From the NCBI GenBank assembly GCA_002559145.1, contig NTXX01000006.1, positions 1,163-65,162 of the forward strand: a stretch of DNA of 64,000 nt. The letters run 5' to 3'. The position numbers and the translations under genes are program-made. This stretch comes from Bacillus sp. AFS006103. Its GTDB lineage: Bacteria > Bacillota > Bacilli > Bacillales > Cytobacillaceae. The notes under the pieces are model-generated. The model was not told the origin of the DNA. It saw nothing but the letters and a program-made list of their open reading frames with translations, and made no database searches. Below are positions 1-64,000 of the stretch, piece after piece; the stretch's first letter is position 1, and every line of letters starts with the position of its first letter.

Positions 1-20
1 AGGGCGCTTGCGCTTTTCTA
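1..20. repeat. End of a dispersed GC-rich repeat, cut by the window edge
   Basis: The first 20 bases resemble the terminal GGGCGCTTCCGCTTTTCT of the ~150-bp repeat whose complete copies lie at 24108, 26183 and 42863. Only the end is visible, just downstream of the glyA stop codon. Confidence 0.5.
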
Positions 21-21
21 A

Positions 22-1263
22 TTAATATTCCGGATAAAGTGTAAATTTGCTTGTTAACGCTTCGACGCGGCCTGCTGCTTCCTCAAGTTTCGCCACATCT
101 TCATGATTTTTTAAGGTAAACGCAATGATGGAAGCAATTTCGTCCATTTCCGCTTCACCAAAGCCACGGCTTGTTACTGCCGCCGTACCGATGCGGATAC
201 CGCTTGTTACAAATGGGCTTTGTGGATCATATGGAATCGTGTTTTTATTGACTGTAATACCAATTTCATCAAGGACTTTTTCAGCAACTTTGCCTGTCAG
301 GCCAAGTGTCTGCACGTCCACTAACAGCAGGTGGTTGTCCGTTCCGCCGGAAACGAGCTTCAAGCCCTCTTTTTGGAGACTTTCGGCTAAACGTTGGGCA
401 TTGGTGACAATCTGACCAGCATATGCTTTAAAGCTGTCCTGCAGTGCTTCACCAAAGGCAACAGCTTTTGCAGCTATCACATGCATTAATGGACCGCCTT
501 GAATTCCAGGGAAGATTGATTTATCAATTTTCTTGCCAAATTCCTCTTTGCAAAGGATCATCCCGCCGCGTGGACCGCGCAAGGTTTTATGAGTGGTTGT
601 TGTCACAAAATCAGCGTAAGGAACTGGATTTTGATGCAAACCTGCCGCTACAAGCCCAGCAATGTGCGCCATATCGACCATGAGGTACGCACCGACTTCA
701 TCGGCAATCTCACGGAACTTCGCAAAGTCAATCTCACGAGGATAGGCACTGGCACCGGCAACAATCATTTTCGGTTTGTGCTCAAGTGCTTTGGCACGGA
801 CATCATCATAATTGATGCGGTGTGTTGTTTCGTCGACTCCATATTCAACAAAGTTATATTGAACACCACTGAAGTTAACCGGACTGCCGTGTGTTAAATG
901 GCCGCCGTGAGAGAGATTCATGCCAAGCACGGTGTCACCTTGCTCAAGAACCGTGAAGTAAACGGCCATATTGGCCTGTGCACCTGAGTGCGGCTGTACG
1001 TTTACATACTCCGCTCCGAAAATTTCCTTCGCCCGGTTGCGTGCTAAGTCTTCGACGATATCAACATATTCACAGCCACCATAATAGCGACGGCCAGGAT
1101 ACCCCTCTGCATATTTATTCGTTAATACAGACCCCTGGGCTTCCATGACTGCTTCACTAACAAAGTTTTCTGAGGCAATTAATTCAATTTTGGAACGCTG
1201 ACGACCTAATTCTTTTTGAATCGCTTGAAAAACCTGTTCATCGGCTTGAGACAAATGCTTCAT
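22..1263 (-). CDS. glyA: Serine hydroxymethyltransferase
   Basis: This PLP enzyme interconverts serine and glycine while loading tetrahydrofolate with a one-carbon unit for purine and thymidylate synthesis in the cytosol. The 413-residue protein has the usual family length. The PLP-binding lysine lies in [14 protein letters not shown] (Lys226), and the SENFVS and [13 protein letters not shown] segments of the substrate site are intact. ATG follows an AAAGGGGG ribosome site. It is the first gene of the conserved glyA-ywlG-rpiB-ywlE series and has its own upstream promoter region. Confidence 0.97.
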
Positions 1264-1355
1264 GACAAAAAATCCCCCTTTATATGTAAGTACTTATAAA
1301 TTTCTAAAAATTCTTTTTTATTTTAGCAGAAACACACTCAAATTAAAAGAAAAAC

Positions 1356-1465
1356 ATTCTTCGGTTTTTTATAATATTTTTCACCGAAAGTAAACATTTT
1401 TAAATATAGGGTCATTTTTTCACGAACGAATACCTATTATTTTAAAATAATATTCGTCTTTTCAA
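1356..1465 (-). promoter_or_regulatory. Candidate glyA promoter with PurBox-like sites
   Basis: On the minus strand TTGAAA (1460-1465) and AATAAT (1436-1441) are 18 bp apart, a plausible sigma-A promoter with a ~165-nt leader. CGAA cores in both orientations occur at 1360-1364, 1384-1388, 1423-1430 and 1453-1456; 1356-1368 read on the minus strand is AAAACCGAAGAAT, one mismatch from the PurR box AWWWCCGAACWWT. glyA is a PurR target in B. subtilis. Spacing of the cores differs from the classical 16-17 bp pair, so PurR control is inferred only. Confidence 0.4.
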
Positions 1466-1532
1466 CAAAGCCTCTTCTACTCCATAAAATCATACAGGCA
1501 TATAAAACTTTAATGGCAGACACCCCATTGCA

Positions 1533-2099
1533 TTAAGAGCAGCTTGTGTTTTCCTGATTCCATTCGTATACGGCTCTCACTCCGCCGATCAACTTTGGAC
1601 GAACCTTGGCCAGGGTGACATGGGCCTGTCCGACGCTTTTTTGCTTGACGCGGATGGGAACGGCGACATGTTTTAAATGCATGCCAATGAGTGTGTTGCC
1701 AATGTCGATGCCGGCATCCGCCTTTATAAACTCGACAACAACGGCATCATCCATCGCTCCAAACGCGTACGTTGCCATCGCTCCTCCAGCTGTTCGGACA
1801 GGGATAACTGAAACTTCATCGAGACGCTTTTCCACTAATACTGCTCGTTCGACAACCAAGGCTCGGTTTAGATGCTCGCAGCATTGGAAGGCAAGTACAA
1901 TCCCCGTTTCCTCTTGGAGTTTTTTCAAACAGCGGTAAATCATTTCCGCCACTTCAACGGTCCCCGATGTCCCAATTCTCTCCCCGATGACCTCACTCGT
2001 ACTGCAGCCAATCACTAGCAGCTGCCCTTGTTTGAATGCTGCCTGTTCTTTGAATTCCGTTAGTATCGCTTCCAATTCCTGTTCACACTTTAGAATCAT
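1533..2099 (-). CDS. ywlG: UPF0340/DUF436 family protein YwlG
   Basis: A conserved Firmicutes protein of unknown function, found between glyA and rpiB as in B. subtilis. The sequence has the family's GCSTSEV and [10 protein letters not shown] segments with conserved cysteines (QCCEHLNR), and the C-terminal [12 protein letters not shown] tail. I chose the ATG at 2099 (188 residues) because GAGGAGGG lies 8 bases upstream; an in-frame ATG 39 bases earlier has no ribosome site. No signal peptide or membrane segment is visible. It starts 45 bp after the rpiB stop, so the two are probably co-transcribed. Confidence 0.88.
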
Positions 2100-2144
2100 A
2101 AACCTTGCCCTCCTCGAACAATTTTCAGTCCAATCCAAGCCTGG

Positions 2145-2591
2145 TTAGAGGTACTTATCCTCATATTCGCTAATTTTTCCAACACGCCCTGCATGGCGGC
2201 CGCCTTCAAATTCACCTGTTAACCAGATTTGGGCAATATCTCGGGCAAGACCGGGTCCAATGACACGCTCACCCATCGCAAGAATATTTGAATCATTATG
2301 GGCCCGCGTTGCTTTTGCGCTAAATGTATCATGAACTAGGGCACAGCGGATCCCCTTCACCTTATTGGCAGCAATCGTCATGCCAATTCCAGTCCCACAA
2401 ATTAGGATGGCACGGTCAAACTCGCCGCTCGCCACCTTTTTTGCAACGGGCAATGCATAATCAGGATAATCGACAGATGTTTCACATTCACAGCCAAAAT
2501 CCTCGTATTCCAGTCCCATTTCTTTAAGTAATTGCGCAATTTCTTTGCGAAGATTAACCCCGCCATGGTCTGATGCTAATGCCACTTTCAT
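2145..2591 (-). CDS. rpiB: Ribose-5-phosphate isomerase B
   Basis: Interconverts ribose-5-phosphate and ribulose-5-phosphate in the pentose phosphate pathway. The protein has 148 residues, usual for the RpiB/LacAB family. The phosphate-binding ALASDHGG motif is at residues 4-11 and the catalytic cysteine is in ICGTGIG (Cys65), the RpiB signature. It sits between ywlE and ywlG and is probably transcribed with ywlG and perhaps from its own promoter in the ~180-bp gap after ywlE. Confidence 0.95.
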   Translation of the reverse strand: MKVALASDHGGVNLRKEIAQLLKEMGLEYEDFGCECETSVDYPDYALPVAKKVASGEFDRAILICGTGIGMTIAANKVKGIRCALVHDTFSAKATRAHNDSNILAMGERVIGPGLARDIAQIWLTGEFEGGRHAGRVGKISEYEDKYL

Positions 2592-2732
2592 GTTAATAAC
2601 CTCCGATATCTTATTAACGGACGATCCCCACTAAGGGGCTTATCCTCTCGTGATTAATTTTGACATACTGCTATAAAAAGATAAAGTTTCAACCAAAAAT
2701 AAAGTTTCCATTAAACTGAATAGCCTAGCCAA

Positions 2733-2763
2733 AAATTAAAGCCCTCTTTTCAAAAAAGAGAGC
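2733..2763 (-). terminator. Terminator after ywlE
   Basis: On the minus strand GCTCTCTTTT pairs with AAAAGAGGGC around a 3-nt loop and is followed by TTTAATTTTT. It lies a few bases after the ywlE stop codon. Confidence 0.75.
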
Positions 2764-2768
2764 CTGAG

Positions 2769-3206
2769 TTACTTTAGTTTTCCAATCGCTTTGTCAATTA
2801 ATCCATTTAGTTCACGAAAGGTTTCTTCGTACATAGCTAAGCTTCCTCCGTAAGGGTCGACCACATCTGAACCCGAGCCTTCACCGCTGTATTCTTTTAA
2901 AGTAAATACTTTTTGACCCAGCTGCGGGTATTGCTGCAGAATGGCCATCTTATGTGAGGATGTCATCGTAAGGATGAGATTAGCCCATTCGACCTCGTCA
3001 CGGGTTAACAAGCTGGAGCGGTGATTGTGTGTAATCCCATTGTCCTCCAATACCCTTTTCACATGAGCGGAAGCCTCACTGCCGTTCGCAGCATAGATTC
3101 CTGCCGACCGCACCTCAACTCTGTCAATTTCTTTATTTTTCAAAATTGCCTCAGCCATAGGACTCCTACATGTATTTCCTGTACATACAAACAAAATGCG
3201 CTGCAA
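2769..3206 (-). CDS. ywlE: Protein arginine phosphatase YwlE
   Basis: Low-molecular-weight phosphatase fold; YwlE removes phosphate from phosphoarginine placed on proteins by McsB, opposing McsB-ClpCP protein marking. The P-loop CTGNTCRSP is at residues 8-16 and includes the threonine after Asn that distinguishes arginine phosphatases from tyrosine phosphatases; the general-acid aspartate is in VVDPYGG. I chose a TTG start at 3206 (145 residues): AAGGAGG lies 8 bases upstream of it, and the ribosome site would fall inside the coding sequence if translation began at the earlier TTG at 3227. Confidence 0.9.
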   Translation of the reverse strand: MQRILFVCTGNTCRSPMAEAILKNKEIDRVEVRSAGIYAANGSEASAHVKRVLEDNGITHNHRSSLLTRDEVEWANLILTMTSSHKMAILQQYPQLGQKVFTLKEYSGEGSGSDVVDPYGGSLAMYEETFRELNGLIDKAIGKLK

Positions 3207-3292
3207 AGTGTTTTCCTCCTTACTCAAGATCTTATGTAATTTATCTTATCATATTTAAGTTTGGGATTCGAAAGGGTTAGCCTATCCACCTG

Positions 3293-3850
3293 TTACCAGA
3301 ATGGGGCAAGTAGTTTTAAGCCGAAGGCAAGTAAAATTGCACCGCCAAGAGCCTCGCTGTATGACCCGACCCAGCCCTGCATCTTGCGGCCAAGCAGCAG
3401 TCCAGCCCAGGTTTGCACGGTTGCCATGATTCCAAAGCACAAAATAACCATAATTGTCTTGGCCCCGTATATTCCTAAGGTAAGCCCAACAGAAAAACTA
3501 TCAAGACTTACGCTCAAGGCAAACAGCAGCAAGCCGAAACCAATCGGAGAGATGACTTTCTCCTCGCCCTTTTTGAGGGTCGACCACACCATTTGCACCC
3601 CCAGCAGAATCAGCAGAAAACCACCGATAAAGGTCGCAAAGGTACCAAACTTCTCAGATAAAAATTTTCCCGCAACTAAACCCAGCAGTGGCATCCATAC
3701 GTGAAATAAGCCAATCGTGATGCCAATATTAAAAATTTTTCGAAGCCGAAGTTTGTACATTCCCATGCCAAGTCCGACTGAAAATGCATCCATCCCTAAT
3801 GCAAACGCCATTAATAGAAGAGTAACTATTTCGCCAATCATTTCAGACAT
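3293..3850 (-). CDS. mntP: MntP-family manganese efflux pump (YwlD)
   Basis: A 185-residue membrane protein with six hydrophobic segments and the two MntP signature repeats, [12 protein letters not shown] near the N-terminus and [12 protein letters not shown] in the middle; the paired intramembrane aspartates are thought to carry Mn(II). The predicted role is export of excess manganese across the plasma membrane. ATG follows AAGGAGG by 10 bases. A TATAAT element occurs on the minus strand at 3949-3954, but I could not find a yybP-ykoY Mn riboswitch in the leader. Confidence 0.88.
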
Positions 3851-3997
3851 GCGGCCCCCGCCTCCTTGGACTAACTACCCTAGCATATGCAAGTCCTAAT
3901 AAATTTAGAAGTCTGGTTGGGGAACTGAAAATTTGATTACCTCCATCTATTATAGCGTACAAATCGCCTAAACATTTCCAAAATTTGTTACATAATA

Positions 3998-4082
3998 GTG
4001 CCTGACACCGATTAATTCACTCACGCCAAAGTTGGTGCCCGGCACCAAAAAATTCGCCCCCGCAACCTTGGTGCCTGACACC
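3998..4082. repeat. Three tandem 36-37 bp units headed by GTGCCTGACACC
   Basis: GTGCCTGACACC (3998), GTGCCCGGCACC (4035) and GTGCCTGACACC (4071) begin successive units of 37 and 36 bp, the third cut short by an A-run. The filler sequences are alignable (an A/T run, then TTC, then a C-rich stretch), so this is a decayed tandem duplication and not three chance motifs. It lies between the mntP promoter region and the ywlC terminator. Confidence 0.75.
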
Positions 4083-4085
4083 AAA

Positions 4086-4124
4086 AAAAAAACACCCGGT
4101 CCCCTCGTCGGGGAACCAGGTGTT
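4086..4124 (-). terminator. Strong terminator of ywlC
   Basis: On the minus strand AACACCTGGTTCCCC pairs with GGGGACCGGGTGTT around a GACGA loop and runs into a T tract. The stem begins at the ywlC stop codon. Confidence 0.9.
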
Positions 4125-5166
4125 ATTCAGCAATCAACTTATTTCCAGCCGCTTTTTGTAGGCGGTTCATAATTGCATTTCCGACACCTTCGTTCGGAAA
4201 CACTTCGCTGAAAATGATATCCACCTGTTTCAAATTAAATTTTCGCAGCGTATCATATAGCGCCGTGGCGACAGTTTCCAGCTCCTCCCGCTTCCCGCAG
4301 GCCAGCACAACATCTGCTTCCAACACATCAACTTGCTCCTCCGTTGTAAGCACCCCGACCCGCAAACCCGCCGTTCGCTTTTCTTCTACTAAACTCTGGA
4401 GAAATTGCGTGGTGCCTGACACCATATATAACGGTGCATTCGGGGCATAGTGTTGGTATTTCATGCCCGGAGCTTTCGGCCGGGCCGCCTCATCGGTTAA
4501 TGCGGCATCGACACGAACTTCACCAATTACGGCTTTGAGCTGCTCTTTTGTTACCCCGCCTGGTCTTAGGATAACTGGAATGGCTTCCGTGCAATCGATG
4601 ACTGTTGATTCAACGCCAATCCCTGTTGCACCCCCGTCAATCACGCCGGCAATTTTTCCATTTAAATCGTCCAAGACATGCTGGGCATTAGTTGGACTCG
4701 GTTTACCTGAGCTATTGGCACTCGGGGCGGCAATCGGCAGTCCACAGCATTTCAACAATGCCAGTGCGACCGGATGGTCCGGCATCCTCACCGCGATCGT
4801 TGCCAACCCGGCTGTGGCCGATTCTGCTAGCACGCCTTCTTTCTTTTTAAAAATAATTGTCAACGGACCCGGCCAAAACGCCTCCATTAAAACTTCAGCC
4901 TTGTCGGGGACCTCAGCCACAAACGTGCTCAGCTGCTTTTTATCCGCAATGTGGATTATTAGTGGATTATCACTTGGCCTGCCCTTGGCTGCAAAAATCT
5001 TCGCTACCGCCACATCACTTTCAGCGTTACCTCCAAGACCATAAACCGTCTCTGTAGGGAGGGCAACTACTTCATTATCCCGTAAAAAATTTGCTGCATC
5101 CACAACTTGTGGATTACTTTCAAGATTATCCACAGACTTATCCACTTTCCAAACTTTTGTGTTCAT
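4123..5166 (-). CDS. ywlC: Threonylcarbamoyl-AMP synthase (Sua5/YwlC)
   Basis: Makes L-threonylcarbamoyladenylate from threonine, bicarbonate and ATP, the first step of the t6A37 modification of ANN-decoding tRNAs; TsaB, TsaD and TsaE finish the transfer. The 347-residue protein has the YrdC-type catalytic domain (about 20-205, with PTETVYGLG and KGRPSDNPL for nucleotide binding) and the separate Sua5 domain at the C-terminus. A GGTGCCTGACACC element (4411-4423) lies inside the gene and encodes VSGT near residue 248 without changing the expected length. The ribosome site overlaps a DnaA box. Confidence 0.95.
   Translation of the reverse strand: MNTKVWKVDKSVDNLESNPQVVDAANFLRDNEVVALPTETVYGLGGNAESDVAVAKIFAAKGRPSDNPLIIHIADKKQLSTFVAEVPDKAEVLMEAFWPGPLTIIFKKKEGVLAESATAGLATIAVRMPDHPVALALLKCCGLPIAAPSANSSGKPSPTNAQHVLDDLNGKIAGVIDGGATGIGVESTVIDCTEAIPVILRPGGVTKEQLKAVIGEVRVDAALTDEAARPKAPGMKYQHYAPNAPLYMVSGTTQFLQSLVEEKRTAGLRVGVLTTEEQVDVLEADVVLACGKREELETVATALYDTLRKFNLKQVDIIFSEVFPNEGVGNAIMNRLQKAAGNKLIAE
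4411..4423. repeat. GGTGCCTGACACC element inside ywlC
   Basis: A perfect copy of the 13-bp motif found elsewhere in the window. On the coding strand it reads GGTGTCAGGCACC and supplies Val-Ser-Gly-Thr in the Sua5 domain. Confidence 0.8.
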
Positions 5167-5387
5167 AGTTATCCACCTTTATCACAAATGAGTCTATTAG
5201 CGAAATTTGGCGAATTTAGTCACCTAGACTCATATTTTTCACTCAATACGTTTGAAAGTATAAAAGAAGGTGGGCATAAAAACAAGTGTTATCCACAAAT
5301 TGTGCACAACTTCCTTGAAAAAGTGGATAACTTTGTGGATATACCCACAATTATAGTGAAAATTTTAAAAATAATGAGTTATCCACA
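5108..5387. promoter_or_regulatory. DnaA-box cluster between ywlC and ywlB
   Basis: Three perfect TTATCCACA boxes occur at 5126-5134, 5289-5297 and 5379-5387. One-mismatch boxes occur at 5108-5116, 5138-5146, 5169-5177, 5322-5330 and 5334-5342, in both orientations. Eight sites in 280 bp is far above chance. The ywlC-ywlB intergenic region is one of the oriC-distal DnaA-binding clusters reported for B. subtilis, where such clusters restrain initiation by titrating DnaA. Boxes extend into the ends of both flanking genes, and one overlaps the ywlC ribosome site. Confidence 0.85.
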
Positions 5388-5797
5388 TTTAAAACGTGTC
5401 GAATATGTTTAGATTGATAAAATTCGCTGGGTATTTCTGCCCGATCAATTCTCTGGAAGCCCATTATTTCAAAAAACGGCAAGGCTACGCTCTTATTTGT
5501 TGCCAAAAACAAACCTTTCATCCCTTTTTCTTTTGCTAATTGCATCATTTGATCAAAAAGAATAAAGATTTCCTTTTCTGCTTGTCCAGGGGAAACTACA
5601 AGTGAACGCAAGAGCCCAAACTCTGTGAAGGCTTCCATCCCAAGCGAACCCATTATTGTGCCATACTCATTCTCTAGCAACAAAAAATAATCAACCGTTT
5701 CTTCTGTCAGTCCATCCGTCCCAAGTTTGGCTCTAGATAAAAACTCTCGTAAACCGTCCAAATCTTGTTTATTTGCTCTACGAATCAATGCCCGCAT
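5351..5797 (-). CDS. ywlB: GNAT-family N-acetyltransferase (YwlB-like)
   Basis: A 148-residue acetyl-CoA-dependent acyltransferase of the GNAT fold. Visible features are the N-terminal IRRANKQDLDGLREFL segment, the LRSLVVSPGQ region equivalent to the acetyl-CoA-binding motif A, and the FFEIMGFQRI C-terminal motif. It resembles the ArgA/YwlB group, but no substrate can be read from the sequence. I took the ATG at 5797, with AGAGGTGG just upstream, over a GTG three codons earlier. Its 3' end contains a perfect DnaA box. It lies between ywlC and spoIIR, as ywlB does in B. subtilis. Confidence 0.8.
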   Translation of the reverse strand: MRALIRRANKQDLDGLREFLSRAKLGTDGLTEETVDYFLLLENEYGTIMGSLGMEAFTEFGLLRSLVVSPGQAEKEIFILFDQMMQLAKEKGMKGLFLATNKSVALPFFEIMGFQRIDRAEIPSEFYQSKHIRHVLNVDNSLFLKFSL

Positions 5798-5920
5798 CCC
5801 ATCCACCTCTTTTTTAGATTCTACTCTATGAATATGGATGAGATTGAAAAAATAGAACTGCTAGATTGCGGGAATCTAGTAAAATTTCATGAAGCAAACG
5901 GCCGCCGCCTTTTTTACACT

Positions 5921-5949
5921 AAAAACCAGCCCCATGGTTGGAACTGGCT
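5921..5949 (-). terminator. Terminator of spoIIR
   Basis: The minus-strand sequence after the spoIIR stop forms GCCAG...CTGG with an inner CCAA/GGG stem and ends in GGTTTTTA. The stem is imperfect. Confidence 0.6.
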
Positions 5950-6902
5950 TAATTAAACATCTTTTCCCACATCTCTACCACGAAAAACTTCACTTCCACC
6001 GGCTTCTCATCTTCCGAGGTATACACAGGCGCTGCCTTTTCAGCTACCTTCACCGTCTCTTCTGCATCTTCAATCACAATTTCATTGAACACGGGCACAT
6101 TTTTTTCAATCAACCGCTCAGGTTTCTTCATTTCTACTTCATCATCAGTTGCCACTTTTTCCACAACTGTCTTCGGTTCTTCCTTTACCACCTTAACCTC
6201 TTTCGGTCCACCCGAACTTGTTTCCTCTTTCTGAACCTTAACTTCTTTCGGACCGCTTGAACTTGCTACCACTTCTTCATTCTTAAACTTTTTCGGTTTC
6301 TCACTAGAGCTTGCTTCCCTTTTTACTTTTTCAACTGGCTTGTCAGGATTCACAGTTTTTGCATGAGCTTTTTTCTCCTCCTCAAAGCCATCACTCACCG
6401 CGACACCATTTGAAAAATCAAGGAAGCATAATGGCGGATAAAGCACACACCACCAGTTCGCGCCTTCACCGCTCCCAAGCGTAATCAATATCGCTTGATA
6501 CTCACCAGCCGGATATAAAAATTGGCCATATAATTTTGTCGGAAACTGAACCTTGCCGAACTCAACGTTCACCGATTGATTGGACCCTTGCTCTCGGACT
6601 ACCTGTTCCGAAATCGCTTGAATCTCAGGAAGCTTCGCCTTGATGACCGTTCTTGCTTTTTCCATTGACGTTAAATCCTGCACCCACAGTGTAATCTGCG
6701 CGTTCACCGCATCGCGCACCTTCCGCTTAATTGCTTGGTCTTCTTCAAAATCACTGTTTGCCAGAATCCTGAGCCGAATCGCTTCACCCGGAATCACAAT
6801 CGATTCCTTCGCAGCTGCTTCCGTCTTCGGCATATATAAACTCAACATTGTCCCTAAAGACAACACGATTAGATAACTCCAAACCACTAATTTACTTCTC
6901 AT
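5949..6902 (-). CDS. spoIIR: Stage II sporulation protein R with an enlarged linker
   Basis: SpoIIR is made in the forespore under sigma-F, is secreted into the intermembrane space and triggers SpoIIGA to process pro-sigma-E in the mother cell. Residues 1-30 form a signal/anchor segment, and residues 35-170 form the conserved domain (AIRLRILANSD, WWCVLYPPLCFLDF). The protein has 317 residues, against about 224 in B. subtilis. The excess is a Lys/Glu/Val-rich stretch (about 171-300) containing two copies of a GPKEVKV-KEE unit. The conserved C-terminal tail VKFFVVEMWEKMF returns at 304-316, so this is an internal insertion and not a frameshift. Confidence 0.93.
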   Translation of the reverse strand: MRSKLVVWSYLIVLSLGTMLSLYMPKTEAAAKESIVIPGEAIRLRILANSDFEEDQAIKRKVRDAVNAQITLWVQDLTSMEKARTVIKAKLPEIQAISEQVVREQGSNQSVNVEFGKVQFPTKLYGQFLYPAGEYQAILITLGSGEGANWWCVLYPPLCFLDFSNGVAVSDGFEEEKKAHAKTVNPDKPVEKVKREASSSEKPKKFKNEEVVASSSGPKEVKVQKEETSSGGPKEVKVVKEEPKTVVEKVATDDEVEMKKPERLIEKNVPVFNEIVIEDAEETVKVAEKAAPVYTSEDEKPVEVKFFVVEMWEKMFN

Positions 6903-6927
6903 TCTGACACCGTCCCTTCGATATCTT

Positions 6928-6957
6928 CATTTTGGACAAAATGCCAGAATCTTAAAC
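6928..6957 (-). promoter_or_regulatory. Candidate sigma-F promoter of spoIIR
   Basis: On the minus strand GTTTA (6953-6957) and GTCCAAAATG (6928-6937) are 15 bp apart. They match the sigma-F consensus GYWTA and GGNNANANTR with one mismatch. spoIIR is a known sigma-F gene. Confidence 0.55.
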
Positions 6958-7012
6958 TATTAAATTTTGATATTTTCCATAAAGCCAAGGGCAAACCTCT
7001 AGAAGATTTTCT

Positions 7013-7045
7013 TCTAAAAAAGCTTCGGGACTTAAGCCCCGAAGC
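7013..7045 (-). terminator. Terminator of prmC
   Basis: GCTTCGGGGCTTAAGTCCCGAAGC followed by TTTTTT on the minus strand; the prmC TAA lies within the hairpin. It separates prfA-prmC from spoIIR. Confidence 0.9.
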
Positions 7046-7982
7046 CGATTTCTGCAAATACCATGCGATCCTTGCCAAACAAATCATTCACTATCTCTAC
7101 CTTTGCATCCTCAAAAGCCTTTTGTATAAGCTCCGCTACCGCTTCGCCTTGGCCCGCCCCAATTTCGAAACCAACCAACGCTCGCACTTCCAGCACCTGC
7201 GGCAGCTCAATCATAAAGCGGCGGTAAAAATCCAAGCCATCCGTCCCTGCAAACAAGGCCCGGTGAGGCTCATGCTCCGTCACAACCTCCGACATCGTTG
7301 TCATATCACCAAGCGGAATATACGGCGGATTTGAGAGGATCACATCAAACCTAGCCCCGCCCTCAATAAACGGAACAAGTAAATCACCCTGAACAAACTC
7401 AACCTCTGCCCCAAGCCGCGCCGCATTCTCACGCGCCACAGAGAGCGATGTCTCCGCAATATCAGTCCCTAACACCCTTAACACTGGCCCCTCATTACTT
7501 TCGGTGCCTGACACCATTTCTACTCGCCCCGTAGTACTATTAGTGCCTGTCACCACCCGCAGTTCGGCTTCTTCAAGCTTCATGGTAATCGCGATGGCAC
7601 CGCTTCCTGTGCCGATATCTGCTAACAGGATAACCTGCTTGCCGCCAAAAAGCCGTTTGATCCGTTGAAGTGCTCCGTAGACGAGTTCTTCGGTTTCCGG
7701 CCTCGGAATCAGCACCTCTTCATTGACGATAAACGGGCGCCCATAAAACTCCTCGGATCCGATAATATACTGCACCGGTGTACCCTTCACATGTTCTTCA
7801 ACCGCTTTTTCAAACTCAGCCCACACCCCCGGCGCCAACTCATCGCGAACATTCGCAAATAACTGCGACCGCGACATCCCTGTCAAATGGCGAAGTAACA
7901 ACTCACCCGCATTCTCATCACGACTCGCAGAAACTAAAAAAGAAGAAGCCCATTGAAGAGCTTCATAGACTTTTTTACTCAT
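7032..7982 (-). CDS. prmC: Release-factor glutamine methyltransferase
   Basis: Methylates the glutamine of the GGQ motif of RF1 and RF2 using S-adenosylmethionine. The SAM site [11 protein letters not shown] is at about 122-132 and the catalytic NPPY is at 218-221. The start at 7982 (316 residues) matches the family N-terminus and overlaps the prfA stop by 8 bp; the ATG at 8015 has no ribosome site. Odd feature: residues 144-169 are two degenerate 13-residue repeats (each starting V-x-G-T, like the native VLGTD at 170) inserted between the SAM motif and the next beta strand. Confidence 0.93.
7476..7553 (-). repeat. In-frame 2 x 39-bp tandem repeat within prmC
   Basis: On the coding strand the units 7553-7515 and 7514-7476 are each exactly 13 codons. 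They begin GTGACAGGCACT and GTGTCAGGCACC and share AGTA-T-A-GGGGC-AGT later. A third partial start, GTGTTAGGGACT, begins the native continuation at 7475. The heads are the same 13-bp motif seen between genes elsewhere in the window. Confidence 0.8.
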
Positions 7983-9048
7983 TAGAGGCACTTTCCAGCC
8001 TGCGCGCTTGGTCATCCATAATCAGCGCATCGATGACATCATCGAGCTTGCCTTCTAAAATTTGATCGAGCTTTTGAATTGTCAAACCGATGCGGTGGTC
8101 TGTCACCCGGTTTTGCGGGAAGTTATAGGTCCGAATCCGCTCCGAACGGTCACCCGTACCAACCGCTGATTTACGGACCGAATCATACTCCGCCTGTGCT
8201 TCCTGCTGATACTTATCATAAATCCGTGCTCGTAATACCTTCATCGCTTTATCTTTATTCTTATGCTGCGATTTCTCGTCCTGAATCGAAACCACGATCC
8301 CGGTTGGTATATGCGTTAACCGAACCGCAGACATCGTCGTATTAACGGACTGTCCGCCGGCGCCACTGGACGCAAACGCATCAAACCGGATATCTTTATC
8401 GTTGATTTCCACTTCTAATTCTTCCGCTTCCGGCAAACAAACAACCGTCGCTGTCGACGTATGAATCCGACCGCTTGATTCCGTTTCCGGAACACGTTGC
8501 ACACGGTGTGCCCCGTTCTCATACTTCAATTTCGAATAAGCACCCTGACCGTTGATCATAAAGCTAATTTCCTTGTAACCGCCAAGACCTGTTGGATTCG
8601 CATCAATAAGGTCTGTCTTCCAGCCCTGCGCCTCCGCATAACGGCTGTACATGCGATACAAATTCCCAGCAAACAAGGCAGCTTCATCCCCGCCTGCAGC
8701 CCCGCGGATTTCAAAGATAACGTTCTTGTCATCATTCGGATCCTTCGGAATCAAGAGAAGCTTCATCTTCGCTTCCAACTCCACGATTTGCGCTTCCAGC
8801 TCGTTAACTTCTTCCTTCACCATTTCACGCATATCCGAATCCAACTTCTCATCAAGCATCGCCTTAGCATCCTGAAGCTGGGCGCGTACCTCTTTATATT
8901 CACGATAAGTTTGCACAGTTTCCTGTATATCAGATTGTTCTTTTGAATATTCACGAAGTTTTTTTGAATCATTAATAATTTGTGGGTCGCTTAAAAGTTC
9001 ATTCAACTTATCATAACGATCTTCCACCGATTGAAGACGATCAAACAC
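7975..9048 (-). CDS. prfA: Peptide chain release factor 1
   Basis: Recognises UAA and UAG in the ribosomal A site and triggers peptidyl-tRNA hydrolysis. The protein has 357 residues, with a coiled N-terminal domain (1-100), the PxT codon-reading tripeptide at 187-189 (PET in VPETESSGR) and GGQ at 231-233. The GTG start is preceded at 8 bases by GAGGTG. It overlaps prmC, the enzyme that methylates its GGQ glutamine, so the pair is translationally linked as in most bacteria. Confidence 0.97.
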
Positions 9049-9188
9049 GGTCTATTCACCTCAATTTTTTGTCCATAACATTCTAATTATAGTATAGGTG
9101 AAAACAACCGTCAAAACCAAATTACTGGGGAAAATTTTTTCGCGGGTTATTTTTCAAGTGGAAATCTTTTTTTCAAAAGAAACTTTAG

Positions 9189-9219
9189 AAAAAGCATGCC
9201 CTGATAATCAGAGCATGCT
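9189..9219 (-). terminator. Terminator of the YhcN-type lipoprotein gene
   Basis: AGCATGCTCTGAT and the matching CAGGGCATGCT form a hairpin with a 3-nt loop followed by TTTTTC on the minus strand. It overlaps the stop codon. Confidence 0.85.
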
Positions 9220-9742
9220 ACCTTCGATCCTCTTTGACGCGTACTTCAATTTTATAGCGTGGCAAGGCCTGGATCAACTTGCGATGAAGCCTAGCTTCCG
9301 CATTAATTTTCCTCTGCTCAGATTGCATGCCCTTTTTATAAACAGAGACCCACATCCGGTCGCCATTAATCCAAATGGAATCTGCCGTAAACTCATCCGA
9401 ATCTGCGATGACTTGTTTAGCTTGTTGAATATCCTTGCCATGATTGTTCGCACCAGCCTCTGACCCGCTGCCTGTCCGCTTCAGGTCAAGAAAGTTCGGA
9501 TTTTGATTAGTGATATCATCTTCTACCATATGCTGTTTATTTTTGCCCCGGTTGTTCCTATCAGCAGGGGTGTTTTGGTTGGACCTATTCGTTGACGTGT
9601 TGCGGTCATTGTCCTGGATAGACATATAATTAGGCGCAGATTTGTCTTTTCGAAGGTCATACGCCTCTTCATTTCGATTCCCCGCACAGCCGCCGACTAA
9701 AACTAACATCGTTAATGAGAGAAACAGCACAAATTTTTGCAT
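9218..9742 (-). CDS. YhcN/YlaJ-family sporulation lipoprotein
   Basis: A 174-residue protein starting at the ATG at 9742, which has GGGAGGTG 6 bases upstream. It has a lipoprotein signal ending in LVGGC (Cys19), then an Asn/Asp/Arg-rich low-complexity stretch (about 20-100). The conserved YhcN/YlaJ domain occupies the last 70 residues (QAKQVIADSDEFTADSIWINGDRMWVSV). Members of this family sit on the forespore inner membrane and affect germination or outgrowth; the exact role here is unknown. It lies between prfA and tdk, where B. subtilis has other genes. Confidence 0.82.
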   Translation of the reverse strand: MQKFVLFLSLTMLVLVGGCAGNRNEEAYDLRKDKSAPNYMSIQDNDRNTSTNRSNQNTPADRNNRGKNKQHMVEDDITNQNPNFLDLKRTGSGSEAGANNHGKDIQQAKQVIADSDEFTADSIWINGDRMWVSVYKKGMQSEQRKINAEARLHRKLIQALPRYKIEVRVKEDRR

Positions 9743-9825
9743 CTTACACCTCCCATTACTATCATGCCCGGTCTCCTCGCAACAGAACGAGTGAAATCTT
9801 TCCAAGTTCCTAGTTCCTCGACATG

Positions 9826-9951
9826 ATTCCGCCGAATCTGAAAGGAATTCCGCCAACTTCGTTATTAATTCCGCCGATTGCCAAGTTTATTCCGCCAAAC
9901 CTCACTGGAATTCCGCCGGATCCCATGATTATTCCGCCAAACCCCAAATCC
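9826..9951. repeat. 21-bp phased array with ATTCCGCC core, six units
   Basis: ATTCCGCC begins at 9826, 9847, 9868, 9889, 9910 and 9931, exactly 21 bp apart each time. The 13 bases between cores are mostly unrelated. Reading the plus strand gives an open heptad series (IPPNLKG, IPPTSLL and so on) without a ribosome site. The array fills most of the 308-bp gap between the lipoprotein start and the tdk stop. Confidence 0.9.
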
Positions 9952-9963
9952 TCCCCTAAACAA

Positions 9964-10004
9964 ACAAAAAAACTGCCTGAGAATCTTCTTCTCAGACAGT
10001 TTTC
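9964..10004 (-). terminator. Terminator of tdk
   Basis: AAAACTGTCTGAGAA pairs with TTCTCAGGCAGTTTT around a 5-nt loop, followed by a T tract on the minus strand. Confidence 0.88.
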
Positions 10005-10009
10005 ATATG

Positions 10010-10021
10010 GGTGTCAGGCAC
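10010..10021. repeat. GGTGTCAGGCAC element after tdk
   Basis: A near-complete copy of the dispersed 13-bp motif (last C replaced), between the tdk stop and its terminator. Confidence 0.7.
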
Positions 10022-10050
10022 TAGTTATGTAAACTAAATCTACCCTGACG

Positions 10051-10668
10051 TTAGTTCGTTGCTTCTTGTTCGATTTTGGAGCGGTAGACGGCCGTTTTTG
10101 GTACTTCATGGTGGTGACGGCAGCGAGGCTCGTACGCTTCTGAGGCACCAACTAAGATAACTGGATCATGGTAGGATGCTGGTTGTCCATCAATCAGACG
10201 CTGCGTCCGGCTCGAAGGCGAACCACACACGGAACAAACCGCTTGCAGCTTTGTCACTGATTCAGCAATCGCCATCAATGCCGGCATCTGCCCAAACGGC
10301 TCTCCGCGGAAATCCATATCCAGACCCGCACAAACGACGCGATGGCCGCTGTCAGCCAGTTGCTGAACCACTCGGAGAATCCCCTCATCAAAAAACTGAA
10401 CCTCATCAATCGCAATAATATCGATATCTGCTTCCACGTGATGAAGAATCTCAATCGAATGAACAATTGGCTTCGCATGAAATGAAGATCCATTATGGGA
10501 AACAACCGATTGATCGTGATAGCGATTATCAATTTTGGGCTTAAATACAGCTATCTTTTGTTTGGCGAACTGAGCACGTCTCACGCGGCGAATCAATTCC
10601 TCCGATTTTCCAGAAAACATACTGCCACAGATAACCTCAACCCATCCGCTTTGCTTCATTAAATACAT
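10051..10668 (-). CDS. tdk: Thymidine kinase
   Basis: Salvages thymidine to dTMP with ATP. The 205-residue protein has the P-loop GSMFSGKS (15-22), the DEVQFF catalytic segment with its general-base glutamate region, the lid around [24 protein letters not shown], and the paired zinc ligands CSVC...CRHHH of type II thymidine kinases. It is followed by its own strong terminator and lies downstream of rpmE, as in B. subtilis. Confidence 0.96.
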
Positions 10669-10732
10669 AAAGACGGCGTCTCCTTCCTAGCAAATCCGTA
10701 AATAATCTATCCTGAAAATTGAATTTATTTAA

Positions 10733-10767
10733 ATAAAAAACAGGCAAGTATATTGCTTCTTGCCTGT
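10733..10767 (-). terminator. Terminator of rpmE
   Basis: ACAGGCAAG and CTTGCCTGT form a hairpin followed by TTTTTTA on the minus strand. Confidence 0.88.
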
Positions 10768-10778
10768 ACTTTTTACAA

Positions 10779-10997
10779 TTATTGTTGTGGTATATCAGAT
10801 TTGATGCCGTATTTTTTGTTGAAACGGTCAACACGTCCGCCAGCTTCAGCGAATTTTTGACGACCAGTATAGAATGGATGACATTCTGAACAAGTTTCAA
10901 CGCGAATTTCTTTCTTCACTGAACCAGTTTCAAAAGTGTTTCCGCATGCACAAGTCACCTGTACCATTTTATAATTTGGATGAATTCCTGCTTTCAT
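10779..10997 (-). CDS. rpmE: 50S ribosomal protein L31 (zinc form)
   Basis: A 72-residue component of the large subunit near the central protuberance. The start at 10997 gives the canonical [10 protein letters not shown]-terminus, with AAGGAG 9 bases upstream. The zinc-binding cysteines CAC (16-18) and CSEC (37-40) are present, so this is the zinc-containing RpmE. In B. subtilis that form is replaced by zinc-free YtiA under zinc starvation. It lies between rho and tdk and has its own terminator. Confidence 0.96.
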
Positions 10998-11237
10998 TCT
11001 TTTCATCTCCTTCCGCCCTGAATCATTCGAAACAGAGTTATATAAAGCACCTATCAAAAACAAGTACTGAAATACTAAAAACACACTGCACCCATTATAA
11101 CAAGCAAAGCTCTTTTTGGCAAGTTGGGATTTGTTGGTTTCTTTTTTAAAAAGGAACCTATAATCCTCCCCTTTACCAGGGTTGTCCCAAAGTTATCTTA
11201 CTAGGAACGGACTTGTTTTCACAGCTTCCCCAAGTAG

Positions 11238-12503
11238 CTACGAACGTCTTGATTTCAACTCTTCTCCCAATTGAGCAAAGAATTCTTCATTAGACTTTGT
11301 TTGTCTTAATTTTTTCAAGAAGCGCTCAGCAAAATCTGGTGAATCTGACATTGATTTTCTGATTGCCCATAATTTATCCAAATGATCCTTTGGAATGAGC
11401 AATTCTTCCTTCCGTGTTCCCGAACGACGGATATCCAGCGCAGGGAAAATACGACGCTCAGCGAGCTGACGGTCAAGGTGCAGTTCCATATTACCTGTCC
11501 CTTTGAATTCCTCATAAATGACGTCATCCATCCGCGAGCCGGTATCGACGAGCGCTGTAGCAAGAATCGTCAAGCTGCCGCCCTCTTCGATATTACGGGC
11601 GGCCCCGAAGAAACGCTTCGGACGGTGGAAGGCCGCTGGGTCAATACCACCAGAAAGAGTCCGGCCGCTTGGCGGAATAACGAGGTTGTAGGCACGAGCC
11701 AGACGGGTAATACTATCCATCAGGATAACCACATCACGTTTGTGCTCGACCAAACGCATCGCACGGTCAAGGACCAATTCAGCCACTTTAATATGGTTTT
11801 CCGGTACTTCATCAAATGTCGAACTAACGACGTCACCGGCAACTGAACGCTCGATGTCGGTTACTTCTTCCGGACGTTCGTCGATTAACAGCATGATTAA
11901 TTCTACTTCCGGATGATTGGTGGTAATGCTGTTCGCAATTTCTTTTAACAGCATCGTTTTACCAGCCTTTGGCGGTGCGACGATTAAGCCACGCTGTCCA
12001 AAACCAACCGGTGCGATCACATCCATAATCCTCGTAGAAAGATGTTTTTGCGTGGTTTCGAGATTCATCATTCTGTTTGGATATAGGGGTGTGAGGCCAG
12101 GGAAATAAACCCGTTCTTTCGCGGATTCCGGATCTTCACCGTTAACAGCCTCTACGTGCAATAGTCCATAATAGCGCTCATTCTCTTTTGGAGGTCGTAC
12201 CTTACCGGAAACTTTATCTCCATTACGGAGGTCGAAGCGGCGGATTTGCGAAGCAGAAATGTAAATATCCTCTGAGCTTGGTGAGTAATTAATTGGCCGT
12301 AAGAATCCAAATCCTTCTGATTGGATGATTTCTAGGACGCCTTCCATGAAAAAATAGCCCTGCTGTTCCGCACGGGATTTCAGGATGGCAAAAATTAATT
12401 CTTTTTTTGTTAATTTGCTGTAATAGGTCACTTTATATTCACGAGCAAGCTCATAAAGTTCCTTCAGCTTCATACCTTCTAAACTTGAAATTGTTAAGTC
12501 CAT
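11238..12503 (-). CDS. rho: Transcription termination factor Rho
   Basis: A hexameric RNA helicase that ends transcription of untranslated RNA. The 421-residue protein contains an N-terminal helical domain, a cold-shock RNA-binding fold ([19 protein letters not shown]), the Walker A APPKAGKT (176-183), the Walker B region and the R-loop. The N-terminus matches bacillus Rho. The ribosome site before ATG is weak (GTGGTGC), which fits low synthesis. Upstream is a ~300-bp leader region where autoregulation would act. Confidence 0.97.
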
Positions 12504-12620
12504 TTGTGCACCACACTTTTATTTTTTTCAATCTGATATTAATTAAGAGAGCCTGAGGATTTTGATAGAAGTAGACAAGAAATGAATAGAATTGCAGAAA
12601 TAATGCATAAAACAATTACT

Positions 12621-12650
12621 ATTTTACCCTCTATGCAAAAAATTAATCAA
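12621..12650 (-). promoter_or_regulatory. Candidate rho promoter
   Basis: TTGATT (12645-12650) and TAAAAT (12621-12626) are 18 bp apart on the minus strand, giving a leader of about 110 nt. Confidence 0.45.
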
Positions 12651-12743
12651 CTTATTTTTCTATTTTCATTCATTGGGAATTTTTTCTGAGAAGGAGTTCG
12701 TTCAAAATTCCTAACCTGAGTTATAGGAGTTTTTTAATTTAAG

Positions 12744-12777
12744 AGACTAGACTGTGCAAATCTGCACACCCTAGTCT
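12744..12777 (-). terminator. Hairpin after glpX
   Basis: AGACTAG-GG-TGTGCA pairs with TGCACA-GT-CTAGTCT around a short loop (one internal mismatch). The following sequence is AT-rich and not a clean T tract, so termination may be incomplete. Confidence 0.6.
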
Positions 12778-12783
12778 ACTATC

Positions 12784-12796
12784 GGTGCCTGACACC
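12784..12796. repeat. GGTGCCTGACACC element after glpX
   Basis: A perfect copy of the 13-bp dispersed motif, between the glpX stop and its terminator hairpin. Confidence 0.8.
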
Positions 12797-12817
12797 GGCA
12801 TCCGTTTTTTGCTGTAT

Positions 12818-13780
12818 CTATTTAATCACTAAATGAGGTTTTTTCTTTAAGCTGTGACGACCTTCGACAAAGCGAACGGTGCCTGATTTGGCACGCATAA
12901 CGATTGAGTGGGTCGAACCGTAGGATCCTTTAAATTGGACACCGCGCAGCAATTCTCCGTCGGTAATCCCAGTTGCAGCAAAAATGGCGTCATCCCCTTT
13001 GACAAGGTCCTCCATCCTTAGTACACGATTGACATCGAGTCCCATTTTGATGCAGCGCTCAAGTTCCGCATCATTTTGCGGCAATAGTTTACCGATGATT
13101 TCGCCACCAAGACATTTTAAGGCCACGGCAGACAGAACGCCTTCAGGGGCCCCACCGGAACCAAAGAGGATATCAACGCCGGTGTTGTCAAAGGCGGTAT
13201 TAATTGCACCTGCCACATCCCCGTCATTAATTAACTTGATTCTCGCTCCGGCTTCACGAAGTTGAGCAATGATATGCGCATGGCGCTCACGATTTAAGAC
13301 AGTCGCCACGACATCTTCAATATCCTTATTCTTCGCTTTAGCCACGGCCTTTAGGTTGTCCAAAACAGAAGCATTGATATCAATATGTCCGACAGCTTCG
13401 GGACCCACCGCAATTTTTTCCATGTACATATCAGGAGCATGAAGAAGATTGCCATGATCGGCAATCGCAAGCACTGCCAAAGCGTTCCAGCCGCCTGATG
13501 CTAAAATATTGGTGCCTTCGAGCGGGTCAACGGCCACGTCTACACGCGGACCATAACCTGTCCCCAATTTTTCACCAATATAAAGCATCGGTGCTTCATC
13601 CATTTCCCCTTCACCAATGACAACGGTTCCCTTCATTGGCACGGTGTCAAACACATCGCGCATGGCCGAAGTAGCTGCACCATCGGCTTCATCCTTTTTC
13701 CCGCGTCCCATCCAACGGGCTGAAGCTAGTGCTGCAGCTTCGGTGACACGGACTAGTTCCATCGTTAAACTTCTTTCCAT
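12818..13780 (-). CDS. glpX: Fructose-1,6-bisphosphatase class II
   Basis: Hydrolyses fructose-1,6-bisphosphate to fructose-6-phosphate during gluconeogenesis. The 320-residue protein has the metal-binding motifs of the lithium-sensitive phosphatase superfamily: [10 protein letters not shown] (56-64) and VDPLEGTN (84-91). The [10 protein letters not shown] segment typical of GlpX is also present. The start matches the B. subtilis YwjI N-terminus, with GGGAGAGGGAG upstream. It is followed 37 bp after the murA2 stop, so the two are probably in one transcript. Confidence 0.95.
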
Positions 13781-13829
13781 CGGTCTCCCTCTCCCATATG
13801 TCGATTGTTTATCTCCCGAACTTCTCTGT

Positions 13830-15116
13830 CTACGTATTCTTCATTTGTTCGACTTCTTCTTTTGTTAACGCTTCGCGCCAAATTGTCGCGCCGAGTCCGT
13901 TTAATTTCCCGACGAGGTCACTGTAGCCGCGGTCAATGTGCTCGAGGCCAGTTACTTCGGTAATTCCTTCGGCAATTAAACCAGCAATCACCAGCGCTGC
14001 GCCAGCGCGGAGGTCGCTTGCTTTTACTTTGGCACCTTGAAGCTGAATCGGGCCGTTAATAATTGCTGAGCGCCCTTCCACTTTAATATTTGCATTCATT
14101 CTTCTTAGTTCATCGATATGTTTAAAACGGGCACCATAAATGGTATCGGTCACGACACTTGAGCCCGATGCCTTTGTTAAAAGGGATGTAAACGGTTGCT
14201 GAAGGTCGGTTGGAAAACCCGGATAAACGAGCGTTTTGATGTCGACAGCCTTTAGTTTGGTTGACCCATCGACAAACACTTGATCATCGCCCGACTCGAC
14301 GCGGACACCCATTTCACGGAGCTTGGCAATTAATGATTCTAAATGCTGCGGGATGACGTTGTCGATTAACACGCCTTCACCGACGGCAGCTCCTAAAATC
14401 ATATAGGTACCAGCTTCGATTCGGTCTGGAATAATCGTATGGCGGCAGCCATGGAGTGAATCGACCCCATCAATACGGATGACGTCCGTCCCTGCCCCTT
14501 TAATTTTTGCACCCATACTCGTTAACAGCGTTGCGACGTCAATGATTTCAGGTTCCTTCGCCGCATTTTCAATCACCGTCCGGCCTTTAGCCCGAACCGC
14601 TGCCAACATAATATTAATCGTTGCTCCTACGCTGACGACATCGAGATAAATACGTGCACCGCGAAGCTCATCCGCCCGCAGGTAAATCGCCCCTTGTTCA
14701 TTGGTGATTTGGGCCCCAAGTGCTTCGAAGCCTTTGATATGCTGATCAATCGGTCTTGGACCTAAATGACAGCCACCAGGTAAGCCAATAACCGCCTTTT
14801 TAAACCGGCCGAGCATCGCACCCATTAAGTAATAAGAAGCACGGAGCTTTTTTACTTTCCCGTTTGGCAGGGGCATGGAAATCATCGTTGATGGGTCGAC
14901 CGTCATATCATTTTCAGAGAGCTGGACTTTTCCGCCGATTTCTTCAAGGAGATCCTTCAAAATCGCAACGTCTGAAATGTCCGGCAATCCCTCAATTGTC
15001 ACTGGTGATTCCGCTAAAATTGTTGCTGGAATTAACGCGACTGCACTATTCTTCGCACCGCTTATCCGAACGGTTCCCTTTAACGGATAGCCACCCGCAA
15101 TTTTAAGTTTTTCCAT
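13830..15116 (-). CDS. murAB: UDP-N-acetylglucosamine 1-carboxyvinyltransferase (second copy type)
   Basis: Transfers enolpyruvate from PEP to UDP-GlcNAc, the committed step of peptidoglycan synthesis, and is the target of fosfomycin. The 428-residue protein has the catalytic cysteine in [11 protein letters not shown] (Cys116), the [10 protein letters not shown] substrate loop (22-31) and the [14 protein letters not shown] segment. Its position beside fbaA and glpX identifies it as the MurAB/MurZ paralogue and not the atp-operon-linked MurAA. Upstream, the transaldolase gene normally found in bacilli is missing. Confidence 0.95.
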
Positions 15117-15485
15117 TTCCGACTCCCTTCTAAGCCCTTCCTTATTACTAAATGAGGCTCTAGGTATATTTTTCCAACATGAATAGTCAAAATCCGACAG
15201 CTTGTCTATCCTTTAGTTTACACCAAAATTCTATTTTCAAGTATGGCAATTGAAATTTTTTTACACAAAATTGGAAAATTATTCTTATTACAGGAATTCC
15301 AATCTCTCAAGAATCCTTCAATCCCTTTTTGAAATTTGTTTATCCCCCGTATTTCCGACTAAATTTTCAATTTTCTTTTAACAGACGGAAACCGCCCTTT
15401 TACGTAAGGACGGTTTCATTTTATCATAACTGGGACAAAGATGAAATGCGATTAGACATTCGACATCTTTCCCGTATCTTAAGTC
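15117..15485. other. murA2-fbaA gap lacking the usual transaldolase gene
   Basis: The 369 bp contain the fbaA hairpin and AT-rich sequence in which murA2 must find its promoter. In B. subtilis ywjH (transaldolase) occupies this position. No fragment of it is recognisable in any frame. Confidence 0.7.
15388..15417 (-). terminator. Hairpin after fbaA
   Basis: GAAACCGTCCTT pairs over 12 bp with AAGGGCGGTTTC. The T tract on the minus side is poor (CGTCTGTTAAAAG), so it may stop transcription only partly. Confidence 0.55.
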
Positions 15486-16343
15486 TTAGGCTTTGCCTGC
15501 AGAACCAAATTCGCGGATTTTACCAATAACGGTCTCTTTGATTGCTTCGCGAGCAGGTCCTAAATATTTACGTGGATCATATTCTTCTGGCTTTGCAGCT
15601 AAAGCTTCACGAACAGCTTTTGCAGATGTGATTTGGTTTTCTGTGTTAACATTGATTTTCGCTGTTCCAAGTGAAACCGATTGTTGGATATCCTTTGTTG
15701 GGATTCCAGTTCCACCGTGAAGGACTAATGGAAGACCAGTAATGTTGCCGATTTCTTCCATTTCCTTGAAACCAAGGTTTGGTTCGCCTTTGTAAGGACC
15801 GTGAACAGAACCTAATGCAGGTGCAAGGCAGTCAATACCTGTGCGTTTTACAAGTTCTTCACATTCTTTTGGATCTGCGTAAATGACGCCTTCAGCGATA
15901 ACATCGTCTTCTTGGCCGCCAACAGTTCCTAATTCAGCTTCTACAGAGACACCTTTTGAATGTGCGTAGTCGACAACTTTAGAAGTAATTTCAATATTTT
16001 CTTCAAATGAGTGGTGCGAAGCATCGATCATAACAGATGTGAAGCCTGCATCAATCGCTTCTTTACACTTTTCAAAGCTTGAACCATGGTCAAGGTGAAT
16101 TGCTACTGGAACAGTCACTTTCAAATCTTCCATTAAGCCTTCAACCATTTTTACAACTGTTTTGAAGCCAGACATATAACGAGCAGCACCTTCAGATACT
16201 CCAAGGATCACTGGTGAGTTTTCAGCTTGGGCTGCTTGAAGAATTGCTTGTGTAAACTCCAGGTTATTTAAGTTGAATTGCCCAACCGCATAGCCCTCTG
16301 CTTTTGCTTTGATGAGCATCTCTTTCATTGAAACTAATGGCAT
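15486..16343 (-). CDS. fbaA: Fructose-bisphosphate aldolase class II
   Basis: A zinc-dependent enzyme that cleaves fructose-1,6-bisphosphate to DHAP and glyceraldehyde-3-phosphate in glycolysis and runs in reverse in gluconeogenesis. The 285-residue protein has the catalytic Asp and a zinc histidine in AIHLDHGSS (Asp85, His86), further ligands in [10 protein letters not shown] and VLHGGTGI, and the phosphate-binding NVNTENQ loop. ATG follows AAGGAGG. It lies between spo0F and murA2, as in B. subtilis. Confidence 0.97.
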
Positions 16344-16500
16344 TTCTCTTCCTCCTTAGTTTAGGTCGCTATCTTTTCAAAAAAGGCCTTCCATATTAAG
16401 GTTTTCCCTCAATTTTACGGATTATGTATCACTTGAAAAAGATAAGCCGCCAGTAAAAAGTTCATATGTATCATATCAAACCAAGGTTCGAAATGCCATT

Positions 16501-16524
16501 AAAAAACCGCAGTTTTGTAAACTG
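16501..16524 (-). terminator. Terminator of spo0F
   Basis: CAGTTTACAAAACTG followed by CGGTTTTTT on the minus strand, about 65 bp after the spo0F stop. Confidence 0.7.
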
Positions 16525-16589
16525 TCATAATGAAAGCGTGCCCAATTACCTATTTTCACAGTTCTTATGTTTTTTATAAAAAAATAACG

Positions 16590-16961
16590 TTAATTCATCT
16601 TTTGAGGGATGTGTTTTCGAACGGCTGCCCGAATATCATCAATGTCAAACGGCTTGGCAAAATGAGTAATAGCGCCAAGGTCTTTTGCTTCTTGGATCAT
16701 ATCTAACTCGCCGTAGGCTGTCATAATAATCACACGGATGTTCGGATCAATTACTTTCATTCGTTTTAAAATTTCAATTCCGTCCATTCCAGGTATTTTC
16801 ATATCCAATAGGACTAGGTCAGGGTCATGTTTGGTAACAATTTCAAGTGCCTGAATGCCATTGGCCGCCTGGAAGGTCTGATACCCCTCTTTTTGAAATA
16901 CCTCATTTAATAAAATCCGAATGCCAAACTGATCATCAACGATTAAAATTTTTTCTTTCAT
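16590..16961 (-). CDS. spo0F: Sporulation phosphorelay response regulator Spo0F
   Basis: A single-domain receiver that takes phosphate from the sporulation kinases and passes it to Spo0B and then Spo0A. The 123-residue protein has the acidic pocket VDDQ (8-11), the phosphorylated aspartate in LLDMKIPG (Asp53), the conserved Thr in IIMTAYGE and Lys in FAKPFD. There is no output domain, as expected. It diverges from ywjG; the shared 168-bp region holds the start signals of both. Confidence 0.97.
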
Positions 16962-17017
16962 AACTCCACCTCTTCCTTGTTTATTATTGCTTTATTTTAT
17001 CCAACTATCTATCACTT

Positions 17018-17105
17018 GTTATATTTCTTGATTGAAGCGATATTCTCCTGCAGATATTTTGATATTTTTCTTTTATTTTTGCAATATCGAAAAATCACCT
17101 ATAAT
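17018..17105. promoter_or_regulatory. Divergent spo0F/ywjG promoter region
   Basis: A TATAAT for ywjG lies at 17100-17105 on the plus strand. On the minus strand GCAGGAGAA followed after 12 bp by CAAGAAATA weakly resembles a sigma-H promoter for spo0F, and TATCGAA (17085-17091) is one mismatch from a Spo0A box. In B. subtilis spo0F has sigma-H and Spo0A-P control; the assignment here is inference from similarity. Confidence 0.4.
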
Positions 17106-17129
17106 AAGAGGGTGAAAAGGAGGGTTTTT

Positions 17130-17636
17130 ATGTTAAAAATGTTTACGACTCAGGTAACCGGCCTGTTGAAGCGGATTGAGGAAAAAGAAGATTATGCCTT
17201 TGAGGATGGGGCTCGCTTGCTTGCCCAAGGCTCAATATATATTTTTGCCACAAAGGAAATGAAGGCGGTCGAGTATGAAGCCCTGGAAGGTGCGGAGCCT
17301 TTTAAAAATGTGAAGATTTTCAACGGTACTAAGGAATTGACGGATGCTGACCGCGTGTTGATATTCACCCGTTATTCTATGGATGAGACTGCGCTTGAGG
17401 TGGCGAGGCAGCTTCGGGAAAAGGCGATTCCGTTTGTGGCGGTGACTACCTCGGTTCCTGAGGGTGAGGAATTGCTTGAATTAGCGGATGTTGTGATAGA
17501 TATGCGATTGACGAAAGGCTTGCTTCCGGATGATGAAGGAAATCGCTATGGATATCCGTCATCGATGGCAGCGTTATTTGTTTATTACGGCTTGAAATTT
17601 ACTATTGAGGAGATTTTAGCTGAATATGAAGAGTAA
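17130..17636 (+). CDS. ywjG: DUF2529 family protein YwjG
   Basis: A 168-residue protein of unknown function, conserved next to spo0F and pyrG in bacilli. It has a sugar-isomerase-like (SIS) pattern: an N-terminal helix, then alternating strands and helices with IYIFATKEMKAVEYEAL, VLIFTRYSMDETALEVARQL and IPFVAVTTSVPEGEELLELADVVID, so binding of a phosphosugar or nucleotide is possible but unproven. ATG at 17130 follows AAAAGGAGGG; the frame is open further upstream but without a ribosome site. It is the only plus-strand gene in this part of the window. Confidence 0.85.
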   Translation: MLKMFTTQVTGLLKRIEEKEDYAFEDGARLLAQGSIYIFATKEMKAVEYEALEGAEPFKNVKIFNGTKELTDADRVLIFTRYSMDETALEVARQLREKAIPFVAVTTSVPEGEELLELADVVIDMRLTKGLLPDDEGNRYGYPSSMAALFVYYGLKFTIEEILAEYEE

Positions 17637-17637
17637 A

Positions 17638-17661
17638 CAGGGTGCCGAGCCCTGTTTTTTT
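17638..17661 (+). terminator. Terminator of ywjG
   Basis: CAGGGTGCCGAGCCCTG followed by TTTTTTTA directly after the stop codon. Confidence 0.85.
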
Positions 17662-17715
17662 ATTGCCCTGGATTATTTCCCGGGGGGTATTCTTTGGAAG
17701 GTACGACTTTGGGAG

Positions 17716-17820
17716 AGTTTTATACAATTTTGGGGTCCTTTTGTTCATTTTTCGAATCGATTAATACAAATTTTATATACTTTTGTTCATTTTTTGAGGG
17801 GTTTTGTACAATAAGACAAT
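17716..17820. repeat. 21-bp phased array with TTTTGTWCA core, five units
   Basis: TTTTATACA, TTTTGTTCA, ATTAATACA, TTTTGTTCA and TTTTGTACA start at 17718, 17739, 17760, 17781 and 17802, exactly 21 bp apart. The intervening 12 bp are AT-rich and variable. The array fills the space between the convergent ywjG and pyrG terminators. The same core and period recur at 28476. Confidence 0.85.
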
Positions 17821-17880
17821 ATTTGGAAACCTATGCCAGTAATTATGCGAAACCGGCTTGTTGATTTAACATCAAAAAAT

Positions 17881-17914
17881 AAAAAAACAGGACCAGCCGA
17901 CTAGACTGGTCCTG
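17881..17914 (-). terminator. Terminator of pyrG
   Basis: CAGGACCAG and CTGGTCCTG form a stem followed by TTTTTTTATTTTTT on the minus strand. Confidence 0.9.
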
Positions 17915-17924
17915 CCCAACTATC

Positions 17925-19535
<1,611 letters not shown>

Positions 19536-19617
19536 TTATACAGTTTGTACATTATTCAGTTGGTTTAAGGGTTTTTGTAAAAAAATATTTTCCTTACGCT
19601 CGAATAAAATTTTGAAC

Positions 19618-19729
19618 AATAAAAAACGCCCGCCTACTTTTGGTAGGGAGCGTAATTGTAAGTAAATAACGTATCGTCCTTTTTAAGGAGCCCAAAAAAG
19701 ATTCTACAAGGGCACGACAAAAAAGTCAA
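19618..19729 (-). promoter_or_regulatory. pyrG promoter and reiterative-transcription attenuator
   Basis: On the minus strand TTGACT (19724-19729) and TAGAAT (19701-19706) are 17 bp apart, and the transcript would start at GGGCTCC (19693-19687), 7 nt after the -10. A hairpin (19626-19653: ACGCTCCCTAC pairing with GTAGGCGGGCGT) ending in TTTTTT lies 40 nt downstream. This matches the B. subtilis pyrG device, in which low CTP causes extra Gs to be added at GGGC and the poly-G strand pairs with the CU-rich 5' arm of the terminator, preventing termination. Confidence 0.85.
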
Positions 19730-19734
19730 GTCGA

Positions 19735-20310
19735 TTAATCTTTTTCGACATCTTCCTCTTCATCAAATACTTCTTCTTCCTCAAGATCATCATCGAGGTC
19801 ATCATCTTCTTCATCTAAGTCAATTTCAAGCTCATCCTCAATGACGTCATCATCATCGTCATCATCAAACTCATCCACTTCGTCGATATCCAGATCCTCT
19901 TCATCATCAAGCAGATCATCTTCATCGTCAAAGTCATCAAAGTCATCCTCAATCTCATCCACGTCATCGAAGTCTTCGAGTTCTTCTTCATCGACAACCT
20001 TCTTCGCCTTTTTCTTCTTAGGTTTCACAACTGTGACAACTTCCTCCTCAGCTGTATCAACTGGATACCAAACACGAAGTCCCCAGCGATTGCTTCCTAA
20101 TGAAAGGAAACGGCCATCCACATTGATGTCGGTATAAAACTGTGCGAGTCTTGATTGAATCTCTTGCTCAGAAATCCCTGCCGCCTTCTTAATTTCCTTT
20201 ACTAAATCACCAAAGGCGATCGGTTGTTTACTATTTTTCAAAAATTCAAAAGCCATTTCCATAAATGAAAACTCTTGTAATTCCTCTTTTGAGTATTGTG
20301 CTAAACTCAA
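19735..20310 (-). CDS. rpoE: RNA polymerase delta subunit
   Basis: Delta binds core polymerase, reduces non-specific RNA and DNA binding and speeds recycling. Residues 1-90 form the folded winged-helix (HARE-HTH) domain, and the rest is a disordered Asp/Glu-rich tail preceded by a short lysine run (KPKKKKAKK), the expected architecture. I chose the TTG at 20310 (191 residues, MSLAQYSKEEL, matching B. subtilis MGIKQYSQEEL), with AAAGGAA 9 bases upstream; the GTG three codons earlier would be too close to it. Confidence 0.93.
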   Translation of the reverse strand: MSLAQYSKEELQEFSFMEMAFEFLKNSKQPIAFGDLVKEIKKAAGISEQEIQSRLAQFYTDINVDGRFLSLGSNRWGLRVWYPVDTAEEEVVTVVKPKKKKAKKVVDEEELEDFDDVDEIEDDFDDFDDEDDLLDDEEDLDIDEVDEFDDDDDDDVIEDELEIDLDEEDDDLDDDLEEEEVFDEEEDVEKD

Positions 20311-20495
20311 TTTGGGCACTTCCTTTCTCTATTTAACACTCTTAAATGAGTGATTAACGGACCTATCAAGACCGTTGAATTCATATAAACTTGAGAATTG
20401 TCCAGCTCTAGCGCCAAACGGACTTTTCCTTTAAAAAATACATATTCTTCATTATAAACAAATTCTTCCGGTTTATGCTAGTGCTATCCGTTGTT

Positions 20496-20693
20496 TCACT
20501 TGAATTTTTGCGGATGAGCCTTTTCACTATCATTTTTCTCGGCATGCTTCAGCTTTTTCATCTCCTTCATAGATATCACTAGAAAAAAGATTGCTAGCAG
20601 CAGAAACGAGATTGCACCTAACTGACGTTGATAGAGATAATTTAATGGCCAGGCACAAACAATTAAAACCAACAAAATATGAGTTAACTTCAT
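20496..20693 (-). CDS. Small two-pass membrane protein, unknown
   Basis: A 65-residue protein with two hydrophobic segments (about 3-17 and 24-43) and a charged tail (KEMKKLKHAEKNDSEKAH). An AGGTGAG site lies 5 bases before ATG. I do not recognise a family. It sits between icmF and rpoE in its own small transcription unit. The hydrophobic pattern and the ribosome site support coding, but it could be a chance frame. Confidence 0.5.
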   Translation of the reverse strand: MKLTHILLVLIVCAWPLNYLYQRQLGAISFLLLAIFFLVISMKEMKKLKHAEKNDSEKAHPQKFK

Positions 20694-20794
20694 TTGCTCA
20701 CCTGCCCAAATCTCTCGGAATATGTACGCTAAATCATTATATAAGATTCACGCAAAATTTAATATCTCATAAAAAAAGATTTATTACAAAAATT

Positions 20795-20837
20795 GGTGTC
20801 AGGGACCATGTGAAATATTCACATGGTCCCTGACACC
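20795..20837. repeat. Perfect 20-bp-arm hairpin built on the GTGTCAGG motif
   Basis: GGTGTCAGGGACCATGTGAA is followed, after the loop ATA, by its exact complement. The motif at each end is a one-base variant of the dispersed 13-mer. On the minus strand it lies six bases after the icmF stop and is followed by AATTTTTG, so it may end icmF transcription. A second member of the same hairpin family is at 43250. Confidence 0.9.
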
Positions 20838-20842
20838 CTATT

Positions 20843-23800
20843 TTACATATTCCGTCTATATTGTCCGCCCACTTCATAGAGGGCTCTTGTTATTTGCCCG
20901 AGGCTGGCGACCTTTACGGTTTCCATTAATTCCCCAAAAATATTGCCATTGTTGACAGCTGCTGCTTTCAAGCGCTTCAACGCTTCCCCGGAAACTGCTG
21001 CATGACTTTCTTGGAAGGACTGTAAATTATGAATCTGCAATTCCTTCTCCTCATAAGATGCACGGGCGATTTCCATATTATTGACATCTTCCGCAGACGG
21101 AGGATTCGGGTTCAAATACGTATTCACGCCAATAATCGGTAATTCACCGGTATGCTTTTTCATTTCATAATACATCGATTCATCTTGAATTTTACCGCGC
21201 TGGTACTGCGTTTCCATCGAACCGAGCACACCGCCGCGATCATTCAAGCGCTCAAACTCTTGTAACACCGCTTCCTCAACCAAGTCCGTTAACTCCTCGA
21301 CAATAAACGAACCTTGGAGTGGATTTTCATTTTTCGATAAGCCATGCTCTTTGGTAATAATCATCTGAATCGCCATCGCCCGACGGACCGATTCTTCGGT
21401 TGGCGTCGTAATGGCTTCATCATAGGCATTTGTATGGAGGGAATTACAGTTATCTTGCAGGGCCATTAACGCCTGCAGTGTCGTCCGGATATCATTAAAA
21501 TCTATTTCCTGAGCATGGAGCGAACGGCCAGACGTCTGAACATGATACTTCAATTTTTGGCTGCGCTCATTGGCACTGTATTTATTGCGCATCACCGTTG
21601 CCCAAATCCTCCGTGCCACACGGCCGATGACCGTATACTCTGGATCCAAACCATTCGAGAAGAAGAACGACAGGTTCGGCGCAAAATCATCAATCTTCAT
21701 GCCGCGACTTAAATAATACTCCACATACGTAAAGCCATTCGACAACGTAAATGCTAGCTGAGAAATCGGATTCGCTCCTGCTTCGGCAATATGATAACCG
21801 CTGATCGAAACGGAATAGTAATTGCGGACTTGATGGTCAATGAAATATTGCTGAATATCGCCCATCATCCGCAGTGCAAATTCCGTCGAAAAAATACATG
21901 TATTTTGGCCTTGATCTTCTTTTAAAATATCAGCTTGGACCGTACCGCGCACCGTCTGCAGTGTATAAGCACGCACTTCAGCAAACTCCTCAACGGTTAA
22001 CACGCGGCCAAGCTCTGCTTCTTTCCGCTGTACCTGTTGATCAATCGCCGTATTCATAAACATCGCTAAAATAATCGGTGCCGGTCCATTAATCGTCATC
22101 GACACTGATGTGGACGGATGGCAGAGGTCAAAGCCGTCATATAACTTTTTCATATCATCCAACGTACATACGTTAACACCGCTTTCGCCAATTTTCCCAA
22201 AAATATCCGGGCGATAATCAGGGTCTGACCCGTACAATGTCACCGAGTCAAATGCGGTACTTAACCGTTTTGCCGAATCATCCTTCGATAAGTAATGGAA
22301 GCGGCGGTTCGTCCGCTCCGGTGGCCCTTCTCCAGCAAACTGCCGTTTCGGATCCTCACCTTCCCGTTTGAATGGGAATACCCCAGCTGTATATGGGAAC
22401 GCACCCGGGACGTTTTCCTCGTACACCCAACGCAGAATTTCACCATAATCCTTATACTTAGGCAGTACCACTTTTGGAATATCGAGGCCTGATAAACTTT
22501 TTGATCGTAACACCGTAATAATTTCTTTATCACGGATTCTCGTCACAAACTTATCACCCGAATACGCTTCCCTTGTTTTAGACCATCCATCAAGAATCTT
22601 TCGTGATTCAGGTGTCAGTCGCGCTTCAGTTTCTTGCTTGACCGATTCTAACGCCGCAATCACTTCCGGCTGCTCCTTAACCGCTTCGATCGCCCCTTCT
22701 AACTGGAATAACCTCCGGGCAATATCCGCTTGTTCCTCCGCCTTCTTATGATAACCGCGCACCGTTTCTGATATTTCCCGTAAATAATAACGTCGGTCCG
22801 TCGGGATAATCACGTTCTGCTTTTCAACCAGCGCATTTTTACTAAAAGAAGTCAACCAGCCCGTGCCCATTTTGTCATTCACTTTTTCAACAAGTGCCGC
22901 GAACAACGCATTCGTGCCCGGGTCATTAAACTGGCTCGCAATCGTCCCATAGACCGGCATCTCATCAATTTCTTTTTCAAACAGCATATGGCTGCGCTGG
23001 TACTGCTTTTGCACCTGACGCTTCGCATCCTCTGAGCCCTTACGCTCAAACTTATTGATGACAATCAAGTCGGCAAAATCAATCATATCAATCTTTTCAA
23101 GCTGTGATGGCGCCCCAAATTCACTCGTCATCACATACAAAGACACATCACAAATCTCAGTGATTTCCGCATCGCCCTGGCCAATCCCGCTTGTCTCGAC
23201 AATCACGAGGTCAAAACCGGCTGCTTTCGTAACAGCGACTGCATCGTTGATTGCCAGCGATAATTCACTTTTTGAATGCCGAGTCGCCAGAGAACGCATA
23301 TATACATTTGGCGAGAAAATTGCATTCATTCGAATCCGGTCCCCGAGCAAAGCACCGCCTGTCTTTTGCTTCGTCGGGTCGACCGACAGAATCGCCACTT
23401 TTTTATCAGGCAATTCGTTGATAAAACGGCGGATCAATTCATCCGTTAATGAACTTTTCCCGGCCCCGCCTGTTCCCGTGATTCCAACGACCGGAATCCT
23501 CTTCTCCAGTGACTTCACTTGGTCGAGTACCTGCTCAACCGTGGCCGCCGCCTCGTTCCGTTTATCCACGTGAAGCTCGGCCAAAGTGATCAACTTCGCG
23601 ACCGCATTGACATCACCCGTCGGCAGCTTCTCCATTTGTTCCGCCACATCAAGCGGCACCGTCGCAAAATCGCACTCTTCCAACATCCGGTTAATCATCC
23701 CCTGCAGTCCCATCCTGCGGCCATCCTCAGGTGAGAAAATCCACGAAATCCCGTACTCATGGAGCTCATCAATTTCGCGTGGGATAATGACCCCGCCACC

Positions 23801-24091
23801 GCCGCCAAAAATGCGGATGTTTGGCGCACCCTTTTCTTTTAGCAAATCATACATATATTTAAAGTACTCGACATGTCCGCCTTGATACGAAGAGATCGCA
23901 ATCCCTTGGACGTCCTCCTGAATCGCCGCGTTCACAACCTCCTCGACCGAGCGATTATGACCAAGGTGAATGACCTCCGCCCCGCTCGCCTGCAGAATCC
24001 GCCTCATAATATTGATCGAAGCATCGTGCCCGTCAAACAAACTTGAAGCAGTGACAAAGCGAATATGATGTTTCGGCTGATAATTCCCCAT
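20843..24091 (-). CDS. icmF: Fused isobutyryl-CoA mutase (IcmF)
   Basis: An adenosylcobalamin enzyme interconverting isobutyryl-CoA and butyryl-CoA (and often isovaleryl/pivalyl-CoA), with its own G-protein chaperone. The domain order is the B12-binding domain (1-140, DGHD at 20-23 with the cobalt-ligand His22), the MeaB-like GTPase (about 165-420, Walker A GTGGAGKS at 206-213) and the mutase TIM barrel (about 500-1082). I start at the ATG at 24091 (1082 residues) behind AAAAAGGGGGAG; the longer open frame reads through a dispersed repeat. It lies in the acyl-CoA catabolic cluster. Confidence 0.95.
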
Positions 24092-24107
24092 CGTTCTCCC
24101 CCTTTTT

Positions 24108-24258
24108 AGAAAAGCGCAAGTGCGCCCGTTTAGCGGCGTATGGACTGGAGCTCTCCGACTGAGATAAAGGAAACACGGAGAGCGAGAGCGATCCGATGTT
24201 GACTTATCGTAGGGAGAAGAGCGAAGTACACTAGCCGCTGGGCCGCTTGCGCTAGACA
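24108..24258 (+). repeat. ~150-bp dispersed repeat, copy 1
   Basis: Runs from AGAAAAGCG to CGCTAGACA. It shares TTAGCGGCGTATGGACT, CTGAGATAAAGGAAACACGG and TTGACTTATCGTAGGG with the copies at 26183 (inverted) and 42863 (same orientation). Its left end touches the icmF ribosome site. No open frame or transposase is present. Confidence 0.88.
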
Positions 24259-24326
24259 TTATTTAATTAAACGAGAAAGCATTTTATACCAATGAACTCC
24301 ATTAACGGTTCGCCACTTAGCCAGCA

Positions 24327-24968
24327 TTACGACCTTGCTTGGCTGGTCGATTGAATGCCGTGAAATAACTGCTCGGTTTGTAGTTCAATATATTCATCCA
24401 GTGTATATAACTTTTGCAGTGCCCAGCGCCGAAAGGCCCACATTTGTCCCTTGACAATAATGTTATGGGAAATCAATTCGATCTGTTTTTCAGATAGCTG
24501 CAGCTCACCATTTTCCACACAGCGGGCGATCAGACTCTCAAACATCGCCGCCATTTCGAATTCCTTTTTTAAAACATAGGGAAGAGCGTCCTTTGTCAGT
24601 GATTTAGCTTCCTGATACATGACAAGTACTTCATCCTGCATCTCATCCACGACACGGAAATAATGCCCCACCCCTAGCTTCAGACTAGAAAGGGTGCCGA
24701 TGTTCTGCTGAAGGTCCTCCTCGAGGCGTTCACGAACATGATCGTAGATACTGTCACAGACGAGATAAAGCACGTCTTCCTTGGAGCGGATGTATTCGTA
24801 AAGGGTCCCAATGCTAAAACCGGCCGCTTTAGCGATTTCCCTTGTTGTTGTCCGGTGGAATCCTTTTTCCTTAAAAAGGGTGACGGCCCCTTTGATCATT
24901 TGATCACGCCTTTTCTGGATCAAGCGTTCATCCTTTACAGAAGCCAGTACTTCCCGTTTTTTCATCAT
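24327..24968 (-). CDS. TetR-family repressor, probably of fatty-acid degradation
   Basis: A 213-residue regulator with an N-terminal TetR helix-turn-helix (about 25-70: AVTLFKEKGFHRTTTREIAKAAGFSIGTLYEYIRSKEDVL) and a C-terminal ligand domain. It is encoded directly behind acdA (13 bp from its stop), and a palindrome resembling the bacillus FadR box sits in the promoter of the cluster at 32246. Acyl-CoA-responsive control of the fadF-thl-hbd-acd genes is therefore the best inference; the ligand is not provable here. Confidence 0.85.
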   Translation of the reverse strand: MMKKREVLASVKDERLIQKRRDQMIKGAVTLFKEKGFHRTTTREIAKAAGFSIGTLYEYIRSKEDVLYLVCDSIYDHVRERLEEDLQQNIGTLSSLKLGVGHYFRVVDEMQDEVLVMYQEAKSLTKDALPYVLKKEFEMAAMFESLIARCVENGELQLSEKQIELISHNIIVKGQMWAFRRWALQKLYTLDEYIELQTEQLFHGIQSTSQARS

Positions 24969-24980
24969 TCTCTAACCGCC

Positions 24981-26120
24981 TTATTTCGTGATCATCCGTG
25001 AGATAACAAGACGTTGAATTTCTTGCGTGCCCTCGTAGATTTGCGTGATTTTTGCATCGCGCATAAAGCGCTCGACTGGATAATCCTTCGTATAGCCGTA
25101 ACCGCCAAAGACTTGAACCGCTTCGGTTGTCACCTTCATCGCCGTATCGCCGGCAAACAACTTCGACATGGCCGATTCTTTGCCGTACGGCAGACCTTGT
25201 GACTCCAGCCACGCCGCTTGATAGGTTAATAATCTGGCCGCCTCAATCCCTGTTGCCATATCGGCAAGCTTAAAGCCGATGCCTTGATTGGCTAGGATTG
25301 GTTTGCCAAATTGGTGGCGTTCCTTCGCATAATCTGCCGCCGCGTCAAGCGCACCTTGTGCAATCCCGACCGCTTGGGCTGCGATGCCGTTGCGGCCGCC
25401 GTCAAGGGTCATCATCGCCACCTTAAAGCCTTCGCCTTCTGCGCCGAGTCTGTTTGCAACGGGAACCCTGCAATCTTCAAAAATAATTTCCGTGGTTGGT
25501 GAGGAACGAATGCCGAGTTTCTTTTCTTTTTTTCCAACCGAGAAGCCTGGGAAGTCGCTTTCGACGATAAAAGCAGTCGTGCCCTTTTGTTTACTTGTTG
25601 GATCGGTTAGCGCAAACACGACATAAATGTCAGCCACACCGCCATTTGTAATAAATATTTTCGAACCGTTCAGGACGTAGTGATCACCCTCTAAGCGAGC
25701 GGTCGTTCTCATCCCGCCGGCATCAGAACCGCTGCCGGGCTCTGTTAAGCCATAAGCACCAATTTTCGTTCCTTCTGCTAATGGGCGCAAATAGGTTTGC
25801 TTTTGTTCTTCATTTCCGAATTTGTAAATCGGCCAGCCGGCTAAGGAAGTGTGGGCTGACAGCATCACGCCTGTCGATGCGTCCACACGGGACAATTCTT
25901 CGACGGCAATACAGTAAGCAAGAAAATCGCTGCCAATCCCGCCGTATTCTTCCGGCCACGGAATTCCGGTTAAGCCAAGCTCCGCCATTTTGTCAAAAAT
26001 CTCGCGGTCAAAGCGCTCTTCCTCATCCCGCTCGGCTGCGGTCGGTGCGACCTCATTGCGTGCAAAATCACGAACCATTTTCCGAATCATTTCATGTTCT
26101 TCAGATAATTTAAAGTTCAT
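24981..26120 (-). CDS. acdA: Acyl-CoA dehydrogenase
   Basis: An FAD enzyme that introduces the alpha-beta double bond into acyl-CoA and passes electrons to ETF. The 379-residue protein has the three acyl-CoA dehydrogenase domains, the flavin/substrate segment [15 protein letters not shown], the [20 protein letters not shown] motif and the catalytic base glutamate in [10 protein letters not shown] near the C-terminus. The short- or branched-chain type is likely given the neighbouring icmF. AGGGGGAC precedes ATG. It follows the second acyl-CoA dehydrogenase, separated from it by an inserted repeat. Confidence 0.93.
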
Positions 26121-26182
26121 TTCAAGTCCCCCTATTTGAATGAAAGTATATTAAAAAAGATTAAGATTTGAACTTAGATTGC

Positions 26183-26332
26183 TGTCTAGCGCAAGCAGCC
26201 CAACGGCTAGTGTACTTCGCCCTTTTCCCTACGATAAGTCAAGCACGGATGCGCTATCGCTCTCCGTGTTTCCTTTATCTCAGTCAAAGGGCTCCAGTCC
26301 ATACGCCGCTAATCGGGCGCTTCCGCTTTTCT
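26183..26332 (-). repeat. ~150-bp dispersed repeat, copy 2 (inverted)
   Basis: The reverse complement aligns along its whole length with the copies at 24108 and 42863. Together with copy 1 it forms inverted repeats around acdA and the TetR gene. It lies between the two acyl-CoA dehydrogenase genes and ends at the stop codon of the upstream one. Confidence 0.88.
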
Positions 26333-27463
26333 TTATAAATGCTTACTGATCACAATCCGTTGAATTTCACTGGTACCTTCATAAATTTCGGTAATTTTGG
26401 CATCGCGGAAATAGCGCTCGACTGGATAATCCTCAGTGTATCCGTAGCCGCCGAAGACTTGAATCGCTTCGGTTGTGACCTCGACTGCTGTTTTGGTCGC
26501 GAATAATTTCGCCATTGATGCCTCTAGCGTACATTTCAGGCCATGGGTTCGAAGGTAGGCAGCACGATAGACTAACAGTTTCGCAGCTTCTACACTGGTC
26601 GCCATGTCCGCAAGCTTAAAACCAATTCCTTGTTGGCGGGCGATAGGTTTGCCAAATTGCTGACGGTCCATTGCATACGTGGTTGCGGTGGACAGCGCAG
26701 CCTCGGCGATCCCGAGTGCTTGGGTGGCTATCCCGATGCGGCCGACATCAAGGTTGGCCATCGCGATTTTAAAACCTTCGCCTTCCGCACCGAGCAGGTT
26801 CTCTATTGGGACATGCATATCTTCGAAGGTGAGCTGAACGGTTCTTGATCCATGCAGACCCATTTTCTTCTCATCCTTACCGACGATAAAACCAGGGGTA
26901 TTTTTTTCAACAATAAACGCGGAAATCCCCTTGCTGCCCAGTTCTGGATTCGTTTTTGCAAAAACAATATAAACATCGGCCTCGCCGCCGTTCGTGATGA
27001 ACACCTTCGAGCCGTTGATGACGTAATGATCGCCCTTCTTAACCGCACGTGACTTTAAGCTGGCTGCATCTGAACCGGAGCTCGGCTCGGTTAAGCAAAA
27101 TGCCCCGAGGTACTCCCCTGACGCAAGCTTCGGTACGTACTTGTTCTTCTGTTCTTCGGTGCCAAAATAGACAATCGGATTCGTGCAGACCGAGGTATGG
27201 ACAGACAAAATCACTCCAACCGTCGCACTGACTTTGGATAGCTCATTAATGGCAATAATATAGGAGGTGAAGTCCATTGCAGACCCGCCGTATTTTTCCG
27301 GTACAGGAATCCCCATCAGGCCAAGTTCGCCCATTTTACGGAGGATTTCACGCGGGAATTCTCCTCTTTCCATATTTTCAATAAATGGCGCAATTTCATT
27401 GTTGGCAAAATCGCGAACCATTTTCCGCATCATTTCTTGCTCTTCGGTGAATGTCAGATTCAT
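26333..27463 (-). CDS. Acyl-CoA dehydrogenase (second copy)
   Basis: A 376-residue FAD-dependent acyl-CoA dehydrogenase, paralogous to the one at 24981, with [36 protein letters not shown] and the catalytic glutamate in [14 protein letters not shown]. It resembles butyryl-CoA dehydrogenases, which fits its place directly after hydroxybutyryl-CoA dehydrogenase and thiolase. The start at 27463 follows AAGGGGAG; an upstream ATG cluster (MMMM) has no ribosome site. It is probably co-transcribed with hbd 76 bp upstream. Confidence 0.92.
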
Positions 27464-27539
27464 GGTGGTCTCCCCTTTGGAGGAATGTAATATCGTGGTA
27501 CTCATCATCATCACGACCCCTTTTTCGAAGAAACTAAGT

Positions 27540-28391
27540 TTATTGGTATGTATAAAAGCCGCGTCCTGTTTTCTTACCGAGCCAGCCTGCTTTTACATAT
27601 TTGCGAAGAAGCGGGCACGGACGGTATTTGTCGTCGCCAAAGCCCTGGTGAAGCGTTTCCATAATATAAAGACAAGTATCTAAGCCGATAAAGTCTGCCA
27701 AGGTTAACGGCCCCATTGGGTGGTTCATGCCGAGCTTCATCACTTCGTCGATCGCTTCCTTCGTGGCTACACCCTCGTAAACCGTATATATCGCTTCGTT
27801 AATCATTGGCATGAGAATCCGGTTTGAAACAAAACCGGGGAAGTCGTTGACTTCAACGGGTACCTTGCTTATGGTTTTTGTCATATCTTCAATGACTTGG
27901 TACACTTCGTCAGCCGTCGCAAGCCCTCGGATAATTTCGACGAGCTTCATGACTGGGACGGGATTCATGAAATGCATACCGATGACTTTTTCCGGACGCT
28001 TGGTTGCCGCCGCAATTTCGGTGATAGGCAGTGATGAGGTATTGCTTGCTAGAATTGTATGAGCTGGGGTAATTTCATCGAGTTGGGCAAAGATGTTTGT
28101 TTTAATAGCCATATTTTCAACGGCCGCTTCAATGACGAGGTCGACATCACTGGCATCCTTAAGGTTGGTGGAAGTAGTGATATTACCGAGAATGTCCTGT
28201 TTTTGCTCTTCCGTGAGGCGTCCTTTGTCAACGTTCCGTGTTAGTAGTTTATTGATTCCGGCATAGCCGCGTTCCACAAATTCGGGCTTTAAATCATTTA
28301 AGATGACCTTGTAACCGGCCTGGGCACATACTTGAGCAATCCCGGAGCCCATTTGACCGGCACCGATGACCATAAGCTTTGAAATCTTCAT
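27540..28391 (-). CDS. hbd: 3-hydroxybutyryl-CoA dehydrogenase
   Basis: An NAD(P)-dependent oxidation of L-3-hydroxyacyl-CoA to 3-ketoacyl-CoA in short-chain beta-oxidation (MmgB type in bacilli). The 283-residue protein starts with the Rossmann motif [19 protein letters not shown]. The catalytic histidine is in [15 protein letters not shown], and the C-terminal domain carries [17 protein letters not shown] and [15 protein letters not shown] at 28391 follows GGAGGGG. A perfect hairpin lies just before the ribosome site. Confidence 0.95.
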
Positions 28392-28407
28392 TTTTTCCCC
28401 TCCGTAG

Positions 28408-28439
28408 CAAGGTCGGAACAAGTCCGACCTTGATTTTTT
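28408..28439 (+). terminator. Perfect hairpin with T tract on the strand opposite hbd
   Basis: CAAGGTCGGA and TCCGACCTTG form a 10-bp stem. On the plus strand it is followed by ATTTTTTTATAC, so it has terminator form for antisense transcription, although no plus-strand gene precedes it. On the hbd strand it would sit in the leader, about 15 nt before the start codon. Confidence 0.6.
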
Positions 28440-28475
28440 TATACTTTTTTACTTTGGTGATTTTTCAAAAATGAC

Positions 28476-28601
28476 TTTTGTTGAATTTCAAAGATGCATT
28501 GTGCAAATTTCACCAAGTTTTGTTCAATTCTTAATAGGTTTTGTGTATTTTTTTAATTGTTTTGTACAAAAATCAACGTGTTTTGTACAATTAGCCAATA
28601 T
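28476..28601. repeat. 21-bp phased array with TTTTGTWCA core, six units
   Basis: TTTTGTTGA, CATTGTGCA, TTTTGTTCA, TTTTGTGTA, TTTTGTACA and TTTTGTACA start at 28476, 28497, 28518, 28539, 28560 and 28581, exactly 21 bp apart. The 12-bp fillers are AT-rich and unrelated. It occupies the thl-hbd intergenic space within an otherwise compact operon. Confidence 0.88.
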
Positions 28602-28642
28602 ATGGATAATCCTCACAGTCTTTTAAACTTGAAAACTATTAA

Positions 28643-29830
28643 TTATCCGCGTGGAACCTCAATCATCACGGCATCCCCTTGACCGCCACCGCTGCAAATC
28701 GCTGCAATCCCAATCCCGCCACCGCGACGCTTTAACTCGTGCATTAATGTAAGGATAATCCGTGCCCCGCTGGCACCTATCGGATGACCTAAGGCAACTG
28801 CACCGCCATTAACATTGACCTTTTCTGGGTCCAGTCCGGCAATTTTTCCGCTTACTAATGCCACTGCAGCAAAAGCTTCATTGATTTCAAATAAGTCCAC
28901 TTCCGCCAAGCTTTTTCCTGTTTTTCTTAACAGCTCATTAATAACAAGTCCAGGTGTTTTCGGGAAATCCTTCGCTTCCACAGCGACTGCGGCATGGCCA
29001 ACAATCACCGCTTCAGCGACACGACCTTCTTGATGGGCGCGCTCCTCACTCATTAACACGAGGGCAGCCGCACCGTCATTGACCCCAGGGGCATTCCCTG
29101 CTGTAATTGTACCGGTCGAATTAAATACTGGGGCTAATTTAGACAGCCGTTCAAGGGACGTATCCTTCCGCGGTGATTCATCATGCTCGACAACAACGGC
29201 AGTTCCTCTTAGCTGCGGCACCTCAACAGCCACGATTTCTTCAGCAAATTTCCCGCTCTCGATTGCGGCAACAGCAAGCTTGTGGCTTCGCAATGCCCAC
29301 TCGTCCTGTGCCCCGCGGCTAATTTCCATATCGGCAGCCGATACGTTGCCGTAAGTGCCCATGTGAGCGCCGGTAAAGCTGCAAGTCAAACCGTCATGAA
29401 TCATTAAATCTTTGACCTGCGCATCGCCCATTCGGAAACCCCAGCGTGCTTTAGGGAGAATATATGGGGCATTGCTCATCGATTCCATTCCACCTGCGAC
29501 AATCACTTCCTCATCGCCGGCACGGATGATTTGGTCGGCCAAGGTGACACTGCGCATTCCAGACGCACAAACCTTATTAATCGTTTCCGTTTTCACTTCC
29601 CATGGCAGTCCAGCATGTTGGGAAGCTTGGCGTGAGGGAATTTGTCCCTGTCCCCCTTGTAAAACCGTTCCGAGGATGACTTCCTGAACATCTCCAGGCT
29701 TCACTTCTGCACGGATCAATGCTTCTTTGACAGCAATTCCTCCTAGCTGTGAAGCGGTAAGGCTGCTTAATGCTCCTCCTAATTTTCCAAATGGCGTTCT
29801 AACTCCACTTAAAATAACTGTTCTCCCCAT
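28643..29830 (-). CDS. mmgA: Acetyl-CoA acetyltransferase (thiolase)
   Basis: Cleaves 3-ketoacyl-CoA to acetyl-CoA, or condenses two acetyl-CoA. The 395-residue protein has the nucleophilic cysteine in INKVCASGMR (Cys88), the His of NEAFA and the second catalytic cysteine in CSGGGQGDA at the C-terminus. It resembles MmgA/ThlA of bacilli. It is followed by hbd and two acyl-CoA dehydrogenases, which complete a short-chain beta-oxidation set except for enoyl-CoA hydratase, which is not in the window. Confidence 0.94.
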   Translation of the reverse strand: MGRTVILSGVRTPFGKLGGALSSLTASQLGGIAVKEALIRAEVKPGDVQEVILGTVLQGGQGQIPSRQASQHAGLPWEVKTETINKVCASGMRSVTLADQIIRAGDEEVIVAGGMESMSNAPYILPKARWGFRMGDAQVKDLMIHDGLTCSFTGAHMGTYGNVSAADMEISRGAQDEWALRSHKLAVAAIESGKFAEEIVAVEVPQLRGTAVVVEHDESPRKDTSLERLSKLAPVFNSTGTITAGNAPGVNDGAAALVLMSEERAHQEGRVAEAVIVGHAAVAVEAKDFPKTPGLVINELLRKTGKSLAEVDLFEINEAFAAVALVSGKIAGLDPEKVNVNGGAVALGHPIGASGARIILTLMHELKRRGGGIGIAAICSGGGQGDAVMIEVPRG

Positions 29831-29998
29831 TCAAGACACTCTCCCTTTTCATAATTTTCAGGCAAACTATGGTAAAAAAATGGCCACGACTGAACGCTCG
29901 CTCGGGCAGAAACCAAAAAAGAAACGCAGGCACCTGCTTTTATTAATAAACGTAAATGTAAGCGTTTTACTCTATATATCCTATTCTACATAAAAATG

Positions 29999-30069
29999 AG
30001 CAGAAGTTGAAATAATTTACACAAATTTTTAAAATTTTATGAATACGTAAACAAATCAACCTCTGCTCC
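29999..30069 (-). terminator. Long-stem hairpin after fadF
   Basis: GAGCAGAGGTTGA pairs over 13 bp with TCAACTTCTGCTC across a ~45-nt AT-rich loop, followed by ATTTTTATG on the minus strand. The long loop makes it an unusual terminator. Confidence 0.55.
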
Positions 30070-30079
30070 ATATCAAAAA

Positions 30080-32182
30080 CTAAGCCACTTCACCACAAAC
30101 TGCTTTCTCAAGTAATTCCGCCACATCGTAGGTGGAAACCTTCTCTTCGACCTCTTTTGCCTTCGTGCCGTCTGAGAGCATCGTTAAGCAATACGGACAG
30201 CCGGAACTGATCACCGATGGATTGACAGCAAGGGCCTGCTCCGTTCTTGCTACGTTAATACGGTGGCCGGTTTCTTCCTCCATCCACATCAAGCCGCCGC
30301 CTGCGCCACAGCACATCGCTTTCTCTCTGTTTCGCTCCATTTCAATCAGCTTCACGCCTGGAATCGACTTAAGAATCTCACGCGGGGCATCATAAACATC
30401 ATTGTAACGGCCTAAGTAACAGGAATCGTGGAAGGTAATCGTTTCATTGACTGCGTGTTTTGGCACAAGCCTGCCATCACGAACCAGTTCAAAAAGAACC
30501 TCGGTATGATGGAACACCTCGACATCCGTTAAGCCGAAATCAGGGTATTCATTTTTGAAAATATTATAGGCATGCGGGTCAATCGTGACGATTTTCTTGA
30601 CCTCCGCCTTTTCAAATTCCTCAATATTTTTCGTTGCCAAGTCTTGGAACAAGAATTCGTTGCCGAGACGTCTTGGTGTATCGCCAGAGTTTTTCTCTTT
30701 GTTGCCAAGAATCGCAAACTTCACGCCTGCTTCGTTCAGCAGCTTCGCAAACGATAAAGCAATCTTTTGGCTGCGGTTATCGTAGGAGCCCATTGCGCCC
30801 ACCCAGAAGAGGTATTCGAATTCTTCTCCCGCCTTGTTCATTTCCTTTACAGTTGGAACATGAACATCCTCGCGGGCCTCGCGCCAAGTTTCACGTTCTT
30901 TCCGGTTCAAGCCCCAAGGATTGCCTTGGCGTTCGATATTCGTCATCGCCCGCTGTGCATCAGCGTCCAATTTCCCTTCGGTTAACACTAAATAACGACG
31001 CAGGTCGATAATTTTATCCACATGTTCATTCATAACCGGGCATTGATCTTCGCAATTTCGGCACGTCGTACAGGCCCAAATTTCTTCTTCGGTAATGACG
31101 TCGCCAATCAAGCTTGGGCTGTAGACAAGCGCAGCAGCGGATTCCTGTGCACCTTGACCTGCAGATGCAAGCGCCAGTTGATTTCCCTTCGTATTCGCAA
31201 ACGCAAGCGTTGGCACCCACGGCTGTTTCGAAGTAACCACAGCGCCGTGATTTGTTAAGTGGTCGCGAAGTTTCACGATTAAGTCCATGGGCGACAGCAT
31301 TTTACCTGTTCCCGTTGCCGGACACATATTGGTACAGCGGCCGCATTCCACACAGGCATAAAAATCAATCATTTGGTGCTGCGTGAAGTCTTCTATTTTT
31401 CCTACTCCAAACGTTTCTTGGGATTCATCCTCAAAGTCAACCTTTGTCAATTTCCCTGCTTTTTCTAACCGGTTAAAATAAACATTCGCCGGTCCGGCAA
31501 TTAAGTGTGCATGCTTGGACTGCGGTACATACACCAAGAACGTTAACAGGAATAAAAGGTGTGCCCACCAAGCGATGTAGAAAATTACAATCGAGGCCGT
31601 TTCACCAATTCCTGAAAAAATCAGCGAAATAACCGAAGCAATTGGTTCAGTCCAGGCAGTTTCTTCCCCGTGCCAGATCAGCGACATACCGTTGCCAAGT
31701 AACACAGAAAGCATTAAACCGCCGATAAAGATTAGGACAAGACCTGATTTAAAATTCCGCTTTAGACGGACTAACTTTTCCACATAGCGGCGATAAAAAG
31801 CCCAAATAACCGCTACTAAGATCATCAATGTGACAAGCTCTTGGAAAAACGTGAACCCTGCATACAGGGGTCCAAGCGGCAAGTGTGCCCCCGGTTTAAT
31901 CCCTTTGATAATAAAATCAATGGCGCCAAATTGGACGAGGATAAAGCCATAGAAGAACATGACATGCATGGCCCCGCTTTTTTTATCCTTGAGCAGTTTC
32001 TTTTGGCCAAACACATTGACCCAAATTTTTTGGAGGCGCTCTTTGACATTGTTATCAAACTCGACCTTTTTCCCGAGTTTAATAAATTCAATCCGCGTTT
32101 TCACCACATAGACAAACAAACTGATCGCGTAAGCGGTTACAGCAAGAAACGCAATCAAGTTGACCCATAATAACCCATTCAT
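30080..32182 (-). CDS. fadF: FadF-type iron-sulfur membrane oxidoreductase (ETF:menaquinone type)
   Basis: A 700-residue protein with five or six N-terminal membrane helices of a NarI-like cytochrome b domain, two 4Fe-4S motifs (CVECGRCTNMCP and CTTCRNCEDQCP) and two C-terminal cysteine-rich CCG domains (CYLGRYN, CCGAGGG, SGCPYCLTML). Homologues next to acyl-CoA dehydrogenases are thought to pass electrons from ETF to menaquinone; B. subtilis FadF (YwjF) is the counterpart. It is the first gene of the cluster, transcribed from a strong promoter with an operator-like palindrome. Confidence 0.9.
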   Translation of the reverse strand: MNGLLWVNLIAFLAVTAYAISLFVYVVKTRIEFIKLGKKVEFDNNVKERLQKIWVNVFGQKKLLKDKKSGAMHVMFFYGFILVQFGAIDFIIKGIKPGAHLPLGPLYAGFTFFQELVTLMILVAVIWAFYRRYVEKLVRLKRNFKSGLVLIFIGGLMLSVLLGNGMSLIWHGEETAWTEPIASVISLIFSGIGETASIVIFYIAWWAHLLFLLTFLVYVPQSKHAHLIAGPANVYFNRLEKAGKLTKVDFEDESQETFGVGKIEDFTQHQMIDFYACVECGRCTNMCPATGTGKMLSPMDLIVKLRDHLTNHGAVVTSKQPWVPTLAFANTKGNQLALASAGQGAQESAAALVYSPSLIGDVITEEEIWACTTCRNCEDQCPVMNEHVDKIIDLRRYLVLTEGKLDADAQRAMTNIERQGNPWGLNRKERETWREAREDVHVPTVKEMNKAGEEFEYLFWVGAMGSYDNRSQKIALSFAKLLNEAGVKFAILGNKEKNSGDTPRRLGNEFLFQDLATKNIEEFEKAEVKKIVTIDPHAYNIFKNEYPDFGLTDVEVFHHTEVLFELVRDGRLVPKHAVNETITFHDSCYLGRYNDVYDAPREILKSIPGVKLIEMERNREKAMCCGAGGGLMWMEEETGHRINVARTEQALAVNPSVISSGCPYCLTMLSDGTKAKEVEEKVSTYDVAELLEKAVCGEVA

Positions 32183-32245
32183 ACAAATGCTCCTTTCTAT
32201 TAACTTCTAGAAAATAATTAATTTTCAGAATCTACACTTAACTCT

Positions 32246-32273
32246 ATTATATGATGAATGAGCATTCAGTCAA
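32246..32273 (-). promoter_or_regulatory. fadF promoter with FadR-like operator in the spacer
   Basis: On the minus strand TTGACT (32268-32273) and TATAAT (32246-32251) are 16 bp apart. The spacer contains the inverted repeat TGAATGCTCATTCA (32255-32268). B. subtilis FadR, a TetR protein, binds TGAATGA-N4-TCATTCA type sites; the half-sites match here but the gap between them is 4 bp shorter. The TetR protein at 24327 is the natural candidate. Confidence 0.7.
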
Positions 32274-32356
32274 ATGATTTTTTAAAAGTTTGTCCAACTT
32301 ATAGAAATGACCCCTTTCGGAAAAACTAAATAAACTGAATGGAGGAAAGATTTCTG

Positions 32357-33559
32357 ATGACTTTTGCATTCGTTTCGAGTGTACTTTTAATTCTCATCCT
32401 TTTATGGCTAGTCTTAGATTTTCAATTAGGTAAAAAGAAGCATCTTTCCATTGTCAGTAGAAATGAAACAGCCATCATTCATGGTAACTTCGATATTTTC
32501 ACGCACGGAAAAAAGTTATTCGCCGACTACTTCCATGAACTAAGGAACGCCAAAAAGCATATTCATGTCCTCTTTTATATTGTCAAAGACGATTGCGTAA
32601 GTCAGGAGTTTCTCTCTATTTTAAAAGAAAAGGCCCGGAACGGTGTGGAAGTTCGACTTCTTGTTGACCGCCTTGGCAGCTGGAAAGTGAAGAAGGCAGC
32701 CGTTAAGGCTTTGCGGGCGGCGGGTGTTCAATTTGCTTACAGCAATACCATTAAACTCCCCTACCTTTTTTATTCTTCACAGGTTCGAAATCATCGAAAG
32801 ATCTCGATTATCGACGGAGAAATTGGTTATCTTGGCGGCTTCAACGTCGGCAAGGAATATATCGACGAGGAGCCATCCTTGGGGATCTGGCGGGATTACC
32901 ATTTAAAAATCACCGGCCCGAGCGTCAATTTTTTGCAAAGTGAGTTTCTGATTGATTGGGCTGAGTATGCAGGGGGGAATCTTCAATCGGATTCGGCCTA
33001 TTTTCCGGCCCTAGAAGGTGGAGAGGTCCGCCATCAATTTATGCCAACGGAGGCCCGCCATCTGGAGCAAAACTATCTGCGCTTGATCAGGCAAGCGGAC
33101 CGCTCAATGATCATCGGGTCTCCATATTTTATTCCAAGTAATCAAATTCTGGCGGAATTACTTGCGGCCCTAAAGCGCGGGGTGCAACTTTCCATCATTG
33201 TCCCGTTTACTGCTGACCATATGCTGGTCCAAGAAGCTTCGTTCCGTTATTTACGGAAACTGCTTCGAGCCGGGGCAACGGTTTATCAATATAAAAAGGG
33301 CTTTTATCATGCAAAAACGCTCGTCATTGATGACAAGATCTGTGACATCGGCACCGCCAATTTTGATAAACGAAGTATGTTTTTAAACAAGGAAATCAAT
33401 TGCTATATTTATGACCCAGCCTTTATTCAGCGCTTGGTCGATGTTCTAAAAAAGGACATTAATGACTCCGAACGCCTAACCTTAGCTGAATTGAACAAAC
33501 TGAACCCAGTCCGCTCCATCAAAGAATTCATCGCTGCTATTGTTTCTTATTTTTTATAA
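32357..33559 (+). CDS. clsB: Cardiolipin synthase-like phospholipase D protein (YwjE/ClsB)
   Basis: A 400-residue membrane enzyme with one N-terminal transmembrane segment and two HKD motifs, HRKISIIDGEIGYLGGFN and HAKTLVIDDKICDIGTANFD, of the phospholipase D superfamily; it probably joins two phosphatidylglycerols into cardiolipin. The ATG at 32357 is used; the earlier in-frame ATG overlaps the GGAGG ribosome site. It diverges from fadF and is followed 15 bp later by uvsE, as ywjE-ywjD in B. subtilis, where the pair is expressed in the forespore. Confidence 0.92.
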   Translation: MTFAFVSSVLLILILLWLVLDFQLGKKKHLSIVSRNETAIIHGNFDIFTHGKKLFADYFHELRNAKKHIHVLFYIVKDDCVSQEFLSILKEKARNGVEVRLLVDRLGSWKVKKAAVKALRAAGVQFAYSNTIKLPYLFYSSQVRNHRKISIIDGEIGYLGGFNVGKEYIDEEPSLGIWRDYHLKITGPSVNFLQSEFLIDWAEYAGGNLQSDSAYFPALEGGEVRHQFMPTEARHLEQNYLRLIRQADRSMIIGSPYFIPSNQILAELLAALKRGVQLSIIVPFTADHMLVQEASFRYLRKLLRAGATVYQYKKGFYHAKTLVIDDKICDIGTANFDKRSMFLNKEINCYIYDPAFIQRLVDVLKKDINDSERLTLAELNKLNPVRSIKEFIAAIVSYFL

Positions 33560-33574
33560 GTAAGGAGTTTGTTT

Positions 33575-34531
33575 ATGAAGATTCGGTTTGGTTATGTGTC
33601 GCATGCGATTAGTTTATGGGATGCTTCTCCCGCTAAGTCGTTGACGTTTACCCGATATCAACAGTTAAGCCCCGAGGAACGGGCGGAAAAACTGCTTCAG
33701 GTGACGAAGCAAAATCTGGATCACACGCTCCGGATGCTGTACTACAATATTGCTCATCAACTTGAATTGTACCGGATGTCCAGTTCGATTGTCCCGCTCG
33801 CGACCCATCCTGAAGTGAATTGGGACTTTGTTACTCCGTTTCGCACTGAATGGCAAGAACTTGGTGAATTGGTGAAACGGAAAAATTTGCGGGTCAGCTT
33901 TCATCCGAATCAATTTACTTTGTTTACCTCACCGCAAACGAAAATTACTGATAATGCCGTCATCGACATGAGCTACCATTATCGAATGTTTGAAGCGATG
34001 GGGCTCGAGCGGGAGGGTCTGATTAATATCCATATCGGCGGTGCCTACGGTGATAAACTGCAAACCTTACCCCGGTTCCATCAAAACTTGACTAAGCTGC
34101 CCGCTGAGATTAAACACGTGATGACGCTGGAAAATGATGATAAAACCTACAATGCAGAAGAAACCTTAGCTGCCTGTGAAAAGGAATCGATTCCGTTTGT
34201 TTTCGACTATCATCACCATATGGCTAATCTGTGCGAAACGAGGCTGGAGGAATTGCTGCCGCGGATTTTTCAGACATGGAACCATGCCCGCCACATCCCA
34301 AAGGTTCATATTTCCTCCCCCAAAAATGAGAAGGAATTTCGCTCCCATGCAGATTTTGTCGACCCGGAGTTTATCCTGCCGTTTTTGAAGATACTCCGCG
34401 AAATCGGGGCCGATATTGATTTCATGATTGAAGCTAAAGCTAAGGACCAAGCTGCATTAAAATTAATCGAAGATTTAAGCCGAATTCGTGGATTTAAGCG
34501 CATGAGCGGCGGTGCAGTTGATGTTAAATAA
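33575..34531 (+). CDS. uvsE: UV DNA damage endonuclease
   Basis: Nicks DNA 5' to UV photoproducts, giving a repair route independent of UvrABC; the bacillus enzyme (YwjD) protects spores. The 318-residue TIM-barrel protein has metal-binding residues in [35 protein letters not shown] and KVHISS, a pattern typical of UvdE. ATG at 33575 has AAGGAG 7 bases upstream and follows the cls stop by 15 bp. Confidence 0.94.
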
Positions 34532-34556
34532 CTGGCGTATCGCCTGACGATATAGA

Positions 34557-34588
34557 AAAGAGTCTTCGAATCACCTCGAAGACTCTTT
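34557..34588. terminator. Bidirectional terminator between uvsE and sspH
   Basis: AAAGAGTCTTCGA and its exact complement form a 13-bp stem with a 6-nt loop. Flanking T-rich sequence on both sides allows it to serve uvsE (+) and sspH (-). Confidence 0.88.
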
Positions 34589-34589
34589 C

Positions 34590-34769
34590 CTATTCTTCAA
34601 TTAAATTTAGCACTGGAACCTCACGCTCATTGTCAGGATCTGTTCTTGAGTATATTCGCGCCATTTGTGCCGATTCATCAACATGTTGAATAATTACCGG
34701 CGTTCCCTCATAGGTCACATAAAACATTTCAGCAGAGTCTACGATTTCCTTCGCTCTTCCCACATTCAT
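34590..34769 (-). CDS. sspH: H-type small acid-soluble spore protein
   Basis: A 59-residue minor SASP, the same length as B. subtilis SspH, with the family pattern MN-RAKEI, TYEGTPVIIQHVDE and ARIYSR and the acidic C-terminus. SASP H proteins are made in the forespore and have a minor role in spore properties. The ATG at 34769 gives the family N-terminus, with GAGGAG upstream; earlier TTG and ATG codons would extend it by up to eight residues. A good sigma-G promoter precedes it. It lies beside the spore DNA repair gene uvsE. Confidence 0.88.
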   Translation of the reverse strand: MNVGRAKEIVDSAEMFYVTYEGTPVIIQHVDESAQMARIYSRTDPDNEREVPVLNLIEE

Positions 34770-34803
34770 TTGTTTCATCCACTCCTCAGTCAAAGTTCCC
34801 TAC

Positions 34804-34833
34804 TAGTATTTACCTTTTACTCAGTACTATTCA
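34804..34833 (-). promoter_or_regulatory. Sigma-G promoter of sspH
   Basis: TGAATA (34828-34833) and AATACTA (34804-34810) are 17 bp apart on the minus strand. The sigma-G consensus is TGHATR and CATNHTA. The start point would lie about 25 bp before the sspH coding region. Confidence 0.7.
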
Positions 34834-34865
34834 TATATATGGAAAAGCATAGGAATTTATCCATA

Positions 34866-34897
34866 TGAAAAAGCCCCCTTAACCAAGTAAGGGAGCC
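34866..34897 (-). terminator. Terminator of argS
   Basis: GGCTCCCTTA pairs with TTAAGGGGGCT around a CTTGG loop, followed by TTTTTC on the minus strand. Confidence 0.88.
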
Positions 34898-34911
34898 GCT
34901 CATATTATTAT

Positions 34912-36582
34912 TTACATTTTTTCAGGAGCCGAAACCCCAATCAACGCAAGCGCATTACGAAGTGTAATCTGTACTGACCGCACCAATCCAAGGCGGGCCT
35001 TCGTGCGCTCGACATTAGCAAGGTCGAGCACCTTTTCGGCATTATAGAAACTATGGAACGTCGACGCCAATTCTATGATATAGTTCGTAATCCGGTGCGG
35101 GACGCGCTTCAGTGCGGCCTCCCCTACGGCTGCCGGGAACTCGCCAATCTTCTTCAATAAATCCATATCCTTTTCTGACGACACCAAGGAATAATCCGCA
35201 TCTGCATCGACACGAACACCCTGCTCCTCACCCGAACGCAAGATACTGGAAATCCGCGCATGGGCATAATGAGCATAATAAACCGGATTTTCGTTCGACT
35301 CCGATACCGCTAAGTCCAAATCAAAATCCATATGCGTATCTGAGCTGCGCATCGCAAAGAAGTAACGCGTCGCATCGAGGCCGACCTCATCAACCAAATC
35401 ACGCATCGTGACGGCCTTACCAGTCCGCTTACTCATCTTCATCTTCTCGCCATTTTTATACAGATGTACCAGCTGAATAATCTCTACCTCAAGTGCCTCG
35501 CGGTCATACCCGAGCGCCTGAATTGCCGCCTTCATCCGGGGGATATAGCCATGATGATCCGCTCCCCAAATATTGATCAGCTTCTCAAAGCCGCGGGCGA
35601 GCTTGTCTTTATGGTAAGCAATATCCGGCGTCAAATACGTATACGAACCGTCCTGCTTAATTAACACCCGGTCCTTGTCATCGCCAAAATCGGTCGAACG
35701 GAGCCACGTTGCGCCGTCTTCCTCATATACATAACCGCTCGCACGCAGCGCCTCTAGTGCCTCATCAATTTTTCCATTTTTATAAAGTGAGGTCTCCGAG
35801 TACCAGACATCAAAGCCAACCCGGAAATCCTCTAGGTCCTGCTTCAACTTCGCCATTTCATATTTCAAACCGTATTCACGGAAAAATTCTTGGCGTTCGT
35901 CTTCAGTTACATGTACATACTTGTCGCCATATTCCTCCGCCAGCGTCTTACCGATCCCAATAATATCCGTCCCATGGTAACCGCCCTCCGGCATGTCTTT
36001 TTCCAAACCAATTGCCTGGAAATAGCGTGCCTCGACTGACAAGGCGAGATTATTAATCTGATTACCCGCGTCATTAATATAGTATTCTCTTGATACATCG
36101 TAGCCTGCTTTTGCCAAGATATTGCAAAGTGAATCACCGACCGCCGCACCGCGGGCATGTCCAAGGTGCAAGTCCCCTGTTGGATTGGCCGATACAAACT
36201 CGACCTGAACCTTTTGGCCGCCGCCTACTTGCGTCTCGCCGTACTGATCGCCCGCTGTAAGAACAGTCGGAATCAGCTCGGTTAAATAACTATTATTCAT
36301 ATAAAAATTGATAAATCCCGGCCCCGCAAGCTCGATCTTTTCAATTGAAGCCTTCGTCCGGTCGATATTTGCAATCAACGCCTCCGCAATTACCTTTGGC
36401 GCCTTCTTCGCAACACGAGCCAACTGCATCGCCATATTCGTCGAGTAATCACCAAACGCCTTCTCCTTCGGCGTCTCAAGAATCACAACGGGAATCTGCT
36501 CTTCCGAGGCCAGCCCCGCCTTCAGCACCGCCGCATGAATCTCTTCTTTTAACTTACTTTGTACTTGTTCAACTATGTTCAT
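34912..36582 (-). CDS. argS: Arginyl-tRNA synthetase
   Basis: Class I synthetase charging tRNA-Arg. The 556-residue protein has the N-terminal additional domain, the HIGH-type motif HLGH in [16 protein letters not shown], the KMSKS-type KMSKRTG and the DALR anticodon-binding domain at the C-terminus. ATG at 36582 follows AGGAGG and overlaps the ywiB stop by 14 bp, so the two are co-translated. No T-box leader is visible upstream, which is usual for argS in bacilli. Confidence 0.97.
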
Positions 36583-36988
36583 TTTTATCCTCCTGAAAGG
36601 TAATTTCCAAATGGTATGTACCGGCAGGCTTGCCCTGCATCGTAAAATCGTAAAGGATGTCAATCAGGCCATCAGAATGATCAATCCGTTTGGCCAGCGT
36701 GATAATCTCAAAGGTTCCAAATGGCATCTCATAGCTGCCGCGAAGCTTCTTATGCAACCGAAATGGCAAGCGCATCTTAACTGCACCACCACGCAAGATC
36801 AACGCCTCATCGCCTGACACCTTCACAATCGTCCGTATGCTGCCCTCATCTTGTACCTCTTCATACTTAAGAAACGAAGCCCCATCCTTTTCAAGATAGC
36901 GGCCAAACACTGCCAGCTCATAGACTTCCTTGCCACCCTGCTGATGAATCGTCGTCTTCACATTAATTTTCATCGGAATTTCAGTCAT
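36569..36988 (-). CDS. ywiB: DUF1934 family protein YwiB
   Basis: A 139-residue protein with a predicted lipocalin-like beta-barrel (DUF1934), conserved directly upstream of argS in Bacillaceae; its function is unknown. Alternating hydrophobic strands ([39 protein letters not shown]) and the [10 protein letters not shown] end are typical. The start at 36988 is the best available, but its ribosome site is weak; a longer frame upstream has low-complexity content unlike the family. Confidence 0.82.
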
Positions 36989-37150
36989 AGACAAACCTAA
37001 TGACACTTCCTTTTTTTCTTTTTTAAAAAGGAACTCAGTATAATTCTTCGGAATCGTTCTAGTCCTAATCATTGACGTAACTGCGCTAATGCATACTTTT
37101 TCTATTATAAACATTGCCGGGGCACAAATCAAAAAATGCCTGACGACAAA

Positions 37151-37234
37151 AGTGTCAGGCACCGAAATTTATTTCACCTAGCAACATCGATGGTGTCAGT
37201 CACCGCATTTATTTCACCCAGCCAAGCAGCATTT
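37151..37234. repeat. 41-bp duplication of the speB 3' end with GTGTCAG motifs
   Basis: AGTGTCAGGCACC (37151) and GGTGTCAGTCACC (37192) are each followed by a near-copy of TTTATTTCACC-AGC. The second follow-on is the end of speB itself (Gly-Trp-Val-Lys-stop), so the last codons of speB plus the motif have been duplicated downstream and have since diverged. Confidence 0.75.
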
Positions 37235-38081
37235 CACGGATTAGCTTGCTAGCAGTGTTGGCGGTTTGCTCGGAAGGATCATAAATTGGCGCAACCTCAA
37301 CCAAGTCGCCGCCGACCACGTTTACTTCAGAACGAGCAATCGCATGGATGGACGCAAGCAGCTCTTTCGAGGTGATACCGCCGCAATCCACCGTCCCTGT
37401 TCCAGGTGCATGCGCTGGGTCGAGGACATCGATATCAATCGTCACATAAACCGGACGCCCAGCAAGCGTCGGGAGGATTTCCTTTAACGGCTCAAGCACC
37501 TCAAACTTCGAGATATGCATCCCATTTTGCTTCGCCCACTCAAATTCTTCCTTCATTCCCGAACGAATTCCAAACGAATAGACGTTGCTTGGCCCAATAT
37601 GTTCCGCAATTTTGCGGATTGGAGTCGAGTGCGATAGTGGCTCGCCTTCATATTCCTCACGCAAATCCGTATGGGCGTCAAAATGAATAATCGCTAAATC
37701 CGGATACTTTTTATACATAGCCTTCATCACTGGCCACGAGACAAGATGCTCGCCACCCATACCAAGCGGGAACTTGCCAGCAGCAAGGACTTGATCGACA
37801 AAGTCTTCAATGATGTCGATGCTCTTCTGCGGATTACCGAACGGAAGTGGAATATCGCCGGCATCATAATACTTAATATCCTCAAGCTCACGGTCAAGAT
37901 AGGCACTGTACTCTTCTAAACCAACCGATACCTCGCGGATACGGGCCGGACCAAACCGTGACCCCGGACGAAAACTAACCGTCCAATCCATCGGCATCCC
38001 GTACAGGACAACCTGACTCTCCTCAAAATTCGAATGACTCTTAATAAACACATTCCCTGCATACGCCTCATCAAAACGCAT
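37209..38081 (-). CDS. speB: Agmatinase
   Basis: Hydrolyses agmatine to putrescine and urea in the arginine decarboxylase route to polyamines. The 290-residue ureohydrolase has the dinuclear manganese ligands in GGEHLVSW, FDAHTD and TIDIDVLDP, and the DLVEVAP glutamate segment. It lies 106 bp downstream of speE, giving the spermidine gene pair seen in B. subtilis. Its 3' end takes part in a local duplication. Confidence 0.96.
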   Translation of the reverse strand: MRFDEAYAGNVFIKSHSNFEESQVVLYGMPMDWTVSFRPGSRFGPARIREVSVGLEEYSAYLDRELEDIKYYDAGDIPLPFGNPQKSIDIIEDFVDQVLAAGKFPLGMGGEHLVSWPVMKAMYKKYPDLAIIHFDAHTDLREEYEGEPLSHSTPIRKIAEHIGPSNVYSFGIRSGMKEEFEWAKQNGMHISKFEVLEPLKEILPTLAGRPVYVTIDIDVLDPAHAPGTGTVDCGGITSKELLASIHAIARSEVNVVGGDLVEVAPIYDPSEQTANTASKLIREMLLGWVK

Positions 38082-38141
38082 CTATGTATCCCCACTTTCT
38101 ATTTATTGACTCTTTGAGTATTTAAAAAATCTATCTTCTAT

Positions 38142-38181
38142 GTGACCGAGCGAGCACATTTTCCTTGAGTTCGGTCATTAA
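38142..38181 (-). other. Stem-loop between speE and speB
   Basis: TGACCGA and TCGGTCA pair across ~24 nt directly after the speE stop. No T tract follows, so it is more likely an RNA-processing or stability element than a terminator. Confidence 0.45.
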
Positions 38182-38187
38182 GACTGG

Positions 38188-39015
38188 TTACTTCAACAAA
38201 TCCCCTACAAATTTCGGCAATACGAATGCCGCTTTGTGCAGTTCTTTTGTATAGTATTTGGTTTCGATTTCGTGGAAGCGGTCTTCGCTTACTTCTAATG
38301 GGTCATATTTCTTTGAACCGATCGTGAATGCCCATAATCCGCTTGGATACGTAGGAATATTCGCTACATACAAACGAGTAATCGGGAAGATTTCGCGCAC
38401 ATCCCGTTGAACGTTACGAATTAAATCCGCTTTGAACCACGGATTATCCGACTGCGCCACAAAGATTCCGTCTTCTTTCAATGCCTTTGAAATTCCTGCA
38501 TAGAATCCCTTGGTAAAAAGGTTAACAGCTGGTCCGACAGGCTCGGTCGAGTCAACCATGATCACATCATACTCATTTTCGCTGTTTGCAATATGCATGA
38601 ATCCGTCATCGACCTGAACATCGACGCGCGGATCATCTAGCATACCGGCAATCTCCGGAAGGAATTTCTTTGAGTACTCAATGACCTTACCATCAATATC
38701 AACAAGCGTCGCTTTTTTCACACTTGGATGCTTCAGCACTTCACGAATCACACCGCCATCGCCGCCGCCGACAACTAGCACATTTTCGGGATTTGGGTGT
38801 GTAAATAAAGGAACATGTGCGACCATTTCATGGTAAACAAACTCATCGCGGACAGACGTCATGACCATGTCGTCCAATAAAAGCATGTTGCCCCACTCTT
38901 CGGTTTCAATCATATCCAGCTTTTGAAACTCAGTTTGTTCTGTATGTAAGGTTTTATTTACTTTCATGGTAATGCCGAAATTTTCCGTTTGCTTTTCTGT
39001 AAACCAAATGGACAT
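38188..39015 (-). CDS. speE: Spermidine synthase
   Basis: Transfers aminopropyl from decarboxylated S-adenosylmethionine to putrescine. The 275-residue protein has the nucleotide-binding [14 protein letters not shown], the catalytic Asp in DSTEPVGPA, and a sequence very close to B. subtilis SpeE throughout. The start at 39015 matches the family; an ATG six bases upstream overlaps the AAGGAAG ribosome site. The neighbouring speB supplies putrescine. Confidence 0.97.
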
Positions 39016-39210
39016 GTACATCTTCCTTTCACTTCATCCTATTTAGACCTCTAGTGATTACACTTCAATTTTATAGTACCCAAACTATTGAATTACAAAC
39101 ACACCAAAAAGTCTAGCAAAATTTAAATAAATCATGCATTAAATGTTTAAAAAGGTTCTATTTTTTCAATACTATTACTATCTATTTTTTCAAAATTTGG
39201 AAATGCGGGG

Positions 39211-39330
39211 TCTAGCTGCAGCGCCTAGCCCCTCGAGGTCGCTTCGGTCCTGTCGATGAAGTCAAAGAACGACTTCACCGTCAGGACCTCCAGCGCTTGT
39301 CGGGGCTGACCAAGGCGCTTCCGCTTTTCT
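39211..39330 (+). repeat. ~120-bp structured repeat upstream of pbpG
   Basis: A GC-rich block from TCTAGCTGCAGCGCC to GCGCTTCCGCTTTTCT with strong internal pairing (GTCCTG with CAGGAC; AGTC with GACT around CAAAGAAC). Its ends resemble those of the ~150-bp repeats, but its interior differs. It stops about four bases before the pbpG ribosome site and sits in the 330-bp speE-pbpG gap, whose remainder is AT-rich with nothing else recognisable. Confidence 0.75.
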
Positions 39331-39345
39331 AGTGAGGTGATAGTA

Positions 39346-41415
39346 GTGGAAATCATGACGGATCAAGGGTTTCGGAAGACGATTAAATATTTGCGAGCAG
39401 TGATTATCCTCAGTTTGATAGGCATGATTTGCCTGCTCATCCTCTTCCTCGGTATTCTTGCCTATGCAAAAATTCTCGGCGCGCCTCCGCTCGCGGTACC
39501 GCAATCGACCCTATTCTTCGCCGATGATGGGGCGTTGATTGGCGAAAGCAATAGCGGCCAAAAACGGTATTGGGCCCGGTTGAAGGATATTTCCCCGGAT
39601 GTGGTTGCTGCTACCATTTCCATTGAGGATAAAAATTTTTACGAGCATCATGGCTTTGATTATAAGCGGATTGCCGGTGCGGTCTTAGCCGATATTCAAG
39701 CCTTTTCAAAAGTACAGGGTGCCAGCACGATCACCCAGCAATATGCCCGAAATCTATTTCTTGAACACGATAAAACGTGGACACGGAAGCTCCATGAGGC
39801 TTTTTATACGATTCGCATTGAGATGAATTATTCTAAAAAGGAAATTCTTGAAGGCTATTTAAATACGATTTATTATGGCAACGGGGCCTATGGGGTACAG
39901 GCGGCGAGCCAATATTATTTTGGGAAAGATGCTAAGGACTTAAACCTTGCAGAAGCGAGCATGCTAGCAGGAATTCCAAAGGGGCCGGGGATTTACTCAC
40001 CGCTTGCCTCAATGGAAAATGCAAAGCAGCGTCAGACGATTATTTTGAAAAGCATGGTAACGAATCATTATATTAAGAAAAAAGAAGCCATCAATGCATC
40101 GATGAAGCCGCTGACCATCGTCGGCGCTCACAACACTCGAAAAGTGAAGGTCGCCCCTTATTTTCAGGATGCCGTCAGAAATGCGTTAAAAAATCAATTA
40201 CATTTAGATGACCGTACGATTGCCCTCGGCGGTTTGAAGGTCTATACCACACTTAACCGCAAACAGCAGGAAGCAGCGGAAAGTCAAGTTCATAAATATG
40301 TCGCGAATCTATCAGAGATTCAAGTCGGACTCGTGGCAATGGATCCTAAAAACGGGTATGTCAAAGCCATGGTCGGTGGCAGGGATTATGAAAAAAGCCC
40401 GTTTAATCGCGCTGTTCAGGCGATAAGGCAGCCAGGATCCACCATCAAGCCGATTCTTTATTATGCGGCCCTTGAGCAGGGATTTACGCCATCCTCGACG
40501 ATGCGCAGTGAATTTACGACCTTCCATTTTGATGATGGCCAGCCTGATTATACGCCGCATAACTTTAACAATAAGTATGCTGACGGCGAAATCACCCTTG
40601 CCCAGGCGCTCGCTGTCTCCGATAATATTTTTGCTGTCAAAACGCATTTATTTTTAGGAGAAGAGACGTTAATCGAGACGGCAAAGAAATTCGGCCTCTC
40701 TTCAAAAATGGCTCGTGTTCCGTCACTAGCATTGGGGACTTCAGGTGTACGGGTTATTGAAATGGCTAATGCCTATAGTCTATTTGCTAACGGTGGAAAA
40801 AAGGTGAATCCAACCTTAATTACGCGAGTGGAAGACTATAATGGCAACGTCATTTTTGAAAAAGAAAATGACACGCAAAAGGTCCTCGACCCAGCTAAGG
40901 CCTTTGTCATGACGCAAATGTTGACAGGAATTTTTGATCCGAAGTTAAACGGATATGCTAAGGTAACAGGGAGCACAGTTATTAAGGATATTTCAAGGCC
41001 CTATGCCGGTAAATCGGGCTCCACGGAGACGGATAGCTGGATGGTTGGGTACTCACCGCAGCTGGTTACCGCCGTTTGGGCCGGCTATGATATGGGCAAA
41101 CCCATTGAGTTGGTTGCTGAAAAAACGTATGCCAAGAATATTTGGGCAAATTTTATGGAAGAAGCCTTAAAAGGTAAGCCTGTAAAAGCGTTTAAAGTGC
41201 CTAAAGAAGGTGTCAAAGGGGTTTATGTCAATCCGGAGAATGGCAAGCTTGCTACAAAGGATTGCCCGGTACGTCGGTTCACTTATTTCGTCGCTGGCAC
41301 GGAACCAACTGAATATTGCACAGAGCATCTCAAAAATCATGAATCCGCACCAGGGGACCACAGGGGTACGAACAAAAAAGTACCGTGGTATAAGAAGATT
41401 ATGCCTTGGAGTTAA
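39346..41415 (+). CDS. pbpG: Class A penicillin-binding protein PBP2d
   Basis: A bifunctional cell-wall enzyme with an N-terminal membrane anchor (about 15-40), a GT51 glycosyltransferase domain (EDKNFYEHHGFD, QGASTITQQYARN) and a transpeptidase domain with the serine motif GSTIKP, SDN and KSGST. B. subtilis PbpG acts in the forespore during engulfment and spore wall synthesis. I chose the GTG at 39346 (689 residues, MEIMTDQ, like B. subtilis MDAMTNK), with GAGGTG 5 bases upstream. The promoter must lie inside or beyond the repeat that precedes it. Confidence 0.94.
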   Translation: MEIMTDQGFRKTIKYLRAVIILSLIGMICLLILFLGILAYAKILGAPPLAVPQSTLFFADDGALIGESNSGQKRYWARLKDISPDVVAATISIEDKNFYEHHGFDYKRIAGAVLADIQAFSKVQGASTITQQYARNLFLEHDKTWTRKLHEAFYTIRIEMNYSKKEILEGYLNTIYYGNGAYGVQAASQYYFGKDAKDLNLAEASMLAGIPKGPGIYSPLASMENAKQRQTIILKSMVTNHYIKKKEAINASMKPLTIVGAHNTRKVKVAPYFQDAVRNALKNQLHLDDRTIALGGLKVYTTLNRKQQEAAESQVHKYVANLSEIQVGLVAMDPKNGYVKAMVGGRDYEKSPFNRAVQAIRQPGSTIKPILYYAALEQGFTPSSTMRSEFTTFHFDDGQPDYTPHNFNNKYADGEITLAQALAVSDNIFAVKTHLFLGEETLIETAKKFGLSSKMARVPSLALGTSGVRVIEMANAYSLFANGGKKVNPTLITRVEDYNGNVIFEKENDTQKVLDPAKAFVMTQMLTGIFDPKLNGYAKVTGSTVIKDISRPYAGKSGSTETDSWMVGYSPQLVTAVWAGYDMGKPIELVAEKTYAKNIWANFMEEALKGKPVKAFKVPKEGVKGVYVNPENGKLATKDCPVRRFTYFVAGTEPTEYCTEHLKNHESAPGDHRGTNKKVPWYKKIMPWS

Positions 41416-41422
41416 CCAAATA

Positions 41423-41454
41423 GAAGAGCTCCGGAAAATTTTCCGGAGCTCTTC
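41423..41454. terminator. Hairpin between convergent pbpG and ywhD
   Basis: GAAGAGCTCCGGAAAA followed at once by its exact complement, 16 bp per arm. The T tracts on both sides are short, but its position after both stop codons suggests a shared terminator. Confidence 0.75.
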
Positions 41455-41521
41455 TTGTCCTGGTTTTATAGCGTTTTTACATTGCTAATGATACTATATT
41501 TTTCAAAAAAACTACAAGCTT

Positions 41522-42031
41522 TTATTTTGACAATAAACCCTTTTTTAGCTCATCAGTAGAGTTGTTCCATAAAACCTCATTATGATTACGCAGGAAATCG
41601 GCTAACACCTTTTTCGAATTGTCATCCATCTCGTCGACAATAATATGACGCTTCAGCGACTTATCCATGCGGTTCACATGTTCCGGCAAGGATTTGTAGC
41701 CGCGTCGAATCTCGCGGTCAACCGTCATGAAACAGGCGGTAACCCCAGCGTAATAAGGACCTTCTTCGTTGCGGTCAATCGTTACCCAAACGAGCCAATA
41801 CGGTTTCCCGTTCGGGACCTCAGCTTGCGTCTTTAAAAATTTAATCCCTTTTTCGACGACGCTGCGGGCATGCATCGCGCCAACATCAATCTCAGCTTCA
41901 CCTGCATTGACATCAATGATGACCGGTGAAACATTATCAAGGCTGAGCGCCCCTTTGCCGTAGCCCTTGTGACCATCGGTTGGGTCACTTTTTATAATAT
42001 TAAAACCAAGTTTCTTCTTATTTTCTTCCAT
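41522..42031 (-). CDS. ywhD: YwhD family protein
   Basis: A 169-residue cytoplasmic protein conserved in Bacillaceae between pbpG and ywhC; its function is unknown. It has the family's NIIKSDPTDGHKGYGKGALSLDNVSPV N-terminus and VDVGAMHARS-type core. There is no signal peptide or membrane segment. It begins 15 bp after the ywhC stop, so it is in one transcript with that membrane protease. Confidence 0.88.
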   Translation of the reverse strand: MEENKKKLGFNIIKSDPTDGHKGYGKGALSLDNVSPVIIDVNAGEAEIDVGAMHARSVVEKGIKFLKTQAEVPNGKPYWLVWVTIDRNEEGPYYAGVTACFMTVDREIRRGYKSLPEHVNRMDKSLKRHIIVDEMDDNSKKVLADFLRNHNEVLWNNSTDELKKGLLSK

Positions 42032-42046
42032 TAAAACTTATACCCC

Positions 42047-42703
42047 CTAAAAGAACAACATTCGAAAAAAATTACTTAACCCATCCCACACCCACGGAAT
42101 TACCACCCCGAAAATTGGTGTAATCGTAAATCTATCAAGCGGTGTAAAAACCAATATTAAAAAAATCAATGCCCCGTATTGTTCATATTGGGTCATTTTT
42201 GCCCGCACATGGGTCGGAGCTAAATCCTCAATAATCCGGTAGCCATCGAGCGGTGGAAAAGGTAACAGGTTAAAAATAAACAGAACAATGTTGAGCCGGA
42301 TAAATATTTCGAGAAAATCATAGAAACTGTCTGGTGCGGTTGCACCGAAACGACTTAATCCGAACGCGACAACAAAGCCTATACAAGCTAAAATGAGATT
42401 GCTAAGCGGACCTGCAACGGAAACAAGAATTCCTGCCAAGCGGGGCTTTTTAAAGAAAAAGCGATTCACAGGAACGGGACGGGCCCAGCCAAAGCCGGCG
42501 ATAAAAATTAAAATCGTTCCAATCGGATCAAGGTGCTTGAGTGGATTCAGCGTCAAGCGTCCTTGGTTTTTCGCCGTCATGTCGCCGAATTTATAGGCAA
42601 CAAACGCATGAGCAAATTCGTGAAACGTAAAGGCAATCATCAGCGTAATCGCCAAATAAGGAATCATACTTAACGGATAGGCAAAATGAAAATTCTCCAA
42701 CAT
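42047..42703 (-). CDS. ywhC: Site-2 protease family membrane protein (YwhC)
   Basis: A 218-residue intramembrane zinc metalloprotease of the M50 family. The first helix contains the active-site HEFAH (zinc ligands), the second conserved block is NPLKHLDPIGT, and the third ligand lies in FPPLDGYRI. Five or six hydrophobic segments are visible. The substrate is unknown. ATG at 42703 follows AAGGAGA; the longer frame upstream is basic and has no ribosome site. Confidence 0.9.
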   Translation of the reverse strand: MLENFHFAYPLSMIPYLAITLMIAFTFHEFAHAFVAYKFGDMTAKNQGRLTLNPLKHLDPIGTILIFIAGFGWARPVPVNRFFFKKPRLAGILVSVAGPLSNLILACIGFVVAFGLSRFGATAPDSFYDFLEIFIRLNIVLFIFNLLPFPPLDGYRIIEDLAPTHVRAKMTQYEQYGALIFLILVFTPLDRFTITPIFGVVIPWVWDGLSNFFRMLFF

Positions 42704-42862
42704 GTATCTCCTTCCAGCACTACGGATGGCACGCTTCGGATTAGCCGTGACTCCATTTTTTCTATATTTATTCCTTTTAGTATACATGAAACGGTTTCAA
42801 AAAAGAAAATCAAACGTGTCATCGAATATTGCACTTTTCGTCGAACTGTGGAAAACTAAATT

Positions 42863-43007
42863 TAAAGCGGAAGCGACCGTTTAGCGGCGTATGGACTAGA
42901 GCGCTTTGACTGAGATAAAGGAAACACGGAGAACGGAGTGATTCGATGTTGACTTATCGTAGGGAAAAGAGCGAAGTCCACTAGCCGTTGGGCGCTGGAG
43001 CTAGATA
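42863..43007 (+). repeat. ~150-bp dispersed repeat, copy 3
   Basis: Shares TTAGCGGCGTATGGACT, CTGAGATAAAGGAAACACGG and TTGACTTATCGTAGGG with the copies at 24108 and 26183. It fills the divergent gap between ywhC and ywhB (342 bp). Its first 16 bp, AAAGCGGAAGCGACCG, recur as a direct repeat at 43235-43250 beyond ywhB. Confidence 0.88.
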
Positions 43008-43045
43008 GTAATCAAATTTAAAAGCTCTGAATGGAGGAAAAAAAC

Positions 43046-43231
43046 ATGCCATATGTTACCGTAAAAATGCTTGAGGGACGTACTGATGATCAGAAGCGTG
43101 CATTAGTTACAAAAGTAACTGAAGCCGTCAGCGAAACAACAGGTGCTCCAAAAGAAGCCATCCATGTAATGATCGAAGAAATGAGCAAAAACAACCTTGG
43201 AATTGCCGGCGTGAGAAAAAGCGACCAATAA
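43046..43231 (+). CDS. ywhB: 4-oxalocrotonate tautomerase family enzyme (YwhB)
   Basis: A 61-residue tautomerase subunit with the catalytic N-terminal proline exposed after removal of Met (MPYVTVKMLEGRT) and the conserved arginine region near residue 40. These hexameric enzymes tautomerise phenylpyruvate-like or 2-hydroxymuconate substrates; the natural substrate in bacilli is unknown. ATG at 43046 is preceded by GGAGG. The gene is bracketed by a full dispersed repeat on the left and a 16-bp copy of its end on the right. Confidence 0.92.
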   Translation: MPYVTVKMLEGRTDDQKRALVTKVTEAVSETTGAPKEAIHVMIEEMSKNNLGIAGVRKSDQ

Positions 43232-43249
43232 AAAAAAGCGGAAGCGACC

Positions 43250-43293
43250 GGTGTCAGGCACCATGTGAAATTTTCACAAAGGTGCCTGACACC
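43250..43293. repeat. Hairpin element made of two inverted GGTGCCTGACACC motifs
   Basis: GGTGTCAGGCACC (43250-43262) and GGTGCCTGACACC (43281-43293) flank ATGTGAAATTTTCACAAA, itself partly palindromic. The plan and much of the inner sequence match the perfect hairpin at 20795. It follows ywhB and is followed by TTTTTG, so it could end ywhB transcription. Confidence 0.88.
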
Positions 43294-43301
43294 TTTTTGT
43301 C

Positions 43302-43340
43302 AAAAAAAAACACCCAGACTACTGCACCGTAGTCTGGGTG
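43302..43340 (-). terminator. Terminator of ywgA
   Basis: CACCCAGACTAC and GTAGTCTGGGTG form a 12-bp stem with a long T tract on the minus strand. Confidence 0.9.
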
Positions 43341-43355
43341 GTGTTTAAAACAATC

Positions 43356-43859
43356 TTATTGAATTTTCCCTTTTAACGCTTCGATATATTGATAGGCCTC
43401 ATCGATTTCCGCTTCGGTATAGCGCTGACTTGCTTTTAAGGTAAACACCTTGTTCATGACCTCTTCTTTTGGAAGATTATCAAAATATAAAACCGTTGAA
43501 ACCAACTCCAAGAATCTAGCATTCTGGTCATTCATATCCACCAGACAATCCTGCAAAAACGGCATCTCGACCTCATTCAAACTTAAAAACTCTTTCCCCG
43601 GCTCTGTCAGCGAGTAGCGATATTGGAAATAGCCACCCTTTTTCTCCTTCACTTCATTGAGAAAGCCCATGTTACAAAGCTCTTCGACCCGTAACGTCAA
43701 TTCCTCTGAGTAGGGGCCGTAAAAATGAAACTGGAACCGCTCATGAAAAGGGAAGGCCACCTTTTTTGCAATATATATCATCTTTTGCAGCTTCTTTCGT
43801 CCGATAATCTCACCGGATACCATAACCGCCTGCATCAGCTTCGCGTGATCATTTAACAA
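43356..43859 (-). CDS. ywgA: YwgA family protein
   Basis: A 167-residue cytoplasmic protein conserved next to ywfO in bacilli; its function is unknown. It begins TTG, with AGGAG 10 bases upstream, and has the family's KLQKMIYIAKK and YGPYSEELTLRVEELC segments, resembling the winged-helix fold seen in phage antitoxin-like (SocA/Panacea) proteins. That relation is an inference from pattern only. A GGTGTCAGGCACC element lies in the gap to ywfO. Confidence 0.82.
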   Translation of the reverse strand: MLNDHAKLMQAVMVSGEIIGRKKLQKMIYIAKKVAFPFHERFQFHFYGPYSEELTLRVEELCNMGFLNEVKEKKGGYFQYRYSLTEPGKEFLSLNEVEMPFLQDCLVDMNDQNARFLELVSTVLYFDNLPKEEVMNKVFTLKASQRYTEAEIDEAYQYIEALKGKIQ

Positions 43860-43899
43860 CGTTCGTCATCTCCTACTCCATTTCAACAGATCATGATTC

Positions 43900-43912
43900 G
43901 GTGTCAGGCACC
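43900..43912. repeat. GGTGTCAGGCACC element between ywgA and ywfO
   Basis: A perfect copy of the dispersed 13-mer, close to the ywfO stop codon. Confidence 0.8.
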
Positions 43913-43926
43913 AATTGTTAATCGTT

Positions 43927-45225
43927 CTATAACTCTAAAAGGGCACGGATTTGCTTCTTAACTTCTTTTTCCCCAGTGTCGTCGAGAAGGAAATCGGCCG
44001 GGTAATAGAGCTTGTGGTCCGTTCTTCTTTTCCCTGAAATCGCATCGACGATCTCGGACTCTCTCGAGAGCTCCCGGAGTTCCCCATTATGCATCAACAA
44101 ATGAATCGGCAGCCGTTCCTCTTCCTCCCCGGGACGATAGAAATCATACGGTAAATCCGATGAGGAATCGACCACTAAATAGTATTCCGGATCGATTCCG
44201 GCCTTTTTAAATAAGGAACCTAATTCGGCGAGTTTTTTGTATTCTTTCGCAGGATCAAATTCGGCAAACTTAAATAGATTGCGATTGACAAATCGACGGC
44301 AGAGATCCCTTAAAATGGGATCGGCTTCCTCCTGCCAAATTTGAAAATAATATAAAATAACCGATTCATCTAATTTTAAATAGTCTTCTAAAGTTACTTT
44401 TTCATTGAAAATCGATGTAAAGTGGATCGGTTCATATTTAAACGAATAGTTTTCTTCAAACAACTGCTTGGCGCGGTGGAGAATTTTTGTCAAAATGACC
44501 TCTGCACTGCGCGAAACGGGATGAAAATAGACCTGCCAATACATCTGGTAGCGGCTCATAATATAATCTTCGACCGCATGCATTCCGCTCTTTTTAATAA
44601 CCACCTGGTCTTCGCGCGGCCGCATCACCCGGAGGATGCGTTCCATATCAAATTGACCGTAGCTGACGCCCGTAAAATAGGCGTCCCGCTGCAAGTAATC
44701 CATCCGGTCAGCATCAATTTGACTGGAAATCAGGCTGACTACTAACTTTTTCTCTGAAGTCTTCGCAATTACTTCGGCAACTTTTTCAGGGAAATCCTTG
44801 CCAACCTTCAAGAGCACCTGATTCACTTCGGTATCGCCTAAAATAATCTTCCTGGTAAAATCCTCATGATCAAAATCAAACACATTTTCAAAGGAATGGG
44901 AAAACGGGCCGTGTCCGAGGTCGTGAAGCAGGGCCGCACACAGGGTTAGCAGGCGCTCATTATTATTCCACTCCGGCCTTCCTACAAACACATCATCAAT
45001 GATGCGGCGGACAATTTCATAGACACCTAGTGAATGGTTGAAGCGGCTGTGCTCTGCACCGTGAAAGGTTAAAAATGTCGTTCCGAGCTGTTTAATGCGC
45101 CGTAAGCGCTGAAACTCTTTCGTCCCAATTAAATCCCAAATGGCCAGGTCACGGACGTGAACGTAGCGGTGGACAGGGTCTTTAAATACTTTTTCTTCAC
45201 TCAGTTTTTCCTCCGAATAGGCCAT
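43927..45225 (-). CDS. ywfO: HD-domain phosphohydrolase YwfO
   Basis: A 432-residue HD superfamily protein related to dGTP triphosphohydrolases: the metal ligands are in AEHSRFNHSLGVYE, LLHDLGHGPFSHSFE and SSQIDADRMDYL. Bacillus and Enterococcus relatives hydrolyse dNTPs, so nucleotide-pool control is likely. ATG at 45225 follows GAGGAAGAGGG; the frame is open for another 35 residues with no ribosome site. Confidence 0.9.
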   Translation of the reverse strand: MAYSEEKLSEEKVFKDPVHRYVHVRDLAIWDLIGTKEFQRLRRIKQLGTTFLTFHGAEHSRFNHSLGVYEIVRRIIDDVFVGRPEWNNNERLLTLCAALLHDLGHGPFSHSFENVFDFDHEDFTRKIILGDTEVNQVLLKVGKDFPEKVAEVIAKTSEKKLVVSLISSQIDADRMDYLQRDAYFTGVSYGQFDMERILRVMRPREDQVVIKKSGMHAVEDYIMSRYQMYWQVYFHPVSRSAEVILTKILHRAKQLFEENYSFKYEPIHFTSIFNEKVTLEDYLKLDESVILYYFQIWQEEADPILRDLCRRFVNRNLFKFAEFDPAKEYKKLAELGSLFKKAGIDPEYYLVVDSSSDLPYDFYRPGEEEERLPIHLLMHNGELRELSRESEIVDAISGKRRTDHKLYYPADFLLDDTGEKEVKKQIRALLEL

Positions 45226-45361
45226 AGACTTCCCTCTTCCTCGTAAACTTGCTTCTGGCGTGCGGGGCTTCCAATGCCATTTGCTAATATATTTCCTATT
45301 ATATCCCAAAAACCACCCTATTTTCAGCAATATTCTACAGGATTTTTCGACATTGTTTGGA

Positions 45362-45397
45362 AAAAAAAATCACCTGTGTTCTCCAACAAAGGTGATT
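45362..45397 (-). terminator. Terminator of the DUF1450 gene
   Basis: AATCACCT and AGGTGATT pair around a ~14-nt loop, followed by nine Ts on the minus strand. Confidence 0.85.
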
Positions 45398-45617
45398 ATT
45401 TTATCTTTTTATTTACTTTCTCCATTAATTCCTCTTCGGTTAGTGCCGCAACGGGGCGGTTATTGACGAAGGCAAAGGTCTTTTTCCGGCCAGGCCCGCA
45501 ATAGGATTGGCAGCCAATTTTCACTTCAGCATCCGGATCCAGTTCTTTCAACCGAGGAATTAACGTCTTTAGATTCACGGCCTGACAATCATCACAAACG
45601 CGAAATTCATTAGACAT
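45396..45617 (-). CDS. DUF1450 (YuzB-like) protein
   Basis: A 73-residue protein with the family's cysteine pattern, CDDCQAVNL near the N-terminus and [19 protein letters not shown] in the middle, suggesting a thioredoxin-like or metal-binding fold of the 2Fe-2S ferredoxin-like group. The [13 protein letters not shown] end is typical of DUF1450. Its function is unknown. It is monocistronic, with its own terminator; AAAGGG lies 9 bases before ATG. Confidence 0.85.
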
Positions 45618-45785
45618 TTGTTACAACCCTTTCTTTGGTCACTCTCTATCTATATTTTATCCAGCTTGGATTTCTTAAAACATTCGATTAACTCCTATGG
45701 TATTTTACAATTTCTTGTTTTCGAATGCAAGTTGCAATCTTTACTAAACTCGTGAAAAAAATCTACTATCCTTGCAACCATTTTG

Positions 45786-45815
45786 GTATAAAGGCTTATA
45801 AACTTGTCCATCCTA
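45786..45815 (+). promoter_or_regulatory. Candidate forespore promoter of rsfA
   Basis: GTATA (45786-45790) and CATCCTA (45809-45815) are 18 bp apart, similar to sigma-G (CATNHTA) and overlapping a weaker sigma-F match. B. subtilis rsfA is transcribed in the forespore by both. Confidence 0.45.
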
Positions 45816-45889
45816 AGACTAGAACTTTTAAAAACTCGTCAAGATTCATTGGCGGGTTCATCCAAAAACTATAAAAGGGAGTTGAACAT

Positions 45890-46678
45890 ATGAAAGTTCG
45901 TCAAGATGCATGGACAGATGAGAATGATTTGCTTTTAGCTGAGACTGTCCTAAGGCATGTAAGAGAAGGCAGTACCCAGCTGAATGCTTTTGAAGAAGTG
46001 GGCGATAAGCTGAATCGTACTTCTGCCGCTTGTGGGTTCAGATGGAATGCCGTCGTTCGCCACCGCTATGAAAAAGCATTACAATTGGCCAAAAAGCAAC
46101 GAAAACAAAGACAAAGAGTGTTAGGAAAAGAGCAAGGCGGCAAGAAAAAGCTATTATATAGCCCGCCGCTCACTGGAGCACCTGATTTTGATACGATGCC
46201 GGTCCAAGTTGAAATGCCGCTCGAAGCTACGTTTGATCTGCCGGATATGACAGCAGAGATGGCCGAGGAAAGCTATGTAACACCTGCTGCTATGCAAACT
46301 CAGGCGCCACTTCAAGCACAGGCACCTGTTCAAGCACCAGTCCAAACGTACCGACAGGCCAATCCAACTGGACTTTCGCTTGATTCCGTCATTACTTACT
46401 TGCAAAACTTCCATCATGCCAATCTGCAAAATGAAGCATTAAAAAGTGAGAATGAAAGATTAAAAAGGGAATTGGCTGAAGTAAGGCGCCAAAATGAGGA
46501 AATGTCCGCTAAAATTGAAGGCCTCGAGCAGAATACCGAAACGATTCAAGAAGATTACGAGACCTTAATGAAGATCATGAACCGGGCCCGCAAACTTGTG
46601 TTATTTGAAGAAGAAGAAAGACCGGCGACTAAATTCAAAATGGACCGTAACGGGAACTTAGAGAAAGTCGCGGAATAA
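45890..46678 (+). CDS. rsfA: Prespore-specific transcription regulator RsfA
   Basis: A 262-residue regulator that tunes sigma-F-dependent genes in the forespore. The N-terminal 55 residues form a Myb/SANT-like DNA-binding domain ([35 protein letters not shown]). A basic stretch and a Gln/Ala/Pro-rich linker follow (repeated QAQAPVQAP). A C-terminal coiled coil with heptad Leu (about 180-240) should mediate dimerisation. The GGGAG ribosome site lies 9 bases before ATG. Confidence 0.93.
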
Positions 46679-46722
46679 AAATACTGGGAGAAGAGCAAAA
46701 GCGCAACATCTCTTTGAAAAGA

Positions 46723-46762
46723 AAAGCCGTAAATCCACTCGAGTGGGATTTGCGGCTTTTTT
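46723..46762. terminator. Bidirectional terminator between rsfA and lipL
   Basis: AAGCCGTAAATCCACTC pairs with GAGTGGGATTTGCGGCTT and is followed by TTTTTTA; the minus strand also ends in a T-rich tract. Confidence 0.9.
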
Positions 46763-47591
46763 ACATGGCGGCAATTTTTTCATTACGATCAATGACCCGT
46801 TGATAATAACCGGGAAATAACGACAGTTCATACTCATTCAATGGCCCTGCATATAAAAATTCACTATTTTCCTTTAACTGGTTTAATAGACGGAGCATCA
46901 CATCGGCGATCGTGAAATCCGTGCCAAGCAATTCTGCGAGCGAAGCCATGACTTCCGGGACAATCTGCGGATAGGCAAATTTTGTTTCTGCTTCTTGTTT
47001 TGCTAGTTTATAAAATTGCCTGACCAGTTCAGCACGTTCCTGGCCGCTGCCATTTACACAAAGATAAATCTGGACAGCCACCCCTTTTTTAAGGCGGCGC
47101 TGGGAGATACCCGCAAATTTTTTCCCGCCAATACTAAGGTCATAGCTTCCCGGGCAATAAGAACCGACTATTTCCCTTGCCTCAATCTGATGCGGAAAGT
47201 CGGCAAACATATTCTGAATCAGCTGCCACATGGCATCATAGCCGCGGTTAATATCAATCCCTTTTTCCGCCTCGGGGAAAATCAACGAAATATTGAGGAC
47301 CCCTTCATCGAGAATGACAGCGAGTCCGCCCGAGTTTCTGACAATCGCCTGATAGCCTTGCTCGTGCAGGAATTCGATTCCTTCTTGTAAAAATGGCAGT
47401 TTGGTATCCTGAATGCCGAGGACGCATGTTTTGTAGTGCACCCAGGTCCTGGCTGTGGCTGGTGCCTCTCCCGTTCCGACCGAGGCACAGAGGGTATCAT
47501 CGGTTCCAAACGATTGTAATGCTTGAAAATGAATGCCAACAGCGGATTGATCGATGATTCGCCACTGCGGCTGGCGTAGTAAACCTTCCAT
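46761..47591 (-). CDS. lipL: Octanoyl-[GcvH]:protein N-octanoyltransferase
   Basis: Moves octanoyl from the glycine cleavage H protein to the E2 subunits of 2-oxoacid dehydrogenases, an amidotransfer specific to bacilli lipoylation. The 276-residue protein of the BPL/LplA fold has the catalytic cysteine in [24 protein letters not shown] and the [14 protein letters not shown] lipoyl-binding strand. ATG follows AAGGAG by 8 bases. It is the counterpart of YwfL, upstream of rsfA and convergent with it. Confidence 0.93.
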
Positions 47592-47626
47592 TTGGGTGGC
47601 TCCTTGACTTCATTTAATTGTTTTTT

Positions 47627-47730
47627 AGACAAAATTCAGTAGTTATTATACAAAGTATTATACTTTATTTACGAAAATCATGATAATTTTACAAAACGCC
47701 CGAACATTCATACAAAGTTTGGAAAAATTA
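47627..47730. repeat. Weak 20-21 bp phased ACAAAA array
   Basis: ACAAAA, ACAAAG, ACGAAA, ACAAAA and ACAAAG start at 47629, 47650, 47671, 47691 and 47712 (steps 21, 21, 20, 21). This is the complement of the TTTTGT core at 17716 and 28476. The region lies between the lipL start and the pta terminator. The cores are short, so this copy is less secure. Confidence 0.5.
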
Positions 47731-47734
47731 TCCT

Positions 47735-47766
47735 AAAAAAGGCCAGCCCACCCCCGTGGACCAGCC
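47735..47766 (-). terminator. Terminator of pta
   Basis: GGCTGGTCCAC pairs with GTGGGCTGGCC (three G-U pairs), followed by TTTTTTAGG on the minus strand. Confidence 0.8.
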
Positions 47767-47783
47767 CCTCCCAAATCAAACGC

Positions 47784-48755
47784 TTATAACCCCTGTGCTG
47801 CTGTAATTAACGCCAGTTTGTAGACGTCTTCTTCGTTACAACCGCGCGATAAATCATTTACCGGTGCGTTTAAGCCCTGTAGGATCGGTCCAACCGCTTC
47901 AAAGCCGCCTAAGCGCTGCGCAATTTTATAACCGATATTTCCTGCTTCAAGACTCGGAAAAATGAACACATTCGCATCGCCTTGGAGCGGTGAATCTGGT
48001 GCCTTACTTTTAGCAACAGAAGGAACAAATGCTGCATCAAACTGAAACTCTCCGTCCAATACAAGCGATGAGTCACGGCGCTTCGCTTCTTCTACTGCTG
48101 CTGCCACCCGTTCTGTTTCCGGAGATTTAGCGGAACCTTTTGTTGAAAAACTAAGCATCGCAATGCGCGGCTCGATATCAAACATGTTAGCTGTCTTCGC
48201 ACTTTCAATCGCAATTTCAGCTAAATCATTACTGTCCGGTGCAATATTAATCGCACAATCAGCGAACACATACTTTTCATCCTCACGAACCATGATGAAC
48301 ACACCAGACGTCTTCTTGACGCCTTCTTTTGTTTTGATGATTTGCAAGGCAGGGCGTACCGTATCCGCAGTCGAGTGGGCTGCACCGCTGACAAGACCGT
48401 GTGCTTTATTTAAATACACCAACATCGTGCCGAAATAGTTTTCATCAAGCAAGATTTTGCGGGCATCCTCTTCGGTTGCTTTCCCCTTACGGCGGTCCAC
48501 AAACGCTGCCACAAGTTCATCCATGCCTGCATAGCTTGCAGGGTCATAAATTTCTGCATCATCGAGCGATACGCCAACCTCAGCTGCTTTGGCCTGAACC
48601 TGTTCGATGTTGCCAATCAAGATCGGTGTCATTAATTTCTCTGCAGCTAAACGACCTGCAGCTTTGACAATCCGTTCGTCTAATCCTTCTGGAAAAACAA
48701 TCTTCAAATCACGTCCAGAAACTTTTTGCTTCAATCCTTCAAATAAATCACTCAC
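47784..48755 (-). CDS. pta: Phosphate acetyltransferase
   Basis: Converts acetyl-CoA and phosphate to acetyl phosphate in overflow metabolism, working with acetate kinase. The 323-residue protein is the short, single-domain Pta typical of Firmicutes, with LSFSTKGSAKSPETERV, GELQFDAA-type (GEFQFDAAFVP) and NVFIFPSLEAGNIGYK signatures. It starts with GTG behind GGGAGG. It diverges from hemQ. Confidence 0.96.
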   Translation of the reverse strand: MSDLFEGLKQKVSGRDLKIVFPEGLDERIVKAAGRLAAEKLMTPILIGNIEQVQAKAAEVGVSLDDAEIYDPASYAGMDELVAAFVDRRKGKATEEDARKILLDENYFGTMLVYLNKAHGLVSGAAHSTADTVRPALQIIKTKEGVKKTSGVFIMVREDEKYVFADCAINIAPDSNDLAEIAIESAKTANMFDIEPRIAMLSFSTKGSAKSPETERVAAAVEEAKRRDSSLVLDGEFQFDAAFVPSVAKSKAPDSPLQGDANVFIFPSLEAGNIGYKIAQRLGGFEAVGPILQGLNAPVNDLSRGCNEEDVYKLALITAAQGL

Positions 48756-49002
48756 GACAATAATCCTCCCTTAATAAACCTACTTCATTAGCATACTTTA
48801 CCGTTTTTAAATTTCAAGGATATCACTCACTGCGGCTAAAAGTTTATTTTTTCAAAAAATTACACGCTAAGGTTTATGGTTTACTTTTCATAATAAAAAT
48901 ATCCATAAAAGGGTTTCGAAAGGTTTATTCGCGCGCCACTGGGTCAAACTATGATATAGTATGAATGTAAATAAGAAGAATGATTATTTAGGAGTGATTA
49001 TA

Positions 49003-49746
49003 ATGAGTGAAGCAGCAGTAACGCTTGATGGCTGGTATTGCCTCCATGATTTCCGTACCGTTGATTGGACAACTTGGAAAATGCTCCCTAGTGATGAGCG
49101 AGAGGAAGCTATCCACGAGTTTTTAAGTCTAGTTGAGGAGTGGAATGCGACGCAGGGACGTAAAGAAGGCAGCCATGCTTTATATACCATTGTTGGGCAA
49201 AAAGCCGATTTTATGATGATGATTCTTCGTCCGACGATGGATGAACTGAACCAAATTGAAACCGAATTCAATAAAACAAGATTGGCTGAATTCACCGTGC
49301 CTGCCCATTCTTATGTTTCGGTTGTTGAACTAAGTAATTACTTGCCTGAAGGTGAGGACCCTTACCAAAATCCGCAAATTTTAGCCCGTCTGTACCCGAC
49401 GCTGCCTAAAACCAAATATGTCTGCTTCTATCCAATGGATAAGAAACGCGAGGGTAACGATAATTGGTACATGCTGCCGATGGCAGAGCGTAAAAGTTTG
49501 ATGCGCAGCCACGGAATGATTGGCCGTACATACGCTGGTAAGGTAAAGCAAATCATCACTGGTTCGGTTGGTTTTGATGATTATGAATGGGGCGTCACCT
49601 TGTTTGCTGAGGATGTCCTTCAGTTTAAAAAGCTTGTCTATGAAATGCGTTTTGATGAGGTAAGTGCTAGATACGGAGAATTTGGCTCCTTCTTTGTTGG
49701 CAACATTTTAGAGGAAGAACGGATCGCTAGTTTCCTTCATGTATAA
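49003..49746 (+). CDS. hemQ: Coproheme decarboxylase HemQ
   Basis: The last enzyme of the coproporphyrin-dependent haem pathway of Gram-positive bacteria: it decarboxylates two propionates of coproheme to give haem b. The 247-residue chlorite-dismutase-fold protein has the proximal haem histidine in [14 protein letters not shown] and the conserved [14 protein letters not shown] segment with the reactive tyrosine region. ATG at 49003 follows TTAGGAGTG; an upstream in-frame ATG lacks a ribosome site. Confidence 0.95.
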
Positions 49747-49753
49747 TTTTTTA

Positions 49754-49788
49754 AAAAGTTCTCAGTTTTCAGCTGGGGACTTTTTTCT
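49754..49788 (+). terminator. Terminator of hemQ
   Basis: AAAGTTCTCAG pairs with CTGGGGACTTT (with G-U pairs), followed by TTTTTTC. Confidence 0.82.
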
Positions 49789-49807
49789 GTTCTACCCGGT
49801 TAGCTAG

Positions 49808-49836
49808 TCATATTCCGTTCCTTGTGCTCATACTAT
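49808..49836 (+). promoter_or_regulatory. Sigma-E promoter of gerQ
   Basis: TCATATT (49808-49814) and CATACTAT (49829-49836) are separated by 14 bp, a near-perfect match to the sigma-E consensus KMATATT-N14-CATACANT. B. subtilis gerQ is a mother-cell sigma-E gene. The leader would be about 135 nt. Confidence 0.75.
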
Positions 49837-49979
49837 TTAAACAGCGAGTCTAAGAAAGAACTCCACTACTCTCAAATACAGAAAAGTTTATATTTCCCCG
49901 TTGGAACATATTTGGGTTGTAGGGAGTATTAATAGGTTGTTGGGCCACTCGTTTTATTCATTTTTTAGGAGGGAAAAAG

Positions 49980-50459
49980 ATGAATCAATATTACAATCCA
50001 CAGGGATTTCAGCCTTATCCGGGAGCATCTGGGCAACAGCAAGGAGATCCAAGGGTGCAGGGGGGCGGGCAAAGTTTTTATCCGGCACCTGGTGCACAAG
50101 GATTTCCGCAATTCCCACCGGCCGGGGCAGGATCAGGATCGCCTTCAGCACCAGCAGCGCAAGCACCTGGCATGCTGCCAATTGAGCAATCGTACATCGA
50201 AAATATCTTACGGTTAAATAAGGGGAAATTGGTAACTGTCTTTGCCACTTTTGAAGGAAACAATCAATGGAATGCGAAGGAATTTAAAGGGATTATTGAA
50301 GCTGCAGGAAGAGATCATGTCATCTTGAGCGATCCACAATCCGGGGCAAGGTTCCTCATCCCAATGGTCGCGGTCGATTACGTCCAATTTTCGGAAGAAA
50401 TTGAGTATGAATATCCATATGGCAGTGCTCCACCGTTAGCTACTTACCCGCCAAGATAA
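49980..50459 (+). CDS. gerQ: Spore coat protein GerQ
   Basis: A mother-cell coat protein needed for CwlJ localisation and calcium-dipicolinate germination; it is cross-linked by transglutaminase Tgl in B. subtilis. The 159-residue protein has a Gly/Pro/Gln-rich N-terminal half (1-65) and the conserved domain after LPIEQSYIENILRLNKGKLVTVFATFE. ATG follows AGGAGGG, and a sigma-E promoter lies upstream. Its neighbours ywdK and ywdI match the B. subtilis order. Confidence 0.95.
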   Translation: MNQYYNPQGFQPYPGASGQQQGDPRVQGGGQSFYPAPGAQGFPQFPPAGAGSGSPSAPAAQAPGMLPIEQSYIENILRLNKGKLVTVFATFEGNNQWNAKEFKGIIEAAGRDHVILSDPQSGARFLIPMVAVDYVQFSEEIEYEYPYGSAPPLATYPPR

Positions 50460-50471
50460 ATCATATCAAGC

Positions 50472-50507
50472 AAACACCAATTGTGCGCCAATTGGTGTTT
50501 TTGTTTT
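50472..50507 (+). terminator. Terminator of gerQ
   Basis: AAACACCAATTG and CAATTGGTGTTT form a 12-bp stem, followed by TTGTTTTTC. Confidence 0.88.
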
Positions 50508-50511
50508 TCGA

Positions 50512-50542
50512 TAAAAAAAGACACCGGGAACCCCTCCCAATG
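50512..50542 (-). terminator. Terminator of ywdK
   Basis: CATTGGGA pairs with TCCCGGTG around GGGGT, followed by TCTTTTTTT on the minus strand. Confidence 0.8.
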
Positions 50543-50553
50543 CCATAAAGTAA

Positions 50554-50928
50554 TTACAAATGTTTAACTGCGCCAACAACAATTAGGATCCAGGCTACTA
50601 AGAAGCAGACACCGCCAATTGGTGTGATCGCCCCTAAGATACCAATCTTTGTTAAGCTTAATACATATAAACTGCCGCTAAAGAAGATAATACCGGCCAG
50701 CATCAGCCATCCTGCCCAAGTAAATTGCGGGCTGGCAGAGGCTACTTTCCCGATGAGGAGACCTATAATCATGATCCCTATTGCGTGGAACATTTGATAG
50801 GTGACACCCGTTTTCCAAATATCCAAATAATGGGCATCCAATTTATCCTTTAACCCATGAGCACCAAAGGCCCCAAGCGCAACCGCTATGAAGGCGTTGA
50901 TCGCACCGACTATGATAAAAGCTTTCAT
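50554..50928 (-). CDS. ywdK: DUF423 membrane protein YwdK
   Basis: A 124-residue protein with four hydrophobic segments and the DUF423 start IVGAINAFIAVALGAFGAHGLKDKL. It is widespread and of unknown function. It lies between gerQ and ywdI on the minus strand with its own terminator; AGGGGGAA precedes ATG. Confidence 0.9.
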   Translation of the reverse strand: MKAFIIVGAINAFIAVALGAFGAHGLKDKLDAHYLDIWKTGVTYQMFHAIGIMIIGLLIGKVASASPQFTWAGWLMLAGIIFFSGSLYVLSLTKIGILGAITPIGGVCFLVAWILIVVGAVKHL

Positions 50929-50967
50929 CTAAAAATTCCCCCTATTTTTTAGCTCTGTTTAACTGGT

Positions 50968-51014
50968 CTGTTGATTCCCGCTCCAGGCGCTTCGCTTTCC
51001 GCTCCAATCAACAG
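50968..51014. repeat. 47-bp repeat with CTGTTGATT inverted ends
   Basis: CTGTTGATT and AATCAACAG close a block containing CGCTCCAGGCGCTTCGC, partly self-complementary (GGAGCGG with CCGCTCC). It resembles a hairpin repeat common in intergenic regions of Bacillus genomes. It lies between ywdI and ywdK. Confidence 0.65.
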
Positions 51015-51053
51015 AGTGGTTGAATCAACAATGTGCCTTAATTTAGCCTTTTG

Positions 51054-51374
51054 TTAAAAATCAAACAATGAATCCCCGTTGGCTTCGTTCTCCATGTCAA
51101 GTTTTTTCGGCTGTTGTAATGTTGGTGTTTGTTGAATGACTGGCTGGCTCATCACAGGCTGTTGGTACGCCTGAAAGGAGATGGCTGGTTGAACCGATGG
51201 CGTGGGAGCCAACGTCACCTCGCTTGTCAGTGACGGTTTTTCGTCTAGCAGCAACTCGCATAATATTTTAATAGAATAGACTTTTTCTCGCAAGCTTTCT
51301 TCCTTGGTGCTGCTTTTCGCCAGCATCAATTCTGCCTCTATTTTCGTTAATAGTTTTTGGACGGATATATTCAT
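51054..51374 (-). CDS. ywdI: YwdI family protein (DUF5327)
   Basis: A 106-residue protein with an N-terminal helical region (SVQKLLTKIEAELMLAKSST-type) and a Pro/Gln-rich disordered middle, ending in a short acidic GDSLFDF motif. It is conserved beside gerQ/ywdK in bacilli; its function is unknown. It is the last gene of the B. subtilis-like order before the molybdenum island. Confidence 0.8.
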   Translation of the reverse strand: MNISVQKLLTKIEAELMLAKSSTKEESLREKVYSIKILCELLLDEKPSLTSEVTLAPTPSVQPAISFQAYQQPVMSQPVIQQTPTLQQPKKLDMENEANGDSLFDF

Positions 51375-51534
51375 TTTGAAATTACCTCTCTATTTTCGAC
51401 TATTATCTCATCATACACGAGTACGACTCCTTTTACGAAAAATCAAACCATTCGTTAGGACTCTCGACAAAATCCCACTGTTCCACGTGAAACAAGTCAG
51501 ATTTTGTCCTATCAATAACCGGCGAATTTCCTTT

Positions 51535-52470
51535 TTAAAAAGTCTCATATATAATGGATCCTGTTTGAGAAATTTCATAATCACCCAGTGAGTTTATTTC
51601 TGATTGAAACAGCTGAGAAGATAAAGTTTCCTTTACAATTTGAATCAGTTTTTCATTTTCAGGTGTTTTTAAAATAACTAGATCGTAACGTTCCGTTATT
51701 AACGGAACAAAGTCTATTCCAACGATCTTAGCAGCCTTTTCAATTCCCACTCCTACATCTGCGATCCCAGTAGAGACAGCAGAAGCAACACTTAAGTGAT
51801 TCGTCTCTTCGTGCTCATACCCATTTATATTCTTAGAAGAAATATTGTGTATTCTGAGCTGTTCATCGAGAAGGATCCTTGCACCCGACCCTTTCTCTCG
51901 ATTGATGATTTTTACATCCTCTTGATTTATATCAGCCCACGTCATGATGTGGAGCGGGTTTCCCTTTTGAACATAAAAACCGGCTTTTCTTGAAACAAGA
52001 TTGATTAAAATATAAGGAGTGCCCACCAAAATCTTTTTTACATAAGGTAGATTGTATTCTTCTGTATCTCCATCAAACATATGTAAGCTAACTATTTCAC
52101 ATTCACCATTATATAAAGAAATGAGGCTGTTTAAACTTCCTGAATAGGAACGTAAGGCTTTATAGGTGGAAGATTTCTCAATGTGTTTACCTAGGATATC
52201 TAGAATAATGTCTTGTCCACTAATGACAATGTTTTTGGATGCCCTTGGTTCCATTCTTTGTTGATGCCATTCTTGGGCAGGAGGAGTCGTGCTCTGATTT
52301 GACTTATTATTAGATATGTAATGATCCAAATCCTTTGCATCCATCCGCATCTGTCTTCCCACACGGAATACAGGAATTTCCCCTTTTTTTATCAAATCAT
52401 ATATGGTTAGTTTCGAGACCTTTAATAGCTGCGATACTTCTTCAATTGTATAGGAAATCTCCTTAGACAT
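51535..52470 (-). CDS. HTH regulator with periplasmic-binding-protein-like domain, probably molybdate-related
   Basis: A 311-residue protein with an excisionase-type DNA-binding domain (about 3-55: YTIEEVSQLLKVSKLTIYDLIKKGEIPVFRVGRQMRMD) joined to a PBP-like ligand domain (about 85-300: NREKGSGARILLDEQL, SVASAVSTGIADVGVGIEKAA). The second domain is clearly related to the C-terminal part of the MoeA protein at 56277. It diverges from modAB, so sensing of molybdate or a cofactor precursor is likely. I prefer the ATG at 52470, 10 bases after AAGGAGG, over one two codons upstream. Confidence 0.85.
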   Translation of the reverse strand: MSKEISYTIEEVSQLLKVSKLTIYDLIKKGEIPVFRVGRQMRMDAKDLDHYISNNKSNQSTTPPAQEWHQQRMEPRASKNIVISGQDIILDILGKHIEKSSTYKALRSYSGSLNSLISLYNGECEIVSLHMFDGDTEEYNLPYVKKILVGTPYILINLVSRKAGFYVQKGNPLHIMTWADINQEDVKIINREKGSGARILLDEQLRIHNISSKNINGYEHEETNHLSVASAVSTGIADVGVGIEKAAKIVGIDFVPLITERYDLVILKTPENEKLIQIVKETLSSQLFQSEINSLGDYEISQTGSIIYETF

Positions 52471-52557
52471 GTCCATCCCTCCTCCTTCTATTGTATCTTA
52501 TTATTTTTTAATAAGCATATTCTTACTAAAATTGCCGTTTGTGATTTCCTTCATATC

Positions 52558-52579
52558 ATAACCAATTATAATTAGTTAT
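52558..52579. promoter_or_regulatory. Palindrome in the modA control region
   Basis: ATAACC-AATTATAATT-AGTTAT is a 22-bp near-perfect inverted repeat, with further TATAATTAG and ATATAACC repeats up to 52592. It lies between the divergent regulator and modA, about 40 bp before the modA start, a natural operator position. Confidence 0.5.
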
Positions 52580-52616
52580 AATTAGATATAACCACTTATA
52601 AGGAGAGAGAGACAAA

Positions 52617-53423
52617 TTGAAAAAAGGTTATCCATTATTTTTATCAATGTTATTGTTTTTACTTGTCTTTACAGGATGTTCAGCTAATGAACAAAGTAAA
52701 AAGCACTCAGTGGAAAAACAAGCGGCCCCTGAAAAGAATGTCGAATTGACGATTTCAGCGGCAGCAAGTTTGCAAGACGCCTTGACTGAAATTACATCAA
52801 ATTTTAATAAAGAACATGGTCATCTGAAAATTAACTATAACTTTGGCGCTTCTGGAGCGTTGCAACAGCAAATTTCACAAGGAGCACCTGTCGATCTTTT
52901 CTTCTCTGCAGCAGAGGATAAATTCGATCAATTAGTGACAGATGGTCTTATTGAAAAGAAAAATGGGGTCGATTTGGTTGGTAATGAGCTTGTCCTTGTC
53001 GTTCCAAAGGAATCCACAAAAGGAATTAAAACGTTTGAAGATCTTACGAAAGCCGATAAGATTTCGATTGGGACTCCTGAATCTGTCCCAGCAGGTGAAT
53101 ATGCGAAAGAGATACTAGGAAACTTAACGATTTGGAACTCAGTTAAAGGGAAAATCGTCTATGCCAAGGATGTACGCCAAGTGCTTACCTATGTGGAAAC
53201 AGGAAATGTTGATGCGGGAATAGTTTATAAAACAGATGCATTAACCTCAACTAAAGTGAAAATCGCAGCAACTGCTGATAAAAAGACCCATACTCCCATC
53301 GTGTATCCTGTTGGAATCATCAAGGCTAGTAGCCATCCAAATGAAGCCATGTTATTCTATGAATATCTAAACAGTAATGAAGCGATGGAAGTTTTCAAAA
53401 AATATGGATTTAAAGGACTGTAA
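52617..53423 (+). CDS. modA: Molybdate-binding lipoprotein ModA
   Basis: The extracellular molybdate (or tungstate) receptor of an ABC importer. The 268-residue protein has a lipoprotein signal ending LVFTGC (Cys21), then the ModA fold with ISAAASLQDALTEI and YNFGASGALQQQI oxyanion-binding loops and KDVRQVLTYVETGNVDAGIVY. It starts with TTG behind AAGGAGAGAGAG. modB follows directly, but no modC ATPase is encoded here. Confidence 0.94.
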   Translation: MKKGYPLFLSMLLFLLVFTGCSANEQSKKHSVEKQAAPEKNVELTISAAASLQDALTEITSNFNKEHGHLKINYNFGASGALQQQISQGAPVDLFFSAAEDKFDQLVTDGLIEKKNGVDLVGNELVLVVPKESTKGIKTFEDLTKADKISIGTPESVPAGEYAKEILGNLTIWNSVKGKIVYAKDVRQVLTYVETGNVDAGIVYKTDALTSTKVKIAATADKKTHTPIVYPVGIIKASSHPNEAMLFYEYLNSNEAMEVFKKYGFKGL

Positions 53424-53432
53424 TATAGTACA

Positions 53433-54095
53433 ATGGCAGACAACTTTTGGGCTCCAGTCAAACTATCGATAGAGATTGCTTTCACTTCAGGTATCATTGT
53501 CTTGATTATGGGGTTAATTTTAGGGAAGGTTATGGCGAATGCAAAATTCACAGGGAAAGTTTTCATTGAAACCCTATTCCTTTTGCCATTAGTTTTACCC
53601 CCGACTGTTGTGGGTTTTTTGTTAATCGTTCTATTTGGCAGGCAAAGCCCAATCGGACAATTGATAGAATGGTTGTTTGAACAGCCCGTTATGTTTACCT
53701 GGTGGGCTGCCGTCATTGCATCCACGATTGTGGCGTTCCCGCTTATGTATCAATCCGCCAAGACCGGGTTTGAGGCGATTCCTGAAGATATTGAGGGGGC
53801 AGCCCGAGTAGATGGGGCGAATGAATTCAAGCTATTTCTTTTAGTGACCATTCCACTTTCACTAAAATCAATTATTTCTGGTGGAATTTTAAGTTTTGCA
53901 CGAGCGTTAGGTGAATTTGGGGCCACGCTTATGTTTGCGGGAAACATCCCTGGGAAAACACAAACGATCCCCACAGCTATCTATATTGCCATTGACTCTG
54001 GTAATATGCATTTGGCTTGGTTATGGGTACTAACTATAATTGGCATTTCATTTATTATGTTAGTCTGCGTACATCTCTCAAAATCTAATAGCTAA
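53433..54095 (+). CDS. modB: Molybdate ABC transporter permease ModB
   Basis: A 220-residue permease with five or six membrane helices and the ModB cytoplasmic loop ARVDGANEFKLFLLVTIPLSLKSIISGGILSFARALGEFGATLMFAG, which docks the ATPase. It starts 9 bp after modA. The ribosome site is weak: AAAGGA lies 15 bases upstream, so translational coupling to modA is likely. No ATPase follows; the next features are a terminator and a tandem array. Confidence 0.94.
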   Translation: MADNFWAPVKLSIEIAFTSGIIVLIMGLILGKVMANAKFTGKVFIETLFLLPLVLPPTVVGFLLIVLFGRQSPIGQLIEWLFEQPVMFTWWAAVIASTIVAFPLMYQSAKTGFEAIPEDIEGAARVDGANEFKLFLLVTIPLSLKSIISGGILSFARALGEFGATLMFAGNIPGKTQTIPTAIYIAIDSGNMHLAWLWVLTIIGISFIMLVCVHLSKSNS

Positions 54096-54110
54096 TCATA
54101 CCTCACAAAT

Positions 54111-54145
54111 AAACCCGTACCCCAAAATAGGTACGGGTTTATTTC
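54111..54145 (+). terminator. Terminator of modAB
   Basis: AAACCCGTACC and GGTACGGGTTT form the stem with loop CCAAAATA, followed by ATTTCATT. The hairpin is nearly identical to the one at 54491. Confidence 0.8.
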
Positions 54146-54180
54146 ATTCACAGGACATTTCACATATGTTTCGGCGCTAA

Positions 54181-54450
54181 GAAGGACATTTTCCGATTCC
54201 CAATTGGGATTTGCCCTTCTTCGATTTCATGAAGGACATTTCTCTCGACTTTCCACGAGGATTTGCCCTTCTTCGATTTCATGAAGGACATTTCTCTCGA
54301 TTTTCCATGAGGATTTGTCCTTCATCGACTTCATGAAGGACATTTCTTCTGATTTTCCATGGGAATTTGTCCTTCATCGACTTCATGAAGGACATTTCTT
54401 CCGATTTCCCATGGGGATTTGTCCTTCATTGACTTTATGAGGGATATTTT
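54181..54450. repeat. 52-bp tandem array, five units plus a partial one
   Basis: Units start with GAAGGACATTT at 54181 (50 bp), 54231, 54283, 54335 and 54387 (52 bp each). A decayed sixth starts at 54439 with GAGGGATATTT. Each unit contains GAAGGACA and the inverted TGTCCTTC or TGCCCTTC about 30 bp apart, so each can fold. The array occupies the centre of the 461-bp convergent gap between modB and moeB. It has no open frame, since 52 is not a multiple of 3. Confidence 0.92.
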
Positions 54451-54490
54451 TCTTTTTTCAAAGGTATTATTGAATTGTTTGCACCTCTAA

Positions 54491-54522
54491 AGTAACCCGT
54501 ACCAAAATAGGTACGGGTTACT
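54491..54522 (-). terminator. Terminator of the moeB-end operon
   Basis: AGTAACCCGTACC and GGTACGGGTTACT pair over 13 bp. On the minus strand it follows the moeB stop by ~35 bp and is followed by TTTAGAGG. Its core matches the modB terminator at 54111. Confidence 0.75.
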
Positions 54523-54556
54523 TCTATTGTCCCCATACAGCGTCCAGCGCATGAAC

Positions 54557-55576
54557 TCATCCTAAGATCCGCTGATAAACTGACTTCGCATGGGTCAAAT
54601 CCTTGGTCCCATGAATAAGGGCGCGTCCATCTTGAAAGATGACCATCCGTTCCTCGCCCATCTCGACCGACACCAAATATGGATTGCCCTTGACCACATA
54701 ACCAAGCGAACTAAGCTGACCGGCCAGGCGTTCCAATGAGATCTCACCAACTGATGAGGGACGAATTTGGACCGTATCGCGGCCGCACAGCACTGTCGTC
54801 TTTGTCATATTTTCATGATCGAGGTAGGGATAGGTCCGATCCTCACCGCATGACAAACAGCCGGCAAACTTAGCCTTCGACATCTTCAAGCTTGTGTACT
54901 GATTTCTCCATAAATCAAAGCTGACAAAGGAGGTCCGCACTGCGTCCCAATCCTCGACTAACATCTTCAATGCTTCCGCAGTCTGATGGGCAATTACCAT
55001 CTGTACTGCCGGGGAAATAATTCCACCCGTATCACAGGTCATCCCCTGAAGCGGAAGGGAACGCAGCAGACAATTTAAACAAGGAGTCTTCCCCGGAATC
55101 ATCGAAAACGTCATCCCAAAGCTGCCAACACAGGCCCCATAGATCCATGGAACATTGTATTTTTGCGAGACATCATTCATCGCCATCCGCGTTTCAAAAT
55201 TATCAGTCGCATCGATCATCACATCAACGCCCACTACCAGCTCTTCCAATAACTGAGGTGTAGCATCACCGATGATCGAAACCACTTCAACATCGGAATT
55301 GATCGCGAGCAAACGCTTTTCGGCTGCAGCCGCTTTCGGAAGCTTTTGAGCCACATCTTCCTCTGTATAGAGCTGCTGGCGTTGCAGGTTGCTGGCCTCA
55401 ACATAATCGCGGTCAATGATCGTAAGCTTGCCAACGCCGGCCCGGGTCAACACCTCCGCACTTCCTGACCCTAAGGCCCCTGCACCGATAATCAGCACAT
55501 GCTTGCTGCTAATTTTCGCTTGTCCTTCTTTGCTTATCCCCGGAAAAAGGATCTGCCGTGAATACCGTTCGTTCAT
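54557..55576 (-). CDS. moeB: Molybdopterin-synthase adenylyltransferase MoeB
   Basis: Adenylates the C-terminal glycine of MoaD so that it can be charged with sulfur. The 339-residue ThiF/MoeB-fold protein has the ATP-binding IIGAGALGSGSAEVL, NLQRQQLY, and the paired zinc cysteines CLNC...CLSC. The C-terminal extension is typical of bacillus MoeB and does not have a full rhodanese domain. It is the last gene of the Mo-cofactor run, 4 bp after moaD. Confidence 0.93.
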   Translation of the reverse strand: MNERYSRQILFPGISKEGQAKISSKHVLIIGAGALGSGSAEVLTRAGVGKLTIIDRDYVEASNLQRQQLYTEEDVAQKLPKAAAAEKRLLAINSDVEVVSIIGDATPQLLEELVVGVDVMIDATDNFETRMAMNDVSQKYNVPWIYGACVGSFGMTFSMIPGKTPCLNCLLRSLPLQGMTCDTGGIISPAVQMVIAHQTAEALKMLVEDWDAVRTSFVSFDLWRNQYTSLKMSKAKFAGCLSCGEDRTYPYLDHENMTKTTVLCGRDTVQIRPSSVGEISLERLAGQLSSLGYVVKGNPYLVSVEMGEERMVIFQDGRALIHGTKDLTHAKSVYQRILG

Positions 55577-55580
55577 GCGA

Positions 55581-55814
55581 TCATCCTCCGCTTACCGGCG
55601 GAATAAAAGCAATTTCATCCCCATCACGAATGACTTCATCGTTCGCGGCAAACTCTTCATTGACCGCCGTCATCACTGTGTCCATTTTCGGGAGGTTATA
55701 TTTAGCAGATAACTCTGCCTTTAACTCCGCCACTGTTTTCCCCCCAGCATCGACGGAAAGAAACTCTGCTCCAACCGCATCACGTAAATGAGCAAAAAAT
55801 AAGACCTTATTCAT
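55581..55814 (-). CDS. moaD: Molybdopterin synthase sulfur-carrier subunit MoaD
   Basis: A 77-residue ubiquitin-like protein ending in the required Gly-Gly (PPVSGG), whose thiocarboxylate supplies the dithiolene sulfur of molybdopterin. It overlaps moaE by 8 bp and is followed by moeB, its activating enzyme. There is no internal abnormality. Confidence 0.95.
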   Translation of the reverse strand: MNKVLFFAHLRDAVGAEFLSVDAGGKTVAELKAELSAKYNLPKMDTVMTAVNEEFAANDEVIRDGDEIAFIPPVSGG

Positions 55815-56271
55815 TTAAGTCACTCTCCTCAGGCTTGCCGCTCGGATAGGCGACCGTTTCAAGCTGATTGCCCATCCACGCTTCGCCCTCTTCCCAATGT
55901 TCTTTCTTCCAGATTGGGACGATTTCCTTAATCCGTTCAATCGCATAGCGGTTGGCATCATAGGAATCAGCACGGTGCGGCGTAGATACGGCAATAACGA
56001 CCGCTACATCGGTAATGTCTAAGCGGCCAACCCGGTGGGTGATGGCGACGCATGCGCCTTCCCAGCGCTGTTCAATTTCCCGGCCAATCTGCTCTAGCTT
56101 TTTCACAGCCATCGCTTCATATGCTTCATAGATTAAAAATAACGTTTTCTTTCCCTTTGTTAATTCACGGACGGTTCCAATAAACGTTGTTATTGCACCC
56201 GCTTCACGCTGGACAACCTTATCAATGACTGCTTGAATATCGATGGGTTCCTTGGAGATCTGATACATCAT
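55807..56271 (-). CDS. moaE: Molybdopterin synthase catalytic subunit MoaE
   Basis: Adds two sulfurs from MoaD to cyclic pyranopterin monophosphate to form molybdopterin. The 154-residue protein has TFIGTVRELTKGKKTLFLIYEAYEAMA, ITHRVGRLDITDVAVVIAVSTPHR and PIWKKEHWEEGEAW, the usual MoaE blocks with catalytic lysines. It starts 6 bp after the upstream moeA-PBP gene and overlaps moaD. Confidence 0.95.
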   Translation of the reverse strand: MMYQISKEPIDIQAVIDKVVQREAGAITTFIGTVRELTKGKKTLFLIYEAYEAMAVKKLEQIGREIEQRWEGACVAITHRVGRLDITDVAVVIAVSTPHRADSYDANRYAIERIKEIVPIWKKEHWEEGEAWMGNQLETVAYPSGKPEESDLNE

Positions 56272-56276
56272 TTTGA

Positions 56277-58211
56277 TTACACCTCTTTAAGCAAGCACTT
56301 TGGCTCTGCATTTTCGATCACTTGATAACCGCCAATTTTTTCAACCTGTGCAATGAAATCAGCCGATTGGATCATGGCAATCAGAAGTCTGCCGCTTTCA
56401 CTTTCATAAAAGCTTCTCGTCATCAGCAAATCATATTCCTCATCCGCGACAGGGACAAAGTCTAAGCCCATTGCTTTCGCCGCAGGATAAATCCCCAGTC
56501 CTGCCCCGCGCGCATCCCCGTTTACTTCCGCGGCTACCGCTAAATGTGAAAACATTTCCCTGTCATAACCGGTAATATCGTCTGGTGTCAGGCACCCTTC
56601 TTCCAATAAAAGATCAAAGAGGATCCGGGTTCCTGCTCCTTTTTGCCGGTTGACGTAATTCGCGTGTACTCGTGCTAAATCAGCTGCTGTTTCAATGCCA
56701 AGCGGATTGCCTTTTGGCAGGATCCAGCCTTGCTTTCTTTTTAAAAATGGATAAAGAACGACGTCTTGGCCGGCTAAAAATTTACTTACATAAGAAAGAT
56801 TGTATTCCTTTGTACCTGGGTCAAGCAAATGAATCCCGGCTACATGGGCCTCTCCTTTGCGAATCGCCATGATACCGGCCATACTGCCGACATGGGAGGA
56901 GACAATTTTCATATCTGTTCGCACCCGTTTTAATCGGGACGACAACAGGTCAATCGTCAAATCATGGCTCCCGCAAAACACGATTGCGTTTTTAATTTCC
57001 TCAAGCGGGCGCAGCAATTCAACTTCGGCGAAATCGCCTTGTTCATAGCCAATAATGTTGGTTGGTACGATTAGCATCCCATCTGCTCTGACATATGACA
57101 TCGTCACGCCTGCCGCTCTTGTCAGCGGGTTCGCAACGAATTGTCCATTCACATAGCCGATGTTCATACGCACAAAGTCCTCGGCTCCCATGGACGAGAC
57201 AATCCGGCGCCCCAGCTTAACAGTTACAGTCTGCCTTTTTGGTTCGGGAATTTGCAGGTACTTACAAATTAGCGGTCTGACAAACCATTCGAGTGCCAAA
57301 TAAGCCGAGACCGGATAACCTGGAACACCAACGACAATTTTGCCATTTATTTTTCCTAAAATAACTGGTTTTCCAGGCCGTGCGGCGACCCCATGGGTAA
57401 AGACCTCGCCGATTTCGCCGATAATGTGAACCGTGTAGTCTTTCGAGCCTGCGGATGAGCCTGCATTGATAACAATGATATCAGAGGTCTCAGCTGCTTC
57501 TAAAAGTACTTCTTTAATTTTTTCAGGTTCGTCCTTTACAATCGGATGAAGCACCGGTTCTCCGCCCCAATCCTGAATAAAGCCTGCAAAGACGGAACCA
57601 TTAAATTCAATGATTTTTCCGGGTGCAAGTTCAGCTGCATCTGCATCCACAAGCTCGTTGCCGGTTGGAATAATCGTCACAACAGGCTTTTTGGCAACAG
57701 GAATGACCGTTTGCTGCCCGGCTAAGAGCACACCGAGATCAGCCGGCCGTAAGATATGTCCTTGCGGAAACAGCATTTCCTCTTGAACAACATCTTCGCC
57801 GATGGGACGAATATGCTGCCAAGGGGTTGCGGGTTCGATAATTTCAATCGTATCCTCATCAATAATATCGACATGCTCAATCATAATGACGGCATTAAAA
57901 GGAGAAGGAATCGCATTCCCAGTATCGACATAACTAAATTCTTCGCCTCTTTTCAAACGAAGTGGATTTTGCTCATGGGCTTGATAGGTGCTTTCAGCAA
58001 CGACGGCAATACCATCCATCGCGCTTGCGTGGTAATGCGGCATTGACACCCGTGCAAAGATAGGTTCGGCTGTCACACGGCCCAAGGAGGTACTTGTTGC
58101 GATTTCTTCCTTTTCAGGGGTCAGCGAATGAGCTGCGAGAATTTCTTCTCTAGCTTGTGCTCGGGGTTTATCTTCTAAATAAATTTTTCGCTTAAAGTTT
58201 TTATAATTCAT
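56277..58211 (-). CDS. MoeA fused to a PBP-like ligand domain
   Basis: A 644-residue protein. Residues about 1-405 are a MoeA molybdenum insertase (MDGIAV in SAMDGIAVVA, TGNELVD, NAGSSAGSKDYT, GVPGYPVSAY). Residues about 415-635 are a PBP-like domain (GSHDLTIDLL, NRQKGAGTRILFDLLL, AAEVNGDARGAGLGIYPAA) related to that of the regulator at 51535. Such fusions occur in archaea and Firmicutes; the ligand of the extra domain is not known to me. A GGTGCCTGACACC element (56584-56596) is read in frame as CLTP near residue 540. Confidence 0.92.
   Translation of the reverse strand: MNYKNFKRKIYLEDKPRAQAREEILAAHSLTPEKEEIATSTSLGRVTAEPIFARVSMPHYHASAMDGIAVVAESTYQAHEQNPLRLKRGEEFSYVDTGNAIPSPFNAVIMIEHVDIIDEDTIEIIEPATPWQHIRPIGEDVVQEEMLFPQGHILRPADLGVLLAGQQTVIPVAKKPVVTIIPTGNELVDADAAELAPGKIIEFNGSVFAGFIQDWGGEPVLHPIVKDEPEKIKEVLLEAAETSDIIVINAGSSAGSKDYTVHIIGEIGEVFTHGVAARPGKPVILGKINGKIVVGVPGYPVSAYLALEWFVRPLICKYLQIPEPKRQTVTVKLGRRIVSSMGAEDFVRMNIGYVNGQFVANPLTRAAGVTMSYVRADGMLIVPTNIIGYEQGDFAEVELLRPLEEIKNAIVFCGSHDLTIDLLSSRLKRVRTDMKIVSSHVGSMAGIMAIRKGEAHVAGIHLLDPGTKEYNLSYVSKFLAGQDVVLYPFLKRKQGWILPKGNPLGIETAADLARVHANYVNRQKGAGTRILFDLLLEEGCLTPDDITGYDREMFSHLAVAAEVNGDARGAGLGIYPAAKAMGLDFVPVADEEYDLLMTRSFYESESGRLLIAMIQSADFIAQVEKIGGYQVIENAEPKCLLKEV
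56584..56596. repeat. GGTGTCAGGCACC element inside moeA-PBP
   Basis: A perfect copy of the 13-mer inside a coding sequence, here in a different reading frame (Cys-Leu-Thr-Pro) from the copies in ywlC and prmC. Confidence 0.8.
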
Positions 58212-58224
58212 TGCTAGGTCCCCT

Positions 58225-59457
58225 TTATCGTGATGAAATCACAGGTACGTAATCTCCCTGTGAAATTCCCTCTTTTTCTGAACTTATCTCGACAATTCCA
58301 TCGCTCTTGACTAAGGTTGTGATCAAGCCGGATTTGCCAATAATCGGTTCAGCCCACCATTCTCCCGCCTTTTCGAACAAGCGGACACGGATATAATCAG
58401 AACGTCCGGGTGAGGAAGGGATATTTTTCGTAATTCTTGCAAACACCCGCTCCAGCTTCCGTTCTATCCGCTCGCCTTTTAGCTTGCGTAAAATTTGCTC
58501 GCCGAACAGCTTAAAGATAATCATTGCACTGGCTGGATGACCTGGCAGTCCAATCACCGGTTTCCCACCCGACATTGCTAGAATCGTAGGTTTTCCGGGC
58601 TTAATCGAAATACCATGGACAAAAACCCCAGGGTCACCTAACGACTGGATGACATCCGTGGTATAATCCTTTGCGCCGACCGAGCTTCCGCCGGAAAGGA
58701 TTAAACAATCTACCTGTTGATAGAGTTCACGGGCCTTTTGTTTAAACTCTTCAAAATCATCACGGACAATTCCGCCATAGAGTACATCCACATTCCATTC
58801 GCTCGCTAATCCTGAAATGGTTAAATAGTTGATGTCACGAATTTGCCCTTCTGCTAAGGTTTCCGTTTGATATGGGACGATTTCATCACCGGATGAAAGA
58901 TAACCGACTTTTAATTTACGGAATACCGTTACAGTTGCCACTCCTAAAGAAGCGAGTGCCCCTAACTCCTGTGGGCGAAGTTTTGTGCCAGCCGTAAGCA
59001 GCGTTTCGCCTTCTTTAATATCTTCCCCAGAACGGATGACGTTTTCTCCTGGAGCAATCTGCTTGTACGTATTTAACAGCGTATCGACTTCTTCACAATG
59101 CTCAATCATGATAACGCTGTCACTACCAAATGGAAGCATCCCGCCAGTCGGCACATAGACCGCATGACCTGGGCCTGCTTTTGCCGTGGGAACCTCCCCC
59201 ATTTTCACTTCCCCCGTTACCGTTAGGAAGCCAGGCATCGATTCAGAAGAACCATACGTATCCTTGGCACGAACAGCATAACCATCGACAGTTGAACGAT
59301 CAAAGCTCGGCACATTTTCCTTTGCAATCACTGGTTCAGCTAAGATATAATGAAGCGCTTCTTCGAGCACGCGCACTTCGGTTTGCTTGATGGCTGGAAT
59401 ATTTTCCTCAATTAAGGCAAATGTTTCTTCAACTGTTTTCACTTTGAAAAATTGCAT
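58225..59457 (-). CDS. moeA: Molybdopterin molybdenumtransferase MoeA
   Basis: Inserts molybdate into adenylylated molybdopterin. The 410-residue protein has the standard four MoeA domains, with STVDGYAVRAKDTYG, SSGDEIVPY, LSGGSSVGAKDYTTDV and GLPGHPASAMI. It lies 13 bp upstream of the MoeA-PBP gene, so the operon makes two different MoeA proteins; in other organisms paired MoeAs serve molybdenum and tungsten, or different steps. No choice between these can be made here. Confidence 0.95.
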   Translation of the reverse strand: MQFFKVKTVEETFALIEENIPAIKQTEVRVLEEALHYILAEPVIAKENVPSFDRSTVDGYAVRAKDTYGSSESMPGFLTVTGEVKMGEVPTAKAGPGHAVYVPTGGMLPFGSDSVIMIEHCEEVDTLLNTYKQIAPGENVIRSGEDIKEGETLLTAGTKLRPQELGALASLGVATVTVFRKLKVGYLSSGDEIVPYQTETLAEGQIRDINYLTISGLASEWNVDVLYGGIVRDDFEEFKQKARELYQQVDCLILSGGSSVGAKDYTTDVIQSLGDPGVFVHGISIKPGKPTILAMSGGKPVIGLPGHPASAMIIFKLFGEQILRKLKGERIERKLERVFARITKNIPSSPGRSDYIRVRLFEKAGEWWAEPIIGKSGLITTLVKSDGIVEISSEKEGISQGDYVPVISSR

Positions 59458-59574
59458 GGTTCCCTACTTCCCCCTTATGATAGTGAAACTTCAATAAGTG
59501 GAAATTTTCCACTTATTGTTAGTTGAACAAATCGGGCTTTTATGGGCAGTTATCCCCCTGCCTGTACTTCCTTG

Positions 59575-60195
59575 TTACTGCCCGTTAAGGCTGGAAAAAT
59601 CATCCGCTTCAGCCCACCTTTTGGCGTCTTCATACTCGTTTGGGCGATTCATATTAAAAAAGACACGTTCTAAGTCCAAACTGCTGTATTCCTGCAGGTC
59701 TTTTTCCGTTATATAACGGACGTTTAAATGATCGAGCAGATGTTTCATACGAAGTCGTCCCGCTTCAATACTATTTGCGACCTCATCCGTCACTCTCTTA
59801 TCGAAGACAGCAAATAAAGGGTGCTGAACTCCATGAATGACAGGGATGACTACATCACAGTCGCCGCATTTTTGGACAAGCACCTCGGCTAGTTCGACTG
59901 AAACAAATGGCATATCACATGCGACAATAAAATTTAGATCATGATTGGAAGAATTCAAGCCGGCATGAACTCCTGCTAGCGGTCCTTGACCGGGATAAAT
60001 ATCCGAGACCATCTTCACTCCTAAAAATGGATACTGTTCAGGATGATTGGTTACTAGAATTATATCATTAAAGGACAACTTTAGCGTATCGACAATTCTC
60101 TCGATGTTGGTTTTCTCATTTATTTTTAGAAGGGCTTTATTGGTGCCCATCCTGCTTGATTTCCCACCTGATAAAATAATAGCCGCAGCCTTCAT
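59575..60195 (-). CDS. mobA: Molybdenum cofactor guanylyltransferase MobA
   Basis: Attaches GMP to Mo-molybdopterin, giving the bis-MGD form used by formate dehydrogenase. The 206-residue protein has the nucleotide-binding ILSGGKSSRMGTNKALL (8-24), DIYPGQGPLAGVHAGL and the metal-binding ACDMPFV. AAGGTG precedes ATG. It lies between fdhE and moeA, consistent with dedicated cofactor supply for the formate dehydrogenase upstream. Confidence 0.95.
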   Translation of the reverse strand: MKAAAIILSGGKSSRMGTNKALLKINEKTNIERIVDTLKLSFNDIILVTNHPEQYPFLGVKMVSDIYPGQGPLAGVHAGLNSSNHDLNFIVACDMPFVSVELAEVLVQKCGDCDVVIPVIHGVQHPLFAVFDKRVTDEVANSIEAGRLRMKHLLDHLNVRYITEKDLQEYSSLDLERVFFNMNRPNEYEDAKRWAEADDFSSLNGQ

Positions 60196-60210
60196 GTTTT
60201 TAGCACCTTC

Positions 60211-61020
60211 TTAATGTGTTTCTTTTTTCACACCTACCGCATTATAGCCATTTTCCTGTGCAACAAAATCCAAATGAATCGAGTTTAAATCCAGTAAGGC
60301 TGCAGACGGTTTTTCAATATATTGTCTGGTATCAATAATTTTAATATAGCCGTTACACTCTTCGCAAACTTGAATTTGAGAAACAGCATCTCCTTCAATG
60401 GTAATAAACTCGATGGTTTTATGGTCCTCATTGCCACAGTGTGCGCATTCCAGGCGTTTAGCATTCCAGTGTGCAAGGCAGCGCGGGCAATGGATTACCT
60501 TCTTTCCATCTTCATTCAATGAAGCTAAGCGGACTGGTTCTCCACAAACGGGGCAGCCTGCGCCCGGGATGGCGTGAGTGATCTCGTCTTGGACTTTTTC
60601 TGCAGTTAATTGTAAATAGGTACGGAGTGCGGTTTCAGCCAAGAATTGCGGAATCCATTCTTCCAGTCCGTTTTCTTCTGCAAACTTAACAAAGTAAACA
60701 TGGTTGGATGAAAAAGCCTCTTCGATCCATCGGATAGCCGTTTCTTCAGTTAGCAGACTGTTAATGCCAGTAAGCTTTGATTCAAGCTCAGGATTTTTCA
60801 TGACTAACAAGGTGATTATTTCCTCTATCCACTGTAAATATAGGGAAATTTCAAAGTCAATAGCCGATAATGCAGCAGCAGGCACACCAGCTTCCATAGC
60901 AGCTTTGTCAAGGTTTGGTATAATCGTTTCTGGATTGATCTGTTGCTTCCATTTATCTTGAAGTAAAACTATTTCTTTTTGAAGTTCCTGATATTCTTTT
61001 GAAACAACCGACTTTATCAT
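60211..61020 (-). CDS. fdhE: Formate dehydrogenase accessory protein FdhE
   Basis: Needed for assembly or activation of membrane formate dehydrogenases. The 269-residue protein carries the four zinc-ribbon-like CxxC motifs: CPVC, CPRC, CAHC and CEEC in the second half, with the EPVRLASL segment between the first two. I chose the ATG at 61020, 9 bases after GAGGTG; an ATG seven codons earlier has no ribosome site. It follows the cytochrome b gene by ~115 bp and a weak hairpin. Confidence 0.9.
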   Translation of the reverse strand: MIKSVVSKEYQELQKEIVLLQDKWKQQINPETIIPNLDKAAMEAGVPAAALSAIDFEISLYLQWIEEIITLLVMKNPELESKLTGINSLLTEETAIRWIEEAFSSNHVYFVKFAEENGLEEWIPQFLAETALRTYLQLTAEKVQDEITHAIPGAGCPVCGEPVRLASLNEDGKKVIHCPRCLAHWNAKRLECAHCGNEDHKTIEFITIEGDAVSQIQVCEECNGYIKIIDTRQYIEKPSAALLDLNSIHLDFVAQENGYNAVGVKKETH

Positions 61021-61052
61021 ATGTTGCTGCACCTCTTTCATGTAGTAAAGAA

Positions 61053-61078
61053 ATGGCTGCCTTTAGAGTGACAGCCAT
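61053..61078 (-). terminator. Weak hairpin between the cytochrome b gene and fdhE
   Basis: ATGGCTG and CAGCCAT pair across 12 nt, followed by TTCTTT on the minus strand. It may lower expression of the accessory and cofactor genes relative to the structural subunits. Confidence 0.5.
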
Positions 61079-61133
61079 CCCTTTTTTATAAAATTACGTA
61101 TTCCACGGTCGTTACTACGGTTGAACCAGTGTT

Positions 61134-61853
61134 CTACGCACCTTTGTTCTTCTTATGCTTTGGATCATCCAGGTTAGGGAAGTTGCCTTTTTTGGCTTCT
61201 TCATCATACCAGTCCGGATAGTGGCCTTTTGCCCACCAGGCAGGTACTTTTCCCGTAACAACACCAGAATATCCTGGTCTGGAATGCTTATGAACAACAG
61301 ATAGATAGACGTGACCAACGATAACGGCAATTCCTAGTCCGAAACCGACGTTATGAAGGACGTATCCCCATTGGACAAGTGCTCTTGGAAAGAAGTCAGG
61401 AAACCACATCGTGAATCCTGATGCAATAATCAGAATAGCACATAAAATCTGGATTACTGAGTTAATTTTTTCCCCTGCGTTAAAGAAAGTTTGGCGAATA
61501 TGCTTGAAGTTAAAGCCAAATAATTCTTTAACAAATTCAGTGAAAAATTGAAGATCACGCTTTTTCCATGTGACTAACTCTTTCATCCAATGCATAAAAA
61601 ACTTCGGGCTAAAAATCAGTAAGATGAAGGTAGGCGTGATGAATATTACCGCAAAAATTCTGTGTAAAAGCCGTGCATTTGCCGGTCCGCCCAAAACTGG
61701 ATAAAGCCAGTCAAAGAATTCGGTATACATTGGCAGAGCCGTGATATAGAGGGCAAAGAATGCCAAACCATTGATCGCATGTGCCCAAACAAACGCCTTC
61801 GGAAAACGTCTAATTTGCTCATTTGCTTTCGGATGCTTCTGGTAATTACTCAT
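61134..61853 (-). CDS. Formate dehydrogenase cytochrome b556 (gamma) subunit
   Basis: A 239-residue membrane protein with four hydrophobic helices (about 24-47, 68-90, 130-150, 160-185) and histidines for two b-haems, related to FdnI/FdoI. It passes electrons from the iron-sulfur subunit to menaquinone. ATG at 61853 lies 7 bases after GGAGGTGG and overlaps the fdhB stop by 8 bp; an upstream in-frame ATG is less well placed. The C-terminal tail PAWWAKGHYPDWYDEEAK is cytoplasmic in style. Confidence 0.9.
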   Translation of the reverse strand: MSNYQKHPKANEQIRRFPKAFVWAHAINGLAFFALYITALPMYTEFFDWLYPVLGGPANARLLHRIFAVIFITPTFILLIFSPKFFMHWMKELVTWKKRDLQFFTEFVKELFGFNFKHIRQTFFNAGEKINSVIQILCAILIIASGFTMWFPDFFPRALVQWGYVLHNVGFGLGIAVIVGHVYLSVVHKHSRPGYSGVVTGKVPAWWAKGHYPDWYDEEAKKGNFPNLDDPKHKKNKGA

Positions 61854-62676
61854 GGCTGCCACCTCCATCTCCGTCATGATTATCTTTACTTCTCTTACTC
61901 ATAATACTGTTGGTGATAAAGGCACCAACAACCGCCATCGTGGTTGCCCCGATCATGGCTTTACCGATTGGCTGTGCATAGTCTTTCCACACAACCGCAG
62001 AGGTTGGAATCTTAGGGCTTTCAGGAAGGCCGTATACACTTGGTTTTTCAGCTAACACATAAATTGTGTGCGTACCGCCAACCCCTTGCGGATTATAAAT
62101 ATTGGCATTCGGGAAACGGTCTTTAATTTGAGCTAAACGTTTATGCGCCTTTGCCAGCATTTCATCTTTTTTACCAAACTGCATCGCATCCGTGTGACAA
62201 GTAGTCACACAGGCAGGCTGTAAGCCCTCTTCGAGACGGTCTGTACACATCGTGCACTTTTGTGACTTTTTGTATTCCTTGCCATTTTTATCTTTGTACG
62301 TCTTTAAGGAAATGACTTCGAATGGACAGTTTTCCACGCAATAGCCGCAGCCTACGCACTTATCATGATCAATGACAACCGAGCCAAATTTAGAATAACT
62401 GATTGCATTTTCCGGGCAAACCTTTTCGCAAGCCGCTTCCTTACAATGCATACAAGAAGTGTGGCGGAAAAGATATTCTAAATCACCTTTGCCATTTTCG
62501 TGTTCAATATACTGAAGCACATTCCATGTATCTGCGCTTGTTTTAGGATGTGACTGAACACTTCCTTGGAATTCGGTTACTTCGGCAGGAAGGTCATTCC
62601 AGTTTTTACAAGCAACCATACAAGCCTTACAGCCATCACATTTGGTCACGTCAACATATTTTACAAATTCAGCCAT
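61846..62676 (-). CDS. Formate dehydrogenase iron-sulfur (beta) subunit
   Basis: A 276-residue electron-transfer subunit with four 4Fe-4S motifs: CDGCKACMVACKNW, CMHCKEAACEKVCP, CVGCGYCVENCP and CTMC...CVTTCHTDAM. A C-terminal membrane anchor (about 240-262) follows, as in FdnH/FdoH. ATG overlaps the fdhA stop by 1 bp (TAATG), with AGGAGGG upstream, so the structural genes are translationally coupled. Confidence 0.95.
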   Translation of the reverse strand: MAEFVKYVDVTKCDGCKACMVACKNWNDLPAEVTEFQGSVQSHPKTSADTWNVLQYIEHENGKGDLEYLFRHTSCMHCKEAACEKVCPENAISYSKFGSVVIDHDKCVGCGYCVENCPFEVISLKTYKDKNGKEYKKSQKCTMCTDRLEEGLQPACVTTCHTDAMQFGKKDEMLAKAHKRLAQIKDRFPNANIYNPQGVGGTHTIYVLAEKPSVYGLPESPKIPTSAVVWKDYAQPIGKAMIGATTMAVVGAFITNSIMSKRSKDNHDGDGGGSHE

Positions 62677-64000
62677 TAGTCAGCCCTCCTTATGTCGCAA
62701 AGGAATGCTTTATATTCCGGAATCATTGTGTTGGCATCCCCAATATGTGGAGTCAGGCGGTTAGCAGAATCTCCTGTTGCATATCCTTTAAATCCAAAAT
62801 TCCAAGGCATCCCTACTTGATGCACCTTTTTGCCATTAACATTAAATGGTTTATAGCGTTTTGTTACCATCGCATAGGCTGTGATTTTGCCGCGTGCCGA
62901 TTCAACAATGATTTTATCTTTATTGTTAATGCCTTTTTCTTTTGCCAGTTCTTCACTTATTTCTACAAACATATATCTAGCAATCTCAGAAAGCCACTCT
63001 TGGTTACGAGTCATTGAACCTGATTGCCAATGTGCTTCTACACGGTAAGTAGTTGCGACAATTGGATAATCGACCTTGTAGCCTTTTTTATTAAAGTCGC
63101 CATCATTAATGACAACCGCCGGATTCAATTCGACCGATGAGAATGCATTTTTAGCTGGGCTTTCAAAAGGTTCATAGTGTTCAGGGAATGGACCATCCTT
63201 CATCGTAGGGGCAAACAATAATCCTACGCCATCTTTATTCATCATGAAGGCACCCGTACCGCCTGGTTCACTTGGTGAAAGAATCGCTTTAAAGTCTGGA
63301 ACATCGTTACCTACCCATGACTTCGCCGCAGCATCCCACCAAATAACAGCCTTTTCCTTGCTCCATGGCTTACCGCTTGGATCAGCAGAAGCGCGGTTGT
63401 AAAGAATACGACGGTTTGCCGGCCAAGCAAATGACCAGTTAAGGAAGTTGGCATTACCTGTATCTTTGTTATCACGGCGCTTCGATAGATTTTTTCCTTC
63501 TTCAGGATAGAAGCCGGAATAAATCCAGTTTCCGCTTGAAGTGGTTCCATCATCTAATAGGGCAGCGATACCTGGTAAGAGTTTCCCAGTTTTTAAGTCA
63601 TATCCGTTGATTTCTTTTGCAATTGCATCAAGATCTGGTGCTTCGCCATTACCATAGTTCCAATCAAGTGCTAAGAAAGGTTGATCCGCAGGTTTGGGAC
63701 TGTTAGCATATAGCTTTTTCAGTTTTAGTGCCAGTTCATGGATAATATCAAGGTCTGGTCGTGCTTCTCCCCGTGAGTCAATGGCTTTCCAACGATATTG
63801 CATCCAGCGTGAGCTGTTGGAAATACTTCCTTCTTTTTCAAAAGAAGCCGATGCCGGAAGCAGGAATACCTCTGTATTAATCTTTGATGGGTCACTGCCC
63901 GCTTCTTTTTTCCAGAAGGCAGCTGTTTCTGTTTCCCAAAGGTCAACTGCAACGAGCCATTTTAGATTGCCAAGTGCATCTTTCTCCTTACCAGCATTGG
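62676..64000 (-). CDS. Formate dehydrogenase catalytic (alpha) subunit, C-terminal part
   Basis: The C-terminal 440 residues of a molybdopterin oxidoreductase of the FdnG/FdoG type; the frame is open to the right edge of the window. Visible parts are LKWLVAVDLWETETAAFWK, LPASASFEKEGSISNSSRW and the cofactor-binding end domain (YRVEAHWQSGSMTRNQEWLSEI, KDKIIVESARGKITAYAMVTKR, GMPWNFGFKGYATGDSANRLTPHIGDANTMIPEYKAFLCDI). The active-site selenocysteine or cysteine and any Tat signal lie outside the window, so the selenium status cannot be judged. Confidence 0.95.
   Translation of the reverse strand, partial: NAGKEKDALGNLKWLVAVDLWETETAAFWKKEAGSDPSKINTEVFLLPASASFEKEGSISNSSRWMQYRWKAIDSRGEARPDLDIIHELALKLKKLYANSPKPADQPFLALDWNYGNGEAPDLDAIAKEINGYDLKTGKLLPGIAALLDDGTTSSGNWIYSGFYPEEGKNLSKRRDNKDTGNANFLNWSFAWPANRRILYNRASADPSGKPWSKEKAVIWWDAAAKSWVGNDVPDFKAILSPSEPGGTGAFMMNKDGVGLLFAPTMKDGPFPEHYEPFESPAKNAFSSVELNPAVVINDGDFNKKGYKVDYPIVATTYRVEAHWQSGSMTRNQEWLSEIARYMFVEISEELAKEKGINNKDKIIVESARGKITAYAMVTKRYKPFNVNGKKVHQVGMPWNFGFKGYATGDSANRLTPHIGDANTMIPEYKAFLCDIRRAD

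What the first reader, a model, noticed from the sequence alone, without database searches (positions are those of the whole stretch)
28476..28601. Six-unit 21-bp phased array in the thl-hbd gap, sharing its core with the array at 17716
Six cores with consensus TTTTGTWCA stand exactly 21 bp apart, while the 12 bp between them have drifted freely. Constant period and conserved core with free spacers suggest selection on one face of the helix (two turns per unit) or a phased RNA/DNA-binding repeat, not a recent tandem duplication. The same core and period recur 10 kb away in an unrelated context. I know of no described function.
Basis: partly seen in the sequence, partly recalled or inferred. 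Interest (0 to 1): 0.72.

Follow-up and report, generated by a model that had tools for sequence, protein, structure and literature searches.

The report
Phased repeat arrays left of oriC
A short, evenly spaced DNA repeat between two metabolic genes turns out to be one copy of a conserved set of repeat arrays that cluster on one side of the replication origin in Neobacillus bacteria and whose core letters differ from species to species, which hints at an undescribed, fast-changing protein-binding system, possibly for chromosome positioning.

Summary
The second array (17718-17829) has the same design. A sequence model finds the design in 43 of 61 Neobacillus genomes (E up to 0.01): units TTTTGxyz-N13, mostly 3-6, ending in WTTAGACAWTWTnTGGAAA.

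Beyond the finding: (1) xyz is a genome 'dialect' (TAC, TTC, GAC, GCT, TCT, TGC, TCC), largely shared by unlinked arrays of one genome but different at the same orthologous gap in other species. (2) Between related genomes cores change less than spacers. (3) In 11 genomes, 31 of 46 arrays lie within 0.4 Mb LEFT of dnaA (3.1 expected), 3 in the mirror stretch. (4) Two genomes where the model finds nothing carry 21-bp arrays, mostly with other cores, in the same left region.

Best reading: head-to-tail binding sites for an unidentified DNA-binding protein, possibly a centromere-like region where B. subtilis keeps most RacA sites. RacA is an unlikely reader: its DNA-binding helix is identical between dialects. 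Resident Rep_3 initiators, TnsB transposases and coding repeats fail tests. Function is inferred, not shown.

The parts
28476..28589 (+). six units, 21-bp period, cores TTTTGTTGA, CATTGTGCA, TTTTGTTCA, TTTTGTGTA, TTTTGTACA, TTTTGTACA, in the gap between the thl-like (28643-29830, -) and hbd-like (27540-28421, -) genes
28590..28608 (+). terminal motif ATTAGCCAATATATGGATA (family form WTTAGACAWTWTnTGGAAA)
17718..17810 (+). five units, 21-bp period (TTTTATACA, TTTTGTTCA, ATTAATACA, TTTTGTTCA, TTTTGTACA), in the gap behind pyrG
17811..17829 (+). terminal motif ATAAGACAATATTTGGAAA of the second array
9824..9946 (+). array of another core family, six TTCCGCC(A/G)A units at 21 bp, between a lipoprotein-like gene and tdk; G007 has a TTCCGTG/CCCGCG array in the same gap

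Best explanation
Shown: the array is one of a conserved set of intergenic arrays with constant features (TTTTG plus a T-run frame, 21-bp period, terminal motif) and a variable one (three core letters, largely shared within a genome and different between species), concentrated 0.13-0.35 Mb left of oriC. Inferred: each array is a row of head-to-tail binding sites, one per two helix turns, for a chromosomally encoded DNA-binding protein not yet identified; protein fills the units cooperatively, perhaps starting at the terminal motif, so that several large complexes form on the left flank of the origin. Inferred with less certainty: these complexes are a redundant centromere-like region that positions or anchors the origin-proximal chromosome, most likely at sporulation, in the place where B. 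subtilis has most of its RacA (ram) sites. The protein's specificity shifts repeatedly and the arrays follow.
For: Position: 31 of 46 family A arrays of 11 genomes lie within 0.4 Mb left of dnaA, 3 within 0.4 Mb right, 3.1 expected in each; 10 of 11 genomes have at least one on the left. Two genomes without a model match (G041, G007) hold 21-bp arrays in the same left region, mostly with other cores, and 80 kb of the right mirror of G036 hold none. Constraint: over eight overlapping pairs of related genomes the core differs at 57 of 1160 positions, spacers at 239 of 1402, flanks at 587 of 3304; positions 6-8 differ at 4-6%, positions 15-21 at 13-30%. Dialect: core identity of arrays of one genome at different sites 0.796, of different genomes 0.46 (different site) and 0.53 (same site); 0 of 500 label shuffles reach 0.796. 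On a RacA gene tree the dialects need 12 changes (least possible 9, shuffled mean 20.7). PMC4949633 (passages seen): B. [quoted passage not shown]
Against: No reader protein was found. Arrays at orthologous sites are not independent, so the position counts overstate the evidence. Arrays also occur far from the origin (12 of 46 beyond 0.4 Mb on either side), and family C (TTTTGTAGAA) arrays lie 1.0-3.2 Mb away. Some genomes hold two dialects (G022, G049, G056, G050, G023), so one reader per genome is too simple. For arrays with different cores, spacers show little or no homology, so change in place is not proven. In one pair (G037-G047) the core is hardly more conserved than the spacers (9/89 against 15/116).
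Confidence: 0.35

Rival explanations
1. Local regulation or insulation: the arrays are operators or roadblocks of a transcription factor acting on neighbouring transcription units.
For: All arrays classified lie by eye in intergenic gaps; of 16 sites, 13 are between co-directional genes, 2 convergent, 1 divergent (background gaps of at least 150 bp: 176, 48 and 69).
Against: The neighbours (pyrG, upp, thl-hbd, pta, ywqA-like, minD; my reading) have nothing obvious in common; arrays sit in both orientations relative to the genes (8 and 5 co-directional sites); local regulation does not predict clustering left of oriC.
Confidence: 0.2
2. Decoy sites against iteron plasmids: chromosomal arrays titrate or handcuff invading Rep initiators, as iterons in trans cause incompatibility; dialects track the plasmids.
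For: The format equals Rep_3 iterons: 20-22-bp direct repeats at 6 of 7 plasmid rep regions fetched for this and at 2 clear and 1 weak of 6 rep loci in Neobacillus. A family C array matches repeats about 440 bp from the rep gene of L. amylovorus p2 (E 1e-5) and a family A array repeats about 1.2 kb from rep of M. osloensis pMOXF1 (E 3e-3).
Against: Of nine array searches against plasmids and phages, five gave no match or none near a rep gene, one a chance-level match; one of the hits has no annotated rep gene in view. Any 21-bp repeat will tend to hit iterons. The Rep_3 loci of Neobacillus have other cores. Decoys need not cluster left of oriC.
Confidence: 0.12
3. Relics or ends of a mobile element (Tn7-, Mu- or IS21-like), inserted at preferred gaps.
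For: A constant terminus with repeated inner sites resembles such ends (recalled); related copies of TTCCGCC arrays lie within 20 kb of each other; in G008 and G022 three genes between minD and spoIVFA are flanked by two arrays in direct orientation.
Against: Mu-transpos_C proteins occur in 21 of 61 genomes and not in array-bearing G000, G036, G008, G022, G035, G046, G047, G050, G060; no IstB hit of the own genome lies at an array; arrays are one-sided; cores are conserved at orthologous gaps.
Confidence: 0.13
4. The arrays are the RacA (ram) sites of Neobacillus.
For: A RacA homologue is found in 61 of 61 genomes, and the arrays lie where ram sites lie in B. subtilis.
Against: The HTH is identical between TAC genome G008 and GAC genome G018 and nearly so in 50 aligned genomes and B. 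subtilis (which helix reads DNA is recalled), while the core letters change; B. subtilis ram is a GC-rich inverted repeat (recalled, no call). All 61 hits are under the family's curated cut-off.
Confidence: 0.06
5. Recent tandem duplication or a coding repeat without function.
For: 21 bp is seven codons; some units are recent copies (two identical spacers in the G049 thl-hbd array); 14 of 86 arrays lie within an open frame of at least 90 codons.
Against: Five of six frames of the finding's array hold stops, spacers differ within most arrays, cores are conserved across species.
Confidence: 0.02

Closest known systems
RacA/ram sporulation centromere of Bacillus subtilis
   Same: Redundant sites mainly in about 250 kb left of oriC (PMC4949633, passages); RacA is present in 61 of 61 Neobacillus genomes.
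   Different: ram is a GC-rich inverted repeat (recalled); here direct 21-bp arrays with changing cores, and the RacA DNA-binding helix does not follow the dialect.
Iterons of Rep_3 plasmids
   Same: Head-to-tail direct repeats of 20-22 bp, a few copies, one site per two helix turns.
   Different: Chromosomal, at conserved gaps, spacers diverged, dialect per genome; Rep3_N proteins in only 6 of 61 genomes.
Ends of Tn7/Mu-type transposons
   Same: Repeated sites about 20 bp apart next to a constant terminus (recalled).
   Different: One-sided, at orthologous gaps, and the transposase family is absent from many array-bearing genomes.
Chromosomal parS
   Same: Sites of a DNA-binding protein near the origin.
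   Different: parS is a conserved 16-bp palindrome (recalled); these are direct repeats with variable cores.

Membership tests
RacA ram centromere | sites enriched left of oriC | tested here: met
   31 of 46 arrays within 0.4 Mb left of dnaA
RacA ram centromere | read by RacA | tested here: inconclusive
   indirect: DNA-binding helix identical in G008 (TAC) and G018 (GAC); no binding data
RacA ram centromere | GC-rich inverted-repeat motif (recalled) | tested here: not met
   direct T-rich 21-bp repeats
RacA ram centromere | loss impairs chromosome segregation or positioning | not testable with these tools
   needs a genetic experiment
Rep_3 iteron origin | 20-22-bp direct repeats in several copies | tested here: met
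   312 of 336 steps are 21 bp; rep regions compared
Rep_3 iteron origin | next to a rep gene that binds them | tested here: not met
   neighbours are other genes; Rep3_N in 6 of 61 genomes
Tn7/Mu-type transposon end | cognate transposase in the genome | tested here: not met
   PF09299 in 21 of 61, absent from nine array-bearing genomes named in the text
Tn7/Mu-type transposon end | two inverted ends | tested here: not met
   no inverted pair seen in the position lists (the first two are capped lists)
chromosomal parS | conserved 16-bp palindrome (recalled) | tested here: not met
   cores are not palindromic overall and vary
CRISPR array | identical repeats, unique spacers, cas genes | not tested
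   short degenerate cores make it unlikely; no cas search was run

The most novel reading that the evidence does not exclude
Neobacillus has a one-sided, redundant, centromere-like region built of iteron-format arrays read by an undescribed DNA-binding protein whose specificity keeps changing, so that most arrays of a genome switch dialect together: a bacterial counterpart of fast-evolving centromeres.
Probability: 0.22. Interest if true: 0.92.

Novelty: categorically new. Interest (0 to 1): 0.74.

Why it matters
If the reading holds, a whole genus uses an undescribed chromosomal site system near the origin, and the recurrent change of its core letters at many unlinked sites is a natural experiment on how a DNA-binding protein and dozens of its sites change together. 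It also marks a place to look for origin-positioning machinery in sporulating bacteria other than B. subtilis. Even if the function is different, genome-wide core change at orthologous intergenic arrays needs explaining. I rate it categorically new because each known family that I tested failed at least one defining feature; the format of the sites by itself is iteron-like.

Tried and rejected
Recent tandem duplication: rejected for most arrays, since spacers differ within arrays; a few units are recent copies (two identical spacers in the G049 thl-hbd array).

Change of the core in place with spacers kept: my first impression from single pairs was not borne out. For arrays with different cores, spacer identity is 0.442 at the same site and 0.457 at different sites; the offset-tolerant score gives a weak signal in the least similar class (p 0.001), none in the next (p 0.87), and clear homology only for arrays with like cores.

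IstB/IS21, TnsB-type and Rep_3 proteins as resident factors: not supported. RacA as reader: unlikely. Viral origin: 13 IMG/VR stretches hold the triple TTTTGTWCA pattern, most of them by eye coding repeats; one (L133) lies beside a protein with weak similarity to replication initiators; 0 for the TTTTGGACA triple. DnaA-box cluster: the recalled box TTATCCACA differs from all cores; not pursued.

Literature: the ten searches listed no paper that by title or abstract start describes such arrays; only open-licence PMC papers are held, so absence in print is not established.

For one search I took 46 places in 11 genomes and left out by eye 7 chance or coding places, 6 family C places (given apart) and the draft genome G000; G051 and G048 had no match. 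The regions behind one search were fetched around arrays, so its density is not a genome average.

Full report
What is there. The gap between the thl-like and hbd-like genes holds six units 21 bp apart (28476-28589), followed by a 19-bp motif (28590-28608); a second array of five units with the same motif lies at 17718-17829. Simulated sequence does not come near the score, and no other period from 15 to 29 does in the real window.

One design. In the own genome the exact pair of cores occurs in five arrays; four end in the same motif and the fifth, at a contig edge, is cut; the letters at the cut match the end of an IS256-like element at L262 (element type recalled). In the genus the exact pair occurs 73 times in 14 of 61 genomes, the reversed control twice. 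A sequence model of the last four units plus the motif finds matches in 43 of 61 genomes at E up to 0.01 and, at E up to 0.001 in 193 genomes of the family, in 36 of the genus and 13 others, two of them (one genus) with ten matches each and eleven with one. An exact search for the junction of core and motif names N. niacini, N. vireti, N. novalis, N. soli, unnamed Neobacillus and Bacillus strains, and one record titled Paenibacillus.

Anatomy. Over 86 arrays of at least three units the unit reads TTTTG (positions 1-5), three letters xyz (6-8), two looser positions, a T-run (11-14) and seven loose positions. 312 of 336 steps are 21 bp. Between related genomes positions 6-8 differ at 4-6% and positions 15-21 at 13-30%; the terminal motif is conserved up to position 28 of the last unit except position 22 (42%), after which 19-62% differ. 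The letters xyz were not used to call units, but the loci had been found with patterns and a model that contain them, so some bias remains. Summed over eight overlapping genome pairs the core differs at 57 of 1160, spacers at 239 of 1402 and flanks at 587 of 3304 positions; one pair (G037-G047) shows little difference between core and spacer.

Dialects. The commonest letters are TAC in G008, G022, G037, G046, G047, G049; TTC and TAC in G000 and G036; GAC in G018, G019, G034, G035, G043; GCT in G012, G014, G023, G060; TGC in G051, G052, G054, G057; TCC in G055 (G012, G051 and G055 rest on one array each). Unlinked arrays of one genome agree (0.796, 135 pairs) more than arrays of different genomes at different sites (0.462, 3124 pairs) or at the same site (0.528, 369 pairs); 0 of 500 shuffles reach the observed value. 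The gaps are orthologous: 16 arrays in the pyrG gap (two from G035), 14 in the thl-hbd gap, 13 at a ywqA-like gene, 11 behind upp, 6 behind pta (gene names are my reading). On a RacA gene tree the ten dialect labels need 12 changes (least possible 9, shuffled mean 20.7), with TAC, GAC, GCT and TGC each needing two or more (six forks are weak). Against a simple story: some genomes hold two dialects, each array one (G022, G049, G056, G050, G023), and spacer homology between arrays with different cores is weak or absent.

Other families. A core-blind scan of 511 kb, mostly fetched around arrays, finds 33 arrays at period 21 and at most 5 at any other period from 10 to 39; a few are coding repeats such as rpoE. 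Cores include TTCCGCCAA, TATCTACACAA, TCGCCGATAT, TTTACTCGCGAATT and GCAAATAA. The tdk gap holds TTCCGCCAA units in the window and TTCCGTG/CCCGCG units in G007, and the pyrG gap of G007 holds TTGGCC/T units: these two sites keep their kind of array while the core changes.

Place. DnaA lies at C65:193518 of the own genome, about 164 and 175 kb from the two window arrays. With dnaA placed in complete genomes and arrays from one search, 31 of 46 arrays of 11 genomes lie within 0.4 Mb left of dnaA, 3 within 0.4 Mb right, 12 elsewhere; 3.1 expected in each 0.4-Mb stretch; six family C arrays lie far from the origin. Orthologous sites recur, so these counts are not independent; 10 of 11 genomes show at least one left-flank array. 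In two genomes without a model match, 160 kb each of the left region hold period-21 arrays (G041 three, G007 five, not counting three coding-looking matches), 80 kb each from elsewhere hold one match each (that of G007 looks coding), and 80 kb of the right mirror of G036 hold none.

Mechanism. Constant frame, constant period, conserved core and free spacers are what a row of protein-binding sites looks like; the format equals that of Rep_3 iterons. The place equals that of the RacA sites of B. [quoted passage not shown] of PMC6593407 I saw passages only). A RacA homologue is present in 61 of 61 genomes (all under the curated cut-off of 165 bits), but its DNA-binding helix does not follow the dialect (50 genomes aligned). 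I therefore propose an unidentified reader and, with lower confidence, a centromere-like role. Local regulation, plasmid decoy and mobile-element relic are kept as rivals.

Noticed in passing
window 9824-9946; L024 6148, 9940, 14822, 16557, 17084; L126: A second family of 21-bp arrays with TTCCGCCAA cores; several copies within 20 kb share spacers, so they look like dispersed duplicates.
   Followed up: partly
G022, G049, G052: TTTTGTAGAA-type arrays of period 21 lie 1.0 to 3.2 Mb from dnaA, unlike family A.
   Followed up: no
L295 2140-5400 (G008) and L296 (G022): Between minD and spoIVFA three genes (my reading: a collagen-like or BclA-type domain protein, an S-adenosylmethionine decarboxylase-like and a spermidine synthase-like gene) are flanked by two arrays in direct orientation, both with GAC cores although these genomes are mostly TAC.
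   Followed up: no
L026 1-25 (own genome C21 edge) and L262: The upp array of the own genome is cut at a contig edge by letters that match the end of an IS256-like element in G022.
   Followed up: partly
L092, L122: Two or more arrays stand in tandem with different dialects (GCT then TCT), each with its own terminal motif.
   Followed up: no
L371 15381-15800 (G007): Three near-identical arrays in tandem (146-bp spacing) with GATATCAGCGGTTT cores about 261 kb left of dnaA.
   Followed up: no
window 54181-54453: Tandem array of a 52-bp unit, 5.3 copies, 86% matches.
   Followed up: no
window 3998-4088; L003 about 1330; L101: GTGTCAGGCACC-type repeat recurs near several arrays and at 3998-4088.
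   Followed up: no
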